NCBI RefSeq assembly: GCF_900105065.1
Contig: NZ_LT629749.1
Coordinates: 1,550,001 to 1,614,000, forward strand
Direction of reading: 5' to 3'
Length of the DNA stretch: 64,000 nucleotides
Source of the DNA: Friedmanniella luteola
Lineage (GTDB): Bacteria; Actinomycetota; Actinomycetes; Propionibacteriales; Propionibacteriaceae
A model generated the notes under the pieces. That model did no database searches. It saw only the letters and a program-made list of their open reading frames with translations, and was not told the DNA's origin. The position numbers and the translations under genes are program-made. Below, piece after piece: positions 1 to 64,000 of the stretch (its first letter is position 1; every line of letters begins with the position of its first letter).

Positions 1-369
1 TTCGACACCGCGCTGGGGTTCCGGCACGGACCCAAGGCCGTGCTGCGCGCCGGCACCCTGGCGGTGGTCTTCCGCTCCAACGACCCCTACACCGGTCGTT
101 ACGACGACGACATCGCCGCGGAGCTGCGGCGGGCGCTCGGGCCGGAGGACGTCCTCGTCCTGACGACCGGGGGCGGCGACGACGGCTGGACGGTCGACGG
201 TCTGGCCGACGTCGACGACGTGCTGCTGGCGCTGCCCTACGTGGTGGTGGCCCAGCTGCTGGCCCTGCGGTTCTCGCTGCGGCTGGGCCGGACCCCCGAC
301 AACCCGTTCCCCGACGGCGAGGTGAACCGCGTCGTGCAGGGGGTCACGGTGCACCCGCTGCCGGCATGA
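1..369 (+). CDS. SIS-domain sugar isomerase/deaminase (AgaS-like), C-terminal fragment
   Basis: The reading frame is open from the first base, so the 5' part lies outside the window; 122 codons are visible. The segment LGFRHGPK near the start and the tail NPFPDGEVNRVVQGV are typical of the C-terminal half of AgaS/GlmS-type SIS (sugar isomerase) domain proteins, which isomerise or deaminate phosphorylated amino sugars. Its TGA overlaps the ATG of the next gene (ATGA), so it is translationally coupled to a BadF-type kinase. That pairing suggests uptake and conversion of N-acetylglucosamine- or galactosamine-type sugars: the kinase makes the sugar phosphate and the SIS protein handles the 6-phosphate. 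The substrate is inferred, and the missing N-terminus prevents closer assignment. Confidence 0.8.
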   Translation, partial: FDTALGFRHGPKAVLRAGTLAVVFRSNDPYTGRYDDDIAAELRRALGPEDVLVLTTGGGDDGWTVDGLADVDDVLLALPYVVVAQLLALRFSLRLGRTPDNPFPDGEVNRVVQGVTVHPLPA

Positions 370-1397
370 GGACCTACCTCGGCGTCGACGGGGGCGGCAC
401 CGGTACCGCGCTCTGCCTAATCAGCGAGGACGGCGACCTGCTCGGCCGCGTCGAGGCCCCCAGCTGCTACTACCTGGGCAGCGCCGCCGGCGAGGGGGTC
501 GGCCAGGTCGCCCGCGTGCTCACCGAGGCGGTCGCCGTGCTGACCGACGTGACCGGCACCACGGCGGCCGCCATCGGGTACGCGTTCGTCGGTCTCCCCG
601 CCTACGGCGAGGTCAGCGCCGACGTGCCGGCCCTGGACGCCGCGCCCCGGGAGGCGCTCGGCCACGACCGCTACCGCTGCGACAACGACATGGTCTGCGG
701 CTGGGCGGGGTCGCTCGCCCTGGCCGACGGGGTCAACGTCATCGGCGGCACCGGCTCCATGACCTACGGCCGGCGCGCCGGCCAGGGGCTGCGGGTGGGC
801 GGCTGGGGCGAGGTGTTCGGCGACGAGGGCTCGGGCTACTGGATCGGCGTGCAGGGCCTGCGGGCCTTCTCCCGGATGAGCGACGGCCGGCTCCCGCCCG
901 GTCCGCTGCTGGACGTCCTGCGGGCGCGCCTGGGGCTGGCCGCCGACCTCGACGCGGTCGACGTCGTGCTGAACCGCTGGCGCGGCAGCCGTCGAGAGGT
1001 CGCCGCGCTCGCGCCGGCCGTCGTCGAGGCCGCCCGCCGCGGGGACGGCGTCGCCGCCGCGGTCCTGGACGAGGCCGGGGCGGAGCTGGCGCGGCTGGTC
1101 ACCACCACCCGCCAGCGGCTCGGCTTCCGCGCGGCCGAGACGGTCCCCGTGTCCTACTCGGGCGGCGTCTTCGGCGCCGTCGAGGTGCTCGACGCGTTCC
1201 GCGCCCACCTCGTGGCCGCCGGGGGTCCCGTCGACCTCCGGGCACCGGTGCTGCCCCCCGTCGTCGGCGCGGCGCTGCACGCGGCCCAGCTCGCGGGGTC
1301 ACCCTTGTCGGCGGCCGCCCTCGCCCGGCTGCGGCGGGTCGTCGCGACCACCACCCCCACGCCCGACCACCCCACCCCCGGAGGACTCGACCCATGA
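366..1397 (+). CDS. BadF/BadG/BcrA/BcrD-family ATPase, probable N-acetylglucosamine kinase
   Basis: 343 aa with an ASKHA-fold kinase layout: a phosphate-1 loop at the N-terminus (YLGVDGGGTGTALCL, about residues 4-18), a second glycine-rich loop GGTGSMTYG near residue 127, and GDEGSGYWIG near 152. These are the family signatures of cytosolic N-acetylglucosamine kinases that phosphorylate the sugar with ATP. The ATG overlaps the stop of the SIS-domain gene, and its own TGA overlaps the ATG of the Gfo/Idh/MocA gene, so all three form one operon. The length matches the family. Exact sugar specificity (GlcNAc, GalNAc, glucosamine) cannot be read from the sequence. Confidence 0.85.
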   Translation: MRTYLGVDGGGTGTALCLISEDGDLLGRVEAPSCYYLGSAAGEGVGQVARVLTEAVAVLTDVTGTTAAAIGYAFVGLPAYGEVSADVPALDAAPREALGHDRYRCDNDMVCGWAGSLALADGVNVIGGTGSMTYGRRAGQGLRVGGWGEVFGDEGSGYWIGVQGLRAFSRMSDGRLPPGPLLDVLRARLGLAADLDAVDVVLNRWRGSRREVAALAPAVVEAARRGDGVAAAVLDEAGAELARLVTTTRQRLGFRAAETVPVSYSGGVFGAVEVLDAFRAHLVAAGGPVDLRAPVLPPVVGAALHAAQLAGSPLSAAALARLRRVVATTTPTPDHPTPGGLDP

Positions 1398-2581
1398 CCA
1401 CCCGCATCGGCATCCTCGGCTTCGGGCTCCGCGCGAGCCTCGCCTCCTACGCCCACCAGCCGGACGCCGGCTCCCGGGTCGTCGCGGTCGCCGACCCCGA
1501 CCCGGCCCGCCGCCGGGCCGCCGCCGACGCCCTGGGCGGGGACGTCACCCTCCTCCCGGACCTCGACGCCCTGCTCGACCAGGACCTCGACGCGCTGATG
1601 GTCCTGACGCCGGACCACCTGCACGAGGAGCACGCCCTGCGCGCGCTCGAGCGCGGCGTGCCGACGTTCCTCGAGAAGCCGCTGGCGGTCAGCACCGAGG
1701 GCGCGGACCGGATCCTCGACCAGGCGTGGCGCACGGGCACCCGGCTCTACGTCGGGCACAACATGCGGCACATGCCGGTGGTCCGGGCGCTGCGCTCGGC
1801 GGTGCAGGACGGCCGGATCGGTGAGGTGAAGGCCGTCTGGTGCCGGCACTTCGTCTCGACCGGCGGCGACTTCTACTTCAAGGACTGGCACGCGGACCGG
1901 TCCAAGACGCTGGGCCTGCTGCTGCAGAAGGGCGCCCACGACATCGACGTCATCCACTGGCTGGCCGGCGGCTACACGACCCGCGCCCAGGCGATGGGGA
2001 CGCTCGCGGTCTACGGCGACATCACCGACCGCCGCGACAACAGCGACCGGCAGATGCGCGACTGGTACTCCACCGACAGCTGGCCGCCGGCCTCCCAGCG
2101 GGAGCTGGCGCCGGTGCTCGACGTCGAGGACCTGTCGATGGCGAACTTCGCCCTCGACAACGGCGTGCTCGCCTCCTACCAGCAGTGCCACTTCACCCCC
2201 GACTACTGGCGCAGCTACACCGTCATCGGGACGGAGGGGCGGCTGGAGAACTTCGGCGACGGCGGGGACGCCACCGTGGCGCTCTGGGACCGTCGCTCCG
2301 ACACCTACCGCGCCGAGCCCGACGCGACGCTGCCGGTCGGCGCCGCCGACGGCGGGCACGGCGGCGCCGACCCCCTGCTCGTTGCGGAGTTCCTGCGCTT
2401 CGCCCGGGAGGGGGGACCGACGGACACCTCACCCGTCGCGGCGCGCCAGGCGGTGGCCGCCGGGGTCGCGGCCACGTCGTCGCTGCGGTCGGGGGGCGCG
2501 GTGGTGGAGGTCCCGCCGCTCCCGGCGGAGCTCGAGGCCTACTTCGCGGCCTCCCAGACGCGTCCCGACGCCGGCGCCTGA
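1394..2581 (+). CDS. Gfo/Idh/MocA-family NAD(P)-dependent oxidoreductase
   Basis: 395 aa. The N-terminal Rossmann fold begins with GILGFGLRASL (about residues 5-15), the family signature EKPLAV lies near residue 94, and the C-terminal alpha/beta domain carries KGAHDIDVIHWL near residue 179, supplying the usual Lys/Asp/His active-site residues. Members oxidise or epimerise sugars, inositols or modified amino sugars with NAD(P). Starts with an ATGA overlap on the kinase gene, so it is the last visible gene of the amino-sugar operon. The substrate is unknown; context suggests a glycan-derived amino sugar. Its 3' end overlaps the convergent PLP enzyme by 43 bp. Confidence 0.87.
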   Translation: MTTRIGILGFGLRASLASYAHQPDAGSRVVAVADPDPARRRAAADALGGDVTLLPDLDALLDQDLDALMVLTPDHLHEEHALRALERGVPTFLEKPLAVSTEGADRILDQAWRTGTRLYVGHNMRHMPVVRALRSAVQDGRIGEVKAVWCRHFVSTGGDFYFKDWHADRSKTLGLLLQKGAHDIDVIHWLAGGYTTRAQAMGTLAVYGDITDRRDNSDRQMRDWYSTDSWPPASQRELAPVLDVEDLSMANFALDNGVLASYQQCHFTPDYWRSYTVIGTEGRLENFGDGGDATVALWDRRSDTYRAEPDATLPVGAADGGHGGADPLLVAEFLRFAREGGPTDTSPVAARQAVAAGVAATSSLRSGGAVVEVPPLPAELEAYFAASQTRPDAGA

Positions 2582-3963
2582 GCGCTGCCGCGGACGTCCG
2601 CCAGGACGCGCGCGACGGCGGCGACGGTGCGGTCGACGTCGTCCTCGGTCGTGCGCCAGTTCGAGACCGAGATCCGCAGGACGGCCCGGCCCTGCCACAC
2701 CGACGGCGTCATCCAGGCGGTGCCCTCGGCCAGCAGGCGGCGTGCCACCTCCCGGGTCTCGGCGTCGCCGTCGAAGGCGACGCAGACCTGGGTGAAGACC
2801 ACGTCGTTCACCACCTGGACGCCGTCCAGCCGGCCGAGCGCGTCCGCGAACCGGGTGGCCCGCCGGGTCAGCTGCTCCACCAGGTCCGCGACGCCGGAGC
2901 GCCCCAGCGAGCGCAGCGCGGCCCAGACCGCGAAGCCGCGCGCCCGCCGGGAGAACTCGGGGACGGCGGCGACCGGGTCGGGCCGCTCGTCCTGGATCAG
3001 GTAGGCGGCGTGCACGCCCATCGCCGCGTGCAGCGCCGCCGGGTCGGCCACCACGGCGATCCCGCTGTCGTAGGGGACGTTCAACGTCTTGTGGGCGTCG
3101 GTGGCCCAGGAGTCGGCCCGCTCGACGCCGTCGGTGAGGTGGCGCAGGCCGGGGACGGCGGCCGCCCAGAGCCCGAAGGCCCCGTCGACGTGCACCCAGC
3201 CGCCGTGCCGGTGCACCAGGTCGACCGCCGCGCCCAGCGGGTCGAAGGAACCGCTGTTGACGTTGCCGGCCTGCAGGCAGACGACCAGCGGGCCCGGCTC
3301 GCGCGCCTCGAGCAGCTCGGCGAGCCGGTCGAGGCGCAGCCGGCCCTGCTCGTCCGCCGCGACCACCCGGCTGCGCGCGTGCCCCAGGCCCAGGTACCGC
3401 AGGGCGATGTCGACGGCGTCGTGGCGCTCCTCGCCGACCACCACCGTCAGCGGCGGCGCGCCCAGCAGGCCGTCGGCGTCGACGTCCCAGCCGGCGCGGC
3501 GGTACACCGCGTGCCGGGCGGCGGCGAGGCAGGTGAAGTTGGCCATCATCGCGCCGGTCACGAAGCCGACGGCGGCGGCGGGCGGCAGGCCGAGGAGGTC
3601 CAGCAGCCACCCGGCGGCCGCCCGCTCCGCCCCCGCTGCGGCCGGCGAGCTCACCAGCAGGCCGGCGTTCTGGTCCCAGAGCGACGTCAGCCAGTCGGCC
3701 CCGAGGGCGGCGGGCAGCACCCCGCCGATCACCCAGCCGAAGAAGCGGCCCGACGGCATCGCGACGACGCCGGGTCCGGCGCCGGCGACCAGGGCGTCGA
3801 CCACGGCGAGGGGGTCCAGCCCGGTCTCGGGCAGCGGCCCGCCGAGCGCGGCCGCCACCTGGTCGACGTCGGCGGCCGCGTTCACCGGCCGCCCGTCCAG
3901 CCCGCCGAGGAAGGCCTCCGCCTCCGCGACCACCCGGGCCATCACCGCTCGCTCTGCGTCCAC
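2539..3963 (-). CDS. PLP-dependent decarboxylase-like protein (aromatic-L-amino-acid/glutamate decarboxylase group)
   Basis: 474 aa, fold type I group II decarboxylase layout. The PLP-binding lysine is K292 within SWATDAHKTLNVPYDSG, preceded by the cofactor Asp/His region HVDGAFGLWA. The C-terminal part matches the small domain of pyridoxal-dependent decarboxylases. GTG start preceded by GAGGGAG with about 7 nt spacing. Probably converts an L-amino acid to an amine and CO2, but actinobacterial homologues with this profile are often uncharacterised, and aldehyde synthase or aspartate decarboxylase activity is possible. Monocistronic, convergent with the amino-sugar operon, whose last 43 bp it overlaps, so no terminator separates them. 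Confidence 0.82.
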   Translation of the reverse strand: MDAERAVMARVVAEAEAFLGGLDGRPVNAAADVDQVAAALGGPLPETGLDPLAVVDALVAGAGPGVVAMPSGRFFGWVIGGVLPAALGADWLTSLWDQNAGLLVSSPAAAGAERAAAGWLLDLLGLPPAAAVGFVTGAMMANFTCLAAARHAVYRRAGWDVDADGLLGAPPLTVVVGEERHDAVDIALRYLGLGHARSRVVAADEQGRLRLDRLAELLEAREPGPLVVCLQAGNVNSGSFDPLGAAVDLVHRHGGWVHVDGAFGLWAAAVPGLRHLTDGVERADSWATDAHKTLNVPYDSGIAVVADPAALHAAMGVHAAYLIQDERPDPVAAVPEFSRRARGFAVWAALRSLGRSGVADLVEQLTRRATRFADALGRLDGVQVVNDVVFTQVCVAFDGDAETREVARRLLAEGTAWMTPSVWQGRAVLRISVSNWRTTEDDVDRTVAAVARVLADVRGSAQAPASGRVWEAAK

Positions 3964-4065
3964 GTCGTGCTCCCTCGGCCGGTGTCGTGGGGAGGAGTGC
4001 CCACCCCCCGCCGTGATACACCCGCCGGACCCGTCGCCGGAAGACCCGCCGACGCGGTCAGAGCG

Positions 4066-5118
4066 TCAGGGCGCGACCTCCGGCTGGCTGTGCGGGGCGA
4101 CCAGCAGGCCCGTGTCGTCGAGCTTCTCGGCCAGGCCGGCGCCGTCGGGGGCGTAGAGCCAGGGCACCCGGGCCGCGCGGCCCGAGACGTCGTGGTCGCG
4201 GTAGCTCGACCCGGCCAGCACGGCCTCGCCCGGGCTCAGCTGACGGATGCAGACGGCGGCCACCTTCTCGGCGTGCCGGGCCACGAAGGCCCCGTAGATG
4301 GCCTCGTCGTGCTGGCCGTCGTCGCCGACCAGCAGCCACTGCACGTCGGGGAACTCCTCCGCCAGCCGCTCCAGGCTGGCGCGCTTGTGCTCCCGCCCGC
4401 TGCGGAACCAGCGGTCGGGGGTGGGTCCCCAGTCGGTGAGCAGCAGCGCCCCCCGCGGGTACAGGTTGCGCGACAGGAAGCGGGTCAGGGTCGGCGCGAC
4501 GTTCCACGCCCCGGTGGAGAGGTAGATGACGGGCGCCCCGGGGTGCTGGGCGGTCAACCGCTCGTAGAGCACGGGCATGCCGGGTGTCGTGGCCCGGGCG
4601 TGCTCGTTGACGACGAAGGTGTGCCAGGCGGCCAGCAGCGGCCGGGGGAGGGCGGTGACCATCACGGTGTCGTCGATGTCGGAGACGAGGCCGAAGCCGA
4701 CGTCGGGGTCGATCACGTTGACGTGCGCGCTGACCGGCGGGGAGCCCTCGGCGCTCAGCCGGATCTCGTGCCAGCCGGGAGCGGAGTCGACGGCCACGAC
4801 CGCGTCCACGATCCCGCTGTTGTCGGCGGTCACGACGGCGGTCTGGTCGCCCACGTGGACCTCGACCTCCGCGTCCTCCACCGGCACCTTCGTGAAGTTG
4901 CGCCAGCCGCGGGCGCCGACCGCGTCCCCGCTGGCGCGAACCTCGGGCCGGTCCAGCACGACCCGGGCGAGCACCCGGATCCAGCTGGTGGACCCGTAGC
5001 CGGTGTAGGGGATGACGGTCGCGACGTAGCCGTGGTCGCGCACCCGGCGGGCCCGCCAGCGCATGACGGCGTGGTCGACGCGGAGGGCGCGGTTCACCTG
5101 GGGGGTGGTGTCGGTCAC
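4066..5118 (-). CDS. App1-family phosphatidate phosphatase-like protein (DUF2183)
   Basis: 350 aa. The catalytic HAD-type motif SDIDDTVMVT (DxDDT near residues 146-150) is followed by the App1 signature YLSTGAWN and by a conserved GDDGQHDE. The family is named after yeast App1, an Mg-dependent phosphatidate phosphatase; bacterial members are largely untested. The N-terminal ~140 residues form a separate, probably beta-rich domain (EVHVGDQTAVVTADNSG). No signal peptide, so likely cytosolic. GTG start chosen because a TAGGTT -10 element ends exactly 6 nt upstream (5125-5130), which would give a leaderless mRNA. Not in an operon. Confidence 0.85.
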   Translation of the reverse strand: MTDTTPQVNRALRVDHAVMRWRARRVRDHGYVATVIPYTGYGSTSWIRVLARVVLDRPEVRASGDAVGARGWRNFTKVPVEDAEVEVHVGDQTAVVTADNSGIVDAVVAVDSAPGWHEIRLSAEGSPPVSAHVNVIDPDVGFGLVSDIDDTVMVTALPRPLLAAWHTFVVNEHARATTPGMPVLYERLTAQHPGAPVIYLSTGAWNVAPTLTRFLSRNLYPRGALLLTDWGPTPDRWFRSGREHKRASLERLAEEFPDVQWLLVGDDGQHDEAIYGAFVARHAEKVAAVCIRQLSPGEAVLAGSSYRDHDVSGRAARVPWLYAPDGAGLAEKLDDTGLLVAPHSQPEVAP

Positions 5119-5124
5119 GGCGCC

Positions 5125-5130
5125 AACCTA
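5125..5130 (-). promoter_or_regulatory. Leaderless -10 element of the App1-like gene
   Basis: On the minus strand TAGGTT sits 6 nt before the GTG start. TANNNT six to seven bases from a start codon is the arrangement seen before several genes in this window and implies transcription starting at or next to the start codon. No convincing -35 was found. Confidence 0.5.
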
Positions 5131-5176
5131 GGGCATGTCTCCCCGCCCGTGGCGGTGCTGCGCACGATGCTCCGGC

Positions 5177-5899
5177 TCACTCGGCGCCGCTGCGGCGCAG
5201 GACCTCGCTGAGCCGCTCGGCGGCGGCGATGACGGCCGGCGCGTGCAGCCGGCCCGGCTGCCGGGACAGGCGCTCGATCGGGCCCGAGACGCTGACGGCG
5301 GCGATGACCTTGCCGGAGGGGGAGCGGACGGGGGCGGAGACAGAGGCGACGCCCGCCTCGCGCTCGCCGACCGAGTGGGCCCAGCCGCGGCGCCGCACCG
5401 CGGCCAGGGCGACGGCGGAGTAGCGGCTGCCGCGCAGCCCGCGCTGCATCCGGTCCGGCTCCTCCCAGGCCAGCAGGACCTGCGCGGCGGAGCCGGCCGT
5501 CATGGCCAGCTGGGTGCCGACGGGGATGCTGTCGCGCAGCCCGGACATCCGCTCGGCCGTCGCCACGCAGACCCGGAAGTCGCCCTGGCGGCGGAACATC
5601 TGGGCGGACTCGCCGGTGATGTCGCGGAGCCGGGCCAGCACGGGGCCGGCGGTCGCGAGCAGCCGGTCCTCCCCGGCGGCCGAGGCCAGCTCGCCGAGCC
5701 GGGGCCCGAGGATGAACCGGCCCTGCAGGTCGCGACTCACCAGGCGGTGGTGCTCGAGGGCCACCGCGAGCCGGTGAGCCGTGGGACGGGCCAGGCCGGT
5801 GGCGGCCACCAGACCGGCCAGGGTGGTCGGTCCCGTCTCGAGCGCGCTCAAGACCAGGGCGGCTTTGTCGAGCACGCCCACACCGCTACTGTTGTCCAT
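5177..5899 (-). CDS. ndgR: IclR-family regulator NdgR (AreB-like), divergent from leuCD
   Basis: 240 aa: an N-terminal winged helix-turn-helix (VLSALETGPTTLAGLVAATGLARPTAHRL begins near residue 15; only part quoted) and a C-terminal IclR effector domain (VSAPVRSPSGKVIAAVSVSGP). Reverse-strand ATG at 5899 chosen because a -10 (CAGTAT) lies 6 nt upstream and the conserved N-terminus begins there; longer upstream reading gives no family sequence. Divergent placement beside leuCD is the known position of NdgR/AreB in streptomycetes and LtbR in corynebacteria, where it controls leucine biosynthesis and other amino-acid pathways. Function is inferred from family plus position. Probably autoregulates through the shared 113-bp intergenic region. 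Confidence 0.88.
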   Translation of the reverse strand: MDNSSGVGVLDKAALVLSALETGPTTLAGLVAATGLARPTAHRLAVALEHHRLVSRDLQGRFILGPRLGELASAAGEDRLLATAGPVLARLRDITGESAQMFRRQGDFRVCVATAERMSGLRDSIPVGTQLAMTAGSAAQVLLAWEEPDRMQRGLRGSRYSAVALAAVRRRGWAHSVGEREAGVASVSAPVRSPSGKVIAAVSVSGPIERLSRQPGRLHAPAVIAAAERLSEVLRRSGAE

Positions 5900-5905
5900 G
5901 CCTTG

Positions 5906-5934
5906 ATACTGCCGTCTCGGATGCTGAAACTCAA
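5906..5934 (-). promoter_or_regulatory. ndgR promoter (-35 TTGAGT, 17 bp, -10 CAGTAT)
   Basis: Reading the minus strand, TTGAGT (5934-5929) and CAGTAT (5911-5906) are separated by exactly 17 bp, and the ATG of ndgR follows after 6 nt, so the transcript is probably leaderless. The -35 overlaps the short palindrome AACTCAAGTT (5928-5937), a candidate half of an IclR-type operator shared with the leuC promoter. Confidence 0.6.
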
Positions 5935-5935
5935 G

Positions 5936-5965
5936 TTGGGCGCCCGAGCCCGGCGGGGCGACAGT
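5936..5965 (+). promoter_or_regulatory. Putative leuC promoter (TTGGGC, 18 bp, GACAGT)
   Basis: TTGGGC (5936-5941) and GACAGT (5960-5965) are separated by 18 bp, facing leuC. The -35 abuts that of ndgR, so one bound NdgR dimer could control both directions. The expected leader is about 40 nt and contains the strong Shine-Dalgarno AAGGAG at 6001-6006, 6 nt before the leuC ATG. Confidence 0.45.
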
Positions 5966-6012
5966 GGAGATGCGGCCGGTGAGTGGCGGCCGCAGCGACG
6001 AAGGAGATCCTG

Positions 6013-7419
6013 ATGGGCAAGACACTGAGCGAGAAGGTCTGGGACGCGCACGTCGTGCGCTCCGCCGAGGGCGAGCCGGACCTGCTCTTCATCGACCTGC
6101 ACCTCGTGCACGAGGTCACCAGCCCGCAGGCCTTCGACGGTCTCCGGCAGGCCGGTCGTCCCGTCCGCCGCCCCGACCTCACGCTGGCCACCGAGGACCA
6201 CAACACCCCGACGCTCGACATCGACCAGCCGATCGCCGACCCGGTGTCGCGGACCCAGGTCGACACCCTGCGCCGCAACGTCGAGGAGTTCGGCGTCCCG
6301 ATCCACAGCCTCGGCTCCGCCGACCAGGGCGTCGTGCACATCATCGGCCCGTGGCTGGGCCTGACCCAGCCCGGCATGACCGTGGTGTGCGGTGACTCCC
6401 ACACCTCCACCCACGGCGCTTTCGGTGCGCTGGCCTTCGGCATCGGCACCTCCGAGGTCGAGCACGTGCTGGCCACCCAGACGCTGAGCCAGGCCAAGCC
6501 GAAGACGATGGCCGTCAACATCAACGGCGCGCTGCCGCCGGGCGTCACCGCCAAGGACGTCGTGCTGGCCCTGATCGCCAAGGTCGGCACCGGCGGTGGC
6601 CAGGGCTACGTCGTCGAGTACCGCGGCTCCACGATCGAGGACCTCTCCATGGAGGGGCGCCTCACGATCTGCAACATGAGCATCGAGTGGGGGGCCAAGG
6701 CCGGGATGATCGCCCCCGACCAGAAGACCTTCGACTACGTGCAGGGCCGCCGGCACGCCCCGACGGGCGCCGACTGGGACGCCGCCGTGGAGTACTGGAG
6801 GACCCTCAGGACCGACGACGACGCCGTGTTCGACGCCGAGGTCGACCTCGACGCGACCCAGCTGAGCCCCTTCGTCACCTGGGGTACCAACCCCGGCCAG
6901 GGCGTCCCGCTGGGCGCCTCCGTCCCCGACCCCGAGACCTTCGCCGAGGAGGCCGACCGCACCGCGGCGGCCCGGGCGCTGGAGTACATGGGCCTGGAGG
7001 CCGGGCAGCCGATGCGCGACATCCGGGTCGACACGGTGTTCCTGGGCTCCTGCACCAACGGCCGAATCGAGGACCTGCGTGCGGCCGCCGCCATCATCCA
7101 GGGCCGGCACGTCGCCGAGGACGTCCGGATGCTCGTCGTCCCCGGCTCGGCCCGGGTGCGCCTGCAGGCCGAGGACGAGGGCCTCGACGTCGTCTTCAAG
7201 GAGGCGGGGGCCGAGTGGCGGGCCGCCGGCTGCTCCATGTGCCTGGGCATGAACCCCGACCAGCTGGCGCCGGGCGAGCGGGCCGCGTCGACGTCGAACC
7301 GCAACTTCGAGGGCCGCCAGGGCAAGGGTGGCCGCACGCACCTCGTCTCGCCGCCCGTCGCCGCCGCCACGGCGGTGCTGGGCACCCTCAGCACCCCCGC
7401 CGACCTGCAGAGGATCTGA
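6013..7419 (+). CDS. leuC: 3-isopropylmalate dehydratase large subunit
   Basis: 468 aa, the normal length for LeuC. Aconitase-type enzyme that, with LeuD, isomerises 2- to 3-isopropylmalate in leucine synthesis. The 4Fe-4S ligands are C347 ([11 protein letters not shown]), C407 and C410 (CSMCLG); the substrate-binding segment [14 protein letters not shown] is intact. Start at 6013 chosen for the ideal Shine-Dalgarno AAGGAG at 6001-6006; an in-frame start 30 bp upstream would place the SD inside the gene. leuD follows after 2 nt. Likely controlled by the divergent NdgR. Confidence 0.97.
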
Positions 7420-7421
7420 TC

Positions 7422-8021
7422 ATGGACGCCTTCAGCACCCACACGGGAACCGCGGTGCCGCTGCGCCGCAGCAACGTGGACACCGACCAGATCATCCCGG
7501 CGGTCTACCTCAAGCGGGTCACGAAGACGGGCTTCGAGGACGGGCTGTTCGCGGCCTGGCGCAACGACCCGGCCTTCGTGCTCAACCAGCCCCAGTACGC
7601 CGGCGCGACGATCCTGGTGCCCGGACCGGACTTCGGCACCGGGTCGTCCCGTGAGCACGCGGTCTGGGCCCTGCAGAACTACGGGTTCAAGGTGGTGATC
7701 GGCGCCCGGTTCGGCGACATCTTCCGGGGGAACGCGGGCAAGTCGGGCCTGCTGATCGCGGTGGTCGACCAGAAGATCGTCGAGGAGCTGTGGGACCACG
7801 TCGAGGCGCACCCGGCCGCCCCGCTGACCGTCGACCTCCGGGAGCGGACGATCACCGCCGAGGGTTTCTCGACCACCTTCGAGATCGACGACTACACGCG
7901 GTGGCGCCTGCTGGAAGGCCTGGACGACATCGGCCTGACCCTGCGCCAGGCCGACCACATCGACGCCTACGAGCGGTCCCGGCCCGCGTTCAAGCCGGTC
8001 ACCCAGCTCACCGCGGGCTGA
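7422..8021 (+). CDS. leuD: 3-isopropylmalate dehydratase small subunit
   Basis: 199 aa, full family length. Swivel domain of the LeuCD aconitase-like isomerase. Contains the conserved [14 protein letters not shown] near residue 16 and the substrate-binding [14 protein letters not shown] near residue 69. Two bases separate it from the leuC stop, so the subunits are co-transcribed and made in equal amounts. The C-terminal segment [16 protein letters not shown] is the family's usual ending. Nothing unusual. Confidence 0.97.
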
Positions 8022-8093
8022 CCGACCGACCCCCGGGCGGCCCTCCGGAGCACGTCGGGCCGACCCGGTCCTGGCGCGCGCACGCCGTTCCTC

Positions 8094-8099
8094 TACCGT
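8094..8099 (+). promoter_or_regulatory. Candidate -10 (TACCGT) for the HU gene
   Basis: TACCGT lies 70 bp before the GTG of the HU gene in the 148-bp gap after leuD. It matches the TANNNT pattern used elsewhere here and would give a leader of about 60 nt carrying GAAGGGTGGGGA as ribosome-binding site. No clear -35. Weak support. Confidence 0.3.
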
Positions 8100-8169
8100 G
8101 GCAGGGAATCCGCCACCCGGCGGTTCATGATCACGGGTCACCGGCCCGGCGACGAAGGGTGGGGACCAC

Positions 8170-8838
8170 GTGAACAAGGCAGAGCTGGTCGAGGCGCTGG
8201 CGCAGCACTACGACGGCAGCAAGACCGAGGCGTCGCGGGCGCTCAACGCCGTCGTGCAGACCATCACCCGGTCCACGGTGGCGGGGGAGAAGGTCGCCAT
8301 CACCGGGTTCGGCGTGTTCGAGAAGGTCGAGCGGCCGGCCCGGATCGTGCGGAACCCCCGGACGGGGGAGCGCAAGGAGGCGCCGGCGACGTCGGTGCCC
8401 CGCTTCCGTGCCGGCACCGAGCTCAAGGCCTACGTGGCCGGGCAGCGCGAGCTGCCCGAGCTCAGCGCCGAGACGGCGGCCCCGGCCGCCCGGCCGACCC
8501 GGACCAGCACCCGCCGCCCTGCGGCCCCCGCGCCGGCCGCGGAGCAGGAGCCGCTCGTGGCGGCTCCGGCGGTGACCGAGGAGCCGCCGGCGAAGGCCGC
8601 GAGGAGCAGCCGGAAGGCGGGCGCCCCGGCGGTCGTCGCCGGGAAGAGCGCCGGGAAGAAGGCCGACGCCAGGGCGGTGGCCACGAAGGCGGTCAGCGCG
8701 AAGGCCGACAGCAAGAAGGCGGACAGCAAGAAGGCCGACGCCAAGAAGGCCGACAGCAAGAAGGCCGACAGCAAGAAGGCCGCCAAGAAGGCCGACGCCA
8801 AGAAGGTCGACGGGAAGAAGAGCGGCAAGAAGAAGTGA
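8170..8838 (+). CDS. hup: Nucleoid protein HU with long lysine-rich C-terminal tail
   Basis: 222 aa. Residues 1-90 are a standard HU domain (MNKAELVEALAQHYDGSKTE start; FGVFEKVERPARIVRNPRTG contains the DNA-bending beta-arm with the RNPRTG signature). Residues ~95-222 are an Ala/Pro then Lys-rich tail resembling eukaryotic histone H1, as in mycobacterial HupB and streptomycete HupS. The tail ends in eight near-identical ADSKK-type pentapeptides (about 179-218). It compacts DNA and probably binds it non-specifically through the tail. GTG start follows GAAGGGTGGGGACCAC. Single gene between leuD and the convergent cofC, with only 10 bp to the cofC stop. Confidence 0.93.
   Translation: MNKAELVEALAQHYDGSKTEASRALNAVVQTITRSTVAGEKVAITGFGVFEKVERPARIVRNPRTGERKEAPATSVPRFRAGTELKAYVAGQRELPELSAETAAPAARPTRTSTRRPAAPAPAAEQEPLVAAPAVTEEPPAKAARSSRKAGAPAVVAGKSAGKKADARAVATKAVSAKADSKKADSKKADAKKADSKKADSKKAAKKADAKKVDGKKSGKKK
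8704..8820 (+). repeat. 15-bp coding tandem repeat in the HU tail
   Basis: Eight copies of a 15-bp unit (consensus GCCGACAGCAAGAAG) encode A-D-S/A-K-K; the sixth copy lacks one codon (12 bp). The near-identical codons point to recent expansion by slippage or recombination, so copy number probably varies between strains. Confidence 0.85.
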
Positions 8839-8848
8839 CCGGCGTCGG

Positions 8849-9703
8849 CTAGAGCCAGGCCGACAGGACGACGCCGTCGGCGTGCACCGCGTGCAGCCGT
8901 TGGCCGATCCTCAGCGGCGTCCGCAGCCCGTCGACCGCCGCGTCGGGGAGCACCAGCCGGTGCCCCTCGGTGCTGACGGCGAGCGGGCGCCCCGCGTCGT
9001 CGGACCAGCCCGTCGTCGTCACGACGGTGCTCGTGGCGAGCCGGAGTGCACCGGGGACGAGCAGGGGCGTGGTCGCGGGCCCCAGGCCGAGCCCGGCGGC
9101 CGGGCCGAGGTCCACCTCGGTGTCGACGTCACAGCGCGCGTCCGGCACCCCGGTGCCGAGCCGGTCGTCGGTCAGCGGCACGGCGCCCGACTGGTGGTGC
9201 GCCGCCGCCGAGCGGCCCTGGAAGTGCGGGTCCAGCGGGACGCCGTGGGCGACGAGCATCGTGGTCCCCACCCCCGAGGCGTCGGCGAGGAAGGCCCGTC
9301 CACCGTCGACGGCGTCGAGCACGGTGCGCACGGACGCGGGCCGCAGGGCCGGCAGGTCACCCACGCAGCCGAGCACGGTCCGGTACCCCCGCGCCGCCGC
9401 GACCGCGGCGCCGCGGTCCAGGGCTCCGTTCATGCCGTGGGCCCCCGCCTCGGGGACCACCTCCACGTCCAGGCCGGCCCGGGCCAGCCGGCTGGCGAGC
9501 GCCGGCTGGTCGCTCACCACGAGGAGCAGGTCGACGGCCCCGCCCAGCGCCCGCAGGGTGTCGACGGCCATCGTCCAGGCCAGCCGACGGCGGAGCGGGT
9601 CGGGCAGCGTGCCCAGCCGCGACTTGGCGTGGGCGACGGGTTTCAGGGCCACGACGGCGGCCGCCGGACGCGGCGGCTGCACCGCCCCCGGGTCCGTGTC
9701 CAT
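8849..9703 (-). CDS. cofC: CofC/FbiD-type guanylyltransferase of coenzyme F420 synthesis, with C-terminal extension
   Basis: 284 aa. The core (about residues 10-215) is a small nucleotidyltransferase: VVALKPVAHAKSRLGTLP at the N-terminus, GAHGMNGALDRG, VLGCVGDLPALRP and the ending DVDTEVDL. CofC/FbiD activates phospholactate or phosphoenolpyruvate with GTP, the first step of F420 side-chain assembly. About 70 further residues (ending LHAVHADGVVLSAWL) follow the normal end of the family. Start placed at the ATG at 9703 because the core begins soon after; an upstream in-frame GTG adds 20 unlikely residues. Divergent from plsC-gpsA, its usual actinobacterial neighbours. Confidence 0.85.
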   Translation of the reverse strand: MDTDPGAVQPPRPAAAVVALKPVAHAKSRLGTLPDPLRRRLAWTMAVDTLRALGGAVDLLLVVSDQPALASRLARAGLDVEVVPEAGAHGMNGALDRGAAVAAARGYRTVLGCVGDLPALRPASVRTVLDAVDGGRAFLADASGVGTTMLVAHGVPLDPHFQGRSAAAHHQSGAVPLTDDRLGTGVPDARCDVDTEVDLGPAAGLGLGPATTPLLVPGALRLATSTVVTTTGWSDDAGRPLAVSTEGHRLVLPDAAVDGLRTPLRIGQRLHAVHADGVVLSAWL

Positions 9704-9729
9704 GATCAGGCGATGCTGCCACGATCCCG

Positions 9730-9735
9730 TAGGGT
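9730..9735 (+). promoter_or_regulatory. Candidate -10 (TAGGGT) for the plsC-gpsA operon
   Basis: TAGGGT lies 66 bp before the plsC ATG in the cofC/plsC divergent region. Fits the window's TANNNT pattern; would leave a leader of about 60 nt with AGAAGG at 9791-9796 as SD. No clear -35. Confidence 0.35.
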
Positions 9736-9801
9736 TGCCCCACCTCGGGGTGGGCCGGACCACCCGTGTGCGAGAGCTGGGTGATCGGGAAGAAGGTGGG
9801 C

Positions 9802-10581
9802 ATGGGCGACGCGGTGCAGTCGACGTCCGGGGCCGACCTGCCGCCGCTCTCCCAGGCCAACGCCGAACCCGGCGGGCGGATGATCTTCGGCGTCGTCAGC
9901 CTGCTGCACGCGATCATCGAGCCGCTCGTCGACCGCGACTGGCGTGAGCAGCAGAAGATCCCGGCCCGCGGCGGCGTCGTGCTGGTGGTGAACCACATCT
10001 CGAACGTCGACCCGCTGGCCGTCGGTCAGTTCGTCGCCTTCTCCGGCCGCTGGCCCCGCTTCCTGGCCAAGGAGTCGCTCTTCCGGATCCCCGTCGTCGG
10101 GGCCGTCATCCGGGCCTGCGGGCAGATCCCGGTGCGCCGCGGCACCGCCGCCGCCCAGGACGCGCTCGTCGAGGCGGTGCGGGCGGTGGACGCGGGCCGG
10201 GCCGTGGTCGTCTACGCCGAGGGCACCATCACCCTCGACCCCGACCTGTGGCCGATGCGCGGACGTACCGGGGCCGCGCGGATCGCCCTGAGCACCAGCG
10301 CCCCGGTGGTGCCGATCGGCCAGTGGGGGGCGCAGGACGTGATGTACGGCAAGCGGATCCACCTGCCGCACCTGCGGCCCCGCACGACCTTCCGGCTCCT
10401 CGTCGGGGACCCGGTCCCGCTGGACGACCTGCGGGGGCAGCCGTTGACCACGGCCGTGCTCACCGAGGCCACCGACCGGATCATGGCCGCCGTCACCGCC
10501 CTGGTGGCCGAGCTGCGCGGCGAGCAGCCGCCGGCCGAGCGGTTCGACCCGCGCGCCGTCACCGCGGGGGTGCGCCGATGA
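9802..10581 (+). CDS. plsC: 1-acyl-sn-glycerol-3-phosphate acyltransferase family protein
   Basis: 259 aa. The acyltransferase motif H-x4-D is present as NHISNVD near residue 64, the second motif as VYAEGT near residue 137, and the phosphate-binding arginine region as GQIPVRRG. It transfers an acyl chain to lysophosphatidate at the inner membrane face during phospholipid synthesis. The start at 9802 is preceded by AGAAGG at 5-nt spacing; an in-frame upstream ATG at 9766 is possible but lacks conservation. Its TGA overlaps the gpsA ATG (ATGA), joining acyl transfer with glycerol-3-phosphate supply. The paralogue's exact substrate is not known. Confidence 0.9.
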   Translation: MGDAVQSTSGADLPPLSQANAEPGGRMIFGVVSLLHAIIEPLVDRDWREQQKIPARGGVVLVVNHISNVDPLAVGQFVAFSGRWPRFLAKESLFRIPVVGAVIRACGQIPVRRGTAAAQDALVEAVRAVDAGRAVVVYAEGTITLDPDLWPMRGRTGAARIALSTSAPVVPIGQWGAQDVMYGKRIHLPHLRPRTTFRLLVGDPVPLDDLRGQPLTTAVLTEATDRIMAAVTALVAELRGEQPPAERFDPRAVTAGVRR

Positions 10582-11597
10582 GCGACGTGGTGACCGGACG
10601 TCCCGCCAAGATCGCGGTGATGGGCTCCGGGTCGTGGGGGACCGCCTTCGCCCTGGTGCTGTCCGACGCCGGCAACGACGTGACGCTGTGGGCCCGGCGA
10701 CCGGAGCTGGCCGCCGCGATCAACGCCGAGCACCGCAACCCGGACTACTTCCCGAGCGTGGAGCTGCCGCCGGCGCTGCGGGCGGTCAGCGACCCGGACG
10801 AGGCGATGGTGGACGCGGAGTTCGTCGTCCTCGGCGTGCCGTCGCAGTCGCTGCGCACCAACCTCAGCCACTGGCCCATCCCGCGCGACGCCGTCGTCGT
10901 CAGCCTGGCCAAGGGCATCGAGCTGGGCACCGGGCTGCGGATGAGCGAGGTCGTCGCCCAGGCGGGCGGCATCGAGGCCGACCGGATCGCCGTCGTGACC
11001 GGCCCCAACCTGGCGCGCGAGATCGCCGAGCGGCAGCCGTCGGCCAGCGTGGTCGCGAGCACCGCGGAGGAGACGGCGGCCGCGCTGCAGCGGGTCTGCC
11101 ACACGCCGCGGTTCCGCGCCTACACCAACACCGACGTGATCGGCTGCGAGCTGGGCGGCGCGACGAAGAACGTCATCGCCCTCGCCGTCGGGATGGCCGT
11201 CGGCCTCGGCTTCGGCGCCAACGCCACCGCGTCGGTGATCACCCGCGGGCTCGCCGAGATCTCCCGGCTGGGGCAGGCGCTGGGTGCCGACCCGTACACC
11301 TTCTCGGGTCTCGCCGGCCTCGGCGACCTCGTCGCCACGTGCTCCTCCCCGCTGTCGCGCAACCGCACCTTCGGCGAGGAGCTCGGCCGCGGCCGCAGCG
11401 TCGCCGAGATCAGCGCGTCCACCCGGCAGGTGGCCGAGGGCGTGAAGTCCTGCGCCTCCATCCAGGCCCTCGCTGCCACGCACGGCGTCGAGATGCCGAT
11501 CGTGGAGAACGTCGCCGCCGTCATCGCCGGCGAGCTCACCCCCGCCGGCCTGATGACGACCCTGATGTCCCGCTCGGCGAAGCCGGAGCGCTACTGA
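10578..11597 (+). CDS. gpsA: Glycerol-3-phosphate dehydrogenase [NAD(P)+]
   Basis: 339 aa, standard length. Rossmann motif AVMGSGSWGTAFA near residue 15, the substrate/catalytic segment GCELGGATKNVIALA with the conserved Lys near residue 198, and FSGLAGLGDLVATC. Reduces dihydroxyacetone phosphate to sn-glycerol-3-phosphate, the backbone for phospholipids. ATGA overlap with plsC makes this a two-gene operon, the usual actinobacterial arrangement. Nothing unusual in the protein; the novelty lies just downstream, where a palindromic repeat begins 11 bp after the stop. Confidence 0.97.
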   Translation: MSDVVTGRPAKIAVMGSGSWGTAFALVLSDAGNDVTLWARRPELAAAINAEHRNPDYFPSVELPPALRAVSDPDEAMVDAEFVVLGVPSQSLRTNLSHWPIPRDAVVVSLAKGIELGTGLRMSEVVAQAGGIEADRIAVVTGPNLAREIAERQPSASVVASTAEETAAALQRVCHTPRFRAYTNTDVIGCELGGATKNVIALAVGMAVGLGFGANATASVITRGLAEISRLGQALGADPYTFSGLAGLGDLVATCSSPLSRNRTFGEELGRGRSVAEISASTRQVAEGVKSCASIQALAATHGVEMPIVENVAAVIAGELTPAGLMTTLMSRSAKPERY

Positions 11598-11607
11598 CCC
11601 GCGAGCC

Positions 11608-11656
11608 CTCAAGCCGTGAACGAACTTCGACTAGACGACGAGTTCGGCCACACCTT
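11608..11656. repeat. Left copy of a palindromic repeat bracketing the AbiEi-like gene
   Basis: CTCAAGCCGTGAACGAACTT (11608-11627) recurs exactly at 12653-12672. After one mismatch, GACTAGACG also matches the reverse complement of the right copy's centre, so this is the same roughly 48-bp element with a decayed right half. That half overlaps the 3' end of the AbiEi-like gene and contains its stop codon. A short stem CGAACT/AGTTCG (11621-11626, 11641-11646) remains. Confidence 0.8.
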
Positions 11657-12587
11657 GCGGGCAGCGGGGGCAGGGGCTGAGCCAGCCCGACCACCCGCGC
11701 AACCGGAGGGCCGACGCCACCTGGTAGGCGACCGAGCACGGCCGGCCGGCCACGTCGGCGGTGCCGTAGCGCAGCGTCATCTCCCCGGCCAGCGCGGTCC
11801 GGTTGTCGCGGCGCATGTCGCGGAAGTGCCCGTCGCCCTCGTGCCCCAGCCGCCCGTCGAGCTCGACGACCAGCCCGTGGCGGTAGACCACGTCACGGCG
11901 GAACGGCAGGCCCGAGCGGTTCTGGCGGTCGCCGCGGGGAAGGTCGTGCGCCCGCTCGACGTCGCGGAGGTACCGCACCTCGAGCGGTGACTCGGCCCCG
12001 GCCGCGACGTCGACCAGCAGCTCCTCCAGCAGCTGACGGTGCCGCGCCCGGCGGCGGCCGTCCAGGGCCCGCCGCAGCTGGGCAGCACTGGTCCGGCGGC
12101 CCCCGACGGCGTCGGTGACGAGGCCGACGGCACGGGACGGCGTGCTGCCGTCGCAGAGATCGAGCACCGTGTCCTCGACCGAGGTCCGGGGCGGCGAGCC
12201 CACCGACGCCCCGCGGACCCCGACCGCCTCACGCCGGAAGTGCCAGGGCCGGCGGTCACGCGTGACCGCGTGCTCCGGGACGAGCACGAGGATCTGCGCC
12301 GGTGCCGCCGGGAGCAGGCCGTGCAGGTACCCGGCCGCCGCTCCGCCGATCCGCGCGTCCTGCCCGCCCAGCAGCACACCGCCCCAGGCCAGCGCGCGCC
12401 ACTCGGGCGGCCCGGGTGCTGCGAGGTAGAGCGAGCGCGTCAGGCGCTGCCAGCGCCCGGACAGCCCGAGCCGGTACAACGCCTGGCTGGACAACCCCGC
12501 GGCCTGCGTCTGGGCCGCCGTGACCACGCCGTCCTGCTGGGCGGCGAGAGCGAGCAGCTGGGCATCGGGCTCCTGGCGCGGCAGCAT
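11631..12587 (-). CDS. AbiEi-like (type IV TA) domain protein with C-terminal DUF559/Vsr-like nuclease fold
   Basis: 318 aa from the ATG at 12587. The N-terminus (LLALAAQQDGVVTAAQTQAAGLS) is the winged-helix 'AbiEi antitoxin, N-terminal' domain; the C-terminus (FRRDVVYRHGLVVELDGRLGH then RDMRRDNRTALAGEMTLRYG) resembles the DUF559/Vsr endonuclease-like fold with ELDG and RD-R-N residues. Such stand-alone two-domain proteins are common in Actinobacteria, usually without a toxin partner; none is visible here. A TTG start at 12647 would add 20 residues. It is bracketed by two copies of one palindromic element and interrupts an otherwise conserved housekeeping block, which suggests acquisition. 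Confidence 0.75.
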   Translation of the reverse strand: MLPRQEPDAQLLALAAQQDGVVTAAQTQAAGLSSQALYRLGLSGRWQRLTRSLYLAAPGPPEWRALAWGGVLLGGQDARIGGAAAGYLHGLLPAAPAQILVLVPEHAVTRDRRPWHFRREAVGVRGASVGSPPRTSVEDTVLDLCDGSTPSRAVGLVTDAVGGRRTSAAQLRRALDGRRRARHRQLLEELLVDVAAGAESPLEVRYLRDVERAHDLPRGDRQNRSGLPFRRDVVYRHGLVVELDGRLGHEGDGHFRDMRRDNRTALAGEMTLRYGTADVAGRPCSVAYQVASALRLRGWSGWLSPCPRCPQGVAELVV

Positions 12588-12638
12588 CTCGCCAGCCTGG
12601 GAGCGCGGGACGCCGACGGCGGAGGTCAGACCTCGATC

Positions 12639-12647
12639 TGTGGACAA
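12639..12647 (-). promoter_or_regulatory. Perfect DnaA-box 9-mer (TTGTCCACA)
   Basis: The minus strand reads TTGTCCACA exactly, the actinobacterial DnaA-box consensus. A lone box is expected by chance at some frequency; its position at the edge of the palindrome-bracketed gene may be coincidence. Confidence 0.35.
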
Positions 12648-12652
12648 CTCCG

Positions 12653-12702
12653 CTCAAGCCGTGAACGAACTTGGCGTCTAGTCCAAGTTCGTTCACGGCT
12701 TG
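12653..12702. repeat. Right copy: perfect 20-bp inverted repeat with 8-nt loop
   Basis: Positions 12655-12674 pair perfectly with 12683-12702 around the loop CGTCTAGT. The left arm is part of the exact 20-bp repeat also found at 11608-11627. It lies between the start of the AbiEi-like gene and the stop of the trans-sulfuration gene (12718), so it could act as a terminator for neither or both; there is no T-run. Best described as an extragenic palindromic repeat. Confidence 0.9.
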
Positions 12703-12717
12703 CCGGGGACAGGAGGG

Positions 12718-13866
12718 TCAGGCCAGGGAGTCCAGCGCCTGGGCGAGGTCGGCCCAGAGGTCCTCGACGTGCTCGATGCCGACGCTGAGCCGGACCAGGC
12801 CCTCGGGGACGCCGGCCAGCTCCCCGGCCCAGCGGCGGCGGCGCTCGAAGCTGGACTCGACGCCGCCCAGGCTGGTGGCGAAGACCCAGATCTTCGCCGC
12901 GTCGACGAAGGCGTCGGCGGTGGCCGCATCGGCCAGGTCGACCGAGATCAGCGAGCCGAAGCCGGACATCGTCGCGGCGGCGCGGTCGTGGCCCGGGTCG
13001 TCGGGCAGGCCGGGGAAGCGGACGCGCTGCACGGCCGGGTGCCCGGCCAGCCGCTCGGCCAGCACCTGGGCGTTGGCCTGCGCCCGCTCCAGCCGCAGCG
13101 GCAGCGTCCGCAGGCCGCGGAGCGCCAGGTAGGCCTCCATGGTGCCGGGCGTCGCCCCGCGGGCGCTGCGGCCGGCGAGGAGCTGGCGGAACAGGTCCTC
13201 GTCGGTCGTCTGCACGACCAGGGCGCCCAGCAGGGCGTCGGAGTGGCCGGCGATGAACTTGGTGACCGCGTGCAGGACGATGTCCGCGCCGACGGCGAGC
13301 GGCTGCTGCAGCAGCGGGGTGGCGAAGGTGTTGTCGACGACCAGCCGCACCTTCCCGGCCAGTGCGGCGCCGAGGGCCGGCAGGTCCGCGACCTCGATGG
13401 TCGGGTTCGTCGGCGACTCGAGCCACACCAAGTCGGCCCCCTCCGCCGCGGCCAGCACGGCGTCGGTGTCGGCGACGTCGACCTTGCGCAGCGTCCAGCC
13501 GTCCTGGGCGGCGCGGGCGTCGATCGACGCGGCCACCCCCAGGTAGCAGTTGTAGGGCAGCACGATCGTGCTGCCTGGGGCGAGCAGGTCCAGCACGGCG
13601 TGCGCGGCCGCCATCCCCGAGGAGAAGGTCAGCGCCCGGCCGCCCTCCAGGGCTCCGATGCCGTCCTCCAGCGCCTGCCACGTCGGGTTGCCGTACCGGC
13701 CGTAGCCCAGCGAGCCGGACGTGGTGTCGTGGTCGCCGACGTAGGTCGCGGCGAAGGTCACCGGGGTGTTCAGCGGGGCGTCGACGACGCGGGCCGGCCG
13801 GCCGACGGTCACCGCCACCGTCTCGGGGTGCAGGCGCTCGGGGTGCGGCGCGGGCTCAGAGGTCAT
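12718..13866 (-). CDS. Cystathionine gamma-synthase/lyase-type PLP enzyme
   Basis: 382 aa, Cys/Met-metabolism PLP family. PLP lysine is K203 in HAVTKFIAGHSD; the N-terminal motif LGYGRYGNPTW and the cofactor-stacking GSTIVLPYNCYLG are present, as is WLESPTNPTIEV. These enzymes make or break cystathionine in the trans-sulfuration branch between cysteine and homocysteine. The sequence alone does not separate synthase (metB) from lyase. ATG at 13866 chosen over a GTG/ATG 24 bp upstream. Divergent from ddl, monocistronic. Confidence 0.88.
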   Translation of the reverse strand: MTSEPAPHPERLHPETVAVTVGRPARVVDAPLNTPVTFAATYVGDHDTTSGSLGYGRYGNPTWQALEDGIGALEGGRALTFSSGMAAAHAVLDLLAPGSTIVLPYNCYLGVAASIDARAAQDGWTLRKVDVADTDAVLAAAEGADLVWLESPTNPTIEVADLPALGAALAGKVRLVVDNTFATPLLQQPLAVGADIVLHAVTKFIAGHSDALLGALVVQTTDEDLFRQLLAGRSARGATPGTMEAYLALRGLRTLPLRLERAQANAQVLAERLAGHPAVQRVRFPGLPDDPGHDRAAATMSGFGSLISVDLADAATADAFVDAAKIWVFATSLGGVESSFERRRRWAGELAGVPEGLVRLSVGIEHVEDLWADLAQALDSLA

Positions 13867-13913
13867 GGTCCTAGTCTCGCGCGTCGCCACCGGGTCGGCT
13901 CACGCGCCGCCGG

Positions 13914-13919
13914 TAGGGT
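13914..13919 (+). promoter_or_regulatory. Candidate -10 (TAGGGT) for ddl
   Basis: TAGGGT lies 34 bp before the ddl ATG, leaving a short leader with the SD ACGAGGGG. No convincing -35. Confidence 0.4.
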
Positions 13920-13953
13920 CGGGGGCCGAGCCACGCCACGACGAGGGGTACCC

Positions 13954-15114
<1,161 letters not shown>

Positions 15115-15136
15115 CCACCGGACCCGGGGACCGGCC

Positions 15137-15607
15137 TCAGCGGCAGGGTCGCTCCAGCGGGTCGTGCGCCCCCACCGCCGCGGCCAGGTCGACCAGCACG
15201 TCCACCTCGGGCGCGTAGCCGGCGGGCACCCCGACCTCGACGAAGGCAGCCCGGCCGATCGTGGTGAACAGCGTCCCGCCGTCGGCCGGCTCCCGGAACC
15301 AGCCGACGCCGTCGACCTCGACGCACTCGCTGGTCGCCGTCAGCCCGGGCGGGGCCGGCACGCCGCAGCGCAGCACGATGGCCGGGTCACCCCAGGCCCG
15401 GCTGAGCGTCCCGGGGCGGGTCGGCCGGGTCGTGGACTCCAGCACCTGGTCGGGCAGGGCGGCGAGCACCGCGTCACAGGTCGCGCGGGTGGCCGGGTCG
15501 GGCGTCGGTTCGGGCACCTGCACCGCGCCGGCGCAGCCGCTCAGCAGCAGCGCCGCGACGACGGCCGGCAGGGCGGCGGGCGAGCGGGGGAGGGCGCGCG
15601 ACCTCAC
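15137..15607 (-). CDS. DUF3515-family lipoprotein
   Basis: 156 aa. N-terminal signal with lipobox: RSRALPRSPAAL then hydrophobic VVAALLLSGC, lipidation Cys at residue 25. The mature part has paired cysteines (ATCDAVLAALP, VLRCGVPAP, SECVEV) typical of DUF3515, an actinobacterial exported family of unknown function. GTG start chosen because it overlaps the stop of the upstream Lrp-type gene (GTGA) and gives a complete lipoprotein signal. Cell-envelope location is confident; function is unknown. Confidence 0.85.
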   Translation of the reverse strand: MRSRALPRSPAALPAVVAALLLSGCAGAVQVPEPTPDPATRATCDAVLAALPDQVLESTTRPTRPGTLSRAWGDPAIVLRCGVPAPPGLTATSECVEVDGVGWFREPADGGTLFTTIGRAAFVEVGVPAGYAPEVDVLVDLAAAVGAHDPLERPCR

Positions 15608-15840
15608 ATGTGGACGACGGGGCAGGTGACGGTCCGCGTGATGCCCGGGATCGCCTGCACGTGCGCCAGCACCAGCTGGCCGAGGGCGTCGACGCTGGCC
15701 GCCTCCGCCCGGACGATCACGTCGTAGGGCCCGGTGACGTCCTCGGAGCGGACCACCCCGTCGACGGCGCCGATCGCGCGGGCCACCTCGCCGGCCTTGC
15801 CGACTGCGGTCTGGACCAGGATGTAGGCCTGCACGACCAT
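15604..15840 (-). CDS. Single-domain Lrp/AsnC ligand-binding (RAM) protein
   Basis: 78 aa. The whole protein is one AsnC/Lrp C-terminal RAM domain (AYILVQTAVGKAGEVARAIG, GPYDVIVRAEAASVDALGQLV) without the DNA-binding domain. Stand-alone RAM proteins bind amino acids and are thought to modulate full-length Lrp proteins by mixed assembly. Its stop overlaps the GTG of the DUF3515 lipoprotein gene, so the two are co-expressed, an arrangement retained across actinobacteria near thiL. ATG preceded by GGGAACCCCC, a weak SD. Confidence 0.85.
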   Translation of the reverse strand: MVVQAYILVQTAVGKAGEVARAIGAVDGVVRSEDVTGPYDVIVRAEAASVDALGQLVLAHVQAIPGITRTVTCPVVHM

Positions 15841-15877
15841 GGGGGTTCCCTTCGCCGATGTCCTCCGGGACGGACGC

Positions 15878-15883
15878 TACCCT
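15878..15883 (+). promoter_or_regulatory. -10 element TACCCT, 6 nt before the thiL leader ORF
   Basis: TACCCT is followed by 6 nt and then ATG at 15890, the leaderless arrangement repeated in this window. It would start the transcript at the leader ORF, about 50 nt before thiL. Confidence 0.5.
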
Positions 15884-15889
15884 CGCCGG

Positions 15890-15943
15890 ATGCGTCACCG
15901 TACCCCCTGGAACCCCTGCGTGACCGGCCAGGACCCGCGATGA
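15890..15943 (+). CDS. Possible 17-aa leaderless leader peptide coupled to thiL
   Basis: ATG at 15890 opens 17 codons (MRHRTPWNPCVTGQDPR) and ends with a TGA that overlaps the thiL ATG (ATGA). It lies 6 nt after a TACCCT -10, so ribosomes could load on the leaderless 5' end and reinitiate on thiL. The peptide is not recognisable. It may be only a coupling device or a coincidence; proof would need conservation or ribosome profiling. Confidence 0.4.
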   Translation: MRHRTPWNPCVTGQDPR

Positions 15944-16926
15944 CCGGGGTCGCCGCGCTGCCCGGTACGGCCACCCTCGCCGAGATCGGGGAGCAGGCCG
16001 TGATCGCGACGCTGACCGCCGGGCTGCCGCCCGCCGCGGACGTCCTGGTCGGGCCCGGTGACGACGGCGCCGTGCTCGAGGTCGCGGGCCCGCTGGTCAC
16101 CTCCCTCGACGTCCTCGTCGAGAACGTCCACTTCAAGCTCGGCTGGTCCGACCCCGCCGACATCGGCCGCAAGGCGGTCGCGGTCAACGTCGCCGACCTC
16201 GAGGCGATGGGCGCGCGGGCTACCGCCGTCGTCCTCGGCTTCTCTGCCCCGCCGCACCTCCAGCTGCGCTTCGTGCGCGAGCTGACGGCCGGGCTGCACG
16301 CCGAGTGCGCCGCCGCCGGCGTCAGCCTGGTGGGCGGGGACGTCACCCGCTCCCGCGACCTGACCCTCAGCGTCACCGTGCTCGGCGGGCTCGAGGGCCG
16401 GCCCCCGGTGCTGCGCAGCGGCGCCCGGCCCGGCGACGTCGTCGCCCTCCGCGGCCGGACCGGCTGGGCCGCCGCCGGCCTGGCGGTCCTGAGCCGGGGG
16501 TTCCGCTCACCGCGCGCGGTGGTGGAGGCGCAGCGCGTCCCGCAGGTGCCGTACGGCGAGGGGGCCGCCGCCGCGCAGGCGGGGGCCACGGCCATGGTCG
16601 ACGTCTCCGACGGGCTGCTCGCCGACCTCGGGCACGTCGCGAGCGCCTCGGGCGTCGTCGTCGACCTGCGCCGGGACGCCTTCGAGGTGCCCGAGCCGTT
16701 GCAGGCGGTGTCCGCGGCGACGGGCGCCGACCCCTACGACCTGCTGCTGACCGGCGGCGAGGACCACGCGCTGGCCGCCACCTTCGCGGCGGGGGCGGTG
16801 CCGGAGGGCTGGCGGGTGGTCGGGGAGGTGCGGGCCGTCGGGCCGGACGCGGGCGCCGGCGTGCTCGTCGACGGTCGGACGTGGCCGGCCGCGGCCGGTT
16901 TCGACCACTTCGGCGCGGCCCGCTGA
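15940..16926 (+). CDS. thiL: Thiamine-monophosphate kinase
   Basis: 328 aa. PurM-like kinase that phosphorylates thiamine monophosphate to the diphosphate cofactor. Motifs: VGPGDDGAVLEV near residue 41, SLDVLVENVHFKLGWSDP near 56, GGDVTRS near 132 and the C-terminal LLTGGEDHALAAT near 268. A weak SD (AGGA, 15930-15933) precedes the ATG, which overlaps the stop of a 17-codon leader ORF. Divergent from the Lrp-type/DUF3515 pair. Conserved actinobacterial position. Confidence 0.95.
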   Translation: MTGVAALPGTATLAEIGEQAVIATLTAGLPPAADVLVGPGDDGAVLEVAGPLVTSLDVLVENVHFKLGWSDPADIGRKAVAVNVADLEAMGARATAVVLGFSAPPHLQLRFVRELTAGLHAECAAAGVSLVGGDVTRSRDLTLSVTVLGGLEGRPPVLRSGARPGDVVALRGRTGWAAAGLAVLSRGFRSPRAVVEAQRVPQVPYGEGAAAAQAGATAMVDVSDGLLADLGHVASASGVVVDLRRDAFEVPEPLQAVSAATGADPYDLLLTGGEDHALAATFAAGAVPEGWRVVGEVRAVGPDAGAGVLVDGRTWPAAAGFDHFGAAR

Positions 16927-16963
16927 CCGGCGTGTGACAGCCGTCCGGCGGAGGCCGATCGCG

Positions 16964-16969
16964 TAGCCT
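16964..16969 (+). promoter_or_regulatory. Leaderless -10 element of ftsK
   Basis: TAGCCT followed by 6 nt (GCCAGC) and the ftsK ATG at 16976. No SD is present between them, which supports a leaderless start at that ATG. Confidence 0.5.
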
Positions 16970-16975
16970 GCCAGC

Positions 16976-19642
16976 ATGGCGACCCGCGCGTCTTCCCCAC
17001 CGCGGTCCCGTAGCACTCCTGCTCCGAACGGATCAGGGACGCGACCGCGGTCGTCCGGAAGCAAGTCCAGCCCTGCCCCTCGGTCCTCGACCGCGCCGCA
17101 GGCCCGTCCCGCCGCGCGCTCGGGGCGCTCGCAGAACTCCGGTCCGGTCCCCCGGGGCCGCGGGTCGAGCGCCGCCCGGCCCCGGGGCCAGGCCGCCCCG
17201 CCGCGCCGCTCCTTCCTCGAGCAGGTGGCACGCGGTCTCGGCGCCCTCTGGCTGGGCGTCGCGCACGCCCTCGGCGCCGGTGCCCGCAAGATCGGCACGG
17301 GTGCGCGGGACATGGACCCGGCCCTGCGCCGCGACGGTGCCGGGCTGTTCCTGGTCGCCGCCGCCGTCGTCGTCGCCGCCGAGTTCTGGTGGGGCCTGCC
17401 CGACCCGGTCGGTCACGTCGTCCACGTCGGCGTCGCCGGCGTGGTGGGGACGCTGGCCTACGCCGCCCCGCTGCTGCTCGCCCTGATGGCCTGGCGGACG
17501 TTGCGCCACCCCGACCGCAACGGCCCGGGCGGGCGTCAGGCGGTCGGCTGGAGCGCCCTGCTGCTGGGCCTGCTCGGCCTGGTCAACATCGCGCACGGCC
17601 TGCCCCGCACGAACGCCCCGGAGCAGCTGCGGGAGGCGGGCGGCATCGTCGGCTACATCTCCTCGAGCCTGCTCAGCGACCTGCTCAGCGTCTACGTCGC
17701 CGTCCCGCTGCTGGCCCTGCTCACGCTGTTCGGCGTGCTCGTCGTGGTCGGCATCCCGCTGCACGAGATCCCCGAGCGGGCCCGCGCGGCGCGCGCCGTG
17801 CTGGCGCGGCCGTCGACGGTGATCGAGGGCGAGGTCGTCGAGCCGGAGTACGGCGTCGACGAGGCCTACGACACCCCGGTGGTCACGGAGAAGAAGGGCC
17901 GGCGCAAGCGTGCGCTGCCCGCCGTTCCCGAGCCCGGGCCCTTCGACGGCGAGGTCGACGCCGACCCGTTCGCCGACCCGTTCGCGGACGCCGACGCCCC
18001 CTCCGACGGGGACGACCCGGGCGACGACGAGCCCACACGGGCGGTCCGCCGCCCGGTCACCGCCGGCCTGCCGCCGGGCGTCACCGTGCACGGCGAGGAC
18101 GACGACAAGCCGGGCCTCGAGGCGCCGCCGCACACGCCGATCCCGCAGCGGGTCGAGCAGCTGCAGCTCTCCGGGGACGTGCAGTACATGCTGCCGGACT
18201 CCGAGGCGCTCAAGCAGGGGAGCGTGCACAAGGCCCGCACCGAGGCCTCCGACGCGGTCGTGCACCGGCTCACCGAGGTGCTGCGGCAGTTCGAGATCGA
18301 CGCCCAGGTCACCGGCTACTCGCGCGGCCCGACGGTCACCCGCTACGAGGTCGAGCTGGGCCCGGCGGTCAAGGTCGAGAAGGTGACGGCGCTGAGCAAG
18401 AACATCGCCTACGCCGTGGCCAGCGCCGACGTGCGCATCCTGTCGCCGATCCCCGGCAAGTCCGCGATCGGCATCGAGATCCCCAACACCGACAAGGAGG
18501 TCGTCTCCCTCGGCGACGTCCTCCGCTCGAGCACGGCGCGCAACGACCACCACCCGATGACGGTGGGGCTGGGCAAGGACGTGGAGGGCGGCTTCGTCGT
18601 CGCCAACCTGGCCAAGACCCCGCACCTGCTGGTGGCCGGCGCCACCGGCTCGGGCAAGTCGAGCTTCGTGAACTCCATGATCACCTCGATCCTGATGCGG
18701 GCCACGCCCGACGAGGTGCGGATGCTCATGGTCGACCCGAAGCGCGTGGAGCTGACGGCCTACGAGGGCGTGCCCCACCTGGTCACCCCGATCATCACCA
18801 ACGCGAAGAAGGCCGCCGAGGCGCTGCAGTGGGTCGTGCGCGAGATGGACATGCGCTACGACGACCTGGCGGCGTTCAACTTCCGCCACATCGACGACTT
18901 CAACAAGGCCGTCCGTGCCGGCAGCGTGAAGCCGCTGGAGGGGACGGAGCGGGTGCTCGTGCCCTACCCGTACCTGCTGGTGATCATCGACGAGCTCGCC
19001 GACCTGATGATGGTCGCGCCGCGCGACGTCGAGGACTCGATCGTCCGGATCACCCAGCTGGCCCGGGCGGCCGGCATCCACCTGGTGCTGGCCACGCAGC
19101 GGCCGAGCACCGACGTGGTCACCGGCCTGATCAAGGCCAACGTGCCCAGCCGGCTGGCGTTCTCGACGTCGTCGATGACCGATTCGCGGGTCATCCTCGA
19201 CCAGCCCGGCGCCGAGAAGCTGGTCGGCCAGGGCGACGGCCTGTTCCTGCCCATGGGCTCGTCCAAGCCGATCCGCATCCAGGGCGCCTGGGTGACCGAG
19301 AACGAGGTCCGCCAGGTCGTCGCGCACGTCACCGAGCAGCTGAAGCCGACCTACCGCGACGACGTCACCGCCGCCGCCGAGGCCAGCACGAAGGTGGCCG
19401 AGGACATCGGCGACGACCTCGACCTGGTGGTCCAGGCGGCCGAGCTGGTCGTCAACCTCCAGCTGGGCTCGACGTCCATGCTGCAGCGCAAGCTGCGGGT
19501 CGGGTTCGCCAAGGCCGGCCGGCTGATGGACATCATGGAGACCCGCGGCGTCGTCGGCCCGTCCGAGGGCTCCAAGCCCCGTGAGGTGCTGGTGAAGCCC
19601 GACGAGCTCGACGTGGTCCTGGACAACCTGCGGCTGGGCTGA
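16976..19642 (+). CDS. ftsK: DNA translocase FtsK/SpoIIIE
   Basis: 888 aa. N-terminal Ser/Pro/Arg-rich cytosolic tail (about 1-115), four hydrophobic segments (from about 122 to 260, e.g. [20 protein letters not shown]), an acidic linker (about 300-370), then the motor: Walker [11 protein letters not shown] near residue 554 and Walker [13 protein letters not shown] near 668, and the C-terminal gamma winged helix ([20 protein letters not shown]) that reads KOPS-type sequences. It pumps chromosomal DNA through the septum and activates XerCD recombination at dif. Monocistronic; convergent with the helicase gene downstream. Confidence 0.96.
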
Positions 19643-19718
19643 GCGCCCTCAGCCGCGGCCGGAGCGCACCCCTGCGGCGCGCACCCACCCCTGCTGCGGC
19701 CTGAGCCCACCCCTGCTG

Positions 19719-19753
19719 CCTGAGCCTGTCGAAGGCCCTTCGACCAGCTCAGG
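19719..19753. terminator. Palindrome between convergent ftsK and helicase genes
   Basis: CCTGAGC...GCTCAGG and inner TCGAAGG/CCTTCGA arms form a near-perfect 35-nt hairpin with a short internal mismatch. TCGA-centred CCTGAGC palindromes like this are widespread extragenic repeats in high-GC bacteria. It lies in the only gap between two convergent genes and could serve as a bidirectional terminator, though no T-run follows. Short CACCCCTGC-type repeats precede it. Confidence 0.6.
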
Positions 19754-19780
19754 CGGGGAGGGGTGCTCAGCGCGGGGTGG

Positions 19781-22312
19781 TCACCAGCCGCCGAGCTGGC
19801 CCACGGCGGTGATCCTCACGACGGCGGTGCCCTCGGCGTCGCTGGCGGCGAGGTCGACCTCGGCGGTGATGCCCCAGTCGTGGTCGCCCGCCGGGTCGTC
19901 GAGGATCTGCCGGACCACCCAGCGGCCCGGCTCCTCGGTGACCAGCAGCAGGGCCGGCCCCCGGGCGGCGGCGCCGGTCTGCAGGCTCGCGTGCTCGGCG
20001 AAGTACGGCTCCAGCGCCTCCTGCCAGGCCTCCGCGGGGAACGACTCGTCCAGCTCGCCCAGCGCCCACCAGTTGCGGCGGGCGGCCAGCTCGACGCGGC
20101 GGAACAGGGCGTTGCGGACCAGCACCCGGAAGGCGCGGACGTTCGCCGTCACCGGGGGTGCCGCCCGGTCCACCTCGACCACCGACTGCACCTCGGCGGT
20201 GGGGCTGCGCAGCGACTCCCACTCCTCGAGCAGGCTGGAGTCCACCTGCCGCACCAGCTCGCCCAGCCAGGCGATCAGGTCGGCGACGGCGTCGGTCCGC
20301 GCCTCCTCCGGCACTGTCTGCCGCAGCGCCTTGAAGGCGTCGGCCAGGTAGCGCAGCACGATCCCCTCGGCGCGGGCCAGGCCGTAGAAGCTCACGTACT
20401 CGGTGAAGGTCATCGAGCGCTCGAAGAGGTCGCGGGCCACCGACTTCGGCGACGGCTCGGTGTCCAGCACCCAGGGGTGGGTCTGGCCGAACGCGGTGTA
20501 GGCCACCCGCAGCAGCTCCGCCAGCGGCTGGGGGTAGGTGACGTCCTCCAGCAGGACCATCCGCTCCTCGTACTCGAGGCCGTCGGACTTCATCTCCGCC
20601 ACCGCCTCGCCCCGCGCCTTGGAGCGCTGCGCGGTGAGAATCGGCCGCGGGTCGTCGAGGGTGGCCTCCAGCACCGAGAGCACGTCGAGGGCGTAGTCGT
20701 CGGACTCGCGGTCCAGCAGGTCCAGGCAGGCCAGGGCGAACGGGGACAGCGGCTGGTTGAGGGCGAAGTCCTGCTGCAGGTCGACGGTCAGCCGCGCCGT
20801 CCGGCCCTGGGCGTCGGGGCGGGGGAGCTGCTCGACGACGCCCGACTCCAGCAGCCCCCGGTAGATCTGCAGCGCCCGGTGGACGTGCCGGCGGTTCCGC
20901 ACCGGCGGCTCGTCGTTGTCGGTCAGCAGGTGGCGCATGGAGGCGTAGCAGTCCCCGGGCCGGTTGACGACGTTGAGGAGCATCGCGTGGCTGACCTTGA
21001 ACGAGGACTCGAGCGGCTCGGGCTCGGCTTCCACCAGGCGCTCGAAGGTCGGCAGGCCGTAGCCCACCGTGCCCTCGGGCGGCTTCTTGCGGACCACCTT
21101 GCGGCGCTTCTTCGGGTCGTCGCCGGCCTTGGCCAGCGCCTTCTCGTTGGCCACCACGTGGTCGGGGGCCTGGACCACCACGGTGCCGGACGCGTCGTAG
21201 CCCGCGCGGCCCGCCCGACCGCCGATCTGGTGGAACTCCCGGGCCGTCAGGAGGCGCGGCCGGACCCCGTCGTACTTGCTCAACGAGGTCAGCAGCACCG
21301 TCCGGATGGGGACGTTGATGCCCACCCCGAGCGTGTCGGTGCCGCAGATGATCTTGAGCAGCCCGGCCTGGGCCAGCAGCTCGACCAGCCGGCGGTACTT
21401 CGGCAGCATCCCGGCGTGGTGCACGCCGATGCCGTTGCGGACCAGCCGGGACAGGGTCTTGCCGAACCCGGCGGCGAAGCGGAACCCGCCGATGAGGTCG
21501 GCGATCTGGTCCTTCTCCTCGCGGGTGGTGACCTTGAGGCTGTTCAGCGCCTGCGCCTGCTCGATGGCGGCCGCCCGGCTGAAGTGCACGACGTAGACGG
21601 GGGCCTGGTGGGTGGCCAGCCGCTCCTCGATCGTCTCCAGCAGCGTGGAGGTCACGTACTCGTGCTGCAGGGGGACGGGGCGCTCGGCGGAGGCGACGAC
21701 GGCGGTGGGCCGGCCGGTGCGCCGGGACAGGTCGGCCTCGAAGCGGGTGACGTCGCCGAGCGTCGCCGACATCAGCAGGAACTGCGCGTGCGGCAGCTCC
21801 AGCAGCGGCACCTGCCAGGCCCAGCCGCGCTCCGGGTCGGCGTAGTAGTGGAACTCGTCCATCACCACGGTGGTGACCGTGGAGTCGGCACCCTCGCGGA
21901 GGGCGAGGTTGGCCAGGATCTCGGCGGTGCAGCAGATGATCGGCGCCGCGGCGTTGACGCTGGCGTCGCCGGTCATCATGCCGACCCGGTCGACGCCGAA
22001 GACCTCGACGGCGGCGAAGAACTTCTCCGAGACCAGCGCCTTGATGGGGGCGGTGTAGAAGACCCGGCCGGTCGGGTCCCCGCTCTCCCGCCGGGCCAGG
22101 GCCGCGAACTGCGCGGCGGTCGCCACCAGGCTCTTGCCCGACCCGGTCGGCGTGGACAGGATCACGTTCGACCCCGAGACCAGCTCGATGACCGCCTCGG
22201 TCTGGGCCGGGTACAGCTCCAGCCCTCGGTCCGCGGCCCAGCCGCTGAAGGTCTCGAACAGGGCGTCGGGGCCAGGGTCGGCGGGGACGAGGTCACTCAG
22301 CAGGGACGGCAT
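19781..22312 (-). CDS. Ski2-like DEAD/DEAH-box helicase with DUF3516 C-terminus
   Basis: 843 aa. Superfamily 2 core: Walker A STPTGSGKSLVA near residue 54, DEFHYY (DEVH-type box) near 152, motif III MSAT near 177 and motif VI HQIGGRAGRAGYDASG near 362. The C-terminal ~400 residues match DUF3516, a domain appended to a group of actinobacterial Ski2/Mtr4-like RNA helicases related to HelY. Likely an ATP-dependent RNA helicase or translocase; the actual substrate is untested. Cytosolic, no signal peptide. Convergent with ftsK, separated from it by the extragenic palindrome. Confidence 0.9.
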   Translation of the reverse strand: MPSLLSDLVPADPGPDALFETFSGWAADRGLELYPAQTEAVIELVSGSNVILSTPTGSGKSLVATAAQFAALARRESGDPTGRVFYTAPIKALVSEKFFAAVEVFGVDRVGMMTGDASVNAAAPIICCTAEILANLALREGADSTVTTVVMDEFHYYADPERGWAWQVPLLELPHAQFLLMSATLGDVTRFEADLSRRTGRPTAVVASAERPVPLQHEYVTSTLLETIEERLATHQAPVYVVHFSRAAAIEQAQALNSLKVTTREEKDQIADLIGGFRFAAGFGKTLSRLVRNGIGVHHAGMLPKYRRLVELLAQAGLLKIICGTDTLGVGINVPIRTVLLTSLSKYDGVRPRLLTAREFHQIGGRAGRAGYDASGTVVVQAPDHVVANEKALAKAGDDPKKRRKVVRKKPPEGTVGYGLPTFERLVEAEPEPLESSFKVSHAMLLNVVNRPGDCYASMRHLLTDNDEPPVRNRRHVHRALQIYRGLLESGVVEQLPRPDAQGRTARLTVDLQQDFALNQPLSPFALACLDLLDRESDDYALDVLSVLEATLDDPRPILTAQRSKARGEAVAEMKSDGLEYEERMVLLEDVTYPQPLAELLRVAYTAFGQTHPWVLDTEPSPKSVARDLFERSMTFTEYVSFYGLARAEGIVLRYLADAFKALRQTVPEEARTDAVADLIAWLGELVRQVDSSLLEEWESLRSPTAEVQSVVEVDRAAPPVTANVRAFRVLVRNALFRRVELAARRNWWALGELDESFPAEAWQEALEPYFAEHASLQTGAAARGPALLLVTEEPGRWVVRQILDDPAGDHDWGITAEVDLAASDAEGTAVVRITAVGQLGGW

Positions 22313-22346
22313 GGCCCCTCGATCTTTCCACCTCCGGCGACACCGC

Positions 22347-23831
22347 TCAGCCGGGGACGGCCTCCCGGGCGTCGAACCAGGTGCTGCGGTCGGTCCCGCC
22401 GGGGGCGACCTGCACCACCCGCGCGATCGTCAGCAAGCGGTCGAACTGCCGCCGCCGGGCGGCGGCGCCGCCCTCGTCGCCCGCGAAGTCGGCGACGCAG
22501 GCTTGGGGTCCGCCCAGGTCCCAGCAGATCGTCTCGGACTCCGCGTCCTGCTGCACCCGGGCCGTCACCCCGCCCACCCGGACGGTCCGTTCCCCCTGGG
22601 CGGTGGCGCCGAAGAGGGTGCCGACGCTGACGTAGACGGCGTTGGGCGACTCGGGGGTCTCGCCGGTGGGCAGCACCAGCACCGCGAGCTGGCCGTCGAG
22701 GTCGTAGATGCCGCTGACCTCCTCCCCGTCGGGCAGGTCGCTGAGGTCGACGGGCACCAGCACGGGGACCTCGGTGGGGGCGACCATCGCGGCCACCGCG
22801 AGCAGGTCCGCCTCGACGCTGTCCCCGGAGCAGCTGAGCACCAGCGCCAGCCCCGGGCCGGTCGTCCACCACAGCTCCGCGCCGCGGTTCCCGTCCGAGG
22901 GCAGGAAGCGGCCGGTGAACCCGTTGACGCGGGTGGGCCGTCCGTCGGGGGCCTCGACCGGCTGGTCGCTGCTGGTGGCGCTCAGGTCGCAGGTCCGCCG
23001 CTCGTCCGCCGTCGGCCCGGAGTCCTCGTCGATCAGCCGAACGGTGTCGGTCGACGCGGTGAGGAACCGGTCGACCACGCGCAGGCCGGTCCCCGGGCGG
23101 ACCTCGTACCCGTAGACCCAGGCGCCGGCGGCCCGCGTGTAGGGGTCGGGCCGGAGCACCCCGGGCAGCACGGTCGCGGTGGTCGCCAGCGCCGCGAGGA
23201 CCAGGGCCACCAGCACCCCGCGGCCGCGGAGGCGGCGTCGACGGGCCTCGAGGCGACGGCGCGCCGTCTCCACCGCCCCGGGCTCGGGGACGGGAACGGC
23301 CGCCACCACCAGGTCCAGCTGGTAGCCGGTGGCGCCGACGGCCGTCGTCGCGGTCTCCAGGGCGCGGGCCACCGCCGGCGCGCCGCGGTCGGTCAGCCTG
23401 GTCAGGTCGGCCAGCGTCAACTGCTCGAGGTGCCGGAGCACCAGGACGGCCCGGGGGAGCGGGGCCAGGGCCGCCAGCCGTCGCCGCACCTCCTCCAGCT
23501 CCGGCTCCGGCAGCGGCTCCCGGGGGGCGGCGGCTGGCTCGCGACGGCGGCGCAGGTGGGCCCGGACGAGGGCGGCCCGAGCCTCCGCGTCGGGATCGGT
23601 GTCGAGCTCGGACTCGGGAGACGGGTGCCGGGCGGGGCGGGCCGTGGCGATCCGCGCGGCCGCGAGCAGCTCGGCGGCCCCGGCGGTGTCGCCGGCGAGG
23701 GCGCACGCCAGCGCCTCCAGCCGACCGGTGTCGGTCTCGATCAGCGCACCCCCCTCCCGGCCGACCCAGGGTACGGGGACGTGCCCGCGAGCGGGGGCCG
23801 TTCCGCCCCACCCCGGGCCGTCACCCAGCAC
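22347..23831 (-). CDS. Membrane protein with sigma-region-4-like N-terminus and large external domain
   Basis: 494 aa, not matched to a named family by eye. Residues ~100-160 resemble an ECF sigma factor region 4 helix-turn-helix (ALAPLPRAVLVLRHLEQLTL then ADLTRLTDRGAPAVARALET). Then a basic stretch (ARRRLEARRRRLRGRG), one membrane segment (VLVALVLAALATTATVLPGV, about 210-230), and about 260 extracytoplasmic residues with cysteines (RRTCDLSA, VLSCSGDS, ETICWDLGGPQACV) that could pair. This looks like a regulator fused to its membrane sensor, but region 2 of a sigma factor is absent. GTG start at 23831 is the only plausible one; divergent from lacI, 84 bp apart. Confidence 0.65.
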   Translation of the reverse strand: MLGDGPGWGGTAPARGHVPVPWVGREGGALIETDTGRLEALACALAGDTAGAAELLAAARIATARPARHPSPESELDTDPDAEARAALVRAHLRRRREPAAAPREPLPEPELEEVRRRLAALAPLPRAVLVLRHLEQLTLADLTRLTDRGAPAVARALETATTAVGATGYQLDLVVAAVPVPEPGAVETARRRLEARRRRLRGRGVLVALVLAALATTATVLPGVLRPDPYTRAAGAWVYGYEVRPGTGLRVVDRFLTASTDTVRLIDEDSGPTADERRTCDLSATSSDQPVEAPDGRPTRVNGFTGRFLPSDGNRGAELWWTTGPGLALVLSCSGDSVEADLLAVAAMVAPTEVPVLVPVDLSDLPDGEEVSGIYDLDGQLAVLVLPTGETPESPNAVYVSVGTLFGATAQGERTVRVGGVTARVQQDAESETICWDLGGPQACVADFAGDEGGAAARRRQFDRLLTIARVVQVAPGGTDRSTWFDAREAVPG

Positions 23832-23844
23832 CCCGCCACGGCCC

Positions 23845-23875
23845 CTGACGGATCGGGAGGACGACGGTGTACCGT
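23845..23875 (+). promoter_or_regulatory. Putative promoter of the LacI operon
   Basis: CTGACG (23845-23850) and TACCGT (23870-23875) with 19-bp spacing. The expected start site falls inside the palindromic operator at 23881-23896, so bound LacI would block initiation. Confidence 0.45.
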
Positions 23876-23880
23876 CCCCC

Positions 23881-23896
23881 TAAACCGGTTTAAACC
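23881..23896. promoter_or_regulatory. LacI-type operator
   Basis: TAAACCGGTTTA (23881-23892) is a perfect palindrome with the central CG typical of LacI-family operators, overlapped by a second palindrome GGTTTAAACC (23887-23896). It is unusually AT-rich for this genome and sits between the -10 and the lacI ATG, 20 bp upstream of it. It should be the autoregulatory site controlling the whole glycan operon. Confidence 0.85.
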
Positions 23897-23915
23897 AGCG
23901 ACTCGACGAGGAGCC

Positions 23916-24947
23916 ATGGACACCCGACGCCCCACGATCGCCGACGTGGCGAAGCGCGCCGGGGTGAGCAAGGGCCTGGTCTCCTTCGTGTTCAACGACA
24001 AGCCCGGGGTCGCCGCCCCGACGCGCGTCCGCATCCTCGCCGCGGCCGAGGAGCTCGGGTGGCAGCCGGACCCGGTCGCCCGGTCCCTCTCCACCCAGCG
24101 CGCGGCCGCGCTCGGCCTCGTCGTCCGCCGGGACCCGACGGTGCTGGCGGCCGACCCGTTCTTCCCGGCGTTCATGGCCGGGGTGGAGACGGCGCTGACG
24201 GAGCGCCGGCAGGTCCTGGTGCTCAGCCTCGTCCCGGACGCCGCTGCGGAGACGGCCACCTACCGCTCCCTCGCCGCCCACCGCCGTGTCGACGGGGTGT
24301 TGCTGACCGACCTCCGGCACGACGACGACCGGTTCCCGCTGCTCGCGGAGCTCGGGCTGCCGGCCGTCTGCGTCGGCAGGCCCGACGTCGCCGGCGCCTT
24401 CCCGGTGGTCAACCTCGACGACGCCGCCGGCCTGCGCTCCGCGGTCGACCACCTGGTCGGGCTGGGACACCGGCGGATCGCCTACGTCGGCGGTGACGTC
24501 GGCATGCTGCACGGCCGCCGGCGCCGGAAGTCCTTCCTCGAGGCCCTGGCCCGGCACGGGCTCGACCCGGTCGGGGTCGTCGACACCGACTTCAGCGCAG
24601 CCGCGGGGGCGCGGGCGGTGGTCGAGCTGCTGGCCGGGGCGGTGCTGCCCACCGCCCTGGTCTTCGCGAGCGACCCGATGGCCGTCGCCGGCCTCGCGGT
24701 CCTGCAGCGCCAGGGCGTCCAGGTGCCGCGGGACTGCTCGGTGACCGGCTTCGACGGCATGGACCTCGGCCGGCACCTCCACCCCGCCCTGACGACGGTG
24801 GAAGCCGACCCGCTGGCCTGGGGTCGCGCCGCCGCGACCGTGCTGCTCCGGCTGCTCGACGACGGTCGGGCCGACGACCTCGAGCTGCCCTCGGCCGCCC
24901 TCGTGCTGAGGTCCTCGACCGCTCCACCGCCCGACCCCCCCGGCTGA
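23916..24947 (+). CDS. LacI-family transcriptional regulator of the glycan locus
   Basis: 343 aa. N-terminal LacI helix-turn-helix (TIADVAKRAGVSKGLVSFVF, residues 7-26) with hinge helix RSLSTQRAA, then a periplasmic-binding-protein-like effector domain (GLVVRRD, VDHLVGLGHRRIAYVGG, PTALVFASDPMAVAGL, CSVTGFDGMDLGRH). Start ATG preceded by ACGAGGAG. First gene of a probable operon: the sugar-binding lipoprotein gene follows after 43 bp. It should repress through the operator 20 bp upstream and release on binding a sugar imported by the ABC system; the inducer is unknown but the GH130 neighbour suggests a mannoside. Confidence 0.9.
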   Translation: MDTRRPTIADVAKRAGVSKGLVSFVFNDKPGVAAPTRVRILAAAEELGWQPDPVARSLSTQRAAALGLVVRRDPTVLAADPFFPAFMAGVETALTERRQVLVLSLVPDAAAETATYRSLAAHRRVDGVLLTDLRHDDDRFPLLAELGLPAVCVGRPDVAGAFPVVNLDDAAGLRSAVDHLVGLGHRRIAYVGGDVGMLHGRRRRKSFLEALARHGLDPVGVVDTDFSAAAGARAVVELLAGAVLPTALVFASDPMAVAGLAVLQRQGVQVPRDCSVTGFDGMDLGRHLHPALTTVEADPLAWGRAAATVLLRLLDDGRADDLELPSAALVLRSSTAPPPDPPG

Positions 24948-24990
24948 CCGGCGACCCGTTCCCCCACCCACCCCCACCCAAGGAGTTCCC

Positions 24991-26292
24991 GTGCACCGAC
25001 GCACCCTCGCCCTCCGAGCCCTGGCCGGCCTGGCCGCCCTGGGCCTCGCCCTCACCGCCTGCGGAGGGGGCGGTGACGCCCCCTCGACCACCGAGGCCCA
25101 GACGAAGAAGGGTCCGATCACCGTCTGGTACTCCAACAACGAGCAGGAGGTCGCCTGGGGCAAGGCCATGGTCCAGGCCTGGAACTCCGCGCACCCCGAG
25201 GAGAAGGTCGAGGGCCAGGAGATCCCCGCCGGCAAGAGCAGCGAGGAGGTCATCGGCGCGGCCATCACCGCCGGCACGGCACCCTGCCTCGTCTTCAACA
25301 CCGCTCCGTCGGCGGTCGGCCAGTTCCAGCGCCAGGGCGGTCTGGTCAACCTGGCCACCTTCCCCGACGGTGCCGGCTACATCAGCGAGCGCAGCGGCGC
25401 CACGGCCGACCAGTACAAGGCGGCCGACGGCGGCTTCTACCAGATGCCGTGGAAGTCGAACCCGGTGATGATCTTCTACAACAAGAAGCTGTTCTCGAAG
25501 GCCGGCCTCGACCCCGAGAAGCCCGCCCTGGCGACCTACGACGAGTTCCTCGCGGCCGCCGAGAAGATCAAGGACTCCGGCGCCGCCGACTACGCGATCT
25601 ACCCGGCTCCGACGAGCGAGTTCTTCCAGACGCAGTTCGACTTCATGCCGCTCTACGCCGCCGCGAGCGGGGGCAAGTCCCTGGTCGCGGACGGCAAGGC
25701 GACGTTCACCGACCAGGCCGGGATCGACGTCGCGACCTTCTGGCGGGACGTCTACGCCGGGGGCTACGCGGGTCAGGAGACCTACCAGGGCGACTCCTTC
25801 GCCGACGGCAAGGCGGCGATGGCCATCGTCGGGCCGTGGGCCATCGCCGTCTACCAGGACAAGGTGGAGTGGGGGTCGGTGCCGGTGCCGACCAAGGCCG
25901 GCATCCCGGCCGACCAGACCTACACGTTCAGCGACGCCAAGAACGTCGGGCTGTTCAGCGCCTGCCAGAACCAGGGGACCGCGTGGGAGGTGCTGAAGTT
26001 CGCGACCAGCGCCGAGCAGGACGGCCAGCTCCTCGAGAAGACGGGGCAGATGCCGTTGCGGACGGACCTGCAGGCGGCCTTCCCGGACTACTTCCAGGAG
26101 AACCCGGCCTACCTCCAGTTCGGCAGCCAGGCCGCTCGCACGGTCGAGGTGCCCGCCGGGCCGAAGACGGTGGAGATGCTCCAGGACTTCCGCGACCAGT
26201 GGACCAAGGCGGTCATCACCGGCGACGGCGACGTGACGGCGGCCCTGCAGACCGCGGCCGACCAGATCAACGCGCTGGCCGGCGAGCGGTAG
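24991..26292 (+). CDS. ABC transporter sugar-binding lipoprotein (family 1)
   Basis: 433 aa. Signal peptide with lipobox ALGLALTAC; lipidated Cys at residue 24, followed by a Gly-rich linker. The mature part has the family-1 extracellular solute-binding fold (ITVWYSNNEQEVAWGK, YQMPWKSNPVMIFYNKKLF, AMAIVGPWAIAVYQ). It captures an oligosaccharide outside the membrane and delivers it to the two permeases encoded next. GTG start with a strong AAGGAG SD. No ATPase gene is in the operon, so a shared MsiK-type ATPase elsewhere probably energises uptake, as is usual in actinobacteria. Confidence 0.93.
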   Translation: MHRRTLALRALAGLAALGLALTACGGGGDAPSTTEAQTKKGPITVWYSNNEQEVAWGKAMVQAWNSAHPEEKVEGQEIPAGKSSEEVIGAAITAGTAPCLVFNTAPSAVGQFQRQGGLVNLATFPDGAGYISERSGATADQYKAADGGFYQMPWKSNPVMIFYNKKLFSKAGLDPEKPALATYDEFLAAAEKIKDSGAADYAIYPAPTSEFFQTQFDFMPLYAAASGGKSLVADGKATFTDQAGIDVATFWRDVYAGGYAGQETYQGDSFADGKAAMAIVGPWAIAVYQDKVEWGSVPVPTKAGIPADQTYTFSDAKNVGLFSACQNQGTAWEVLKFATSAEQDGQLLEKTGQMPLRTDLQAAFPDYFQENPAYLQFGSQAARTVEVPAGPKTVEMLQDFRDQWTKAVITGDGDVTAALQTAADQINALAGER

Positions 26293-26296
26293 CGCG

Positions 26297-27256
26297 GTGA
26301 CCGCTCTCGCCGACACCCGCCCCGGCGGCACCGCCGCCCGGTCCGGGACGGAGCGACCGCGGCCGGCCCGGCTCGGGCGCCGGCTGCTCGGCCGGCACCC
26401 GCTCGGGCTGCTGCTCAGCGCGCCCTACCTCGTCTTCGTGCTGGTCGTCTTCGCCTACCCGCTCGTCTTCGCCGGCTACATGTCGTTCCGCGACTACTTC
26501 TTCGCCGCCCCGGGCGTCGACGTCGACCGGCCCTTCGTCGGGCTGGAGAACTACCGGACCCTCGTCGCCGACCCGGCCGTCCGGCGGTCCTTCGTCAACG
26601 TCGCGGTGTTCCTGCTGATCAACGTGCCGCTGACCGTGGTCGGCTCGTTGGTGCTGGCCTCGCTGCTCAACCGGGTGGTGCACCTGCGGACCTTCCTGCG
26701 GGTGTCGTACTACCTGCCCTACATCGCCGCCAGCGTCGCGATCGTCGCCGTCTGGCTGTTCCTGTTCAGCGGCGGCGGCATCGTCAACCAGGTGCTCGGC
26801 CCGCTGGCGCCCGACCCCACCTGGTTGATCAACTCCGCGTGGGCCATGCCCTCGATCGCGCTCTTCGTGACCTGGAAGCAGATGGGGTTCTACATCCTGC
26901 TGTACCTGGCCGCGCTGCAGAACGTGCCGGAGGAGCTCTACGAGTCCGCGGCCACCGACGGGGCGACCCGGCTGCAGCAGTTCGTGAACGTCACCGTGCC
27001 CGGGGTCCGCCCTGCCACCGTGCTCGTGCTGCTGCTCGCCACCGTCACGGGGGCCAACCTGTTCACCGAGCCGTACCTGCTGACCGGCGGCGGCGGCCCG
27101 AACGGGGCGTCGGCCTCGCCCGTCCTGATCATGTACCAGGAGGGGATCGAGCAGGGCAAGCCCGGCTACGCCGCCGCCATCGGCGTCGTGCTGGTGCTCG
27201 CCACCCTGGTGATCGCCCTGCTGCAGAACCGCTTCGCCGGGGAGAGGGACCGATGA
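26297..27256 (+). CDS. Sugar ABC transporter permease (MalF/UgpA type)
   Basis: 319 aa, six hydrophobic segments beginning with LGLLLSAPYLVFVLVVFAYP. The cytoplasmic EAA loop that contacts the ATPase is visible as EELYESAATDGATRLQQFVN near residue 214. Forms the translocation pore with the next gene product. GTG start 4 nt after the binding-protein stop and stop overlapping the next ATG, so tightly coupled in the operon. Confidence 0.93.
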   Translation: MTALADTRPGGTAARSGTERPRPARLGRRLLGRHPLGLLLSAPYLVFVLVVFAYPLVFAGYMSFRDYFFAAPGVDVDRPFVGLENYRTLVADPAVRRSFVNVAVFLLINVPLTVVGSLVLASLLNRVVHLRTFLRVSYYLPYIAASVAIVAVWLFLFSGGGIVNQVLGPLAPDPTWLINSAWAMPSIALFVTWKQMGFYILLYLAALQNVPEELYESAATDGATRLQQFVNVTVPGVRPATVLVLLLATVTGANLFTEPYLLTGGGGPNGASASPVLIMYQEGIEQGKPGYAAAIGVVLVLATLVIALLQNRFAGERDR

Positions 27257-28086
27257 GCCGCGCCGCCACCGTCCTGCGGGGGCTGGTGCTGGGGCTGGGT
27301 GCCCTTGTCTTCCTGTTCCCCTTCTACTACATGGTGATGGGCTCGCTGCAGACCGCACCCGACCAGAGCGTGGCCGGGGCCTTCCCGCACCCGGGCAACC
27401 TGACCGGCGCCAACTACGTCGCCATCGACAGCCGGATCAGCCTCGTCCGCGGGCTGGTGAACTCGGGCATCTTCACCGGCGGGGTGGTGCTGTGCACGGT
27501 GGTCTTCGCCGTGCTCGTGGGCTACGCGCTGGCCGTGCTGCAGTGGCGCGGCCGCGGGGTGACCTTCGCCCTGGCGCTGCTCGTGCAGGTGGTGCCCTTC
27601 CAGCTGCTGATCATCCCCCTGTACGTCCTGATCGCGCGCAACTACGGCCTGGCCGACAACTACCTCGGGATGATCTTGCCGTTCGCGATCAACTCGACCG
27701 CGGTGATCATCTTCCGGCAGTACTTCCTGCAGGTGCCCAAGGAGCTCTTCGAGGCCGCCCGCATCGACGGCGCGGGCGAGGTCGGGCTGCTCGTCCGCGT
27801 CGCCCTGCCCCTGGTCAGGCCGGCCCTGGTGACCGTCGTCCTGCTCACCTTCATCGGGCCCTGGAACGAGTTCCTGTGGCCGTTCCTGATCACCAAGCGG
27901 GCCGACATGCAGCCGCTGGCGGTCTCGCTGGCCAACTACATCACCAACGTGGCGGCCACTGCGGCGAACCCGTTCGGCGCGGCGATGGCGGGCGCCGTGG
28001 TCCTGGCCGCCCCGCTCGTCGTGCTCTTCATCGTCTTCCAGCGCTACTTCATCTCCACCGACCTCGGGTCCGGGGTCAAGGGATGA
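27253..28086 (+). CDS. Sugar ABC transporter permease (MalG/UgpE type)
   Basis: 277 aa, six hydrophobic segments (VLGLGALVFLFPFYYMVMGS first) and an EAA loop KELFEAARIDGAGEVGLLVR near residue 164. Partner of the preceding permease. ATGA overlaps on both sides link it to the upstream permease and the downstream GH130 gene, so uptake and degradation are translated together. Confidence 0.93.
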   Translation: MSRAATVLRGLVLGLGALVFLFPFYYMVMGSLQTAPDQSVAGAFPHPGNLTGANYVAIDSRISLVRGLVNSGIFTGGVVLCTVVFAVLVGYALAVLQWRGRGVTFALALLVQVVPFQLLIIPLYVLIARNYGLADNYLGMILPFAINSTAVIIFRQYFLQVPKELFEAARIDGAGEVGLLVRVALPLVRPALVTVVLLTFIGPWNEFLWPFLITKRADMQPLAVSLANYITNVAATAANPFGAAMAGAVVLAAPLVVLFIVFQRYFISTDLGSGVKG

Positions 28087-29234
28087 CGCCGCACGCCGAA
28101 CCCTCCCGAGAGGCCCCCGCTCCCATGACCGCCCTGCTCCGGACCGCCCCCGCTCCCGCCGTCGAGGCCGACCGCTTCCCCTACCGGCTCAGCCGCCTCG
28201 GGGTGGTCATGAGCCCCGAGGAGGGCAACCCGCACGAGGTCGAGGGGGTCCTCAACCCGGGTAGCGGCCGCACGCCCGACGGCCGGCTGCACCTGCTGCC
28301 CCGCCTGGTCGCCGCGGGCAACGTCTCCCGGATCGGCCTGGCGGAGGTGGTCCTCACCGACGGCGTGCCGACCGGGGTCCGCCGGGACGGGTTGCTGATG
28401 GAGCCCGACCGCAGCTGGGAGCGCGGGGTCGGCCACGGTGGTGTCGAAGACCCGCGGGTGACGTTCGTCGCCGCCCTCGGCCTGCACGTGATGACCTATG
28501 TCGCCTACGGGCCGCTGGGCCCGCGGACGGCTGTGGCGACCTCGTCCGACCTGCGCACCTGGACCCGGCTGGGCCCCGTGCTCTACGGCTACGACGACGC
28601 CCTCGACTGCGACCTCAACCTCTACCCCAACAAGGACACCACCTTCTTCCCGGAGCCGGTCACCGCTCCGGACGGGACGCCCAGCCTGGCGGTCCTGCAC
28701 CGGCCGATGTGGGATCTCGGGGAGATGGTGCCGGGCGAGGGCGACCAGCCGCCGACCGGGCTGCCGGACGACCGCGGCAGCATCTGGATCGCCTTCGTGC
28801 CGCTGGCGGAGGCCCGGGCGGACGTCCGGGCGCTGGTGCACTGGCGCCAGCACCGCTTCGTCGCCGGACCGGAGCACCCGTTCGAGGAGCTGAAGATCGG
28901 CGGCGGCCCGGCGCCGCTCCGGGTGCCCGAGGGCTGGCTGCTGCTGCATCACGGCGTGACGGGCGAGCTGGTCCGGGCCTTCGCGCAGCAGAAGAAGGTC
29001 CACTACGCCGCGGGCGGGATGATCCTGCACGCCGAGCGACCCTGGGAGGTGGTGCTGCGGACGAGCACGCCGCTGCTGGAGGCCGTCACCGCCGAGGAGC
29101 GCTCGGGGATCGTGCCCAACGTCGTCTTCCCCACCGCCATCGAGACCGTCGACGACGTGCACTACGTCTTCTACGGGATGGCCGACTCGAAGATCGGTGT
29201 GGCCCGGCTCGACCGGACCGCCGACCCCGCCTGA
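28083..29234 (+). CDS. Glycoside hydrolase family 130 protein (beta-mannoside phosphorylase/hydrolase type)
   Basis: 383 aa, five-bladed beta-propeller family. The GH130 signatures are present: GHGGVEDPRVTFV near residue 119 with the catalytic Asp, DCDLNLYPNKDTTFFPEP near 175 and EELKIGGGPAPLRVPEGWLL near 265. GH130 enzymes phosphorolyse or hydrolyse beta-1,2- or beta-1,4-mannosides. No signal peptide, so it acts on imported sugar in the cytosol. An ATGA overlap couples it to the permease. An internal ATG 42 bp downstream is an alternative start. Phosphorylase versus hydrolase cannot be settled by eye. Confidence 0.88.
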   Translation: MTPHAEPSREAPAPMTALLRTAPAPAVEADRFPYRLSRLGVVMSPEEGNPHEVEGVLNPGSGRTPDGRLHLLPRLVAAGNVSRIGLAEVVLTDGVPTGVRRDGLLMEPDRSWERGVGHGGVEDPRVTFVAALGLHVMTYVAYGPLGPRTAVATSSDLRTWTRLGPVLYGYDDALDCDLNLYPNKDTTFFPEPVTAPDGTPSLAVLHRPMWDLGEMVPGEGDQPPTGLPDDRGSIWIAFVPLAEARADVRALVHWRQHRFVAGPEHPFEELKIGGGPAPLRVPEGWLLLHHGVTGELVRAFAQQKKVHYAAGGMILHAERPWEVVLRTSTPLLEAVTAEERSGIVPNVVFPTAIETVDDVHYVFYGMADSKIGVARLDRTADPA

Positions 29235-29270
29235 CCCGTCCAGCCCCTGCCGCCCGACCCGAGGACTTCG

Positions 29271-31298
29271 ATGACGAAGCACCGCCTGACCCGACTGCTG
29301 CTCGCCGGCACCGCCTCCCTCAGCCTCGTCCTCGGGGCGGCGGTGACCGCCGGCCCCGCCGAGGCCCGGGCGCCCGAGCCGCGGACCGGGCCGGGCGTGC
29401 TGACCAACACCGCGCACCTGGACTTCCTGCTCGACCAGGTGAGCCCCGCCGCCCTCCCGGAGCACACCACCTACCGGCTGGCCGACGAGCCCGCGCTGAC
29501 CATGCCCTGGACCTACGCCGACGCCCGGGCCGCCGGCACCTTCGAGCGGGTCGGCGGTGGGCCGGAGGACCCGGTGACCGGCGACTACGGCCAGGGTGCC
29601 TTCAACGCCGACGACGTCTCCCGCGCGGCGGTGGTCTACCTGCGGCACTGGCGCCAGGTCGGTGACGACGCCAGCCGCCGGAAGGCCTACCAGCTGCTCC
29701 GTGGCCTCACCTACCTGCAGACGGCGACCGGCCCGGACCGCGGCAACGTCGTCCTCTGGATGCAGGCGGACGGCGACCTCAACCCCAGCGCGGAGCCCGT
29801 CGAGCTGCCCGACCCGTCGGACTCGGAGGAGAGCTACTGGCTGGCCCGGACGCTGTGGGCCCTCGGTGAGGGCTATGCCGCCTTCGCGGACACCGACCCG
29901 GCCTTCGCGGCCTTCCTGCAAGACCGGCTCCAGCTGTCCGTCGGCGCCGTCCGTCGCCAGGTGCTGGACCAGTACGGCCGCTACACCGTCAGCGACGGCA
30001 GGCGGGTGCCCCGCTGGCTGATCGTCGACGGCGCGGACGCCACGGCGGAGGCGGCGCTCGGGCTGTCGGCCTACCTCGGGGCGGCGCCCCAGGACCGCGC
30101 CACCCGGCGCGTGCTGGGTCAGCTGCTCGAGGGGGTGGCCGCGATGGCGACGGCCCGCTCGGGCTGGCCCTACGGCGCGGTCCTGCCGTGGGCGGAGTCC
30201 CGGTCGATGTGGCACGCCTGGTCCTCGCAGATGGCCGGCGCGCTCGCCCTCGGCTCCGCGACGCTCCGCCGTCCGGCCCTGCTGCGGCCGGCGGTCCGGG
30301 AGGCCGTCGCCTTCGACCCGACGCTGCTGGCCGCCGGCGGGCCGGACAACGCGTGGTACCCGACCCCGGTCGACCGCACCCAGATCGCCTACGGCGCCGA
30401 CTCGCGGGTGCAGAACCTGCTGGCGACGGCCGACGCGGCCCGGCTGCCCGGGCTCCTCCCGCTCGCGGCGATGAACGCGAGCTGGTTCTTCGGCACCAAC
30501 CGCTCCGGGGCCCCCGTCTACGACCCGGCCACCGGCGTCACCTTCGACGGCGTGGCCCCCGACGGGACCGTCAACCGGAACAGCGGGGCGGAGAGCACCA
30601 TCCACGGCCTGCTCACCATGCTGGCGCTCGACGCCCACCCCACGGTCCGGGCGCAGGCGGTCGGCTGGACGCGGGCCCCCGTCCGGGACGGCCTGGTCAG
30701 CGTGGAGGCCGAGACCGCGACGGCCACCACCGGCTCGACCGTCACCCCCACCTCCGCCTGGACGGGGGAGTCCCAGCTCGGCGGCGGCGCCTACCTGCGG
30801 CTGGACCGCGGGGAGCGGGCCCGGCTCGTCCTCGGCGCCGACGACCAGCCGCGGCTGCTGGAGCCGGTGGTCCTGCGGCCGGCGCGCTCCGGACCGGTCA
30901 GCCGCTGGTCGACGGGCGACCGGGCGACGACGCTGCGCTCGCCGGCGCTGGCCCAGGGCATCTCGCCCGTGCCGGGCGTGCTGCTGCCCCAACGGCTCGG
31001 CCCCCTGCTGGCCCCCGACGAGGACGCCGTCGCCGTCCGGGCCCGGAGCGGCACCCTCGCCCTGGACGCCGTGCTGGCCCGGCCGCAGGTCTCCCGCGTG
31101 CTCTACCCGACCGCCGGCGGCGGCACCGAGCTCCTCACCTCCGCCGCCCCCGGGCGGGTTCAGGCCTCCACCACGCTGGCCGGGCCGCGCCGCGAGGTCC
31201 GCTACGACCGGGACGGGGTGCTCGTGTCCCGCCGGCTGCTGGACCCGGGCCAGCGGGCCCGGGTGGAGCCGGGCGGCTTCACGGTGGTCAGCCGCTGA
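29271..31298 (+). CDS. Large secreted protein with (alpha/alpha)-barrel-like N-terminal region, function unknown
   Basis: 675 aa. Sec signal peptide (RLTRLLLAGTASLSLVLGAA) with likely cleavage after AEA near residue 32. Residues ~60-480 look like repeated helical hairpins of a six-hairpin glycosidase toroid (YLRHWRQVGDDASRRKAYQL, YWLARTLWALGEGYAAF, SMWHAWSSQMAGALAL, ESTIHGLLTMLAL). Residues ~490-675 are probably beta-rich, like an accessory domain. No catalytic residues can be named. It follows the GH130 gene by 36 bp as the last gene of the LacI operon, so it may act outside the cell to release the imported mannoside. Role is inferred from context only. Confidence 0.7.
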   Translation: MTKHRLTRLLLAGTASLSLVLGAAVTAGPAEARAPEPRTGPGVLTNTAHLDFLLDQVSPAALPEHTTYRLADEPALTMPWTYADARAAGTFERVGGGPEDPVTGDYGQGAFNADDVSRAAVVYLRHWRQVGDDASRRKAYQLLRGLTYLQTATGPDRGNVVLWMQADGDLNPSAEPVELPDPSDSEESYWLARTLWALGEGYAAFADTDPAFAAFLQDRLQLSVGAVRRQVLDQYGRYTVSDGRRVPRWLIVDGADATAEAALGLSAYLGAAPQDRATRRVLGQLLEGVAAMATARSGWPYGAVLPWAESRSMWHAWSSQMAGALALGSATLRRPALLRPAVREAVAFDPTLLAAGGPDNAWYPTPVDRTQIAYGADSRVQNLLATADAARLPGLLPLAAMNASWFFGTNRSGAPVYDPATGVTFDGVAPDGTVNRNSGAESTIHGLLTMLALDAHPTVRAQAVGWTRAPVRDGLVSVEAETATATTGSTVTPTSAWTGESQLGGGAYLRLDRGERARLVLGADDQPRLLEPVVLRPARSGPVSRWSTGDRATTLRSPALAQGISPVPGVLLPQRLGPLLAPDEDAVAVRARSGTLALDAVLARPQVSRVLYPTAGGGTELLTSAAPGRVQASTTLAGPRREVRYDRDGVLVSRRLLDPGQRARVEPGGFTVVSR

Positions 31299-31432
31299 GC
31301 CGGCCGGGGACTGGGGGCTGGCGAGCCGGCGGGCGGCGCGACGGGTGCCGCTGGTGCGTCCGGTGAGCTGGTCACCGGCCGCGTCGCCGGGCCGAGCATC
31401 GGCCGTGCGCGATCGGTCATACTGGGCAGGCC

Positions 31433-32947
31433 ATGCCTGTCCCCACTGCGCCCACCCTGCCCACCCTCGCCCGGGAGGCCGACGACCTGCTCGCGGTCCA
31501 CCTCGTCACGCTCGGTTGCGCGCGCAACGAGGTCGACTCCGAGGAGCTCGCGGCCCGGCTCGAGGACGGCGGCTTCCGGCTCGTCGCCGACCCCGAGGAC
31601 GCGGACGCGGTGATGGTGAACACCTGCGGCTTCGTGGAGGCGGCCAAGAAGGACTCCGTCGACACCCTGCTGGCGGCGGCCGATCTCAAGGAGCAGGGCC
31701 GGCCCCGGGCCGTCGTCGCCGTCGGCTGCCTGGCCGAGCGCTACGGGAACGAGCTCGCCGAGTCGCTGCCTGAGACCGACGCGGTGCTCAGCTTCGACGA
31801 CTACGCCGACGTCGCCGGACGGCTGTCCGCCATCCTCGCGGGGCAGCCGCACACCGCCCACGTCCCCCGCGACCGGCGGACCCTGCTCCCGATGGCTCCC
31901 GCGGCCCGCCGTGCGGCCGCCCAGGGGCAGAGCCTGCCCGGGCACGGCACCCCGGCCCCCGCCGCCGCTGCTCCGGACCTGCCGGTCGGTCTGGCCCCGG
32001 CCAGCGGTCCGCGCCCGTTGCGCCGCCGGCTCGAGGGCGGGCCCACCGCGCCGCTCAAGATCGCCTCCGGCTGCGACCGCCGCTGCGCCTTCTGCGCCAT
32101 CCCCGCCTTCCGTGGCGCCTACCTCTCCCGCCCCGCCGCCGAGGTCGTCACCGAGGCGCGCTGGCTGGTCGAGCAGGGCGTCCGCGAGCTCTTCCTGGTC
32201 AGCGAGAACACCTCGTCCTACGGCAAGGACCTGGGCGACATCCGCGCCCTGGAGGCCCTGCTCGGCGAGCTCAGCGCCCTGGACGGGCTCGACTGGATCC
32301 GGGTGTCCTACCTGCAGCCGGCCGAGGTGCGGCCCAGCCTGGTCAGCGCGATGACGAGCACGCCCAAGGTGGTGCCGTACTTCGACCTCTCCTTCCAGCA
32401 CGCCTCGCCGACGCTGCTCCGGCGGATGCGCCGGTTCGGCGACCCGGACTCCTTCCTGGCCCTGATCGCCTCCATCCGGGCGCAAGCGCCCACCGCCGGC
32501 ATCCGGTCCAACGTCATCTGCGGGTTCCCGGGGGAGACCGAGGCCGACGTCGACGTCCTGTGCGACTTCCTCGGTGAGGCCGGCCTCGACGCCATCGGTG
32601 TCTTCGGCTACTCCGACGAGGACGGCACCGAGGCGGCGCGGCTGGACCGCCAGCTGCCCCTCGACGTGGTGGAGGAGCGGCGCGAGCGGCTCGCCGACCT
32701 GGTCGACGAGCTGGTCGCCGAGCGCGCGGCCCAGCGCGTCGGCGAGACGGTGCAGGTCCTGGTGGAGGAGGTCGACGACGTTGTCACCGGCCGCGCGGCC
32801 CACCAGGGGCCCGAGGTCGACGGCTCGGTCGAGCTCGTGGACGCCGCCGGTGCGCGGGTCGGTGCGTTCGTGCCGGCCGTGGTGACCGCCAGCGCGGGGG
32901 CCGACCTCGTCGCCCGACCGCTCCCGACGTGGTCCGGCCGTGTCTGA
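31433..32947 (+). CDS. rimO: Ribosomal protein uS12 methylthiotransferase RimO
   Basis: 504 aa radical-SAM methylthiotransferase that modifies Asp of ribosomal protein S12. N-terminal UPF0004 domain with [18 protein letters not shown] and [14 protein letters not shown]; radical-SAM cluster cysteines C214, C218, C221 in [14 protein letters not shown]-terminal TRAM domain. An Ala/Pro-rich insert (about residues 145-200) lengthens the link between the first two domains, as in many actinobacterial RimO proteins. A CATACT -10-like sequence lies 9 nt upstream. Its stop overlaps the GTG of pgsA (8 bp), starting the rimO-pgsA-cinA operon. Confidence 0.95.
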
Positions 32948-33593
32948 GGCGTCGACGCCGAAGCCGGCGAGCGGGCCCGACGCGGACGCCGTCGCGCCGT
33001 CGGAGCGCCACCCGATCGGGCCGATGGCCGAGCCGGAGACCAGCTCTTGGAACGTCCCGAACGCGCTGACGGCGCTGCGCATCGTCCTCGTCCCCGTCTT
33101 CGCCTGGATGCTGCTCGCCCACCCCGACGAGACCGGCTGGCGGATCGCCACCGCTCTGGTCTTCCTGGGGGCGATCCTCACCGACAGCCTGGACGGCCAC
33201 CTGGCCCGCAAGCACAACCTCATCACCCGCTTCGGCAAGCTCGCGGACCCCATTGCCGACAAGGCGCTCACCGGGATGGCGTTCATCGGGCTGTCGCTGG
33301 TCGGTGAGCTGTGGTGGTGGGTGACGGTCGTCATGCTCGTCCGCGAGTGGGGGATCACCCTGATGCGCTTCGTCGTCCTCCGCTACGGCGTGATGGCAGC
33401 GGGCCGCGGCGGGAAGCTCAAGACGGTGCTGCAGGCGGTGGCGATCATGCTCTACCTGCTGCCCCTGCCCGGCTGGGCGCACGTCGTCGCCGTCGTCGTG
33501 ATGCTCGTGGCGCTGGCCGTCACCGTCGTCACGGGCCTCGACTACGTCCGCGACGCCGTGGCCCTGCGCCGCCGGAGCCGGACCGGGTCGTGA
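32940..33593 (+). CDS. pgsA: CDP-alcohol phosphatidyltransferase (phosphatidylglycerophosphate synthase type)
   Basis: 217 aa membrane enzyme. The family motif D-G-x2-A-R-x8-G-x3-D-x3-D is intact ([11 protein letters not shown] then [11 protein letters not shown], about residues 83-105). Multiple hydrophobic segments follow. Transfers a phosphatidyl group from CDP-diacylglycerol to glycerol-3-phosphate, giving the precursor of phosphatidylglycerol and cardiolipin. GTG start lies inside the rimO 3' end; its stop overlaps the cinA GTG. The ~35-residue N-terminal extension is Pro/Ala-rich and probably disordered. Confidence 0.92.
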
Positions 33594-34129
33594 CGGCGGG
33601 TCCGGACGTCGACGTGGCGCCCGCGCCCGGCGTCGACCCCGCGGCTGCGGCTGCCCTGGCGGCGTTGGCGGAGCACGGGGCCACCCTGGCCACCGCGGAG
33701 TCGTTGACCGGCGGGCTGATCGGTGCGCTGCTGACCTCCGTGCCGGGGGCGTCGGCCGGCTACGTGGGCGGGGTGATCAGCTACGCCACCCGGCTGAAGC
33801 ACACCCTCGTCGGGGTGCCGTCGACGACGCTCGACGAGCTCGGTCCCGTCGCCGCCCCCACGGCGCGCGCCATGGCGGCCGGGGTGGCCGCGCGCTGCGA
33901 CGCCGACTGGGGCCTGGCGGTGACGGGCGTCGCGGGACCGGAGCCGCAGGACGGCCACCCGGTCGGGCAGGTGTTCGTCGGGCTGGCCCGCCCGTCCACC
34001 GGCTGGACGAAGGTGGAGGAGCTGCGGCTCAGCGGTGACCGGGCCGCCATCCGCCGGCTCACCGCGCAGGCCGCGCTCACGCTGCTCACCGCAGCGGTGC
34101 GGAACAACGGGGCCGGCAGCGGGCGTTGA
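33590..34129 (+). CDS. cinA: CinA-family nicotinamide-nucleotide amidohydrolase (C-terminal domain protein)
   Basis: 179 aa, only the CinA C-terminal (PncC) domain: [20 protein letters not shown] near residue 28, [19 protein letters not shown] and [13 protein letters not shown]. PncC deamidates nicotinamide mononucleotide to nicotinate mononucleotide in pyridine-nucleotide recycling. The usual N-terminal COG1058 domain is absent, as in most actinobacterial CinA proteins. GTGA overlap with pgsA. Followed by clgR, matching the conserved pgsA-cinA-clgR order. Confidence 0.92.
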
Positions 34130-34184
34130 ACCACCGGCGTCCCAGCCCGAGCCAGGTCGGGGTCCGGGGCGCGGAAGAGGTGAG

Positions 34185-34190
34185 TACAGT
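34185..34190 (+). promoter_or_regulatory. -10 element TACAGT upstream of clgR
   Basis: TACAGT followed by 6 nt and an in-frame ATG at 34197. Transcription would begin at or near that ATG, giving either a leaderless clgR starting there or an 18-nt leader with AGGAG (34204-34208) before the ATG at 34215. Confidence 0.5.
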
Positions 34191-34214
34191 TTCTGCATGG
34201 GTCAGGAGCGTCCG

Positions 34215-34508
34215 ATGAAGCAGGTGCTGGTGCGTGAGCTCATCGGGGAGTCGCTGCGCGAGGAGCGGGTCGCTCAGAGCCGCACCCTCCGCGAGGTCTC
34301 CAAGGCCGCCCGGGTCAGCCTCGGCTACCTGTCCGAGGTCGAACGGGGCCAGAAGGAGGCGTCGAGCGAGCTGCTCGCGTCCATCTGCTCCGCCCTCGAC
34401 CTGCCGCTCTCGGTGGTGCTCAACGTGGTGAGCGAGAAGATGTCGATGTACGAGCGGGTCACCCCGCTACCGACCGTCCGGGCCGTGCCGCAGGCCGCCG
34501 CCGCCTGA
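34215..34508 (+). CDS. clgR: XRE-family regulator ClgR
   Basis: 97 aa. Cro/cI-type helix-turn-helix: [20 protein letters not shown] then [20 protein letters not shown] (about residues 19-58), nearly the textbook ClgR sequence. ClgR activates clp protease and other proteostasis genes under stress, and the rimO/pgsA-cinA-clgR neighbourhood is conserved. Start at 34215 chosen for homology and the AGGAG SD; an in-frame ATG at 34197 adds six residues and sits 6 nt after a -10. The extended PspA-like neighbour seen in mycobacteria is absent here; the C-terminus (QAAAA) is not a clear protease tag. Confidence 0.9.
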
Positions 34509-34530
34509 ACGGACCCCCCGCCTCACCTCT

Positions 34531-34559
34531 CCGCCGTCCCGAGCTCCTCGGGGCGGCGG
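34531..34559. terminator. 13-bp hairpin between convergent clgR and lhr
   Basis: CCGCCGTCCCGAG pairs with CTCGGGGCGGCGG around a CTC loop, with one G-U pair. Placed 22 bp after the clgR stop and 26 bp beyond the lhr stop, so a bidirectional intrinsic-type terminator is likely despite the lack of a T-run. Confidence 0.75.
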
Positions 34560-34585
34560 TGCTGTCTCCCGCCCCGGCGGCGGGC

Positions 34586-37500
34586 TCAGGCCGAAGGTCG
34601 TAGCCGGAGGCCCTGCGGGGTCATCCGGAACCCGGCGCCCTGCAGGGCGTCGCTCACCAGCGTCGAGCCGAAGACGTGCCCGCCGTCCGCCCGTTCGACG
34701 CTCAGCTTCCCCAGCTGGCCGCGCTGCACGGCCTCCGCGAGCACCGTCGCGGCGGGCGCGAGCCGTCGCGGGTCCTCGGTGAAGGACAGCAGCGTCTTGC
34801 CGCCCCGCTCCACGTAGAAGGCCAGCGCGCCGTCGACGAGCACGACCAGCGCCCCCGCCTTGCGCCCGGGCCGGTGGCCCTCCCGCTCGGGCCAGGGCAG
34901 CGCCGCCCCGTACGGGTTGGCGGCGTCGCAGGCCGCCAGCACCACCGCCTGCGGCGCCTCCGGCTCGCGCTGGAAGGAGCGGAGCCGGTCGACGGCCCCG
35001 CCCAGGGCGAACTGGGCGGCCCCCAGCCCTTCGATGAAGTAGCCCCGCCGGCACTGCCCCGACTCCTCCAGCGAGCTCAGCGCGCGGTAGGCCGCCCCGA
35101 AGCCGCCCTCGCCGTTCTCCGTCATCACGCTGCCACGACTGACCACGCCGTAGCGGTCCAGCTGGGCGAAGACGTCCGTGGCCAGCCGCTCCGCCGGTGT
35201 CGTCCCCGCCCGGTGCACCAGGGACCAGCGCCCGACGGTGGTGGGCGACGCGATCCGCGGGGCGCGACCGGGCCGGCCGAGGCCGCCACCGGCCAGCCGG
35301 GCGCGGTGGGTCCGGGCAGTGGGCCGGGTGGGCGCCTTGCGGTGCGCCCCGCCCGAGAGCGCCCGGACGGGCGCGAAGGTGTCACCGGTGACCAGGCCCG
35401 ACCAGACGAGGTCCCAGAGCGCCGCGACGTACTCGTCCCGGTGGCCGAGCGAGCCCGGGGGCAGCAGGGCGTCGAAGAAGTAGGCGCCACCCCCGGCCAG
35501 AGCGTCGAGGAGCTCCTGGCTGCGGTGGTGGGCGGGCGCCCGCACCTCCGACGGCTCGGCGCCGGCGACGTACCAGCGGACCCAGCCGTCGGAGTCCCCG
35601 ATGCCGCCGTCGCCGACCCAGGTCACCTCGCCGCTGGCCGTCAGCTCGTCGAGCATGGCCGGGGTGTACCCGGCCACCCGGGCGGGCAGGACCACCGACT
35701 CGACGGCGCTGGCCGGCATGGCGTAGCCGGCGAGCTGCTCCAGGGCACCGAGCACGGCGTCGCTGCCGCGGGCTCCCGAGCCGACGCCCTGCCACTCGGC
35801 GAGGAAGCGCGCGTAGGCCACCTGCTCGACCGGCTCGACCTCCTTGCGCAGCAGTGCCAGCGTCCGCCGCTTGATGAGCGACAGCATCTGGCCGTGGCAG
35901 TACTGCCGGCGCTCCTGCCCGGCCTCGCCCTCCAGGTCGACGAACGATCCGCTGACCACGGTGCCCGCCGCCACGAGGGCGTCGCAGGCCTGCTCGACGA
36001 CGGCCCGGCCCAGGCCGTAGCGGGAGGCGACGGTGCCGGCGACGAACGGGCCGTGGGTGCGCGCCCAGCGCAGCACGAGGTCCTCGACCGGGTGCGCCGC
36101 CGTCTCGTCGAACGTGGCGGCGACCCCCGGCGGCACCGGGATGCCGAGGCCGTCGCGCAGCCGGGGGACGTCCTCGGCCACCGCGACCATCGGCACGCCG
36201 GCGATCCGGACCTCGACCAGCCGCCGGTCGAGCAGCAGCCGCTCGAGGGCGGGCTCCGGGGCGAAGTCCTCCACGGTGCGCAGGGCCAGCTCGGCCCGGC
36301 TGAAGGGACCGGCCGTCCGGACGAGGTCGTACAGCTGCTCGGCGGTCGCCGCCTGGCGCTCGGGGCTGAGCCCCTGGACGTCGGCCTCGCTGCGGGCGAT
36401 CACGGAGGCGTCCAGCAGCTGCTTCAACCCGTCCTTGCCCAGCAGCTCCGCCAGCAGGGTGGCGTCGAGCGACAGCGCGGCGGCCTTCTTCTCGGCGAGG
36501 GGGACGTCGCCCTCGTAGACGAATGCGCCGACGTAGCCGAACAGCAGGGACTTCGCGAAGGGCGAGGGCTCCTTCGTCTCGACCTCGACCAGCCGGATCT
36601 TGCGCGCGGCGATCTCCCGCTGCACCTCCAGCAGGCCGTCCAGGTCGAAGACGTCGGTCAGGCACTCGCGCATCGTCTCCAGGACGATGGGGAACTCCGG
36701 GAACTGTGCGGCGACGGTCAACAGCTGCGCGGACCGCATCCGCTGCTGCCACAGCGGAGAGCGCGACTTGGGGTCGCGGCGCGGCAGCAGCAGCGCCCGG
36801 GCCGCGCACTCGCGGAAGCGGGCCGCGAACAGGGCCGAGCCGCCCACCTCGTCGGTGACGACGGACTCGATCGTCTCCGGGTCCAGGATGACCAGGTCGG
36901 CGCTGGGCGGTTCGGACTCCGTGTCGGGGATGCGCAGCACCATGCCGTCGTTCGTGGCGGTAGCCTGCACCTCGAGGCCGTAGCGCTGCCGGGCCGCGTG
37001 CTCGACGGCCAGCGCCCACGGGGTCAGCACCCCGGTGCCCAGCGCGCTGTGGACGCAGACCCGCCAGTCGCCCAGCTCGTCGCGGAACCGCTCGACGACG
37101 ATCGTCTGGTCGGTGGGCAGGGCGCCGGTCGCGGTGGACTGCTCGGTCAGGTAGGCGACCAGGTTGCGGGCGGCGTACTCGTCGAGGCCGCTCTCCCGCA
37201 GTCGGGCCGTCGCCCGGGGCGCGGTCATGGTCCCGACCTCGCGGACGAAGCCGCCGAAGGCGCGACCCAGCTCGAGCGGCCGCCCGGGGGAGTCGCCCTT
37301 CCAGAACGGCAGCTTGCCGGGGACGCCGGGCGCGGGCGTGACCAGCACCTGGTCGTGGGTGATCTGCTCCACCCGCCAGCTCGTCGTCCCGAGGGTGAAC
37401 ACGTCGCCGACGCGCGTCTCGTAGACCATCTCCTCGTCGAGCTCGCCCACCCGGCGACCGGGGGCGTGCTTGCCGGAGGCGTTGCCCTCGCCGACGATGA

Positions 37501-39184
37501 AGACGCCGAAGAGGCCGCGGTCGGGGATGGTGCCGCCGGAGGTGACGGCCAGCCGCTGGGCGCCGGGGCGGGCGGTCAGCAGCCCGGTGTCGCGCTGCCA
37601 CACCAGGCGCGGCCGCAGCTCGGCGAAGTCCTCCGAGGGGTAGCGACCGCTGAGCATGTCGAGGACGGCCTCGAAGGCGCTGTAGGGCAGGTCGCGGAAG
37701 CTGCTGGACCGGCGGACCAGGGCGTAGAGCTCGTCCACCTTGGTCTCCTGCCCGGACACGATGGCGACGACCTGCTGCGCGAGCACGTCGAGCGGGTTCC
37801 GCAGCTCGGCGACCTCCTCGATCGCCCCCCGGCGCATCCGCTCGACGACGACGGAGGACTCGATGAGGTCGCCGCGGTGGTTGGGGAAGAAGACGCCGCG
37901 CGAGGTGGCGCCGACCTGGTGCCCGGCCCGGCCGACCCGCTGCAGCCCGCTGGCCACCGACGGCGGGGACTCCACCTGGACCACCACGTCGACGGCGCCC
38001 ATGTCGATGCCGAGCTCGAGCGAGGAGGTCGCCACGACGCAGGGCAGCAGCCCCGACTTGAGGTCGGACTCGATCTGCGCGCGCTGCTCCTTGCTCACCG
38101 AGCCGTGGTGGGCCCGGGCGATGGCGGGCGCGTGGGTGCCGTCCTGGCCGGAGGAGGCGCCGGCCTGGGCCATCACCTGCGCCGGCGGTCCGGTCGTCCC
38201 GTCGGAGGGCGCGGCCACCCCCAGCCGCTCGGCGTGCAGCTCGTTCAGGTGGGAGGTCAGCCGCTCGGCCAGCCGCCGGGAGTTGGCGAAGACGATGGTC
38301 GACCGGTGCGCGGCGATGAGGTCGAGGATCTTGTTCTCGACGTGCGGCCAGATCGACGGCGGTCGCCGGGGCGCCTGCTCGTCCTCGAGGCTGGCGGGGG
38401 CCGACGCGGCGGCGCCGAGGTCGCTCATGTCCTCGACCGGCACCACGATCTCGAGGTCCCACGCCTTCTCCGACGTCGGAGCCACCACCTGCACCGGGTG
38501 GGGGCCGCCGAGGTAGGACGCGACCCGCTCGGCCGGCCGGACCGTCGCCGACAGCCCGATCCGCTGCAGCGGGCGGTGCGGGGCCTCCGGCGTGGCCGAC
38601 TCGGCGGTCAGCGCCTCCAGCCGCTCGAGGGACAGGGCGAGGTGGGCGCCCCGCTTGGTGCCGGCCAGCGCGTGCACCTCGTCGACGATGACGGTGCGGA
38701 CCGAGCGCAGCACGTCGCGTGCGCTGGAGGTCAGCATGAGGAACAACGACTCGGGCGTGGTGATGAGGATGTCGGGCGGCCGGGTGGCGATGACCCGGCG
38801 CTCCGCGGTGGTGGTGTCGCCCGAGCGGACCCCGACGGTGACGTTCGGCGGCGCCTGGTCCAGCCGCAGCGCCGTCTGGGTGATGCCCGCCAGCGGGGCG
38901 CGCAGGTTGCGCTCGACGTCGACGGCCAGCGCCTTGAGCGGGGACACGTACAGGACGCGGCAGCGCTCCTTCGGGTCCGGCTGCGGCGACCGGGTGAGGT
39001 CGTCCAGGGCCCAGAGGAAGGCGGCGAGGGTCTTGCCGGAGCCGGTCGGGGCGACCACCAGCGCGTTCTCGCCCGCGGCGATGGCCTTCCACGCGCCGGC
39101 CTGCGCGGCGGTCGGGCGGGCGAAGACCTCCCGGAACCACGTGGCGGTGGCGGGGGAGAAGACCTTCAGGACGTCGGCGGGCAC
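34586..39184 (-). CDS. lhr: Lhr-family ATP-dependent DNA helicase
   Basis: 1532 aa, full-length Lhr. Superfamily 2 core at the N-terminus: Walker A VVAPTGSGKTLAAFLWALDD (about residues 34-53), VIVDEVHALAGTKRGAHLAL, motif VI QRVGRAGHQVGATSRG. The ~650-residue C-terminal half (Lhr-CTD) includes wHTH and glycosylase-like regions (GSFVDLEGEAGQERR, LVVLVDGALAFYVERGGKTL). Lhr is a 3'-5' helicase in DNA repair, induced by mitomycin in mycobacteria. GTG start at 39184 chosen because conservation begins at PADVLKVFSPATATWF; a much longer reading would run antisense through the DUF3046 gene. Confidence 0.92.
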   Translation of the reverse strand: MPADVLKVFSPATATWFREVFARPTAAQAGAWKAIAAGENALVVAPTGSGKTLAAFLWALDDLTRSPQPDPKERCRVLYVSPLKALAVDVERNLRAPLAGITQTALRLDQAPPNVTVGVRSGDTTTAERRVIATRPPDILITTPESLFLMLTSSARDVLRSVRTVIVDEVHALAGTKRGAHLALSLERLEALTAESATPEAPHRPLQRIGLSATVRPAERVASYLGGPHPVQVVAPTSEKAWDLEIVVPVEDMSDLGAAASAPASLEDEQAPRRPPSIWPHVENKILDLIAAHRSTIVFANSRRLAERLTSHLNELHAERLGVAAPSDGTTGPPAQVMAQAGASSGQDGTHAPAIARAHHGSVSKEQRAQIESDLKSGLLPCVVATSSLELGIDMGAVDVVVQVESPPSVASGLQRVGRAGHQVGATSRGVFFPNHRGDLIESSVVVERMRRGAIEEVAELRNPLDVLAQQVVAIVSGQETKVDELYALVRRSSSFRDLPYSAFEAVLDMLSGRYPSEDFAELRPRLVWQRDTGLLTARPGAQRLAVTSGGTIPDRGLFGVFIVGEGNASGKHAPGRRVGELDEEMVYETRVGDVFTLGTTSWRVEQITHDQVLVTPAPGVPGKLPFWKGDSPGRPLELGRAFGGFVREVGTMTAPRATARLRESGLDEYAARNLVAYLTEQSTATGALPTDQTIVVERFRDELGDWRVCVHSALGTGVLTPWALAVEHAARQRYGLEVQATATNDGMVLRIPDTESEPPSADLVILDPETIESVVTDEVGGSALFAARFRECAARALLLPRRDPKSRSPLWQQRMRSAQLLTVAAQFPEFPIVLETMRECLTDVFDLDGLLEVQREIAARKIRLVEVETKEPSPFAKSLLFGYVGAFVYEGDVPLAEKKAAALSLDATLLAELLGKDGLKQLLDASVIARSEADVQGLSPERQAATAEQLYDLVRTAGPFSRAELALRTVEDFAPEPALERLLLDRRLVEVRIAGVPMVAVAEDVPRLRDGLGIPVPPGVAATFDETAAHPVEDLVLRWARTHGPFVAGTVASRYGLGRAVVEQACDALVAAGTVVSGSFVDLEGEAGQERRQYCHGQMLSLIKRRTLALLRKEVEPVEQVAYARFLAEWQGVGSGARGSDAVLGALEQLAGYAMPASAVESVVLPARVAGYTPAMLDELTASGEVTWVGDGGIGDSDGWVRWYVAGAEPSEVRAPAHHRSQELLDALAGGGAYFFDALLPPGSLGHRDEYVAALWDLVWSGLVTGDTFAPVRALSGGAHRKAPTRPTARTHRARLAGGGLGRPGRAPRIASPTTVGRWSLVHRAGTTPAERLATDVFAQLDRYGVVSRGSVMTENGEGGFGAAYRALSSLEESGQCRRGYFIEGLGAAQFALGGAVDRLRSFQREPEAPQAVVLAACDAANPYGAALPWPEREGHRPGRKAGALVVLVDGALAFYVERGGKTLLSFTEDPRRLAPAATVLAEAVQRGQLGKLSVERADGGHVFGSTLVSDALQGAGFRMTPQGLRLRPSA

Positions 39185-39215
39185 GTCCCCATACTGCCTG
39201 CCGACCCTGACAGTT

Positions 39216-39236
39216 CCGGGCGCCGTCGGCGCCCGG
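39216..39236. repeat. 10-bp perfect palindrome between lhr and DUF3046
   Basis: CCGGGCGCCG and CGGCGCCCGG flank a single T. It lies in the 117-bp divergent region of lhr and the DUF3046 gene. It could be an operator or merely a GC-rich hairpin. Confidence 0.5.
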
Positions 39237-39301
39237 TTGGTCCCGGCGGTCGCGCTGGGGAACACTGGGAGGCCGACGAGGGTGGGCGGGGGTGGCAGGG
39301 C

Positions 39302-39496
39302 GTGAAGGAGACCGAGCTGTGGCAGCGGCTGCAGGACCAGCTGGGGGCGGGCTACCACCGGGTCTGGGCGGCGGAGTACAGCCTCGCCGAGCTGCAGGGC
39401 CGCACCGTGGTCCAGGCGGTCGACGACGGCATCCCGGTGAAGACCGTCTGGCGGGCGGTCTGGGCCGCCCTGGAGCTCCCGGCCCGCGAGCGCTGA
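39302..39496 (+). CDS. DUF3046-family small protein
   Basis: 64 aa: ELWQRLQDQLGAGYHRVWAA, then LAELQGRTVVQAVDDG and the ending TVWRAVWAALELPARER, the full DUF3046 domain. Actinobacterial family of unknown function, almost always just upstream of recA. GTG start; no clear SD within 10 nt, but GGGTGGCAGGGC precedes it. No membrane segment. Role unknown; the stable proximity to recA is the only clue. Confidence 0.85.
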   Translation: MKETELWQRLQDQLGAGYHRVWAAEYSLAELQGRTVVQAVDDGIPVKTVWRAVWAALELPARER

Positions 39497-39556
39497 CGCC
39501 CGCACGGGCACCGCGCAGGACGGCGCGGACCGCACCGGCGTGTCCGCTCGCCGTTC

Positions 39557-39568
39557 GAACACCTGTTC
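39557..39568. promoter_or_regulatory. LexA box upstream of recA
   Basis: GAACACCTGTTC fits GAAC-N4-GTTC exactly, flanked by C and G. It lies 141 bp before the recA ATG and should repress a distal recA promoter until LexA cleaves itself. Confidence 0.9.
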
Positions 39569-39634
39569 GGTAAGTTGTCCACCGGGTCGGTCGACGCCCC
39601 GGCGCTGTCCACAGCGTCGCCGCGTCCCGGACCT

Positions 39635-39657
39635 CTGTCAGTGCCTCTCCTTAGAGT
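39635..39657 (+). promoter_or_regulatory. PafBC-type (RecA-NDp) promoter of recA
   Basis: CTGTCAGTG (39635-39643), 8 bp, TAGAGT (39652-39657). This matches the mycobacterial RecA-NDp/PafBC consensus TTGTCRGTG-N8-TAnnnT at all but the first base. Expected start about 45 nt before the recA ATG, with GGAAGGAC as SD. It gives recA a LexA-independent damage-inducible promoter. Confidence 0.75.
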
Positions 39658-39708
39658 CCCTGCACAGACCGCACGACACGGAAACGCCCGGACGGGTGAG
39701 GGAAGGAC

Positions 39709-40758
39709 ATGATGGCGACCAACGACCGCGAGAAGGCGCTGGAGACAGCACTCGCCCAGATCGACAAGAACTACGGCAAGGGCTCGGTGATGCGGCTGGG
39801 CGACAACGTCCGCGTACCGCTGGAGACGATCCCCACCGGCTCGATCGCGCTGGACCTCGCGCTCGGCATCGGCGGGCTGCCGCGGGGCCGGGTCGTGGAG
39901 ATCTACGGCCCGGAGTCCAGCGGCAAGACGACCGTCGCGCTGCACGCCATCGCCAACGCCCAGGCCGGCGGCGGCATCTGCGCCTTCATCGACGCCGAGC
40001 ACGCGCTCGACCCCGACTACGCCGCCAAGCTGGGGGTCGACACCGACTCGCTGCTGGTCAGCCAGCCCGACAACGGCGAGCAGGCGCTGGAGATCGCGGA
40101 CATGCTGGTCCGCTCGGGCGCCCTGGCGCTGATCGTCATCGACTCGGTGGCCGCCCTGACGCCCCGCGCCGAGATCGAGGGCGAGATGGGCGACAGCCAC
40201 GTCGGCCTGCAGGCCCGGCTGATGAGCCAGGCGCTGCGGAAGATGACCGGCGCGCTCAGCAACTCCAACACCACCGCCATCTTCATCAACCAGCTGCGCG
40301 AGAAGATCGGCGTGATGTTCGGCTCGCCCGAGACCACCACCGGTGGTCGCGCGCTCAAGTTCTACTCCTCGATCCGGCTCGACGTGCGTCGTATCGAGAC
40401 CCTCAAGGACGGCCAGGAAATGGTCGGCAACCGGACCCGTGTGAAGGTCGTCAAGAACAAGGTCGCGCCGCCGTTCAAGCAGGCCGAGTTCGACATTCTC
40501 TACGGCAAGGGAATCAGCCGGGAGGGCAGCCTCATCGACCTCGGCGTCGAGGCCGGCATCATCCGCAAGGCCGGCGCCTGGTTCACCTACGACGCCGACC
40601 AGCTCGGCCAGGGCCGGGAGAACGCCCGCGGCTACCTGATCAGCAACCCCGACCTCGCCAACGAGCTCGAGAAGAAGATCAAGGAGAAGATGGGCATCGG
40701 TCCGCAGCTCGACGTCCCGGCGGGCGTCGACCCCGTCACCGGTGAGGTGGAGTTCTGA
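39709..40758 (+). CDS. recA: Recombinase RecA
   Basis: 349 aa from 39709 (348 from the adjacent ATG at 39712). Walker [15 protein letters not shown] near residue 67, [19 protein letters not shown] (Walker B and loop L1) and the L2/core [20 protein letters not shown] are intact; no intein. Forms filaments on single-stranded DNA, drives strand exchange and triggers LexA self-cleavage. Upstream 212 bp contains a LexA box, a PafBC-type promoter and two DnaA-box-like 9-mers (39575-39583, 39605-39613). recX follows, its conserved frame beginning within the recA stop region. Confidence 0.98.
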
Positions 40759-40853
40759 GCCCGGCCCTCGACCCGGCCCGCGAGCAGCGCGGGCCGGTCG
40801 GCGCGGACCCGGTCGACCAGGTCCGGTCGTGGCTGACGGCGCAGGGGGCCACC

Positions 40854-41519
40854 GTGCCCCCGGTTCCGGAGCCGTCCCGGCCCGACCGTGCACGCCGGTC
40901 CCGGCCAGAGCCGGACCGGGCCGCCGACGCGGAGGCCGGGCGCTCGGCCGGACGGGCCGCGCCGGACGGTGAGCGTCGAGGTCGCCGCGGCTCGGGGCGC
41001 AGCCGACGGAGTGAGTCCGCTCCCGAGGCCCGCCCGGACGACGTGGAGGCCGACCCGGAGGGTGTGGCGCGGACGGTCGTCCTCCGCAAGCTGGCGGTGC
41101 AGGCCCGCACCCGGCACGAGCTCGCGACGGCGCTCGCCGCCCGCGAGGTCCCCGAGGACGTCGCCGACGCCGTCCTGGACCGGATGGAGGCGGTCGGCCT
41201 GGTCGACGACGAGGCCTTCGCCCGGGACTGGGTGGAGTCGCGTCAGCAGCGCCGGCACCTCTCCCGTTCCGCGCTCCGGCGCGAGCTGCAGACCAAGGGC
41301 GTCGACCGCGACCAGATCGACGAGGCCGTCGCCGGCGTCGAGACCGACGACGAGGTGGAGGCGGCGCTCGCGCTGGCCACCAAGAAGTTCCGCTCCATGC
41401 AGGGGCTGGAGCGCGACGTGCAGTACCGCCGGCTGGCCGGGGCACTGGCGCGCCGGGGCTTCAACGGCGGGGTGGCCGCGACGGTGCTCAGCCGGGTGCT
41501 GGACGGCCCGCGCGACTGA
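40854..41519 (+). CDS. recX: Regulatory protein RecX
   Basis: 221 aa from the GTG at 40854. The last ~150 residues form the tandem three-helix RecX repeats (VVLRKLAVQARTRHELATAL, AVGLVDDEAFARDWVESRQQ). RecX inhibits RecA filaments and ATPase. The first ~70 residues are a charged, low-complexity Pro/Arg/Glu tail. The frame remains open and protein-like back to a CTG at 40755 overlapping the recA stop, so translation may start there with a rare codon, giving 254 aa. Co-transcribed with recA. Confidence 0.9.
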   Translation: MPPVPEPSRPDRARRSRPEPDRAADAEAGRSAGRAAPDGERRGRRGSGRSRRSESAPEARPDDVEADPEGVARTVVLRKLAVQARTRHELATALAAREVPEDVADAVLDRMEAVGLVDDEAFARDWVESRQQRRHLSRSALRRELQTKGVDRDQIDEAVAGVETDDEVEAALALATKKFRSMQGLERDVQYRRLAGALARRGFNGGVAATVLSRVLDGPRD

Positions 41520-41562
41520 CGGCGGGCGGCCTCCGGCCCCGCCCGCACCGGGTGCGCCCTGC

Positions 41563-41591
41563 TTGACCGCCGGTAGCCCGAGCCATACTCT
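41563..41591 (+). promoter_or_regulatory. rny promoter (TTGACC, 17 bp, TACTCT)
   Basis: TTGACC (41563-41568) and TACTCT (41586-41591) are separated by exactly 17 bp, the best sigma-70-type promoter in the window. The predicted start near 41598 leaves a leader of about 208 nt before rny. Confidence 0.75.
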
Positions 41592-41597
41592 GCCAGC

Positions 41598-41805
41598 AGA
41601 GGTTTCAGCGTGTTTTGTTCGACCCGAAATGTGAACCGTCAACCAATACCGACGGCTTGATAAATCGCCCGATCTGTCGTTTTGAGTTCTGCCCCGCGAC
41701 CACCCAGGACGCGCCGTGCGCCGGTTGGTCCACCGTTTCCAGTGCTCGTCTGCGCAGGCTGAAGCCTCTTGAGTACACGCGGGAGCGTGTAGACGGGAGT
41801 GCGCC
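41598..41805 (+). promoter_or_regulatory. Long AT-richer 5' leader of rny
   Basis: About 208 nt between the predicted start and the rny ATG. Its first half contains many A/T-rich patches (GTGTTTTGTTCG, CTTGATAAATCG, GTCGTTTTGAG) unlike the surrounding DNA. A stem TACACGC-GGGA-GCGTGTA (41774-41791) sits just before the SD GGGAG. It could be an RNase Y-sensitive autoregulatory leader; a 64-codon ORF inside it (from 41615) has atypical codon use and looks non-coding. Confidence 0.55.
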
Positions 41806-43443
41806 ATGAGTTCAGTGCTGGCCTGGGTCGTGCTGGTCGCGTTGGTGGTCGTCGTCCTGGCCCTCGTCGGCATCGTCGTGATGGTGCGGCGTTCCGCCGC
41901 CCTGACCGCGTCGACGCCGAGCGCCGGGCTGACCGCCGAGGTCGTCGAGGATCCGCGGCACCAGGCCCAGGAGGCCGAGATCGCGGCCGCCCGGGAAGAG
42001 CTGGCCGGGCTGCGAGCGCGCTCCGAGCAGGAGCTGCGGGTCACCCAGGAGAAGACGGGCGCGCTGATCGCGACCGCCGAGAGCGCCCGGGCCGAGGCCG
42101 ACCAGGAGGCGCGCGCCCGCCGGGCCGAGCTCCAGGAGCAGCGCTCCGACCTGGAACGCCGTGAGCAACGGCTCGTCGACCGGGAGGAGCGGCTGGACAG
42201 CGAGGGGCGCAGCCTGGACGACCGCGCGCGGCAGCTGGACGAGCTGAAGGCCCAGCTGAAGGCCCAGCGTCACGCTCTAGCTGAGGTCGAGACCGAGCGC
42301 CAGCAGGCGCTGGAGCGGGTCGCCGGCCTCACCGCCGAGCAGGCGAAGGCCGAGCTGGTCGCCGCGGTGGAGCACGACGCGAAGCGGCAAGCCGTCCTCG
42401 TCGCCCGCGACGTCGAGCGCCAGGCGACCCGGGACGCGGACGCCAAGGCCCGGATGATCGTCGTCGGGGCCATCCAGCGGGTCGCGTCGGAGCAGACCTC
42501 GGAGTCCGTGGTCTCGGCCGTGCACCTGCCCGGCGACGACATGAAGGGCCGCATCATCGGCCGGGAGGGCCGCAACATCCGGGCCTTCGAGCAGGTGACC
42601 GGGGTCAACGTGATGATCGACGACACCCCCGAGTCGGTGCTGCTGTCCAGCTTCGACCCGGTCCGGCGGGAGACCGCCCGGATGACCCTGACCGAGCTGG
42701 TCAAGGACGGCCGCATCCACCCGCAGCGCATCGAGGAGGTGCACGAGCGGAGCAAGGCCCAGATCGAGCAGCAGTGCCTCCGGGCCGCCGAGGACGCGAT
42801 GGCGGAGGTGGGCATCTCCGACCTGCACCCGGCGCTGGTCCCCATCCTGGGCACCCTGCGGTACCGGACCTCCTACGGCCAGAACGTCCTCAAGCACCTG
42901 GTCGAGTCGGCGCACATCGCCGGCCTGATGGCCGCCGAGATGGGCCTCGACATCGCCCAGTGCAAGCGCTCGGCGTTCCTCCACGACATCGGCAAGGCGC
43001 TCACCCACGAGGTGGAGGGGTCGCACGCCGTCATCGGCGCGGACCTCGCCCGCCGCTACGGCGAGCACCCGGACGTGGTGCACGCCATCGAGGCGCACCA
43101 CAACGAGGTCGAGGTGAAGACCGTCGAGGCGATCCTCACCCAGGCCGCCGACGCGATCAGCGGCAGCCGGCCGGGCGCCCGGCGCGAGAGCATCGAGGCC
43201 TACGTGCAGCGGCTCGAGCGCCTGGAGGAGATCGCCGGGGCGCGGGACGGCGTGGACAAGGTCTTCGCCATGCAGGCGGGCCGCGAGCTGCGCGTGATGG
43301 TGGTGCCCGAGGTGGTCGACGACATCGAGGCCCAGGTGCTGGCCCGCGACATCGCCAAGCAGATCGAGGAGGAGCTGACCTACCCCGGTCAGATCCGGGT
43401 CACCGTCGTCCGGGAGTCCCGGGCCACCGAGACGGCCCGCTAG
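41806..43443 (+). CDS. rny: Ribonuclease Y
   Basis: 545 aa. N-terminal membrane anchor (LAWVVLVALVVVVLALVGIV, about 5-24), a long coiled coil (about 50-230; e.g. LQEQRSDLERREQRLVDREE), a KH RNA-binding domain (LPGDDMKGRIIGREGRNIRA near 243) and the HD domain with the catalytic H393-D394 in FLHDIGKALTHEV. Membrane-bound endoribonuclease that starts mRNA decay. ATG preceded by GGGAG. Has its own promoter and a long leader. Monocistronic between recX and a class-V aminotransferase gene. Confidence 0.95.
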   Translation: MSSVLAWVVLVALVVVVLALVGIVVMVRRSAALTASTPSAGLTAEVVEDPRHQAQEAEIAAAREELAGLRARSEQELRVTQEKTGALIATAESARAEADQEARARRAELQEQRSDLERREQRLVDREERLDSEGRSLDDRARQLDELKAQLKAQRHALAEVETERQQALERVAGLTAEQAKAELVAAVEHDAKRQAVLVARDVERQATRDADAKARMIVVGAIQRVASEQTSESVVSAVHLPGDDMKGRIIGREGRNIRAFEQVTGVNVMIDDTPESVLLSSFDPVRRETARMTLTELVKDGRIHPQRIEEVHERSKAQIEQQCLRAAEDAMAEVGISDLHPALVPILGTLRYRTSYGQNVLKHLVESAHIAGLMAAEMGLDIAQCKRSAFLHDIGKALTHEVEGSHAVIGADLARRYGEHPDVVHAIEAHHNEVEVKTVEAILTQAADAISGSRPGARRESIEAYVQRLERLEEIAGARDGVDKVFAMQAGRELRVMVVPEVVDDIEAQVLARDIAKQIEEELTYPGQIRVTVVRESRATETAR

Positions 43444-43493
43444 CCGCCGGCCGGTCGGCGGCCCGTGCCGTCGGACCCGGCCGGACCCGTTGA

Positions 43494-43499
43494 TAGGTT
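43494..43499 (+). promoter_or_regulatory. Leaderless -10 element of the aminotransferase V gene
   Basis: TAGGTT ends 7 nt before the GTG at 43507; no SD in between. Consistent with a leaderless transcript. Confidence 0.5.
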
Positions 43500-43506
43500 C
43501 GGCCGG

Positions 43507-44697
43507 GTGAGTCTCGACCTCGTCCGCGTCCGCGCCGACTTCCCGGCCCTCGAGGCCGGGTTGGCCTACTTCGACAGCCCGGGTGGCACGCAGACGCCGG
43601 CGCCGGTGGCCGAGGCCGTCCGGACGGCGATGAGCGGCCCGCTCTCCAACCGGGGCACCGCCAACCTCGCGGCCCGGAACGCGGACACCATCGTCGTCGA
43701 GGCCCGCCGGGCGGTCGCCGACCTGACCGGGGCCGACCCCCGGGGCGTCGTCTTCGGGCGCAGCGCCACCCAGCTCACCGTCGACTTCGCCCGGACCCTC
43801 GTCCGGGACTGGGCGGCCGGCGACGAGCTGGTGGTCACCCGGCTCGACCACGACGCCAACATCCGGCCCTGGGTGCTGGCGGCGCAGGACCGCGGCGTGA
43901 CGGTGCGCTGGGTCGACTTCGACCCGGCCAGCGGTGAGCTCGACCCGGCCGCGGTCGCCGCGGTGCTGACCGAGCGCACCCGGCTCGTCGCCCTGACCGC
44001 GGCCAGCAACCTCATCGGGACCCGCCCGGACGTCCGGGCCGTGGCCGACGCGGCGCACGCCGTCGGCGCCCTGGTCTGGGTCGACGGCGTGCACTACGCG
44101 GCGCACGCACTGGTCGACGTCGGGGCGCTGGGCTGCGACGTCTTCGTCTGCTCGCCCTACAAGTTCTTCGGGCCGCACCACGGCGCCCTGGTCGCCGACC
44201 CCGCCCTGCTCGAGGGCCTCCACCCGGCCAAGCTGCTGCCGTCGAGCGACGCCGTCCCCGAGCGCTTCGAGCTGGGCACGCTGCCCTACGAGCAGCTGGT
44301 GGGGACGACGGCGGCGATCGACCACCTCGCCGGTCTGCTGCCCGGCACCGGGACGCGCCGCGAGCGGCTCGCCGCCAGCATCGCCGCGGCCGAGGAGCAC
44401 GAGGCCCGCCTGCAGGCCCGGATCGAGCAGGGCCTGGCCGAGCTCGACGCCACGCTGTACAGCCGGGCGGCGCACCGGACCTCGACCCTGCTGTTCGACC
44501 TGCCGGGCCTCGAGGCCGCGCACGTCGCGGACCGGCTGGCCGGTGTCGGCGTCAACGCACCGGCCGGTCACTTCTACGCGATCGAGGCCTCGCGGCACCT
44601 GGGGCTGGGCGACCGCGGGGCCGTCCGCGTCGGCCTCGCGCCGTACAACGACGACGCGGACGTGGACCGCCTGCTGGCCGGGCTGGGCGCCCTCTAG
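43507..44697 (+). CDS. Cysteine desulfurase-like class-V aminotransferase (TIGR01976-type)
   Basis: 396 aa, PLP fold type I. PLP lysine is K219 in CSPYKFFGPHHGALV; earlier markers are YFDSPGGTQTPAPV near residue 20 and RLDHDANIRPWVLAA. It resembles the 'cysteine desulfurase-like' group of class V enzymes, but the catalytic cysteine loop of true IscS/SufS proteins is not evident, so persulfide formation is doubtful. Could act on another amino acid. GTG start is leaderless. Its TAG overlaps the reverse-strand stop of gluD by 3-4 bp (CTAG). Confidence 0.85.
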   Translation: MSLDLVRVRADFPALEAGLAYFDSPGGTQTPAPVAEAVRTAMSGPLSNRGTANLAARNADTIVVEARRAVADLTGADPRGVVFGRSATQLTVDFARTLVRDWAAGDELVVTRLDHDANIRPWVLAAQDRGVTVRWVDFDPASGELDPAAVAAVLTERTRLVALTAASNLIGTRPDVRAVADAAHAVGALVWVDGVHYAAHALVDVGALGCDVFVCSPYKFFGPHHGALVADPALLEGLHPAKLLPSSDAVPERFELGTLPYEQLVGTTAAIDHLAGLLPGTGTRRERLAASIAAAEEHEARLQARIEQGLAELDATLYSRAAHRTSTLLFDLPGLEAAHVADRLAGVGVNAPAGHFYAIEASRHLGLGDRGAVRVGLAPYNDDADVDRLLAGLGAL

Positions 44698-45593
44698 AGG
44701 ACGCCGACGCCCATCCCGCCACCGACCGGGGCGACCTGGGCCTGGTCGTCGGGGTCCGGCGGCGGGGTGCCCTTCGCGGAGCGCTGCAGCCGGCGCTCCA
44801 GCAGCCGCGCGAGGAAGGTCAGGCTGTAGTTGATGAGGATGAAGATCGCGGCCAGCACGATGAAGGTCGGGATCAGGTTCCCGAAGTTCGTGCTCAGGTT
44901 CTGCCCGCCGCGGATCAGCTCGGAGAAGTTGATGATGTAGCCGAGGGCGGTGTCCTTGAGGATCACGACCAGCTGGCTGAGCAGCGAGGGCAGCATGGCG
45001 GTCACCGCCTGCGGCAGCAGGATCGCGGTCATGGCCTGGGACGGCGTCAGCCCGACCGCCAGCCCCGCCTCGCGCTGGCCCCGGGGCAGCGAGTGGACGC
45101 CGGAGCGGATGAGCTCCGCGATGACGGCGGAGTTGTACAGCGTCAGGCCGGCCACGACGCCGAACAGCGAGGCCGCGTCGCCCGTGATGCCCACCACGAA
45201 CACGGCGAAGTAGTACGAGAAGATCATCATGACCAGCACCGGCACGGAGCGGAAGAACTCCACGTAGGTGCCGCAGACCAGCCGCAGCACCCGGGACTGC
45301 GACAGCCGGCCCACGCCGAGCACGAGCCCGACGACGACCGAGAGGACGACGGCGATGGCCGCCGCCTTGAGCGTGTTCACCAGCCCCGGCAGCAGATAGG
45401 CCGTCCAGGTGACCGGATCGAGGAAGGGTCGCCACTTCTCCGCGGTGAACTGGTTGTCGTCCGGGTTCGCCAAGCCGCGGACCACCAGGACGAGCAGGGC
45501 GACGAGGACCAGCACGGCCACCACGCCGACGACCCGGTAGGTGCGCCGCGCCCGCGGTCCGGGGACGTCGAAGAGGACGACCGGTGCGCTCAT
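44694..45593 (-). CDS. gluD: Glutamate-type amino-acid ABC transporter permease GluD
   Basis: 299 aa with an N-terminal membrane segment (VGVVAVLVLVALLVLVVRGL) and a five-segment BPD_transp core (LLPGLVNTLKAAAIAVVLSV, VEFFRSVPVLVMMIFSYY, RGQREAGLAVGLTPSQAM as the EAA-type loop). With GluC forms the pore of a polar amino-acid importer. Last gene of gluABCD; its ATG overlaps the gluC stop. C-terminal tail is Gly/Pro-rich. Stop codon overlaps that of the convergent aminotransferase gene, so no terminator fits between them. Confidence 0.93.
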   Translation of the reverse strand: MSAPVVLFDVPGPRARRTYRVVGVVAVLVLVALLVLVVRGLANPDDNQFTAEKWRPFLDPVTWTAYLLPGLVNTLKAAAIAVVLSVVVGLVLGVGRLSQSRVLRLVCGTYVEFFRSVPVLVMMIFSYYFAVFVVGITGDAASLFGVVAGLTLYNSAVIAELIRSGVHSLPRGQREAGLAVGLTPSQAMTAILLPQAVTAMLPSLLSQLVVILKDTALGYIINFSELIRGGQNLSTNFGNLIPTFIVLAAIFILINYSLTFLARLLERRLQRSAKGTPPPDPDDQAQVAPVGGGMGVGVL

Positions 45594-46279
45594 CGCTGCA
45601 CCACCAGCCGGCGCGAGAGATAGGTGAACAGCAGCCCGGTGGGCAGCGTGAGCACCACGAAGCAGACCGCGATCAGCACGAAGATCGCGTACAGCAGGGA
45701 CGGGCTGAACTCGATCATGTTCCGCATCTGGTACGCGAGCTCCGCCACGCCGATGGTGGCCACCACGGTGGTGTTCTTCGTCAGCGCGATGAGGGTGTTG
45801 CCGAGCGGGGCGATCGCGCCCCGGAAGGCCTGGGGGAGCACCACCTCCCGCAGGGTGGGCAGGAAGCCGAGCCCGATCGCCCGGGCCGCCTCGGCCTGGC
45901 CCTGGGGGACGGTGTTGATGCCGCTGCGCAGGGCCTCGGCCACGAAGGAGGCGTGGTAGACCGCCAGCGCGATCACGCCGAAGCGGAAGGTGTTGTCCGC
46001 GATCGAGGTGGGCGAGGCCGGGTCGGCCAGCTGCACCCGGAGGGTGTTGCTGATGCCGAACAGGCAGAAGAACACGATCAGGGTGAGCGGGGTGTTGCGG
46101 ATCAGCGTCACGTAGGCGGTGCCGAAACCGCGCAGCACGACGACGGGGGAGACCCGGCAGACCGCGACCACCGTCCCGATGACCAGCGCGCCGACGGCCG
46201 AGGCCACCGTGAGCTTGATGGTCATCCAGAACGCGCCCAGCACGTCGTACTCGGTGAGCAGCCTGGCGAAGCCGTCCAC
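45590..46279 (-). CDS. gluC: Glutamate-type amino-acid ABC transporter permease GluC
   Basis: 229 aa, His/Glu/Gln-type permease: GAFWMTIKLTVASAVGALVI, TLIRNTPLTLIVFF and the EAA-type loop GQAEAARAIGLGFLPTLREV near residue 124. Partner of GluD. Lies 64 bp after gluB and overlaps gluD by 4 bp. Standard order gluA-B-C-D on the minus strand. Confidence 0.93.
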   Translation of the reverse strand: MDGFARLLTEYDVLGAFWMTIKLTVASAVGALVIGTVVAVCRVSPVVVLRGFGTAYVTLIRNTPLTLIVFFCLFGISNTLRVQLADPASPTSIADNTFRFGVIALAVYHASFVAEALRSGINTVPQGQAEAARAIGLGFLPTLREVVLPQAFRGAIAPLGNTLIALTKNTTVVATIGVAELAYQMRNMIEFSPSLLYAIFVLIAVCFVVLTLPTGLLFTYLSRRLVVQR

Positions 46280-46343
46280 GGCGTCCTCCTCGGTGGTCGA
46301 GCCGGAACCCGGGCGGGACGTCGCCCACCCGGGGCCGTGATGA

Positions 46344-47189
46344 TCAGGAGCAGGGGTCCGGCTTCGGCGGGTTCGTGCTCGTGTCGGGCTTGAAGCCCGA
46401 CGCCCCGACCGTGTCGTCGAGGGCCTTCTGCCACGAGCCGTCGTCGACCATCTTCTGGATCGCGGTGTTCACCGACTCGCAGAGCGCGGTGTCGCCCTGC
46501 TTCAGACCGACGCCGTAGCGCTCCTCCGAGAAGGGGGCGCCCACCACCTTGAGCTTGCCCTGGTACTGCGACTGGGCGGCGAAGCCGGCGAGGATCACGT
46601 TGTCGGTGGTGACCGCGTCGATGGTGCCGCTGTTCAGCGCCTGCACGCACTTGGAGTAGGTGTCGAACTCCTGGAGCTGCACCCCGGAGGCGTAGTTGTC
46701 CTTGATCTTCTGCGCCGACGTGGAGCCGGTCACCGAGCAGAGCTTCTTGCCGTTCAGCGCGTCGGGGCCGGTGATGTCGCTGTTGTCGGTCTTGACCAGC
46801 AGGTCCTGGCCGGCGACGAAGTAGGGCCCGCCGAACGAGACCTTCTGCTTGCGCTCGTCGGTGATCGAGTAGGTGGCGAAGATCATCTTGACCTGGCCGC
46901 TCTGCAGCAGCGTCTCGCGCTGGGCCGACGGCGACTCCTTGAAGGTCACGTCGGTGAAGCCGAGCTCCTTGGCGACGTAGCGGGCGACGGTGACGTCGAA
47001 GCCCTGGTAGTCGTTGCCGACCTGCTGGCCGAGGCCCGGCTGGTCGAACTTGATGCCGATGGTGACGGGGCCTCCGGAGCTCGCCGCGTCCCCGGCCGGG
47101 GCGGCGTTCTCCTCGTTGACGCAGCCCGCCATGGCCAGCGTGAGTGCCGCAGCGGCGGTGCTGCCGGCGATCTTGGTGATGGTCCTCAT
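46344..47189 (-). CDS. gluB: Amino-acid ABC transporter substrate-binding lipoprotein GluB
   Basis: 281 aa. Lipobox ALTLAMAGC, lipidated Cys at residue 23. The mature protein is a family-3 periplasmic-type binding fold (FDQPGLGQQVGNDYQGFDVT, IFATYSITDERKQKVSFGGP, KLCSVTGSTSAQKIKDNY, RYGVGLKQGDTALCESVNT). Captures glutamate or a related amino acid outside the membrane. Preceded by GAGGGGAACC as SD and a 110-bp gap after gluA, in which no clear separate promoter was found. Confidence 0.93.
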   Translation of the reverse strand: MRTITKIAGSTAAAALTLAMAGCVNEENAAPAGDAASSGGPVTIGIKFDQPGLGQQVGNDYQGFDVTVARYVAKELGFTDVTFKESPSAQRETLLQSGQVKMIFATYSITDERKQKVSFGGPYFVAGQDLLVKTDNSDITGPDALNGKKLCSVTGSTSAQKIKDNYASGVQLQEFDTYSKCVQALNSGTIDAVTTDNVILAGFAAQSQYQGKLKVVGAPFSEERYGVGLKQGDTALCESVNTAIQKMVDDGSWQKALDDTVGASGFKPDTSTNPPKPDPCS

Positions 47190-47299
47190 GGTTCCCCTCC
47201 GGTGTGGGCGCGGGAGAGCAGGCCGCTGCTCCCGATCGCTCGGGTCGTTCCCCGTGCACCGTGCCGCGACCGGTGGGTCACCGCACCGCACGTCCTGAG

Positions 47300-48124
47300 C
47301 TAGTGGGTCAGGATCTTGCTCAGGAAATCCTGGGCCCGCGCCGAGCGCGGGGCGGTGAAGAAGGTCTCGGGCGGTGCCTCCTCGACGATCTGGCCGTCGG
47401 CCATGAACACGACGCGGTTGGCCGCCTTGCGGGCGAAGCCCATCTCGTGGGTGACCACGACCATCGTCATGCCCTGCCGGGCGAGGGACACCATGACGTC
47501 GAGCACCTCGTTGACCATCTCGGGGTCGAGGGCGGACGTCGGCTCGTCGAAGAGGATGACCTTGGGGTCCATGGCCAGGGCGCGGGCGATCGCCACGCGC
47601 TGCTGCTGGCCGCCGGAGAGCTGCGCCGGGTACTTCTCGGCCTGGGAGTCGACGCCCACCCGCTGCAGGATCTCCATCCCGCGCCGCCGGGCCTCGGCGG
47701 CGTTCGTGCGCCGCACCTTGACCGGGCCGAGGGTCACGTTCTCCAGCACGGTCTTGTGGGCGAACAGGTTGAAGGACTGGAACACCATGCCTACGTCGGC
47801 CCGCAGGCCCGCCAGCGCCTTGCCCTCCTCGGGCAGCGGCTGGCCGTCGATGGTGATCGTGCCGCCCTCGATGGTCTCCAGACGGTTGATGGCCCGGCAC
47901 AGCGTCGACTTCCCCGACCCGGACGGGCCGAGCACCACGACCACCTCACCGCGGCCCACCGTGAGGTTGATGTCCTGAAGCACGTGCAGGCTGCCAAAGT
48001 GCTTGTCGACGCCGCTCAGCACGACCAGCGGCTCACCGACCGGCGTCGCCACCGCGGGAGACGTGGCGTCGTCGTGCCCCGTGCCCGCGTGCGGACCTGC
48101 AGGCGGCCCTCCCGACTCCGTCAT
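47300..48124 (-). CDS. gluA: Amino-acid ABC transporter ATP-binding protein GluA
   Basis: 274 aa. Walker [22 protein letters not shown]-loop [22 protein letters not shown] signature [20 protein letters not shown], Walker [15 protein letters not shown] and H-loop VVTHEMGFA are all present. Energises amino-acid uptake with GluBCD. About 30 N-terminal residues before the ATPase core are Pro/Gly-rich and not conserved. A TAGGGT -10 lies 6 nt before the ATG, so the operon probably begins here, leaderless. Confidence 0.95.
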
Positions 48125-48130
48125 GGGCCG

Positions 48131-48136
48131 ACCCTA
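48131..48136 (-). promoter_or_regulatory. Leaderless -10 element of gluABCD
   Basis: Minus strand TAGGGT, then 6 nt (CGGCCC), then the gluA ATG. Upstream GC-rich hairpin CGGGCC-CC-GGCCCG (48185-48198) separates it from the epimerase gene. Confidence 0.55.
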
Positions 48137-48199
48137 GAGGAGCCAGGTCGCGGTTGGGGGCACCGACATGTTGAGATCCGGTTACGGGCCCCGGCCCGG

Positions 48200-49102
48200 T
48201 CAGCGCCCGTTGACGCCCCAGCGGCCGGTGTAGGTCTTGCCCGGCGCCAGCACGATCAGCCCGTCGTGGGTGATGCCCTCGTTGAACGCGTCGGGCCCGC
48301 AGGTCATCGGCTCGATGGCCAGCGAGAGGTCACGGCGGTCCTCACCGGTGAAGACCTGGATCCACGTCATCGTGTCGTCGCCCCACAGCTCGGCGGCGCG
48401 GTCCCCGAGAGCCAGCTTGACCCGCCAGCGGCCGTCCTCGTCACGGTCGAGGTCGGTGAACGCGTGGTCCAGGTTGGTGGCCCCCAGGTGGGCGCCCGCG
48501 CGGAGGTCCTTCTCGGTGCCCTCGACCGGGGCGAGGCGGACGGGGAGCAGCCGCTCGTCGACCTCGAGGTAGGTGCGCGCGGGGACGGTGACCGCGACCT
48601 CGTCGACGGTGGTCTCCCCGACGGTGAAGTAGGGGTGCGCGGCGTACCCGAAGGGCACGTCGACGTCGCCGATGTTGGTGGCCCGGACGGTCACCTGCAG
48701 GCCGCGCTCGCTGACCTGGTGGGTGATCGTCGCCTCGACGATGCCCGGCCAGCCCGACCGCGGGTAGACCCGCACGCTCTGGGTGAGGGTGTCCTCGGTG
48801 TGGTCGACGAGCGTCCAGGGGACGTGCCGGACCAGGCCGTGGATGGCGTTGTGGCGGTCCGGCTCGCTGAGCGCGAGCTGCTGCTCCTCGCCGCCGAACG
48901 TGTAGAGCCCGTCGCGGATCCGGTTCGGCCAGGGCAGCAGCTGCTGCCCGCGGCCCTTGTGGACCACCTCGTCGGCCTCGAAGCCGCGGACGACGTGCTG
49001 CCCGCCGACCGTGTAGGTGCGCAGCGTCGCGCCGACCTCGGTGACGACGACGCGGTGCTCGCCGGAGACGATCTCGTACTGCTCGCCGGTGGGGTTGGTC
49101 AT
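48200..49102 (-). CDS. Aldose 1-epimerase (galactose mutarotase) family protein
   Basis: 300 aa beta-sandwich enzyme. Family markers: QLLPWPNRIRDGLYTFGGEE (about 55-74), the catalytic histidines in HGLVRHVPW and YAAHPYFTVG, and the C-terminal catalytic Glu in LAIEPMTCGPDAFNEG. Interconverts alpha and beta anomers of aldoses in the cytosol. A TACGCT -10-like element lies 8 nt before the ATG. Upstream of and on the same strand as gluABCD, but a hairpin and a separate -10 between them argue against one operon. Confidence 0.9.
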   Translation of the reverse strand: MTNPTGEQYEIVSGEHRVVVTEVGATLRTYTVGGQHVVRGFEADEVVHKGRGQQLLPWPNRIRDGLYTFGGEEQQLALSEPDRHNAIHGLVRHVPWTLVDHTEDTLTQSVRVYPRSGWPGIVEATITHQVSERGLQVTVRATNIGDVDVPFGYAAHPYFTVGETTVDEVAVTVPARTYLEVDERLLPVRLAPVEGTEKDLRAGAHLGATNLDHAFTDLDRDEDGRWRVKLALGDRAAELWGDDTMTWIQVFTGEDRRDLSLAIEPMTCGPDAFNEGITHDGLIVLAPGKTYTGRWGVNGR

Positions 49103-49164
49103 GGGTCGAGAGCGTAGTGCCGGGGTCCGGGGCGCCCGCGCGGAGGACGGTCCGCGACGCCCGC

Positions 49165-49184
49165 GGCGGGGCTGCGGCCCCGCC
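49165..49184. repeat. 8-9 bp GC hairpin between divergent epimerase and miaB
   Basis: GGCGGGGC and GCCCCGCC around TGCG. Just upstream of a TAGGCT -10-like element (49194-49199) that lies 9 nt before the miaB ATG. May be an operator-like or structural element. Confidence 0.45.
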
Positions 49185-49208
49185 GGTGGCCGTTAGGCTG
49201 GGACCGCC

Positions 49209-50714
49209 ATGTCGACCCCAGTCCTCGCTCCTCTTGCCGGGCGGACCTACGAGATCCGCACCCACGGCTGCCAGATGAACGTCCACGACTCCGAGCGCCT
49301 CGCCGGCCTGCTGGAGGGCGCCGGCTACCGCCGGGCCGACCGCGGGGGAGCCCCGGACGTCGTGGTGTTCAACACCTGCGCGGTCCGGGAGAACGCCGAC
49401 AACAAGCTCTACGGCAGCCTCGGCCACCTGCTGCCCACCAAGAACGCGACGCCCGGCATGCAGATCGCGGTCGGCGGCTGCCTGGCCCAGAAGGACCGCA
49501 CCGAGATCGTCCGCCGCGCCCCCTGGGTCGACGTCGTCTTCGGCACGCACAACATCGGCGCCCTGCCGGTGCTGCTCGAGCGCGCCCGCGTCGAGCAGGA
49601 GGCGCAGGTCGAGATCGAGGAGGCGCTGCAGACCTTCCCCTCGAACCTGCCCACCCGTCGCGACTCCGCCTACGCCGCCTGGGTCTCGGTCAGCGTCGGC
49701 TGCAACAACACCTGCACCTTCTGCATCGTGCCGGCGCTCCGCGGGAAGGAGACCGACCGCCGCCCGGGCGACGTCCTCGCCGAGATCGAGATGCTCGTCG
49801 CCGACGGCGTCCAGGAGGTGACCCTGCTCGGCCAGAACGTCAACGCCTACGGCGTCGAGTTCGGCGACCGGGCCGCGTTCGCCAAGCTGCTCCGGGCCTG
49901 CGGGGAGATCGACGGGCTGGAGCGGGTGCGCTTCACCTCTCCGCACCCCAAGGACTTCACCGACGACGTCATCGCCGCGATGGCCGAGACGCCCAACGTC
50001 ATGCCCCAGCTGCACATGCCGCTGCAGTCCGGCTCGGACACCGTGCTGCGGACCATGCGGCGCTCCTACCGCAGCGACCGCTACCTCGGCATCATCGACC
50101 GGGTGCGGGCGTCGATGCCCGAGGCCGCCATCACCACCGACATCATCGTCGGGTTCCCGGGCGAGACCGAGGCCGACTTCCAGGCGACGCTCGACGTCGC
50201 GGCGGCCGCGCGGTTCGCGGCGGCGTTCACCTTCCAGTACTCGGTCCGCCCCGGGACGCCCGCGGCGACGATGCCGGACCAGGTGCCGAAGGCCGTCGTC
50301 CAGGAGCGCTACGAACGGCTGGTCGCGCTGGTGGAGCAGAGCGCCTGGCAGGAGAACCAGCGCCTGGTCGGCACCGAGGTCGAGGTGATGTTCGCCGACG
50401 GCGAGGGCCGCAAGGACGCCGCGACCGCGCGGATGTCCGGCCGGGCCCGGGACAACCGGCTGGTGCACGTCGCCGTCCCCGAGGACCCCGCCCGCCGGCC
50501 GCGTCCCGGCGACCTGGCGCGGACCACCATCACCTACGCCGCCCCGCACCACCTGACGGCCGACGCCGGGATCACCGGTCTCCGCCGGACCCGCGGCGGG
50601 GACGCCTGGGAGGGGCGCCGGGCCGCCCCGGCCCGGCCGGCGGTCAGCCTGGGCCTGCCCGCCGTGGGGGTACCGGCCCCGCTCGCGCCGGCGGGCGCCT
50701 GCCAGGTCGGCTGA
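49209..50714 (+). CDS. miaB: tRNA-2-methylthio-N6-dimethylallyladenosine synthase MiaB
   Basis: 501 aa. N-terminal cluster cysteines in [35 protein letters not shown] and GGCLAQKDR; radical-SAM cysteines C165, C169, C172 in [14 protein letters not shown]-terminal TRAM domain ([16 protein letters not shown]) then a ~45-residue Pro/Arg tail. Adds the methylthio group to A37 of tRNAs reading U-starting codons, acting on the product of MiaA, encoded 420 bp away. The paralogue RimO lies at 31.4 kb. Confidence 0.96.
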
Positions 50715-50751
50715 CCTCGGCAGGGCCCACCTGCCGGGTCCGGGGACGCGA

Positions 50752-50783
50752 CAGCCCCGCCGGTCCGCGGACCGACGGGGCTG
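50752..50783. terminator. Strong palindrome after miaB
   Basis: CAGCCCCG pairs with CGGGGCTG, enclosing the perfect palindrome CGGTCCGCGGACCG with one C-A mismatch. It lies between the converging stops of miaB (50714) and the small MT0933-like gene (50793), so it can serve both as intrinsic-type terminator; no T-run. Confidence 0.8.
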
Positions 50784-50792
50784 CTGAGGCGG

Positions 50793-50984
50793 TCAGGCGG
50801 GCGGCGTGTCCTTGCGCAGGAAGTCGCCCAGCTTCTCCTGGGCGACGCCGACGCCCCGGTCGATCTGGTCGGTGTGCTCGCCCCCGGTCCGCCGGTCGGC
50901 GAGGTCGGCCGCCTTGTCCAGACCCTGCTCGACCTTGTCCGGGTGCTGGCTCAGCACGTCCTTGGCCTTGTCGAAGATGCCCAT
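50793..50984 (-). CDS. MT0933-family small antitoxin-like protein
   Basis: 63 aa: MGIFDKAKDVLSQHPDKVEQ then GLDKAADLADRRTGGEHTDQ, ending EKLGDFLRKDTPPA. This is the actinobacterial Rv0909/MT0933-like family, annotated as antitoxin by similarity to Rv0909. No toxin gene is adjacent (neighbours are miaB and miaA), so an antitoxin role is not supported here; the family often occurs alone. Highly charged, helical, cytosolic. ATG at 50984 with GAGGCGACACC upstream. Confidence 0.8.
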   Translation of the reverse strand: MGIFDKAKDVLSQHPDKVEQGLDKAADLADRRTGGEHTDQIDRGVGVAQEKLGDFLRKDTPPA

Positions 50985-51134
50985 GGTGTCGCCTCTCGGT
51001 CGGTGTCGTGGTCTGTCGCGGGCGGTTGGATCGCGGGCCCGCGCCACTCCAGCCTGCCTTGCCGCCCGCAGTGCTCGACCACCGGGTCCGGACGTCGGTC
51101 GGGCGCCGCAGCCCGCTGGGCCACACTGGTCGCC

Positions 51135-52115
51135 GTGACCGTGGTGCTGGTGGGTCCGACGGCCGTCGGCAAGACCGCCCTGGCCGTGGCGCTGGCGCGC
51201 CGCTACCGGGAGCAGGGCCGGCCGGCCGAGGTCGTCAACGCCGACTCCATGCTGGTCTACCGCGGGATGGACGTCGGGACGGCCAAGCCGACGCCCCAGG
51301 AGCGGGGCGGCGTGCCGCACCACCTGCTCGACGTCCTCGACGTGACCGAGACCGCGACCGTCGCCGAGTTCCAGGCCCTCGCCCGCGCCGCCATCGCCGA
51401 CTGCCGGGTGCGCGGGGTGGTCCCGGTGGTCGTCGGCGGGTCGGCGCTGTACGTGCGCGCCGTCGTGGACGACTTCGACTTCCCCGGCACCGACGCGGGC
51501 GTCCGCGCCCGGCTGGAGTCCGAGCTGGCCGTCGTCGGCCCGGCGGGTCTGCACGCGCGGCTGGCCGCGGTCGACCCGGCGTCGGCCGCGACGATCGGCC
51601 CCGGCAACGGCCGGCGGCTGGTCCGCGCCCTCGAGGTGGTCGAGCTGACCGGCCGGCCCTACGCGTCCACGCTGCCCGCGCACCGCTACCTGCTGCCCGG
51701 GGTCGTCCAGATCGGGCTCCGGATCGACCGGCCCACCCTCGACGCGCGCATCGCGCAGCGGGTCGAGGCGATGTGGGCGGCGGGCTTCGTCGACGAGGTG
51801 CGCCGCCTCGCCGAGCGCTCGCCGGGTCTGCGCGAGGGCGTCACCGCCTCCCGGGCGCTGGGGTACCGCCAGCTGCTCGCGCACCTGGACGGCGAGCTGA
51901 CCGAGGCCGAGGCCCGGGAGCAGACGGTCGCGGGGACGCGCCGCTTCGCCCGCCGGCAGGGCGGCTGGTTCACCCGCGACCCGCGGATCACCTGGCTGGA
52001 CTGGGACGCCCCGGACCTGGTCGACGCCGCGCTCGCCGCCGCCGGACCCGGCGGCGAGGGACCCGACCGGGGGACGGCCGTCGGCGGGGACCTCCCGCCG
52101 GCTCTGGGAGACTGA
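51135..52115 (+). CDS. miaA: tRNA dimethylallyltransferase MiaA
   Basis: 326 aa. P-loop VVLVGPTAVGKTALAVALAR at residues 3-22, DSMLVYRGMDVGTAKPTPQE and the ARRQGGWFTRDPRITWLDW end of the family. Transfers a dimethylallyl group to A37 of tRNAs, the step before MiaB. GTG start; a CACACT -10-like sequence ends 7 nt before it. The last ~25 residues are Gly/Pro-rich. dapF follows after 4 nt. Confidence 0.95.
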   Translation: MTVVLVGPTAVGKTALAVALARRYREQGRPAEVVNADSMLVYRGMDVGTAKPTPQERGGVPHHLLDVLDVTETATVAEFQALARAAIADCRVRGVVPVVVGGSALYVRAVVDDFDFPGTDAGVRARLESELAVVGPAGLHARLAAVDPASAATIGPGNGRRLVRALEVVELTGRPYASTLPAHRYLLPGVVQIGLRIDRPTLDARIAQRVEAMWAAGFVDEVRRLAERSPGLREGVTASRALGYRQLLAHLDGELTEAEAREQTVAGTRRFARRQGGWFTRDPRITWLDWDAPDLVDAALAAAGPGGEGPDRGTAVGGDLPPALGD

Positions 52116-52119
52116 GCCC

Positions 52120-52959
52120 ATGCGCAGGTGGTCGTTCAGCAAGGGGCACGGGACCGAGAACGACTTCGTGGTCCTGCTCGACCGGGACGACACGATGGGC
52201 GTCGGCCCGGCCGAGGTCCGCTACCTCTGCGACCGGCACGCCGGCCTCGGCGGCGACGGGCTGCTGCGGGCGGTCCGGGCCCGGCACGTCCCCGAGTGGG
52301 ACGGCGACGGCTCGCTGTGGTTCATGGACTACCGCAACGCCGACGGGTCGGTGGCCCAGATGTGCGGGAACGGGCTGCGCGTCTTCGCCCGCTTCCTGCT
52401 CGACCACGACCTCGCCAGCGGCCCCACCCTCCAGATCGCCACCCGCACGGGCCTGCAGGAGGCGACGGTCCTGCCCGACACGCGGATCCGCGTCTCGATG
52501 GGCCCTGTCCGCGTCGACGCGCCGGCGACGCCCGTGACCGTGCGCACCGGGGACGGCACCGAGCACGTCGTGCTCCCCGCCGACGTGGGCAACCCCCACG
52601 GGGTGGCCTTCGTCGACGACCTCGGCGCGCTGGACCTGCACACCGCCCCGCAGGTGCCGGCCGACGTCTTCCCCGAGGGGGTCAACGTCGAGTTCGTCCG
52701 CGTGCTGGGTCCCCGGCACATCGCGCTCCGGGTGCACGAGCGCGGGGTGGGGGAGACCCGCTCCTGCGGCACGGGGACCGTCGCGGCGGCCGCCGCCGCT
52801 CGCGTGCACACCGGTGACACCACGCCGCTGCCGGTCACCTATCGTGTCGAGGTGCCTGGCGGCGAGGTCGAGGTCGAGCTCGCCGAGGACCAGGCCCATC
52901 TGACCGGCCCGGCGGTGCTCATCGCCCACGGCCAGGTCCTGGTACCCGAGGAGGGGTAG
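52120..52959 (+). CDS. dapF: Diaminopimelate epimerase
   Basis: 279 aa. Catalytic cysteines C82 (AQMCGNGLRVFARF) and C216 (VGETRSCGTGTVAAAAAAR) are both present, with KGHGTENDFVVL at the N-terminus. Converts LL- to meso-diaminopimelate for lysine and peptidoglycan. SD GGGAG before the ATG. Its TAG overlaps the GTG of the SDR gene by one base, so miaA-dapF-SDR form one operon. Confidence 0.96.
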   Translation: MRRWSFSKGHGTENDFVVLLDRDDTMGVGPAEVRYLCDRHAGLGGDGLLRAVRARHVPEWDGDGSLWFMDYRNADGSVAQMCGNGLRVFARFLLDHDLASGPTLQIATRTGLQEATVLPDTRIRVSMGPVRVDAPATPVTVRTGDGTEHVVLPADVGNPHGVAFVDDLGALDLHTAPQVPADVFPEGVNVEFVRVLGPRHIALRVHERGVGETRSCGTGTVAAAAAARVHTGDTTPLPVTYRVEVPGGEVEVELAEDQAHLTGPAVLIAHGQVLVPEEG

Positions 52960-53726
52960 TGGCAGTCCTGGACACGTTCTCGCTCGCCGGCAAGGTCTCG
53001 GTGGTCACGGGGGCGAACCGCGGCATCGGCCGCGCGCTCGTCACCGCCCTGGCCGAGGCGGGCAGCGACATCGTCCTGCTCGTCCGCGACGCCGACGCCG
53101 GCGCGAGGACGAAGGCCGAGGTGGAGCAGCTGGGCGTCCGCGCCCACGTCGTCACCGCCGACGTGACCCACCCCGACCAGGTGCAGCGGGCTGTCGAGGA
53201 GTCCGTCGCCGGTCTCGGCCAGGTCGACGTCCTGGTCAACAACGCCGGCTTCTGCGTGCACCGGCCCGCCCTCGAGGTCACCCCCGAGGAGTGGAGCTCG
53301 GTGATGGACGTCAACGTCACCGGCGTCTGGAACTGCGCGCAGGCCTTCGGCCGGGTGATGGTCGAGCAGGGCAGCGGCGCGATCATCAACATCGGCTCCA
53401 TCTCGGCCCAGATCGTCAACCGGCCGCAGCACCAGCCCGGGTACAACGCGTCGAAGGCGGCGGTGCACCAGCTGACGAAGTCGCTCGCGGCGGAGTGGGC
53501 GCCGATGGGCGTCCGGGTCAACGCGCTGGCCCCCGGCTACACCAAGACCGAGATGGCCCCGGTCGACAGCCCGGAGTTCCGCCGGCACTGGATCGAGGAC
53601 GCTCCCATGCAGCGGTACGCGCTGCCCGAGGAGCTCGGCCCGAGCGTGGTGTTCCTGGCCTCGGCCGCCTCCGGGTTCATCACCGGTGAGGTACTCGTCA
53701 TCGACGGCGGGTACACCCTCTTCTGA
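52959..53726 (+). CDS. Short-chain dehydrogenase/reductase (SDR) family oxidoreductase
   Basis: 255 aa classical SDR. NAD(P)-binding VVTGANRGIGRALVTALAEA near residue 16, NNAG near 92, and the catalytic Ser-Tyr-Lys as INIGSISAQ plus PGYNASKAAV (Tyr ~165). C-terminal GEVLVIDGGYTLF. The substrate cannot be predicted; sugar alcohols or 3-oxoacyl groups are typical. Position directly after dapF is probably regulatory rather than functional, as no dap step needs an SDR. GTG start. Confidence 0.88.
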   Translation: MAVLDTFSLAGKVSVVTGANRGIGRALVTALAEAGSDIVLLVRDADAGARTKAEVEQLGVRAHVVTADVTHPDQVQRAVEESVAGLGQVDVLVNNAGFCVHRPALEVTPEEWSSVMDVNVTGVWNCAQAFGRVMVEQGSGAIINIGSISAQIVNRPQHQPGYNASKAAVHQLTKSLAAEWAPMGVRVNALAPGYTKTEMAPVDSPEFRRHWIEDAPMQRYALPEELGPSVVFLASAASGFITGEVLVIDGGYTLF

Positions 53727-53804
53727 GCGGGCGGCCGTGCGCGGCCGGGGGAGCAGGAAATGCCCTCGGCGCCGGTTGTCGCCCCGTGAGACCCTGGAGG
53801 GACG

Positions 53805-55328
<1,524 letters not shown>

Positions 55329-55387
55329 CGGCCCCGTCCACAGCGGCGGGGTCGGCGCGTCCACAGCCCCGTCGCGCGCGGAGGGAC

Positions 55388-55410
55388 CTGTCGGTGGCGG
55401 CCGTTAGAGT
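55388..55410 (+). promoter_or_regulatory. PafBC-type (RecA-NDp) leaderless promoter of dinG
   Basis: CTGTCGGTG (55388-55396), 8 bp, TAGAGT (55405-55410), then 6 nt to the GTG at 55417. It fits TTGTCRGTG-N8-TAnnnT at all but the first base, like the recA promoter. Transcription should begin at the start codon itself. Confidence 0.8.
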
Positions 55411-55416
55411 TCTTCG

Positions 55417-57492
55417 GTGACCCCCGCCACCGCCACGACCCGCCCGACGGCGACTGCGGCCGGCCACCGGGACGTCCTCGTCGCCGCGGTGGAGAAGATC
55501 GGCGGCCGTGAGCGGCCGGGGCAGGTCGCCATGGCCGACGCCGTCGACGACGCCCTGGCCACCGGCCGGCACCTGCTGATCCAGGCCGGCACCGGCACCG
55601 GCAAGTCCCTCGGGTACCTGGCGCCGACGCTCGTCCGGCTGGCCCGCTCGCGGGAGCGGATCGTCATCGCGACCGCCACCCTCGCCCTGCAGTCCCAGCT
55701 GGCCGACAACGACATCCCGGCCGCGCTGGACGCGGTGCAGAAGGTGACCGGCCGCCGCCCCAAGCACGCCGTGCTGAAGGGCCGCACCAACTACGCGTGC
55801 CTGCTCCGCGTCCGCGACGGCAGCGAGACCGACCAGAGCACGCTGATCAGCGCCGCCGACCTGGCCAGCACCATCACGCCCAAGGCCAGCCCCGAGTCGG
55901 CGCTGGGCGCCGAGGTGCTCGCCCTGCGGGAGTGGGCCGAGGAGGAGGCGACCAGCGGCGGCGTCGCCGACCGGGACGGCGCGCCCAGCCACACCGACCG
56001 GGGCTGGCAGCAGGTCTCCATCCCGGTCCGGGAGTGCCTGGGGGCGCAGCGCTGCCCCTTCGGTGACGAGTGCTTCGTCGAGAAGTCGCGCGAGGCGGCG
56101 CGGTCGGCCGACCTCGTGGTCACCAACCACGCCCTGCTCGCCATCAACGCCATGCACGGCGGCACCGCCCTGCCCGAGCACTCCGCCGTGATCATCGACG
56201 AGGCCCACGAGCTGGTGGCCCGGGTGACGGGGGCGGCCTCCGCCGAGCTGACGCCGGCTCAGATCGAGCGGGTCGCGCGGCGCGCCATGGTGCACCTGGA
56301 CGACGACGTCGCGCTCGACCTGCTGGAGTCGGCCGAGACGCTGCGGGGGGCGCTGGAGGGCGCGCCCCTGGAGCGGGTCGAGAACGCGGCGTCGGCCTTC
56401 GTCGAGGGCTGCGCGACCGTCCGCGACGCCGCGCGTACCGCGGTGAGCAAGATGAGCGGTGGCGACGAGAAGGCGGACGGGGAGCGGCGGCAGGCGGCGG
56501 CCGCCGTCAAGGAGGTCTTCGACGTCGCCGAGCGGATGGCCGCCCTGCACTCCACCGACGTCGTCTGGGTCAGCGAGTCCGAGCGGATGGGCAGGGCCGC
56601 CCGGGTGGCGCCGCTCAGCGTCGCCGGGCTGATGCGCAGCGCCGTGTTCGGCGAGGCGACCATCGTGCTGACCTCCGCCACTCTGAAGCTGGGCGGCGAG
56701 TTCACCCCCATGGCGGCCAGCGTCGGGCTGCGGGCGGCCGAGCGCGACGACAGCACGGCCGAGCCCGAGAGCTCCGTCCGCGACACCGACGGCCCCGACA
56801 CCGACGAGGCGGCCCCGGTCCGGTGGCGGGCGCTGGACGTCGGCTCGCCCTTCGACTACGGGCGGCAGGGCATCCTCTACCTCACCCGCTCGATGCCGGC
56901 CCCCGGCCGGGACGGCATGCCCGCCGAGGTGCTGGCCGAGATCGCCGAGCTGGTGTGGGCGGCCGGCGGTCGCACGCTCGGGCTCTTCTCCTCCCGCCGG
57001 GCCGCCGAGGCCGCGGCCGTGCACGTGCGCAAGCAGCTGCCCCAGCAGACCGTGCTGTGCCAGGGGGACGCCCAGCTCTCGGAGCTGACCCGGCGCTTCG
57101 TCGCGGAGGAGCAGACGAGCCTGTTCGGCACGCTCTCGCTGTGGCAGGGCATCGACGTGCCGGGCGCGACCTGCTCGCTGGTGATCATCGACCGGGTGCC
57201 CTTCCCCCGGCCCGACGAGCCGCTCACCCTGGCCCGGCAGCGGGCGGTGGCGGAGGCGGGGGGCAACGGCTTCATGAGCGTCGCGGCGACGCACGCCGCG
57301 CTGCTGCTGGCCCAGGGCGCCGGCCGGCTGATCCGCCGGACCGACGACAAGGGAGTGGTGGCCGTGCTGGACCCGCGGCTGGCCACCGCCCGCTACGGAA
57401 GCTTCCTGCGCGCCTCCATGCCGCCGATGTGGCAGACGAGCGACCGGGAGACGGTCGTGCAGGCACTGCGGCGGCTGTCCGGCCAGGCCTGA
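55417..57492 (+). CDS. dinG: DinG/XPD-type ATP-dependent DNA helicase
   Basis: 691 aa. Walker A IQAGTGTGKSLGYLAPTLV near residue 50, DEAH box (VIIDEAHELVARV), and four cysteines that can bind an Fe-S cluster, C128, C207, C213, C219 (ECLGAQRCPFGDECF). C-terminal helicase motifs include LWQGIDVPG and QGAGRLIRR. Unwinds DNA structures during repair. GTG start chosen because a PafBC-type -10 lies 6 nt upstream. Two copies of CGTCCACAG (55335-55343, 55358-55366) precede the promoter. Convergent with lexA, only 24 bp apart. Confidence 0.94.
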   Translation: MTPATATTRPTATAAGHRDVLVAAVEKIGGRERPGQVAMADAVDDALATGRHLLIQAGTGTGKSLGYLAPTLVRLARSRERIVIATATLALQSQLADNDIPAALDAVQKVTGRRPKHAVLKGRTNYACLLRVRDGSETDQSTLISAADLASTITPKASPESALGAEVLALREWAEEEATSGGVADRDGAPSHTDRGWQQVSIPVRECLGAQRCPFGDECFVEKSREAARSADLVVTNHALLAINAMHGGTALPEHSAVIIDEAHELVARVTGAASAELTPAQIERVARRAMVHLDDDVALDLLESAETLRGALEGAPLERVENAASAFVEGCATVRDAARTAVSKMSGGDEKADGERRQAAAAVKEVFDVAERMAALHSTDVVWVSESERMGRAARVAPLSVAGLMRSAVFGEATIVLTSATLKLGGEFTPMAASVGLRAAERDDSTAEPESSVRDTDGPDTDEAAPVRWRALDVGSPFDYGRQGILYLTRSMPAPGRDGMPAEVLAEIAELVWAAGGRTLGLFSSRRAAEAAAVHVRKQLPQQTVLCQGDAQLSELTRRFVAEEQTSLFGTLSLWQGIDVPGATCSLVIIDRVPFPRPDEPLTLARQRAVAEAGGNGFMSVAATHAALLLAQGAGRLIRRTDDKGVVAVLDPRLATARYGSFLRASMPPMWQTSDRETVVQALRRLSGQA

Positions 57493-57516
57493 GGGCGGAC
57501 CGGACGCCGCCGGCCG

Positions 57517-58353
57517 TCAGAGCTTGCGGAGGACCGCGACGACCTTGCCCAGGATCGAGGCGTGGTTGCCGTCGATCGGGTCGTAGGCGGGGTTGTGCGG
57601 CATCAGCCACACCTGGCCGTCGCGCCGCTTGAACGTCTTGACCGTCGCCTCGTCGTTCAGCAGGGCCGCCACGATGTCCCCGTTCTCGGCGGTCGGCTGC
57701 TGACGCACCACCACCCAGTCGCGGTCGCAGATGGCGGCGTCGATCATCGAGTCTCCGCGGACCTCGAGGAGGAACATGGTGCCCTGGCCGACGAGCTGGT
57801 GAGGGAGGGCGAACACGTCCTCCACCCGCTCCTCGGCGAGGATCGGGCCGCCGGCGGCGATCCGTCCCAGCACGGGCACGTGCACCGGGGCCGGGTAGGC
57901 GTCGCCGCGACCGGTGTCGTCGACCTCCGCCTCGGCCAGCACGGGGCGCGCGGCGCCCTCGGCCGGGACGGCCGGACGGCTGTCGGCCTCGCCGGGCAGC
58001 AGCACCTCGAGGGCCCGGGGACGGTTGGGGTCGCGCCGCAGGAAGCCCTTCTGCTCCAGGGTCTTCAGCTGGTGGGCGACGCTCGAGGAGCTGGCCAGGC
58101 CGACCGCCTCGCCCATCTCGCGGATGCTGGGCGGGTAGCCGCGGCTGTCCACGGCCTCCTTGATGACCTCGAGGATCCGCCGCTGGCGCGGCGTGAGGCC
58201 GTGTGCGTCGGCGGGCCCGTCGGGCAGCGACCGGACCGTGCCGCTGGCCCCGAGCTGCGCCTCGACCTCGGCGGCGCTGGGTCGGCCGCGCTTGCGGGCC
58301 GGGCGGCCCGGCGCGAGGTCGGCGGAGGAGGTGGTGTCGTCACGGTCTGCCAT
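57517..58353 (-). CDS. lexA: SOS repressor LexA
   Basis: 278 aa. N-terminal winged helix ([20 protein letters not shown], then [20 protein letters not shown]) and C-terminal S24 peptidase domain. Cleavage site Ala-Gly in [13 protein letters not shown]; catalytic S202 ([13 protein letters not shown]) and K239 ([11 protein letters not shown]), 37 residues apart as in other LexA proteins. The ~50-residue acidic/basic N-terminal extension and an ~30-residue Pro/Ala linker are typical of actinobacterial forms. ATG at 58353 is supported by a leaderless promoter. Represses SOS genes, including itself. Confidence 0.97.
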
Positions 58354-58360
58354 GCGGCTG

Positions 58361-58389
58361 AATCTAGGGAAGGCCCGCGGTGAAATCAA
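58361..58389 (-). promoter_or_regulatory. lexA promoter (TTGATT, 17 bp, TAGATT), leaderless
   Basis: Minus strand TTGATT (58389-58384) and TAGATT (58366-58361) with 17-bp spacing; the lexA ATG follows after 7 nt. The -35 overlaps a LexA box, so LexA blocks polymerase binding. Confidence 0.75.
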
Positions 58390-58399
58390 ACACCTGTTC
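58388..58399. promoter_or_regulatory. LexA box at the lexA promoter
   Basis: AAACACCTGTTC, one mismatch from GAAC-N4-GTTC. Its core ACACCTGTTC is the same as in the recA box. Overlaps the lexA -35 by two bases. Confidence 0.8.
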
Positions 58400-58514
58400 G
58401 AGCGTGTCGCGACCGCGTCCGAGCGGTCCGCGGCGGCGACGCCCGAGAACTGTCAGTGGTCCCTGGTGAGGTGAGGACATGAGCACGACGACGGCGAACT
58501 CTCGACCCGAGGTC

Positions 58515-58526
58515 GAACACGCGTTC
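58515..58526. promoter_or_regulatory. LexA box upstream of the SOS membrane gene promoter
   Basis: GAACACGCGTTC, a perfect GAAC-N4-GTTC, 8 bp upstream of the -35 (58535). Confidence 0.85.
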
Positions 58527-58534
58527 GCATGTGC

Positions 58535-58563
58535 TTGGCAGCCGCCGTCTGGTGCGGTACAAA
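58535..58563 (+). promoter_or_regulatory. SOS membrane gene promoter (TTGGCA, 17 bp, TACAAA)
   Basis: TTGGCA (58535-58540) and TACAAA (58558-58563) with exactly 17 bp. The predicted start (about 58570) lies within a LexA box. Flanked by LexA boxes on both sides, so tight repression is expected. Confidence 0.75.
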
Positions 58564-58565
58564 TC

Positions 58566-58593
58566 AAACACACGTTCTATCGAACGTCTGTTC
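58566..58593. promoter_or_regulatory. Two tandem LexA boxes over the SOS gene start site
   Basis: AAACACACGTTC (58566-58577, one mismatch) and GAACGTCTGTTC (58582-58593, perfect). Centres are 16 bp apart, so two dimers would sit close to one and a half helical turns from each other. Confidence 0.85.
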
Positions 58594-58616
58594 GACTTCT
58601 CCTGAGGAGCTTGACC

Positions 58617-58997
58617 ATGGACGTCACCACCCTCGAGGCGCCCCAGGGTGCCACGGCCGCCGGGTACCGCGCGACCGCTCGCCCGACGTCGCCCACCCGG
58701 GCGCCGGGACGTCCGCGGCGCCGGACCGGACGGGGCACCGGCCCCCAGGCCCGGCCCGCGCGTCCGCTGGCCGGCGGCACCCGGGTGCTGCGTCCGCAGG
58801 CCTGCGCCGTCGACGCGCCCGCGGCCCCGGCCGTCGCGTCCGCCGGCTGGCGGCTGACCGAGCGCGGGATCGCGCTGGTGCTGGTGACGGCCCTGCTGAT
58901 CGTCACCGCTGCGGTCACCGTGGTCGGGCTCACCGCCCTCCGCGTCACCGGCGAGCGCTACGCCGACGCCGGCCGGACGGTCCTCGTCCAGCCCTGA
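58617..58997 (+). CDS. Small LexA-controlled membrane protein, possible cell-division inhibitor
   Basis: 126 aa. Residues 1-80 are basic, Pro/Arg-rich and cytosolic; one membrane segment IALVLVTALLIVTAAVTVVG (about 89-108); a short outside tail ERYADAGRTVLVQP. ATG chosen because GAGGAGC precedes it and the frame upstream crosses LexA boxes. In other Actinobacteria the gene divergent from lexA encodes an SOS cell-division inhibitor (ChiZ/Rv2719c, DivS). This protein has the position and regulation but no LysM domain and no obvious similarity, so an inhibitor role is an inference from context. Confidence 0.75.
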   Translation: MDVTTLEAPQGATAAGYRATARPTSPTRAPGRPRRRTGRGTGPQARPARPLAGGTRVLRPQACAVDAPAAPAVASAGWRLTERGIALVLVTALLIVTAAVTVVGLTALRVTGERYADAGRTVLVQP

Positions 58998-59059
58998 CCT
59001 GCCTGGTGCACGGCGCCGTCGGCCACCCCGCTGGTCCGCCCTGCGGGCAGAATGGCCGG

Positions 59060-59479
59060 GTGAGCACCGAGGCGCCGGCCCGCCCGTTCCGGGCAGCCCG
59101 TGGCGTCGCCCAGCTCGCCGGCGTCGCTGCCTTCGGGGTCACGCTCAGCGCGCTGTACGCGGGCACCGGCGTCGGCCTCCCGTGCCCCTTCCGGATGGCG
59201 ACCGGCTGGGAGTGCCCCCTCTGCGGCGGCACCCGGCTCGGGAGCGCCCTGCTGCACGGCGACCTCGTCGCCGCCTTCGCCTACAACCCGGTCGTGCTGG
59301 TCGGCCTGGTCGTCCTCGCCGTCCTGGGGGTGCTGTGGAGCGTCGAGGCCCTCGGTGGCCCCGCCGTCCGGCTCCCCGCCCGGGCGGCGGCGGGTCTGAT
59401 CCGTGTGCGCCCCACCCGGTGGCTGCTGCTGGGTCTCCTGGGCGCCACCGTCTTCGTCGTCCTGCGCAACCTGCTCTGA
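59060..59479 (+). CDS. DUF2752-family membrane protein
   Basis: 139 aa. Signature CPFRMATGWECPLCGGTRLG near residues 40-59 with paired cysteines, followed by helices LVAAFAYNPVVLVGLVVLAV and WLLLGLLGATVFVVLRNLL. Integral membrane family of unknown function, common in Actinobacteria and Bacteroidetes. GTG start preceded by GAATGGCCGG; a CAGAAT -10-like element ends 6 nt upstream, suggesting a leaderless transcript. No link to the SOS or nucleotide-reductase neighbours is evident. Confidence 0.88.
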   Translation: MSTEAPARPFRAARGVAQLAGVAAFGVTLSALYAGTGVGLPCPFRMATGWECPLCGGTRLGSALLHGDLVAAFAYNPVVLVGLVVLAVLGVLWSVEALGGPAVRLPARAAAGLIRVRPTRWLLLGLLGATVFVVLRNLL

Positions 59480-59573
59480 GCTCGGGCGTCCCGACCCCCC
59501 GCCGTCCGCGGGGGCGCTGCGGCACGCCTTCCGCGGGCTCGCCCCGGCGCGCCACGCCCGGTGGGCCGGTCTC

Positions 59574-59602
59574 TTGCGGTCGGGGCCGTGCAGACGTACG
59601 CT
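59574..59602 (+). promoter_or_regulatory. nrdR-nrdJ promoter (TTGCGG, 17 bp, TACGCT)
   Basis: TTGCGG (59574-59579) and TACGCT (59597-59602) with 17-bp spacing. The predicted start near 59609 lies in the first NrdR-box-like palindrome, so bound NrdR would block initiation. Confidence 0.65.
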
Positions 59603-59604
59603 CT

Positions 59605-59649
59605 CTACATCTAGTAGTTACACCGGTGTTCTTCCTCCACAGGTAGTGG
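59605..59649. promoter_or_regulatory. Two NrdR-box-like palindromes 32 bp apart
   Basis: CTACATCTAGTAG (59605-59617) and CCACAGGTAGTGG (59637-59649). They agree at 9 of 13 positions and two of the differences keep the arm pairing (T/A to C/G). Centre spacing is 32 bp, three helical turns, the layout known for NrdR operators. Confidence 0.7.
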
Positions 59650-59653
59650 TTGG

Positions 59654-59707
59654 TCGTCCACACCGATCCACAGCACGGTCCACATCCTCTGCACAGGGTT
59701 GTCCCCA
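59654..59707 (+). promoter_or_regulatory. Cluster of DnaA-box-like 9-mers in the nrdR leader
   Basis: TCGTCCACA (59654-59662), CGATCCACA (59664-59672), CGGTCCACA (59676-59684) and TTGTCCCCA (59699-59707), each 1-3 mismatches from TTGTCCACA/TTATCCACA. Same orientation, and the first three are 10-12 bp apart. Could allow DnaA to couple deoxynucleotide supply to replication; untested. Confidence 0.4.
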
Positions 59708-59742
59708 GGACGGCTCGGCGGAGACCCCGGGAGGAGTCGCGC

Positions 59743-60291
59743 GTGTTCTGCCCCTACTGCCGTCACCACGACTCCAAGGTCCTCGACTCGCGCACCGCGG
59801 AGGACGGCTCGAGCATCCGTCGCCGCCGTCAGTGCCCGGACTGCAGCCGTCGCTTCACCACGGTGGAGCAGATGCAGCTCGTCGTCGTGAAGCGCAGCGG
59901 GGTGGTCGAGCCCTTCGCCCGCGACAAGGTCATCGGTGGCGTGCGGAAGGCCTGCAAGGGTCGCCCGGTCACCGAGGACCAGCTCGCGCGGCTCGGCCAG
60001 GTCGTCGAGGACACTCTGCGGGCCTCCGGCTCGCCGGAGGTACCCGCGGACGAGGTCGGCGTCGCCATCCTCGGCCCGCTCCGCGACCTCGACCAGGTGG
60101 CCTACCTCCGGTTCGCGAGCGTCTACCGGCAGTTCCGCTCCGTCGACGACTTCGAGGCCGAGATCGCGCTGCTCCGCGTGGAGCAGGACCCGACCGGCAT
60201 CGAGCCCCTCATCCCCGACCCGGCCGCGGACCAGAAGGTCAGCGCCTTCACCCCGCACCGGTTGACCCCGGGCCGCAAGGCCCCGCCGTAG
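59743..60291 (+). CDS. nrdR: Ribonucleotide-reductase repressor NrdR
   Basis: 182 aa. Zinc ribbon at the N-terminus ([16 protein letters not shown] and [12 protein letters not shown], four Cys), then an ATP-cone domain ([20 protein letters not shown], about residues 47-137). It senses ATP/dATP and represses reductase genes when dATP is high. The C-terminal ~35 residues are not conserved. GTG start with GGAGGAG SD. Preceded by two NrdR-box-like palindromes (autorepression) and followed by nrdJ. A hairpin after its stop may attenuate read-through into nrdJ. Confidence 0.95.
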
Positions 60292-60299
60292 GGCTCAGC

Positions 60300-60326
60300 C
60301 CCTGCCCCCCGATCCCCGGGGCAGGG
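60300..60326 (+). terminator. 9-bp GC hairpin after nrdR
   Basis: CCCTGCCCC (60300-60308) and GGGGCAGGG (60318-60326). Starts 9 bp after the nrdR stop in the 251-bp gap before nrdJ. Without a T-run it may be a partial terminator or processing site that lets the two genes be expressed at different levels. The rest of the gap shows no B12-box-like sequence and no NrdR-box-like palindrome. Confidence 0.5.
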
Positions 60327-60542
60327 TTCGCGCGGCCGGGAAGGTCTGCGTGAGCCCAGCCCCGGTTCCACCCCTGCGACGTGCCCGCCCCGCGAGCCCG
60401 ACCGGGGGCCGCACGACAGGCGTCACCGCACGACCGGCCACCACCTGCGGGTGGCCATGGCCCCTCGGGGCCACCGCACTCTCGGGGTAACCCATCGTCA
60501 GCACCGTCCGGCACGACGCCGGGCAGCACAGGAAGGCTCCAC

Positions 60543-63419
60543 ATGACCGAAACCGCTCGTCCGGCGAACGGACGCTCGGACGCGAAGCGGCCCGGCCGCG
60601 GCAAGAACGCCGGCCTGACCATCGACCGCGTCTTCAGCACCCCGGGCGTCCACCCGTACGACGACGTCGTGTGGGAGCGCCGGGACGTCGTGCAGACCAA
60701 CTGGAAGACCGGCGAGACCGTCTTCGAGCAGAAGGCGGTGGAGTTCCCCGACTTCTGGAGCGTCAACGCCTCCACGATCGTCACCACGAAGTACTTCCGC
60801 GGCGCCCTCGGCTCCCCGCAGCGCGAGCAGGGGCTGCGCCAGCTCATCGACCGCGTCGTGCACACCTACCGCCGGGCGGGCGAGGAGCACGGCTACTTCG
60901 CCACCCCGGCCGACGCGGAGGTCTTCGAGCACGAGATCACCTGGATGCTGCTGCACCAGTACTTCTCGTTCAACTCCCCGGTCTGGTTCAACGTGGGCAC
61001 CCAGTCCCCGCAGCAGGTCAGCGCGTGCTTCATCCTGAGCGTCGACGACTCGATGGACTCGATCCTGAACTGGTACCGCGAGGAGGGCTTCATCTTCAAG
61101 GGCGGCTCCGGCGCCGGCCTGAACCTGTCCCGGATCCGCTCGTCCAAGGAGCTGCTCAGCTCCGGCGGCACGGCCTCGGGCCCGGTCTCCTTCATGCGTG
61201 GCGCGGACGCCAGCGCAGGCACCATCAAGTCCGGTGGGGCGACCCGCCGCGCGGCCAAGATGGTCGTCCTCGACGTGGACCACCCCGACATCGAGGAGTT
61301 CATCGAGACCAAGGCCAGCGAGGAGAACAAGATCCGCGCGCTGCGCGACGCCGGCTTCGACATGGATCTCGGCGGCAAGGACATCACCTCGGTCCAGTAC
61401 CAGAACGCCAACAACTCCGTCCGGGTGAACGACGAGTTCATGCGCGCCGTCGAGGACGGCAAGCCGTTCGGCCTGCGCGCCCGCAGCGACGGCAGCGTCA
61501 TCGAGACCGTCGACGCCCGCGAGCTCTGGGGCAAGATCGCCCAGGCCGCCTGGGCCTGCGCCGACCCGGGCATCCAGTACGACGACACGATCAACGACTG
61601 GCACACCACGCCGGAGTCGGGTCGGATCAACGCGTCCAACCCGTGCTCGGAGTACATGAGCCTGGACAACTCCTCGTGCAACCTGGCCAGCCTCAACCTG
61701 CTCAAGTTCCTGGGCGACGACGACCAGTTCGACGCCGAGAAGTTCGAGCGGGCCGTCGAGCTGATCATCACCGCGATGGACATCTCCATCTGCTTCGCCG
61801 ACTTCCCGACCGAGGCGATCGGCCAGACCACCCGGGACTACCGTCAGCTGGGCATCGGCTACGCGAACCTCGGCGCGCTGCTGATGGCGACCGGCCACGG
61901 CTACGACTCCGACGGCGGCCGGGCCTTCGCCGCCGCGGTGACCTCGCTGATGACCGGCACCTCCTACCGCCGCTCGGCCGAGCTCGCGGCGATCGTCGGC
62001 CCGTACGCCGGGTACGCCCGCAACGCGGTGGCCCACCAGCGGGTCATGCGCAAGCACCAGGCGGCCAACGACTCGCTGCGCACCGTGGGCACGCTGGACA
62101 CCCACGTGCAGCAGCGGGCGACCCGGGCCTGGGAGGCCGTGGTCAAGCTGGGCGAGACGAACGGCTACCGCAACGCGCAGGCGTCCGTGCTGGCCCCGAC
62201 CGGGACCATCGGCTTCATGATGGACTGCGACACGACCGGCATCGAGCCGGACTTCTCGCTGGTCAAGTTCAAGAAGCTCGTCGGCGGTGGGTCCATGCAG
62301 ATCGTCAACCAGACGATCCCGCGGGCGCTGCGGCGGATGGGCTACGCCACCGAGACCGTCGAGGCCATCGTCGAGTTCATCGCCGAGCGTGGCCACGTCA
62401 TCGACGCCCCCGGCCTGAAGCCGGAGCACTACGAGGTGTTCGACACCGCGATGGGCGCCCGGGCCATCAAGCCCATGGGTCACGTACGGATGATGGCGGC
62501 CGCCCAGCCGTTCCTGTCCGGCGCGATCTCCAAGACGGTCAACCTGCCCGAGACGGCCTCGGTCGAGGAGATCGCCGACGTCTACCTGCAGGGCTGGAAG
62601 TACGGCCTCAAGGCGCTCGCCGTCTACCGCGACAACTGCAAGGTGGGTCAGCCGCTCAGCGACGGGGGCAAGAAGAAGGACGCGGCCCCGGTCGAGGCGG
62701 CGGCCGCCGCCGAGCCGACCGTGGTCGAGAAGATCGTCTACCGGCCGACCCGCAACCGGCTGCCCAAGTCGCGGCCGAGCCGCACGACGTCCTTCTCCGT
62801 GGGCGGCGCCGAGGGCTACATGACCTCGGGCTCCTACCCCGACGACGGCCTGGGCGAGGTGTTCCTCAAGCTCGGCAAGCAGGGCTCCACCCTGGCCGGC
62901 GTGATGGACGCCTTCTCGATCGCGGTGTCCATCGGCCTGCAGTACGGCGTGCCGCTGGAGACCTTCGTGCAGAAGTTCACCAACCTGAAGTTCGAGCCGG
63001 CCGGTCTGACCGACGACTCCGACATCCGGATGGCGCAGTCGATCATGGACTACATCTTCCGCCGCCTGGCGCTGGACTACCTGTCCTTCGACGAGCGGTC
63101 CGAGCTGGGCATCTACACCGCCACCGAGCGGGCGCGTCAGGTCGAGACCGGGTCCTACCTGCCGGAGGAGGACGTCACCGAGGCCGACTCGCTCAAGAAC
63201 GACGCGGGCGACGAGGTCGACACCGACCTCCTCGACGAGCCGGACGTCGCCGTGGCGAAGCCCGCGCCGGCGACGGCCCGCACCACCTCGGAGCTGTTCG
63301 AGTCGCTCACCGGGACCAGCGTCGACGCGCCGCTGTGCCTGACCTGCGGCACGAAGATGCGGCCGAGCGGTTCCTGCTACGTCTGCGAGGGCTGCGGCTC
63401 CACCAGCGGCTGCAGCTGA
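60543..63419 (+). CDS. nrdJ: Adenosylcobalamin-dependent class II ribonucleotide reductase
   Basis: 958 aa. Reduces ribonucleotides to deoxyribonucleotides using B12, with or without oxygen. Key parts: FSFNSPVWFNVGTQSPQQVS then CFILSVDDSMDSI, the catalytic loop NPCSEYMSLDNSSCNLASLN (about residues 362-381), PTGTIGFMMDCDTTGIEPD, and a C-terminal zinc/redox segment CLTCGTKMRPSGSCYVCEGC that re-reduces the active site. ATG preceded by AGGAAGG. Second gene after nrdR; a 251-bp gap with a hairpin separates them. No sign of an intein. An 18-bp hairpin follows the stop. Confidence 0.97.
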   Translation: MTETARPANGRSDAKRPGRGKNAGLTIDRVFSTPGVHPYDDVVWERRDVVQTNWKTGETVFEQKAVEFPDFWSVNASTIVTTKYFRGALGSPQREQGLRQLIDRVVHTYRRAGEEHGYFATPADAEVFEHEITWMLLHQYFSFNSPVWFNVGTQSPQQVSACFILSVDDSMDSILNWYREEGFIFKGGSGAGLNLSRIRSSKELLSSGGTASGPVSFMRGADASAGTIKSGGATRRAAKMVVLDVDHPDIEEFIETKASEENKIRALRDAGFDMDLGGKDITSVQYQNANNSVRVNDEFMRAVEDGKPFGLRARSDGSVIETVDARELWGKIAQAAWACADPGIQYDDTINDWHTTPESGRINASNPCSEYMSLDNSSCNLASLNLLKFLGDDDQFDAEKFERAVELIITAMDISICFADFPTEAIGQTTRDYRQLGIGYANLGALLMATGHGYDSDGGRAFAAAVTSLMTGTSYRRSAELAAIVGPYAGYARNAVAHQRVMRKHQAANDSLRTVGTLDTHVQQRATRAWEAVVKLGETNGYRNAQASVLAPTGTIGFMMDCDTTGIEPDFSLVKFKKLVGGGSMQIVNQTIPRALRRMGYATETVEAIVEFIAERGHVIDAPGLKPEHYEVFDTAMGARAIKPMGHVRMMAAAQPFLSGAISKTVNLPETASVEEIADVYLQGWKYGLKALAVYRDNCKVGQPLSDGGKKKDAAPVEAAAAAEPTVVEKIVYRPTRNRLPKSRPSRTTSFSVGGAEGYMTSGSYPDDGLGEVFLKLGKQGSTLAGVMDAFSIAVSIGLQYGVPLETFVQKFTNLKFEPAGLTDDSDIRMAQSIMDYIFRRLALDYLSFDERSELGIYTATERARQVETGSYLPEEDVTEADSLKNDAGDEVDTDLLDEPDVAVAKPAPATARTTSELFESLTGTSVDAPLCLTCGTKMRPSGSCYVCEGCGSTSGCS

Positions 63420-63431
63420 CGTCGAGGCACC

Positions 63432-63470
63432 AGCACCGGCCCGGTCCCCTCGGGGGACCGGGCCGGTGCT
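63432..63470 (+). terminator. 18-bp perfect hairpin terminator after nrdJ
   Basis: AGCACCGGCCCGGTCCCC (63432-63449) pairs perfectly with 63453-63470 around a 3-nt loop, 13 bp after the nrdJ stop. Very stable; no T-run, as usual in this genome. Confidence 0.85.
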
Positions 63471-63580
63471 CGTGGGGGGCTCACCGAGCAGGGTCGGGCC
63501 GCCACGTCGGCGCGCGACCCGGTCCAGCGATCGGGCGGGGCCGTTCCCCTGCGGTGACCGGACCCCCGAGGATGGGGCGC

Positions 63581-64000
63581 ATGGAGATCGCTGGCGACAC
63601 GCTGCAGAAGGCCCTGCGGATCAACCTCGACCCGCGCTGGTACGGGACGGTCGCCGAGATCGGGGCGGGCCAGGAGGTCGCCCGCTGGTTCTTCCGGGCG
63701 GGCGGGGCCGCGGGCACCATCGCCAAGTCGATGTCGGCGTACGACATGGCGGTCTCCGACGCCGTCTACGGCAAGTCCCAGCGCTACGTCTCCCTGGGTC
63801 GCCTGCAGGCGATGCTCGACTACGAGCTCGACCTCAACGTGGACCGGCTCTCCCACACCCGGGGTGACGACAGCTGCTTCTTCGCCTTCGCCGACACGGT
63901 GGTCGCCCGCAGCTACGCCGGCGGGAACGAGTGCCACGGCTGGATGGGCGTGCGCTTCCAGGCCCACCCGATGGACGAGCCGAACCAGATCGTCGTCCAC
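63581..64000 (+). CDS. Conserved protein of unknown function, N-terminal part (cut by window end)
   Basis: 140 residues visible and still open at base 64000. Begins MEIAGDTLQKALRINLDPRW then YGTVAEIGAGQEVARWFFRA; later SMSAYDMAVSDAVYGKSQRY, HTRGDDSCFFAFADTVVAR and CHGWMGVRFQ. No P-loop, membrane segment or signal peptide is seen. I recall this sequence type as a conserved uncharacterised bacterial protein that databases sometimes name after unrelated functions, so I give none. An in-frame ATG at 63572 is an alternative start. Follows the nrdJ terminator, so a separate transcription unit. Confidence 0.75.
   Translation, partial: MEIAGDTLQKALRINLDPRWYGTVAEIGAGQEVARWFFRAGGAAGTIAKSMSAYDMAVSDAVYGKSQRYVSLGRLQAMLDYELDLNVDRLSHTRGDDSCFFAFADTVVARSYAGGNECHGWMGVRFQAHPMDEPNQIVVH

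Follow-up and report, generated by a model that had tools for sequence, protein, structure and literature searches.

Organization of the lexA-divergent locus

The window, a 64,000-nucleotide stretch of the Friedmanniella luteola genome, encodes a small protein of 126 amino acids that is transcribed divergently from the SOS repressor gene lexA (Table 1). The original prediction had described this arrangement as an ORF for a basic tail and one membrane segment beside lexA, driven by a TTGGCA-17-TACAAA promoter with three LexA boxes. Each of these elements was recovered: the neighbor by its match to the LexA family model, the tail and membrane segment by hydropathy and a structure model, the promoter in the sequence, and the boxes by pattern search, two of them exact to GAACN4GTTC and one with a single mismatch. 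Downstream, a gene encoding a DUF2752 protein starts at position 59060, 62 bp beyond the ORF. An alternative ATG at position 58479 would lengthen the frame to 172 aa; since this codon lies 5' of the promoter and no start occurs at the equivalent place in the closest relative, the 126-aa start was preferred.

Table 1. Features of the divergent lexA locus, in window coordinates (residue numbers for parts of the protein placed by model or orientation).
Feature	Position	Strand	Evidence or remark
lexA, SOS repressor, 278 aa, divergent neighbor	57517..58353	-	TIGR00498, 6.8e-73; Peptidase_S24 and LexA_DNA_bind
LexA box AAACACCTGTTC, one mismatch, ahead of lexA itself	58388..58399	.	pattern search
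LexA box 1 GAACACGCGTTC, exact to GAACN4GTTC, 5' of the -35	58515..58526	.	pattern search
Promoter TTGGCA (58535-58540), 17 bp, TACAAA (58558-58563), sigma-70-type	58535..58563	+	sequence
LexA box 2 AAACACACGTTC, one mismatch, directly after the -10	58566..58577	.	pattern search
LexA box 3 GAACGTCTGTTC, exact, 16 bp after box 2	58582..58593	.	pattern search
Ribosome-binding site GAGGAG	58604..58609	+	sequence; comparable site ahead of many homologues' starts
LysM-less ChiZ-type protein, 126 aa	58617..58997	+	ATG 58617, stop 58997
Disordered basic tail	residues 1-78		predicted model
RLTERG juxtamembrane motif, residues 79-84	58851..58868	+	L80, R83, G84 invariant; common to LysM-bearing relatives
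Membrane helix, about residues 85-105	58869..58931	+	hydropathy 2.87; model helix 82-119
Short outer helix and tail	residues 106-126		putative orientation

The tail is rich in arginine and proline and carries a net charge of +10 before the helix, after which about 21 residues remain to the C-terminus. In the structure model (mean pLDDT 69.2) the tail is unstructured and is followed by the single helix, with values of 92-98 over the block of residues 81-110. The C-terminus would lie outside, leaving the arginine-rich tail in the cytoplasm. Among 33 aligned members of the host's GTDB family, the Propionibacteriaceae, M1, L80, R83 and G84 never vary, and T81, A86 and V110 rarely do; a cysteine ahead of the helix was found in 46 of 76 family members. 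Homologues across the family range from 81 to 267 aa, with starts chosen automatically. No solved structure matched the family profile at E <= 1. Searches against Pfam and NCBIfam returned no LysM; the few matches of single members, all to helix or proline-rich families without relation to it, were weak (0.0033 at best).

LexA operators

The promoter core is placed between boxes 1 and 2, and a lexA-proximal box of the type seen in the window is present in most of the loci inspected. The relaxed pattern, with up to one mismatch, shows no enrichment over the whole window (13 found, 14.05 expected); four of these 13 sites cluster inside 206 bp. Genome-wide, the exact GAACN4GTTC pattern occurs 38 times, versus 8 for a reversed control pattern. 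An exact box, GAACACCTGTTC, is also located at window positions 39557-39568, about 140 bp before recA (39709-40758), as expected if this pattern is the operator of the LexA of the host genome.

The spacing of the three boxes (51 and 16 bp) recurs in 15 of 20 promoters of the same genus, allowing at most four mismatches over the three boxes together. When 51 was replaced by other values from 46 to 56, none of the 20 promoters fitted, and other values from 12 to 20 in place of 16 gave between zero and three. The five promoters that lack the three-box fit each retain two correctly spaced boxes. In the promoters of this genus the -35 element lies right behind box 1 and the -10 element right ahead of box 2, and CTTG and TACAAA-like elements take equivalent positions in most of them. 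Over the family, a LexA box ([GA]AACN4GTT[CT]) lies within 150 nt of the automatically chosen start codon in 72 of 76 homologues, versus 1 of 76 for a control pattern. A three-box operator with base-exact spacing in most promoters of the genus suggests that the gene is tightly repressed.

Conservation of the reading frame

As the original prediction required, the frame is conserved among relatives. Homologues were detected in all 20 same-genus genomes searched (E <= 1.5e-5), and in 17 of these the surrounding locus of about 3.3 kb also contains lexA (in one case by a partial match). In another genome (G007) lexA is about 5.4 kb from the homologue, and in two (G008, G015) it was absent from the stretch of DNA examined around the homologue. 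Between the two closest genomes (G000 and G018) dN/dS is 0.107/0.493 in frame and exceeds 2 in both shifted frames; the ratio comes to about 0.22 for the whole frame and to 0.18 for its core. The 126-aa frame is under purifying selection. The ten loci found in a homologue scan of named genomes all carry the name Propionibacteriaceae, Microlunatus or Propioniferax, the latter two being genera assigned to Propionibacteriaceae.

Strong matches to LexA itself are unevenly distributed in the family. None of five sampled genomes of one group (code g4: G022, G069, G088, G103, G116) has a strong LexA; a search at 1e-8 gave no match in four of them and a weak match in G088. The same applies to six of eight sampled genomes of a second group (code g14: G032, G077, G109, G122, G132, G141), which show only weak S24-peptidase matches and a very long branch in the LexA tree, while LexA is present in the other two (G094, G147). 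LexA may have been lost or replaced in g4 and in most of the sampled g14 genomes.

Distribution of LysM

The absence of LysM, noted in the original prediction for this protein, extends through the family loci examined: none of the 33 aligned members matches PF01476 at E <= 0.1. In other families of the class, a LysM protein encoded upstream of lexA was detected in 76 of 90 genomes (E<3e-3; 75 at 1e-3) and in 33 of 37 families, in a non-random sample (best lexA matches, then spread over families; 84 of the 90 loci with at least 800 nt of flank) and with a LysM profile built from 54 of the same 90 loci, the host's family excluded. These proteins nearly always combine a basic tail, the RLT.RG motif and one membrane helix, and are thus of the ChiZ type. 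PF01476 matches all 37 other-family representatives, themselves picked with the LysM profile. The same profile matched none of 106 lexA-upstream regions from the Propionibacteriaceae (103 with at least 800 nt) and, once seven weak lexA matches were set aside, none of 99 (96 with at least 800 nt), the best score being 6.2 bits. The 99 regions include 89 of the 104 family genomes with lexA; a further genome (G020, locus L034), which encodes the same helix core without LysM, was left out of the count.

Among the 14 other-family genomes without LysM, four have less than 800 nt of flank and one (G159) is cut off before a LysM could be visible; in three from family f22 and four others nothing was recognized. 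At two loci of family f21, L245 (G292) and L251 (G302), the product of the divergent gene has a basic tail, RLT.RG and a helix and lacks LysM, and a third genome of that family (G214) has the LysM; the pair apparently represents an independent loss.

Two other explanations for the missing module were rejected. Neither a frameshift nor a downstream LysM remnant was seen; the DUF2752 gene follows after only 62 bp, and in the 99 regions no score with the LysM profile exceeded 6.2 bits. Nor was a LysM protein seen to have moved under the control of an exact LexA box, the four LysM matches of the genome not being beside such boxes (nearest about 5 kb away).

In a LexA tree built by a quick method, with nine no-LysM labels set by hand, 82 of the 84 rows from other families lie together on the same side of a starred branch, the exceptions being the two f20 rows. 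The LysM label requires seven changes on this tree, and the interior of the Propionibacteriaceae is poorly resolved. Owing to these two rows, the seven changes and the poor resolution, the claim of a single loss for the family rests on taxonomy and distribution; LysM would have been lost early in this GTDB family rather than gained elsewhere.

A membrane anchor shared with LysM-bearing proteins

The original prediction held that the protein looks unrelated to the known genes in this position. This view is not supported, as the protein has the RLT.RG motif and the helix in common with the LysM-bearing genes that occupy this position in other families. A core profile from LysM-less family members, many of them collected via the LT.RG motif, had the LysM ORF as its top match in 69 of 76 LysM-bearing loci, each with about 27 ORFs to choose from. 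When reversed, the profile also selected the LysM ORF in 33 of 76 loci (never below 1e-3, best 8.9 bits), so that helix composition contributes to the result. Matches below 1e-3 were obtained in 31 of 90 other-family loci, versus 0 of 90 for the reversed profile; 30 of these were on the LysM ORF, and the remaining one was in a locus with a truncated end. Profile-profile comparison of the full alignments gave 89% probability over 33 columns. With LysM cut out and the comparison confined to sequences with the motif (33 of 33 from the family, 34 of 37 from other families), the probability was 94.5% and the score 35.2, versus 15.0 for the reversed profile; none of 20 column shuffles scored above 10.6. 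Homology between the anchors of LysM-less and LysM-bearing proteins is therefore probable from these profile comparisons, over a short stretch of about 30 residues.

Within the Propionibacteriaceae the core profile matched 76 of the 99 regions (E<6e-3). Of the 23 negative regions at this threshold, three have short flanks, and another is that of G007, whose gene is more distant from lexA. Several core-negative loci among those inspected contain a tail-plus-helix ORF of different sequence, which indicates that the anchor does not occur throughout the family, whose members have in places diverged beyond the motif.

Several groups show variants of this arrangement. Five of the six loci coded g34 (L138, L149, L153, L154, L162, L175) have a tail-plus-helix ORF with a cysteine in the tail and without RLT.RG, and four of these ORFs end in GDPAWAHV plus a few residues; in L138 no such ORF was detected upstream of lexA, and the boxes are kept. 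At loci L127, L134 and L137 (code g7) about 950-1040 bp separate lexA from the gene with its LexA boxes, versus the usual few hundred, as if by an insertion between the two genes. LysM-bearing proteins at loci of other families (e.g., L079, L083 and L088, code f2) carry the tail motif VRACSG or VRGCSG, which resembles the R.C of many LysM-less tails.

Comparison with known SOS division inhibitors

The closest counterparts are ChiZ (Rv2719c) of Mycobacterium and the other lexA-divergent LysM proteins, which likewise lie beside lexA behind LexA boxes and combine a basic tail with one helix. The window protein has the divergent position, the LexA box, and the basic tail with RLT.RG and one helix. 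Unlike ChiZ, it has neither the C-terminal LysM nor the outer linker and ends about 21 residues after the helix. The RLT.RG motif is common to the window protein and most non-mycobacterial LysM relatives; a mycobacterial-type ChiZ (L213) is without it. Judged by these sequence features, the protein is classified as a LysM-less variant of the ChiZ type rather than a full member.

By description, DivS of Corynebacterium glutamicum is also actinobacterial, located beside lexA, and has one membrane segment and no LysM (PMC6851548); it is reported to affect Z-ring formation (PMC3989709). The original prediction had contrasted the window protein with DivS by its missing LysM, a distinction that falls away, as DivS itself is reported to be without this module (PMC6851548). 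SosA of Staphylococcus aureus, likewise reported without LysM, is by description a small, SOS-induced protein encoded beside lexA, with one helix and an outer C-terminus, features that the window protein would share, its SOS induction being presumed. SosA is described as a protein of 77 aa that has almost no cytoplasmic tail, a helix spanning residues 10-30 and a longer outer segment; it reportedly shows that a helix and a short outer part can do the job without LysM (PMC6851548). In the window protein this short N-terminus is not found, and the helix begins at about residue 85, after the long basic tail. YneA of Bacillus subtilis resembles the window protein in its one helix and is described as an SOS division inhibitor whose helix targets FtsW; unlike the window protein, it has a LysM, which is reported to be required for inhibition (PMC13396833).

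Interpretation

The 126-aa protein is likely to descend from the ChiZ-type SOS division inhibitor of actinobacteria, with the LysM lost early in the GTDB family. Support for this reading comes from the same genomic place and the same anchor as in the LysM-bearing genes, with LysM in 0 of 99 versus 76 of 90 loci, and from the boxes in 72 of 76 homologues, the purifying selection, and the disordered tail with one helix. It is further supported by reports that the disordered N-terminal region and helix of ChiZ suffice for filamentation (PMC7355643) and that SosA works without LysM (PMC6851548); a review likewise states that the LysM of ChiZ does not appear necessary (PMC3989709). The reading is weakened by the shortness of the anchor, by a core profile partly collected with LT.RG, by the reversed profile that picks the LysM ORF in 33 of 76 loci, and by the 23 of 99 family loci without a match at 6e-3. 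Moreover, YneA without its LysM is reported to lose inhibition (PMC13396833), so that a LysM-less protein need not be an active one.

Induction by DNA damage and the arrest of division are well-motivated predictions of this ChiZ-type reading. LexA bound to the three boxes would keep the promoter closed until, upon DNA damage, RecA triggers the self-cleavage of LexA and the protein is produced. The protein would then insert so that its C-terminus lies outside and its disordered, arginine-rich tail in the cytoplasm. Guided by this basic tail and by the RLT.RG-helix anchor, it may reach FtsW, FtsQ or FtsI in the late divisome, where the helix and the short outer extension (RVT...Y) could stall septal wall synthesis until repair is complete, without a grip on peptidoglycan.

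An unlikely alternative is that division inhibition faded after the loss of LysM, leaving a degenerate membrane peptide that is still SOS-induced and whose role is weak or has changed, e.g., to membrane stress signalling. The inactivity of YneA minus LysM in B. subtilis (PMC13396833), the wide range of lengths in the family and the genomes without a recognizable homologue would agree with such decay, which is at odds with the low dN/dS, lowest in the core, with three invariant anchor residues in 33 members, and with the retention of the LexA operators, at exact spacing in most of the genus. It is improbable, too, that an SOS division inhibitor resembling SosA or DivS arose anew beside lexA, its basic juxtamembrane motif and helix being convergent rather than homologous to the ChiZ type. 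The alignable stretch is just 30-33 columns, LysM-less SOS inhibitors are reported from other bacteria (SosA, DivS; PMC6851548), and part of the family has tails and helices lacking RLT.RG; against convergence stands the fact that LysM-bearing sister families of the order show specific identity in RLT.RG, in the same position and orientation and with the same operators. Finally, a spurious ORF in GC-rich DNA, where chance ORFs are frequent, with a LexA promoter intended for another gene or function, for instance the DUF2752 gene 62 bp downstream, was rejected as very unlikely in view of codon-level selection confined to the 126-aa frame and of homologues in every same-genus genome searched.

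In the literature searched, no expression or phenotype data were found for the protein of this family, nor any paper that brought LexA and SOS together with LysM for propionibacteria, or LexA together with SOS for Microlunatus. Within that literature, the original description of the protein as undescribed thus holds for the Propionibacteriaceae; it does not hold beyond them, as LysM-less inhibitors beside lexA are already known in DivS and SosA, and the present protein adds another variant in its own family.

The ChiZ-type descendant would, on the best reading, keep the two parts reported as sufficient for ChiZ, namely the disordered basic tail and the helix. The requirement for LysM is disputed, since YneA is reported to need it (PMC13396833) and the tail and helix of ChiZ are reported to suffice (PMC7355643), and this disagreement makes a natural LysM-less family of interest. 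A family without LysM, in which the operators, the anchor motif and the helix are under selection, provides a natural experiment on the need for LysM and on the minimal unit. The chances are about even that the SOS division checkpoint of the whole family is a tail-plus-helix inhibitor without peptidoglycan binding, and that the essential unit of the ChiZ type is the arginine-rich tail with the RLT.RG-helix anchor, the LysM being optional and lost at least twice, in the Propionibacteriaceae and in G292 and G302.
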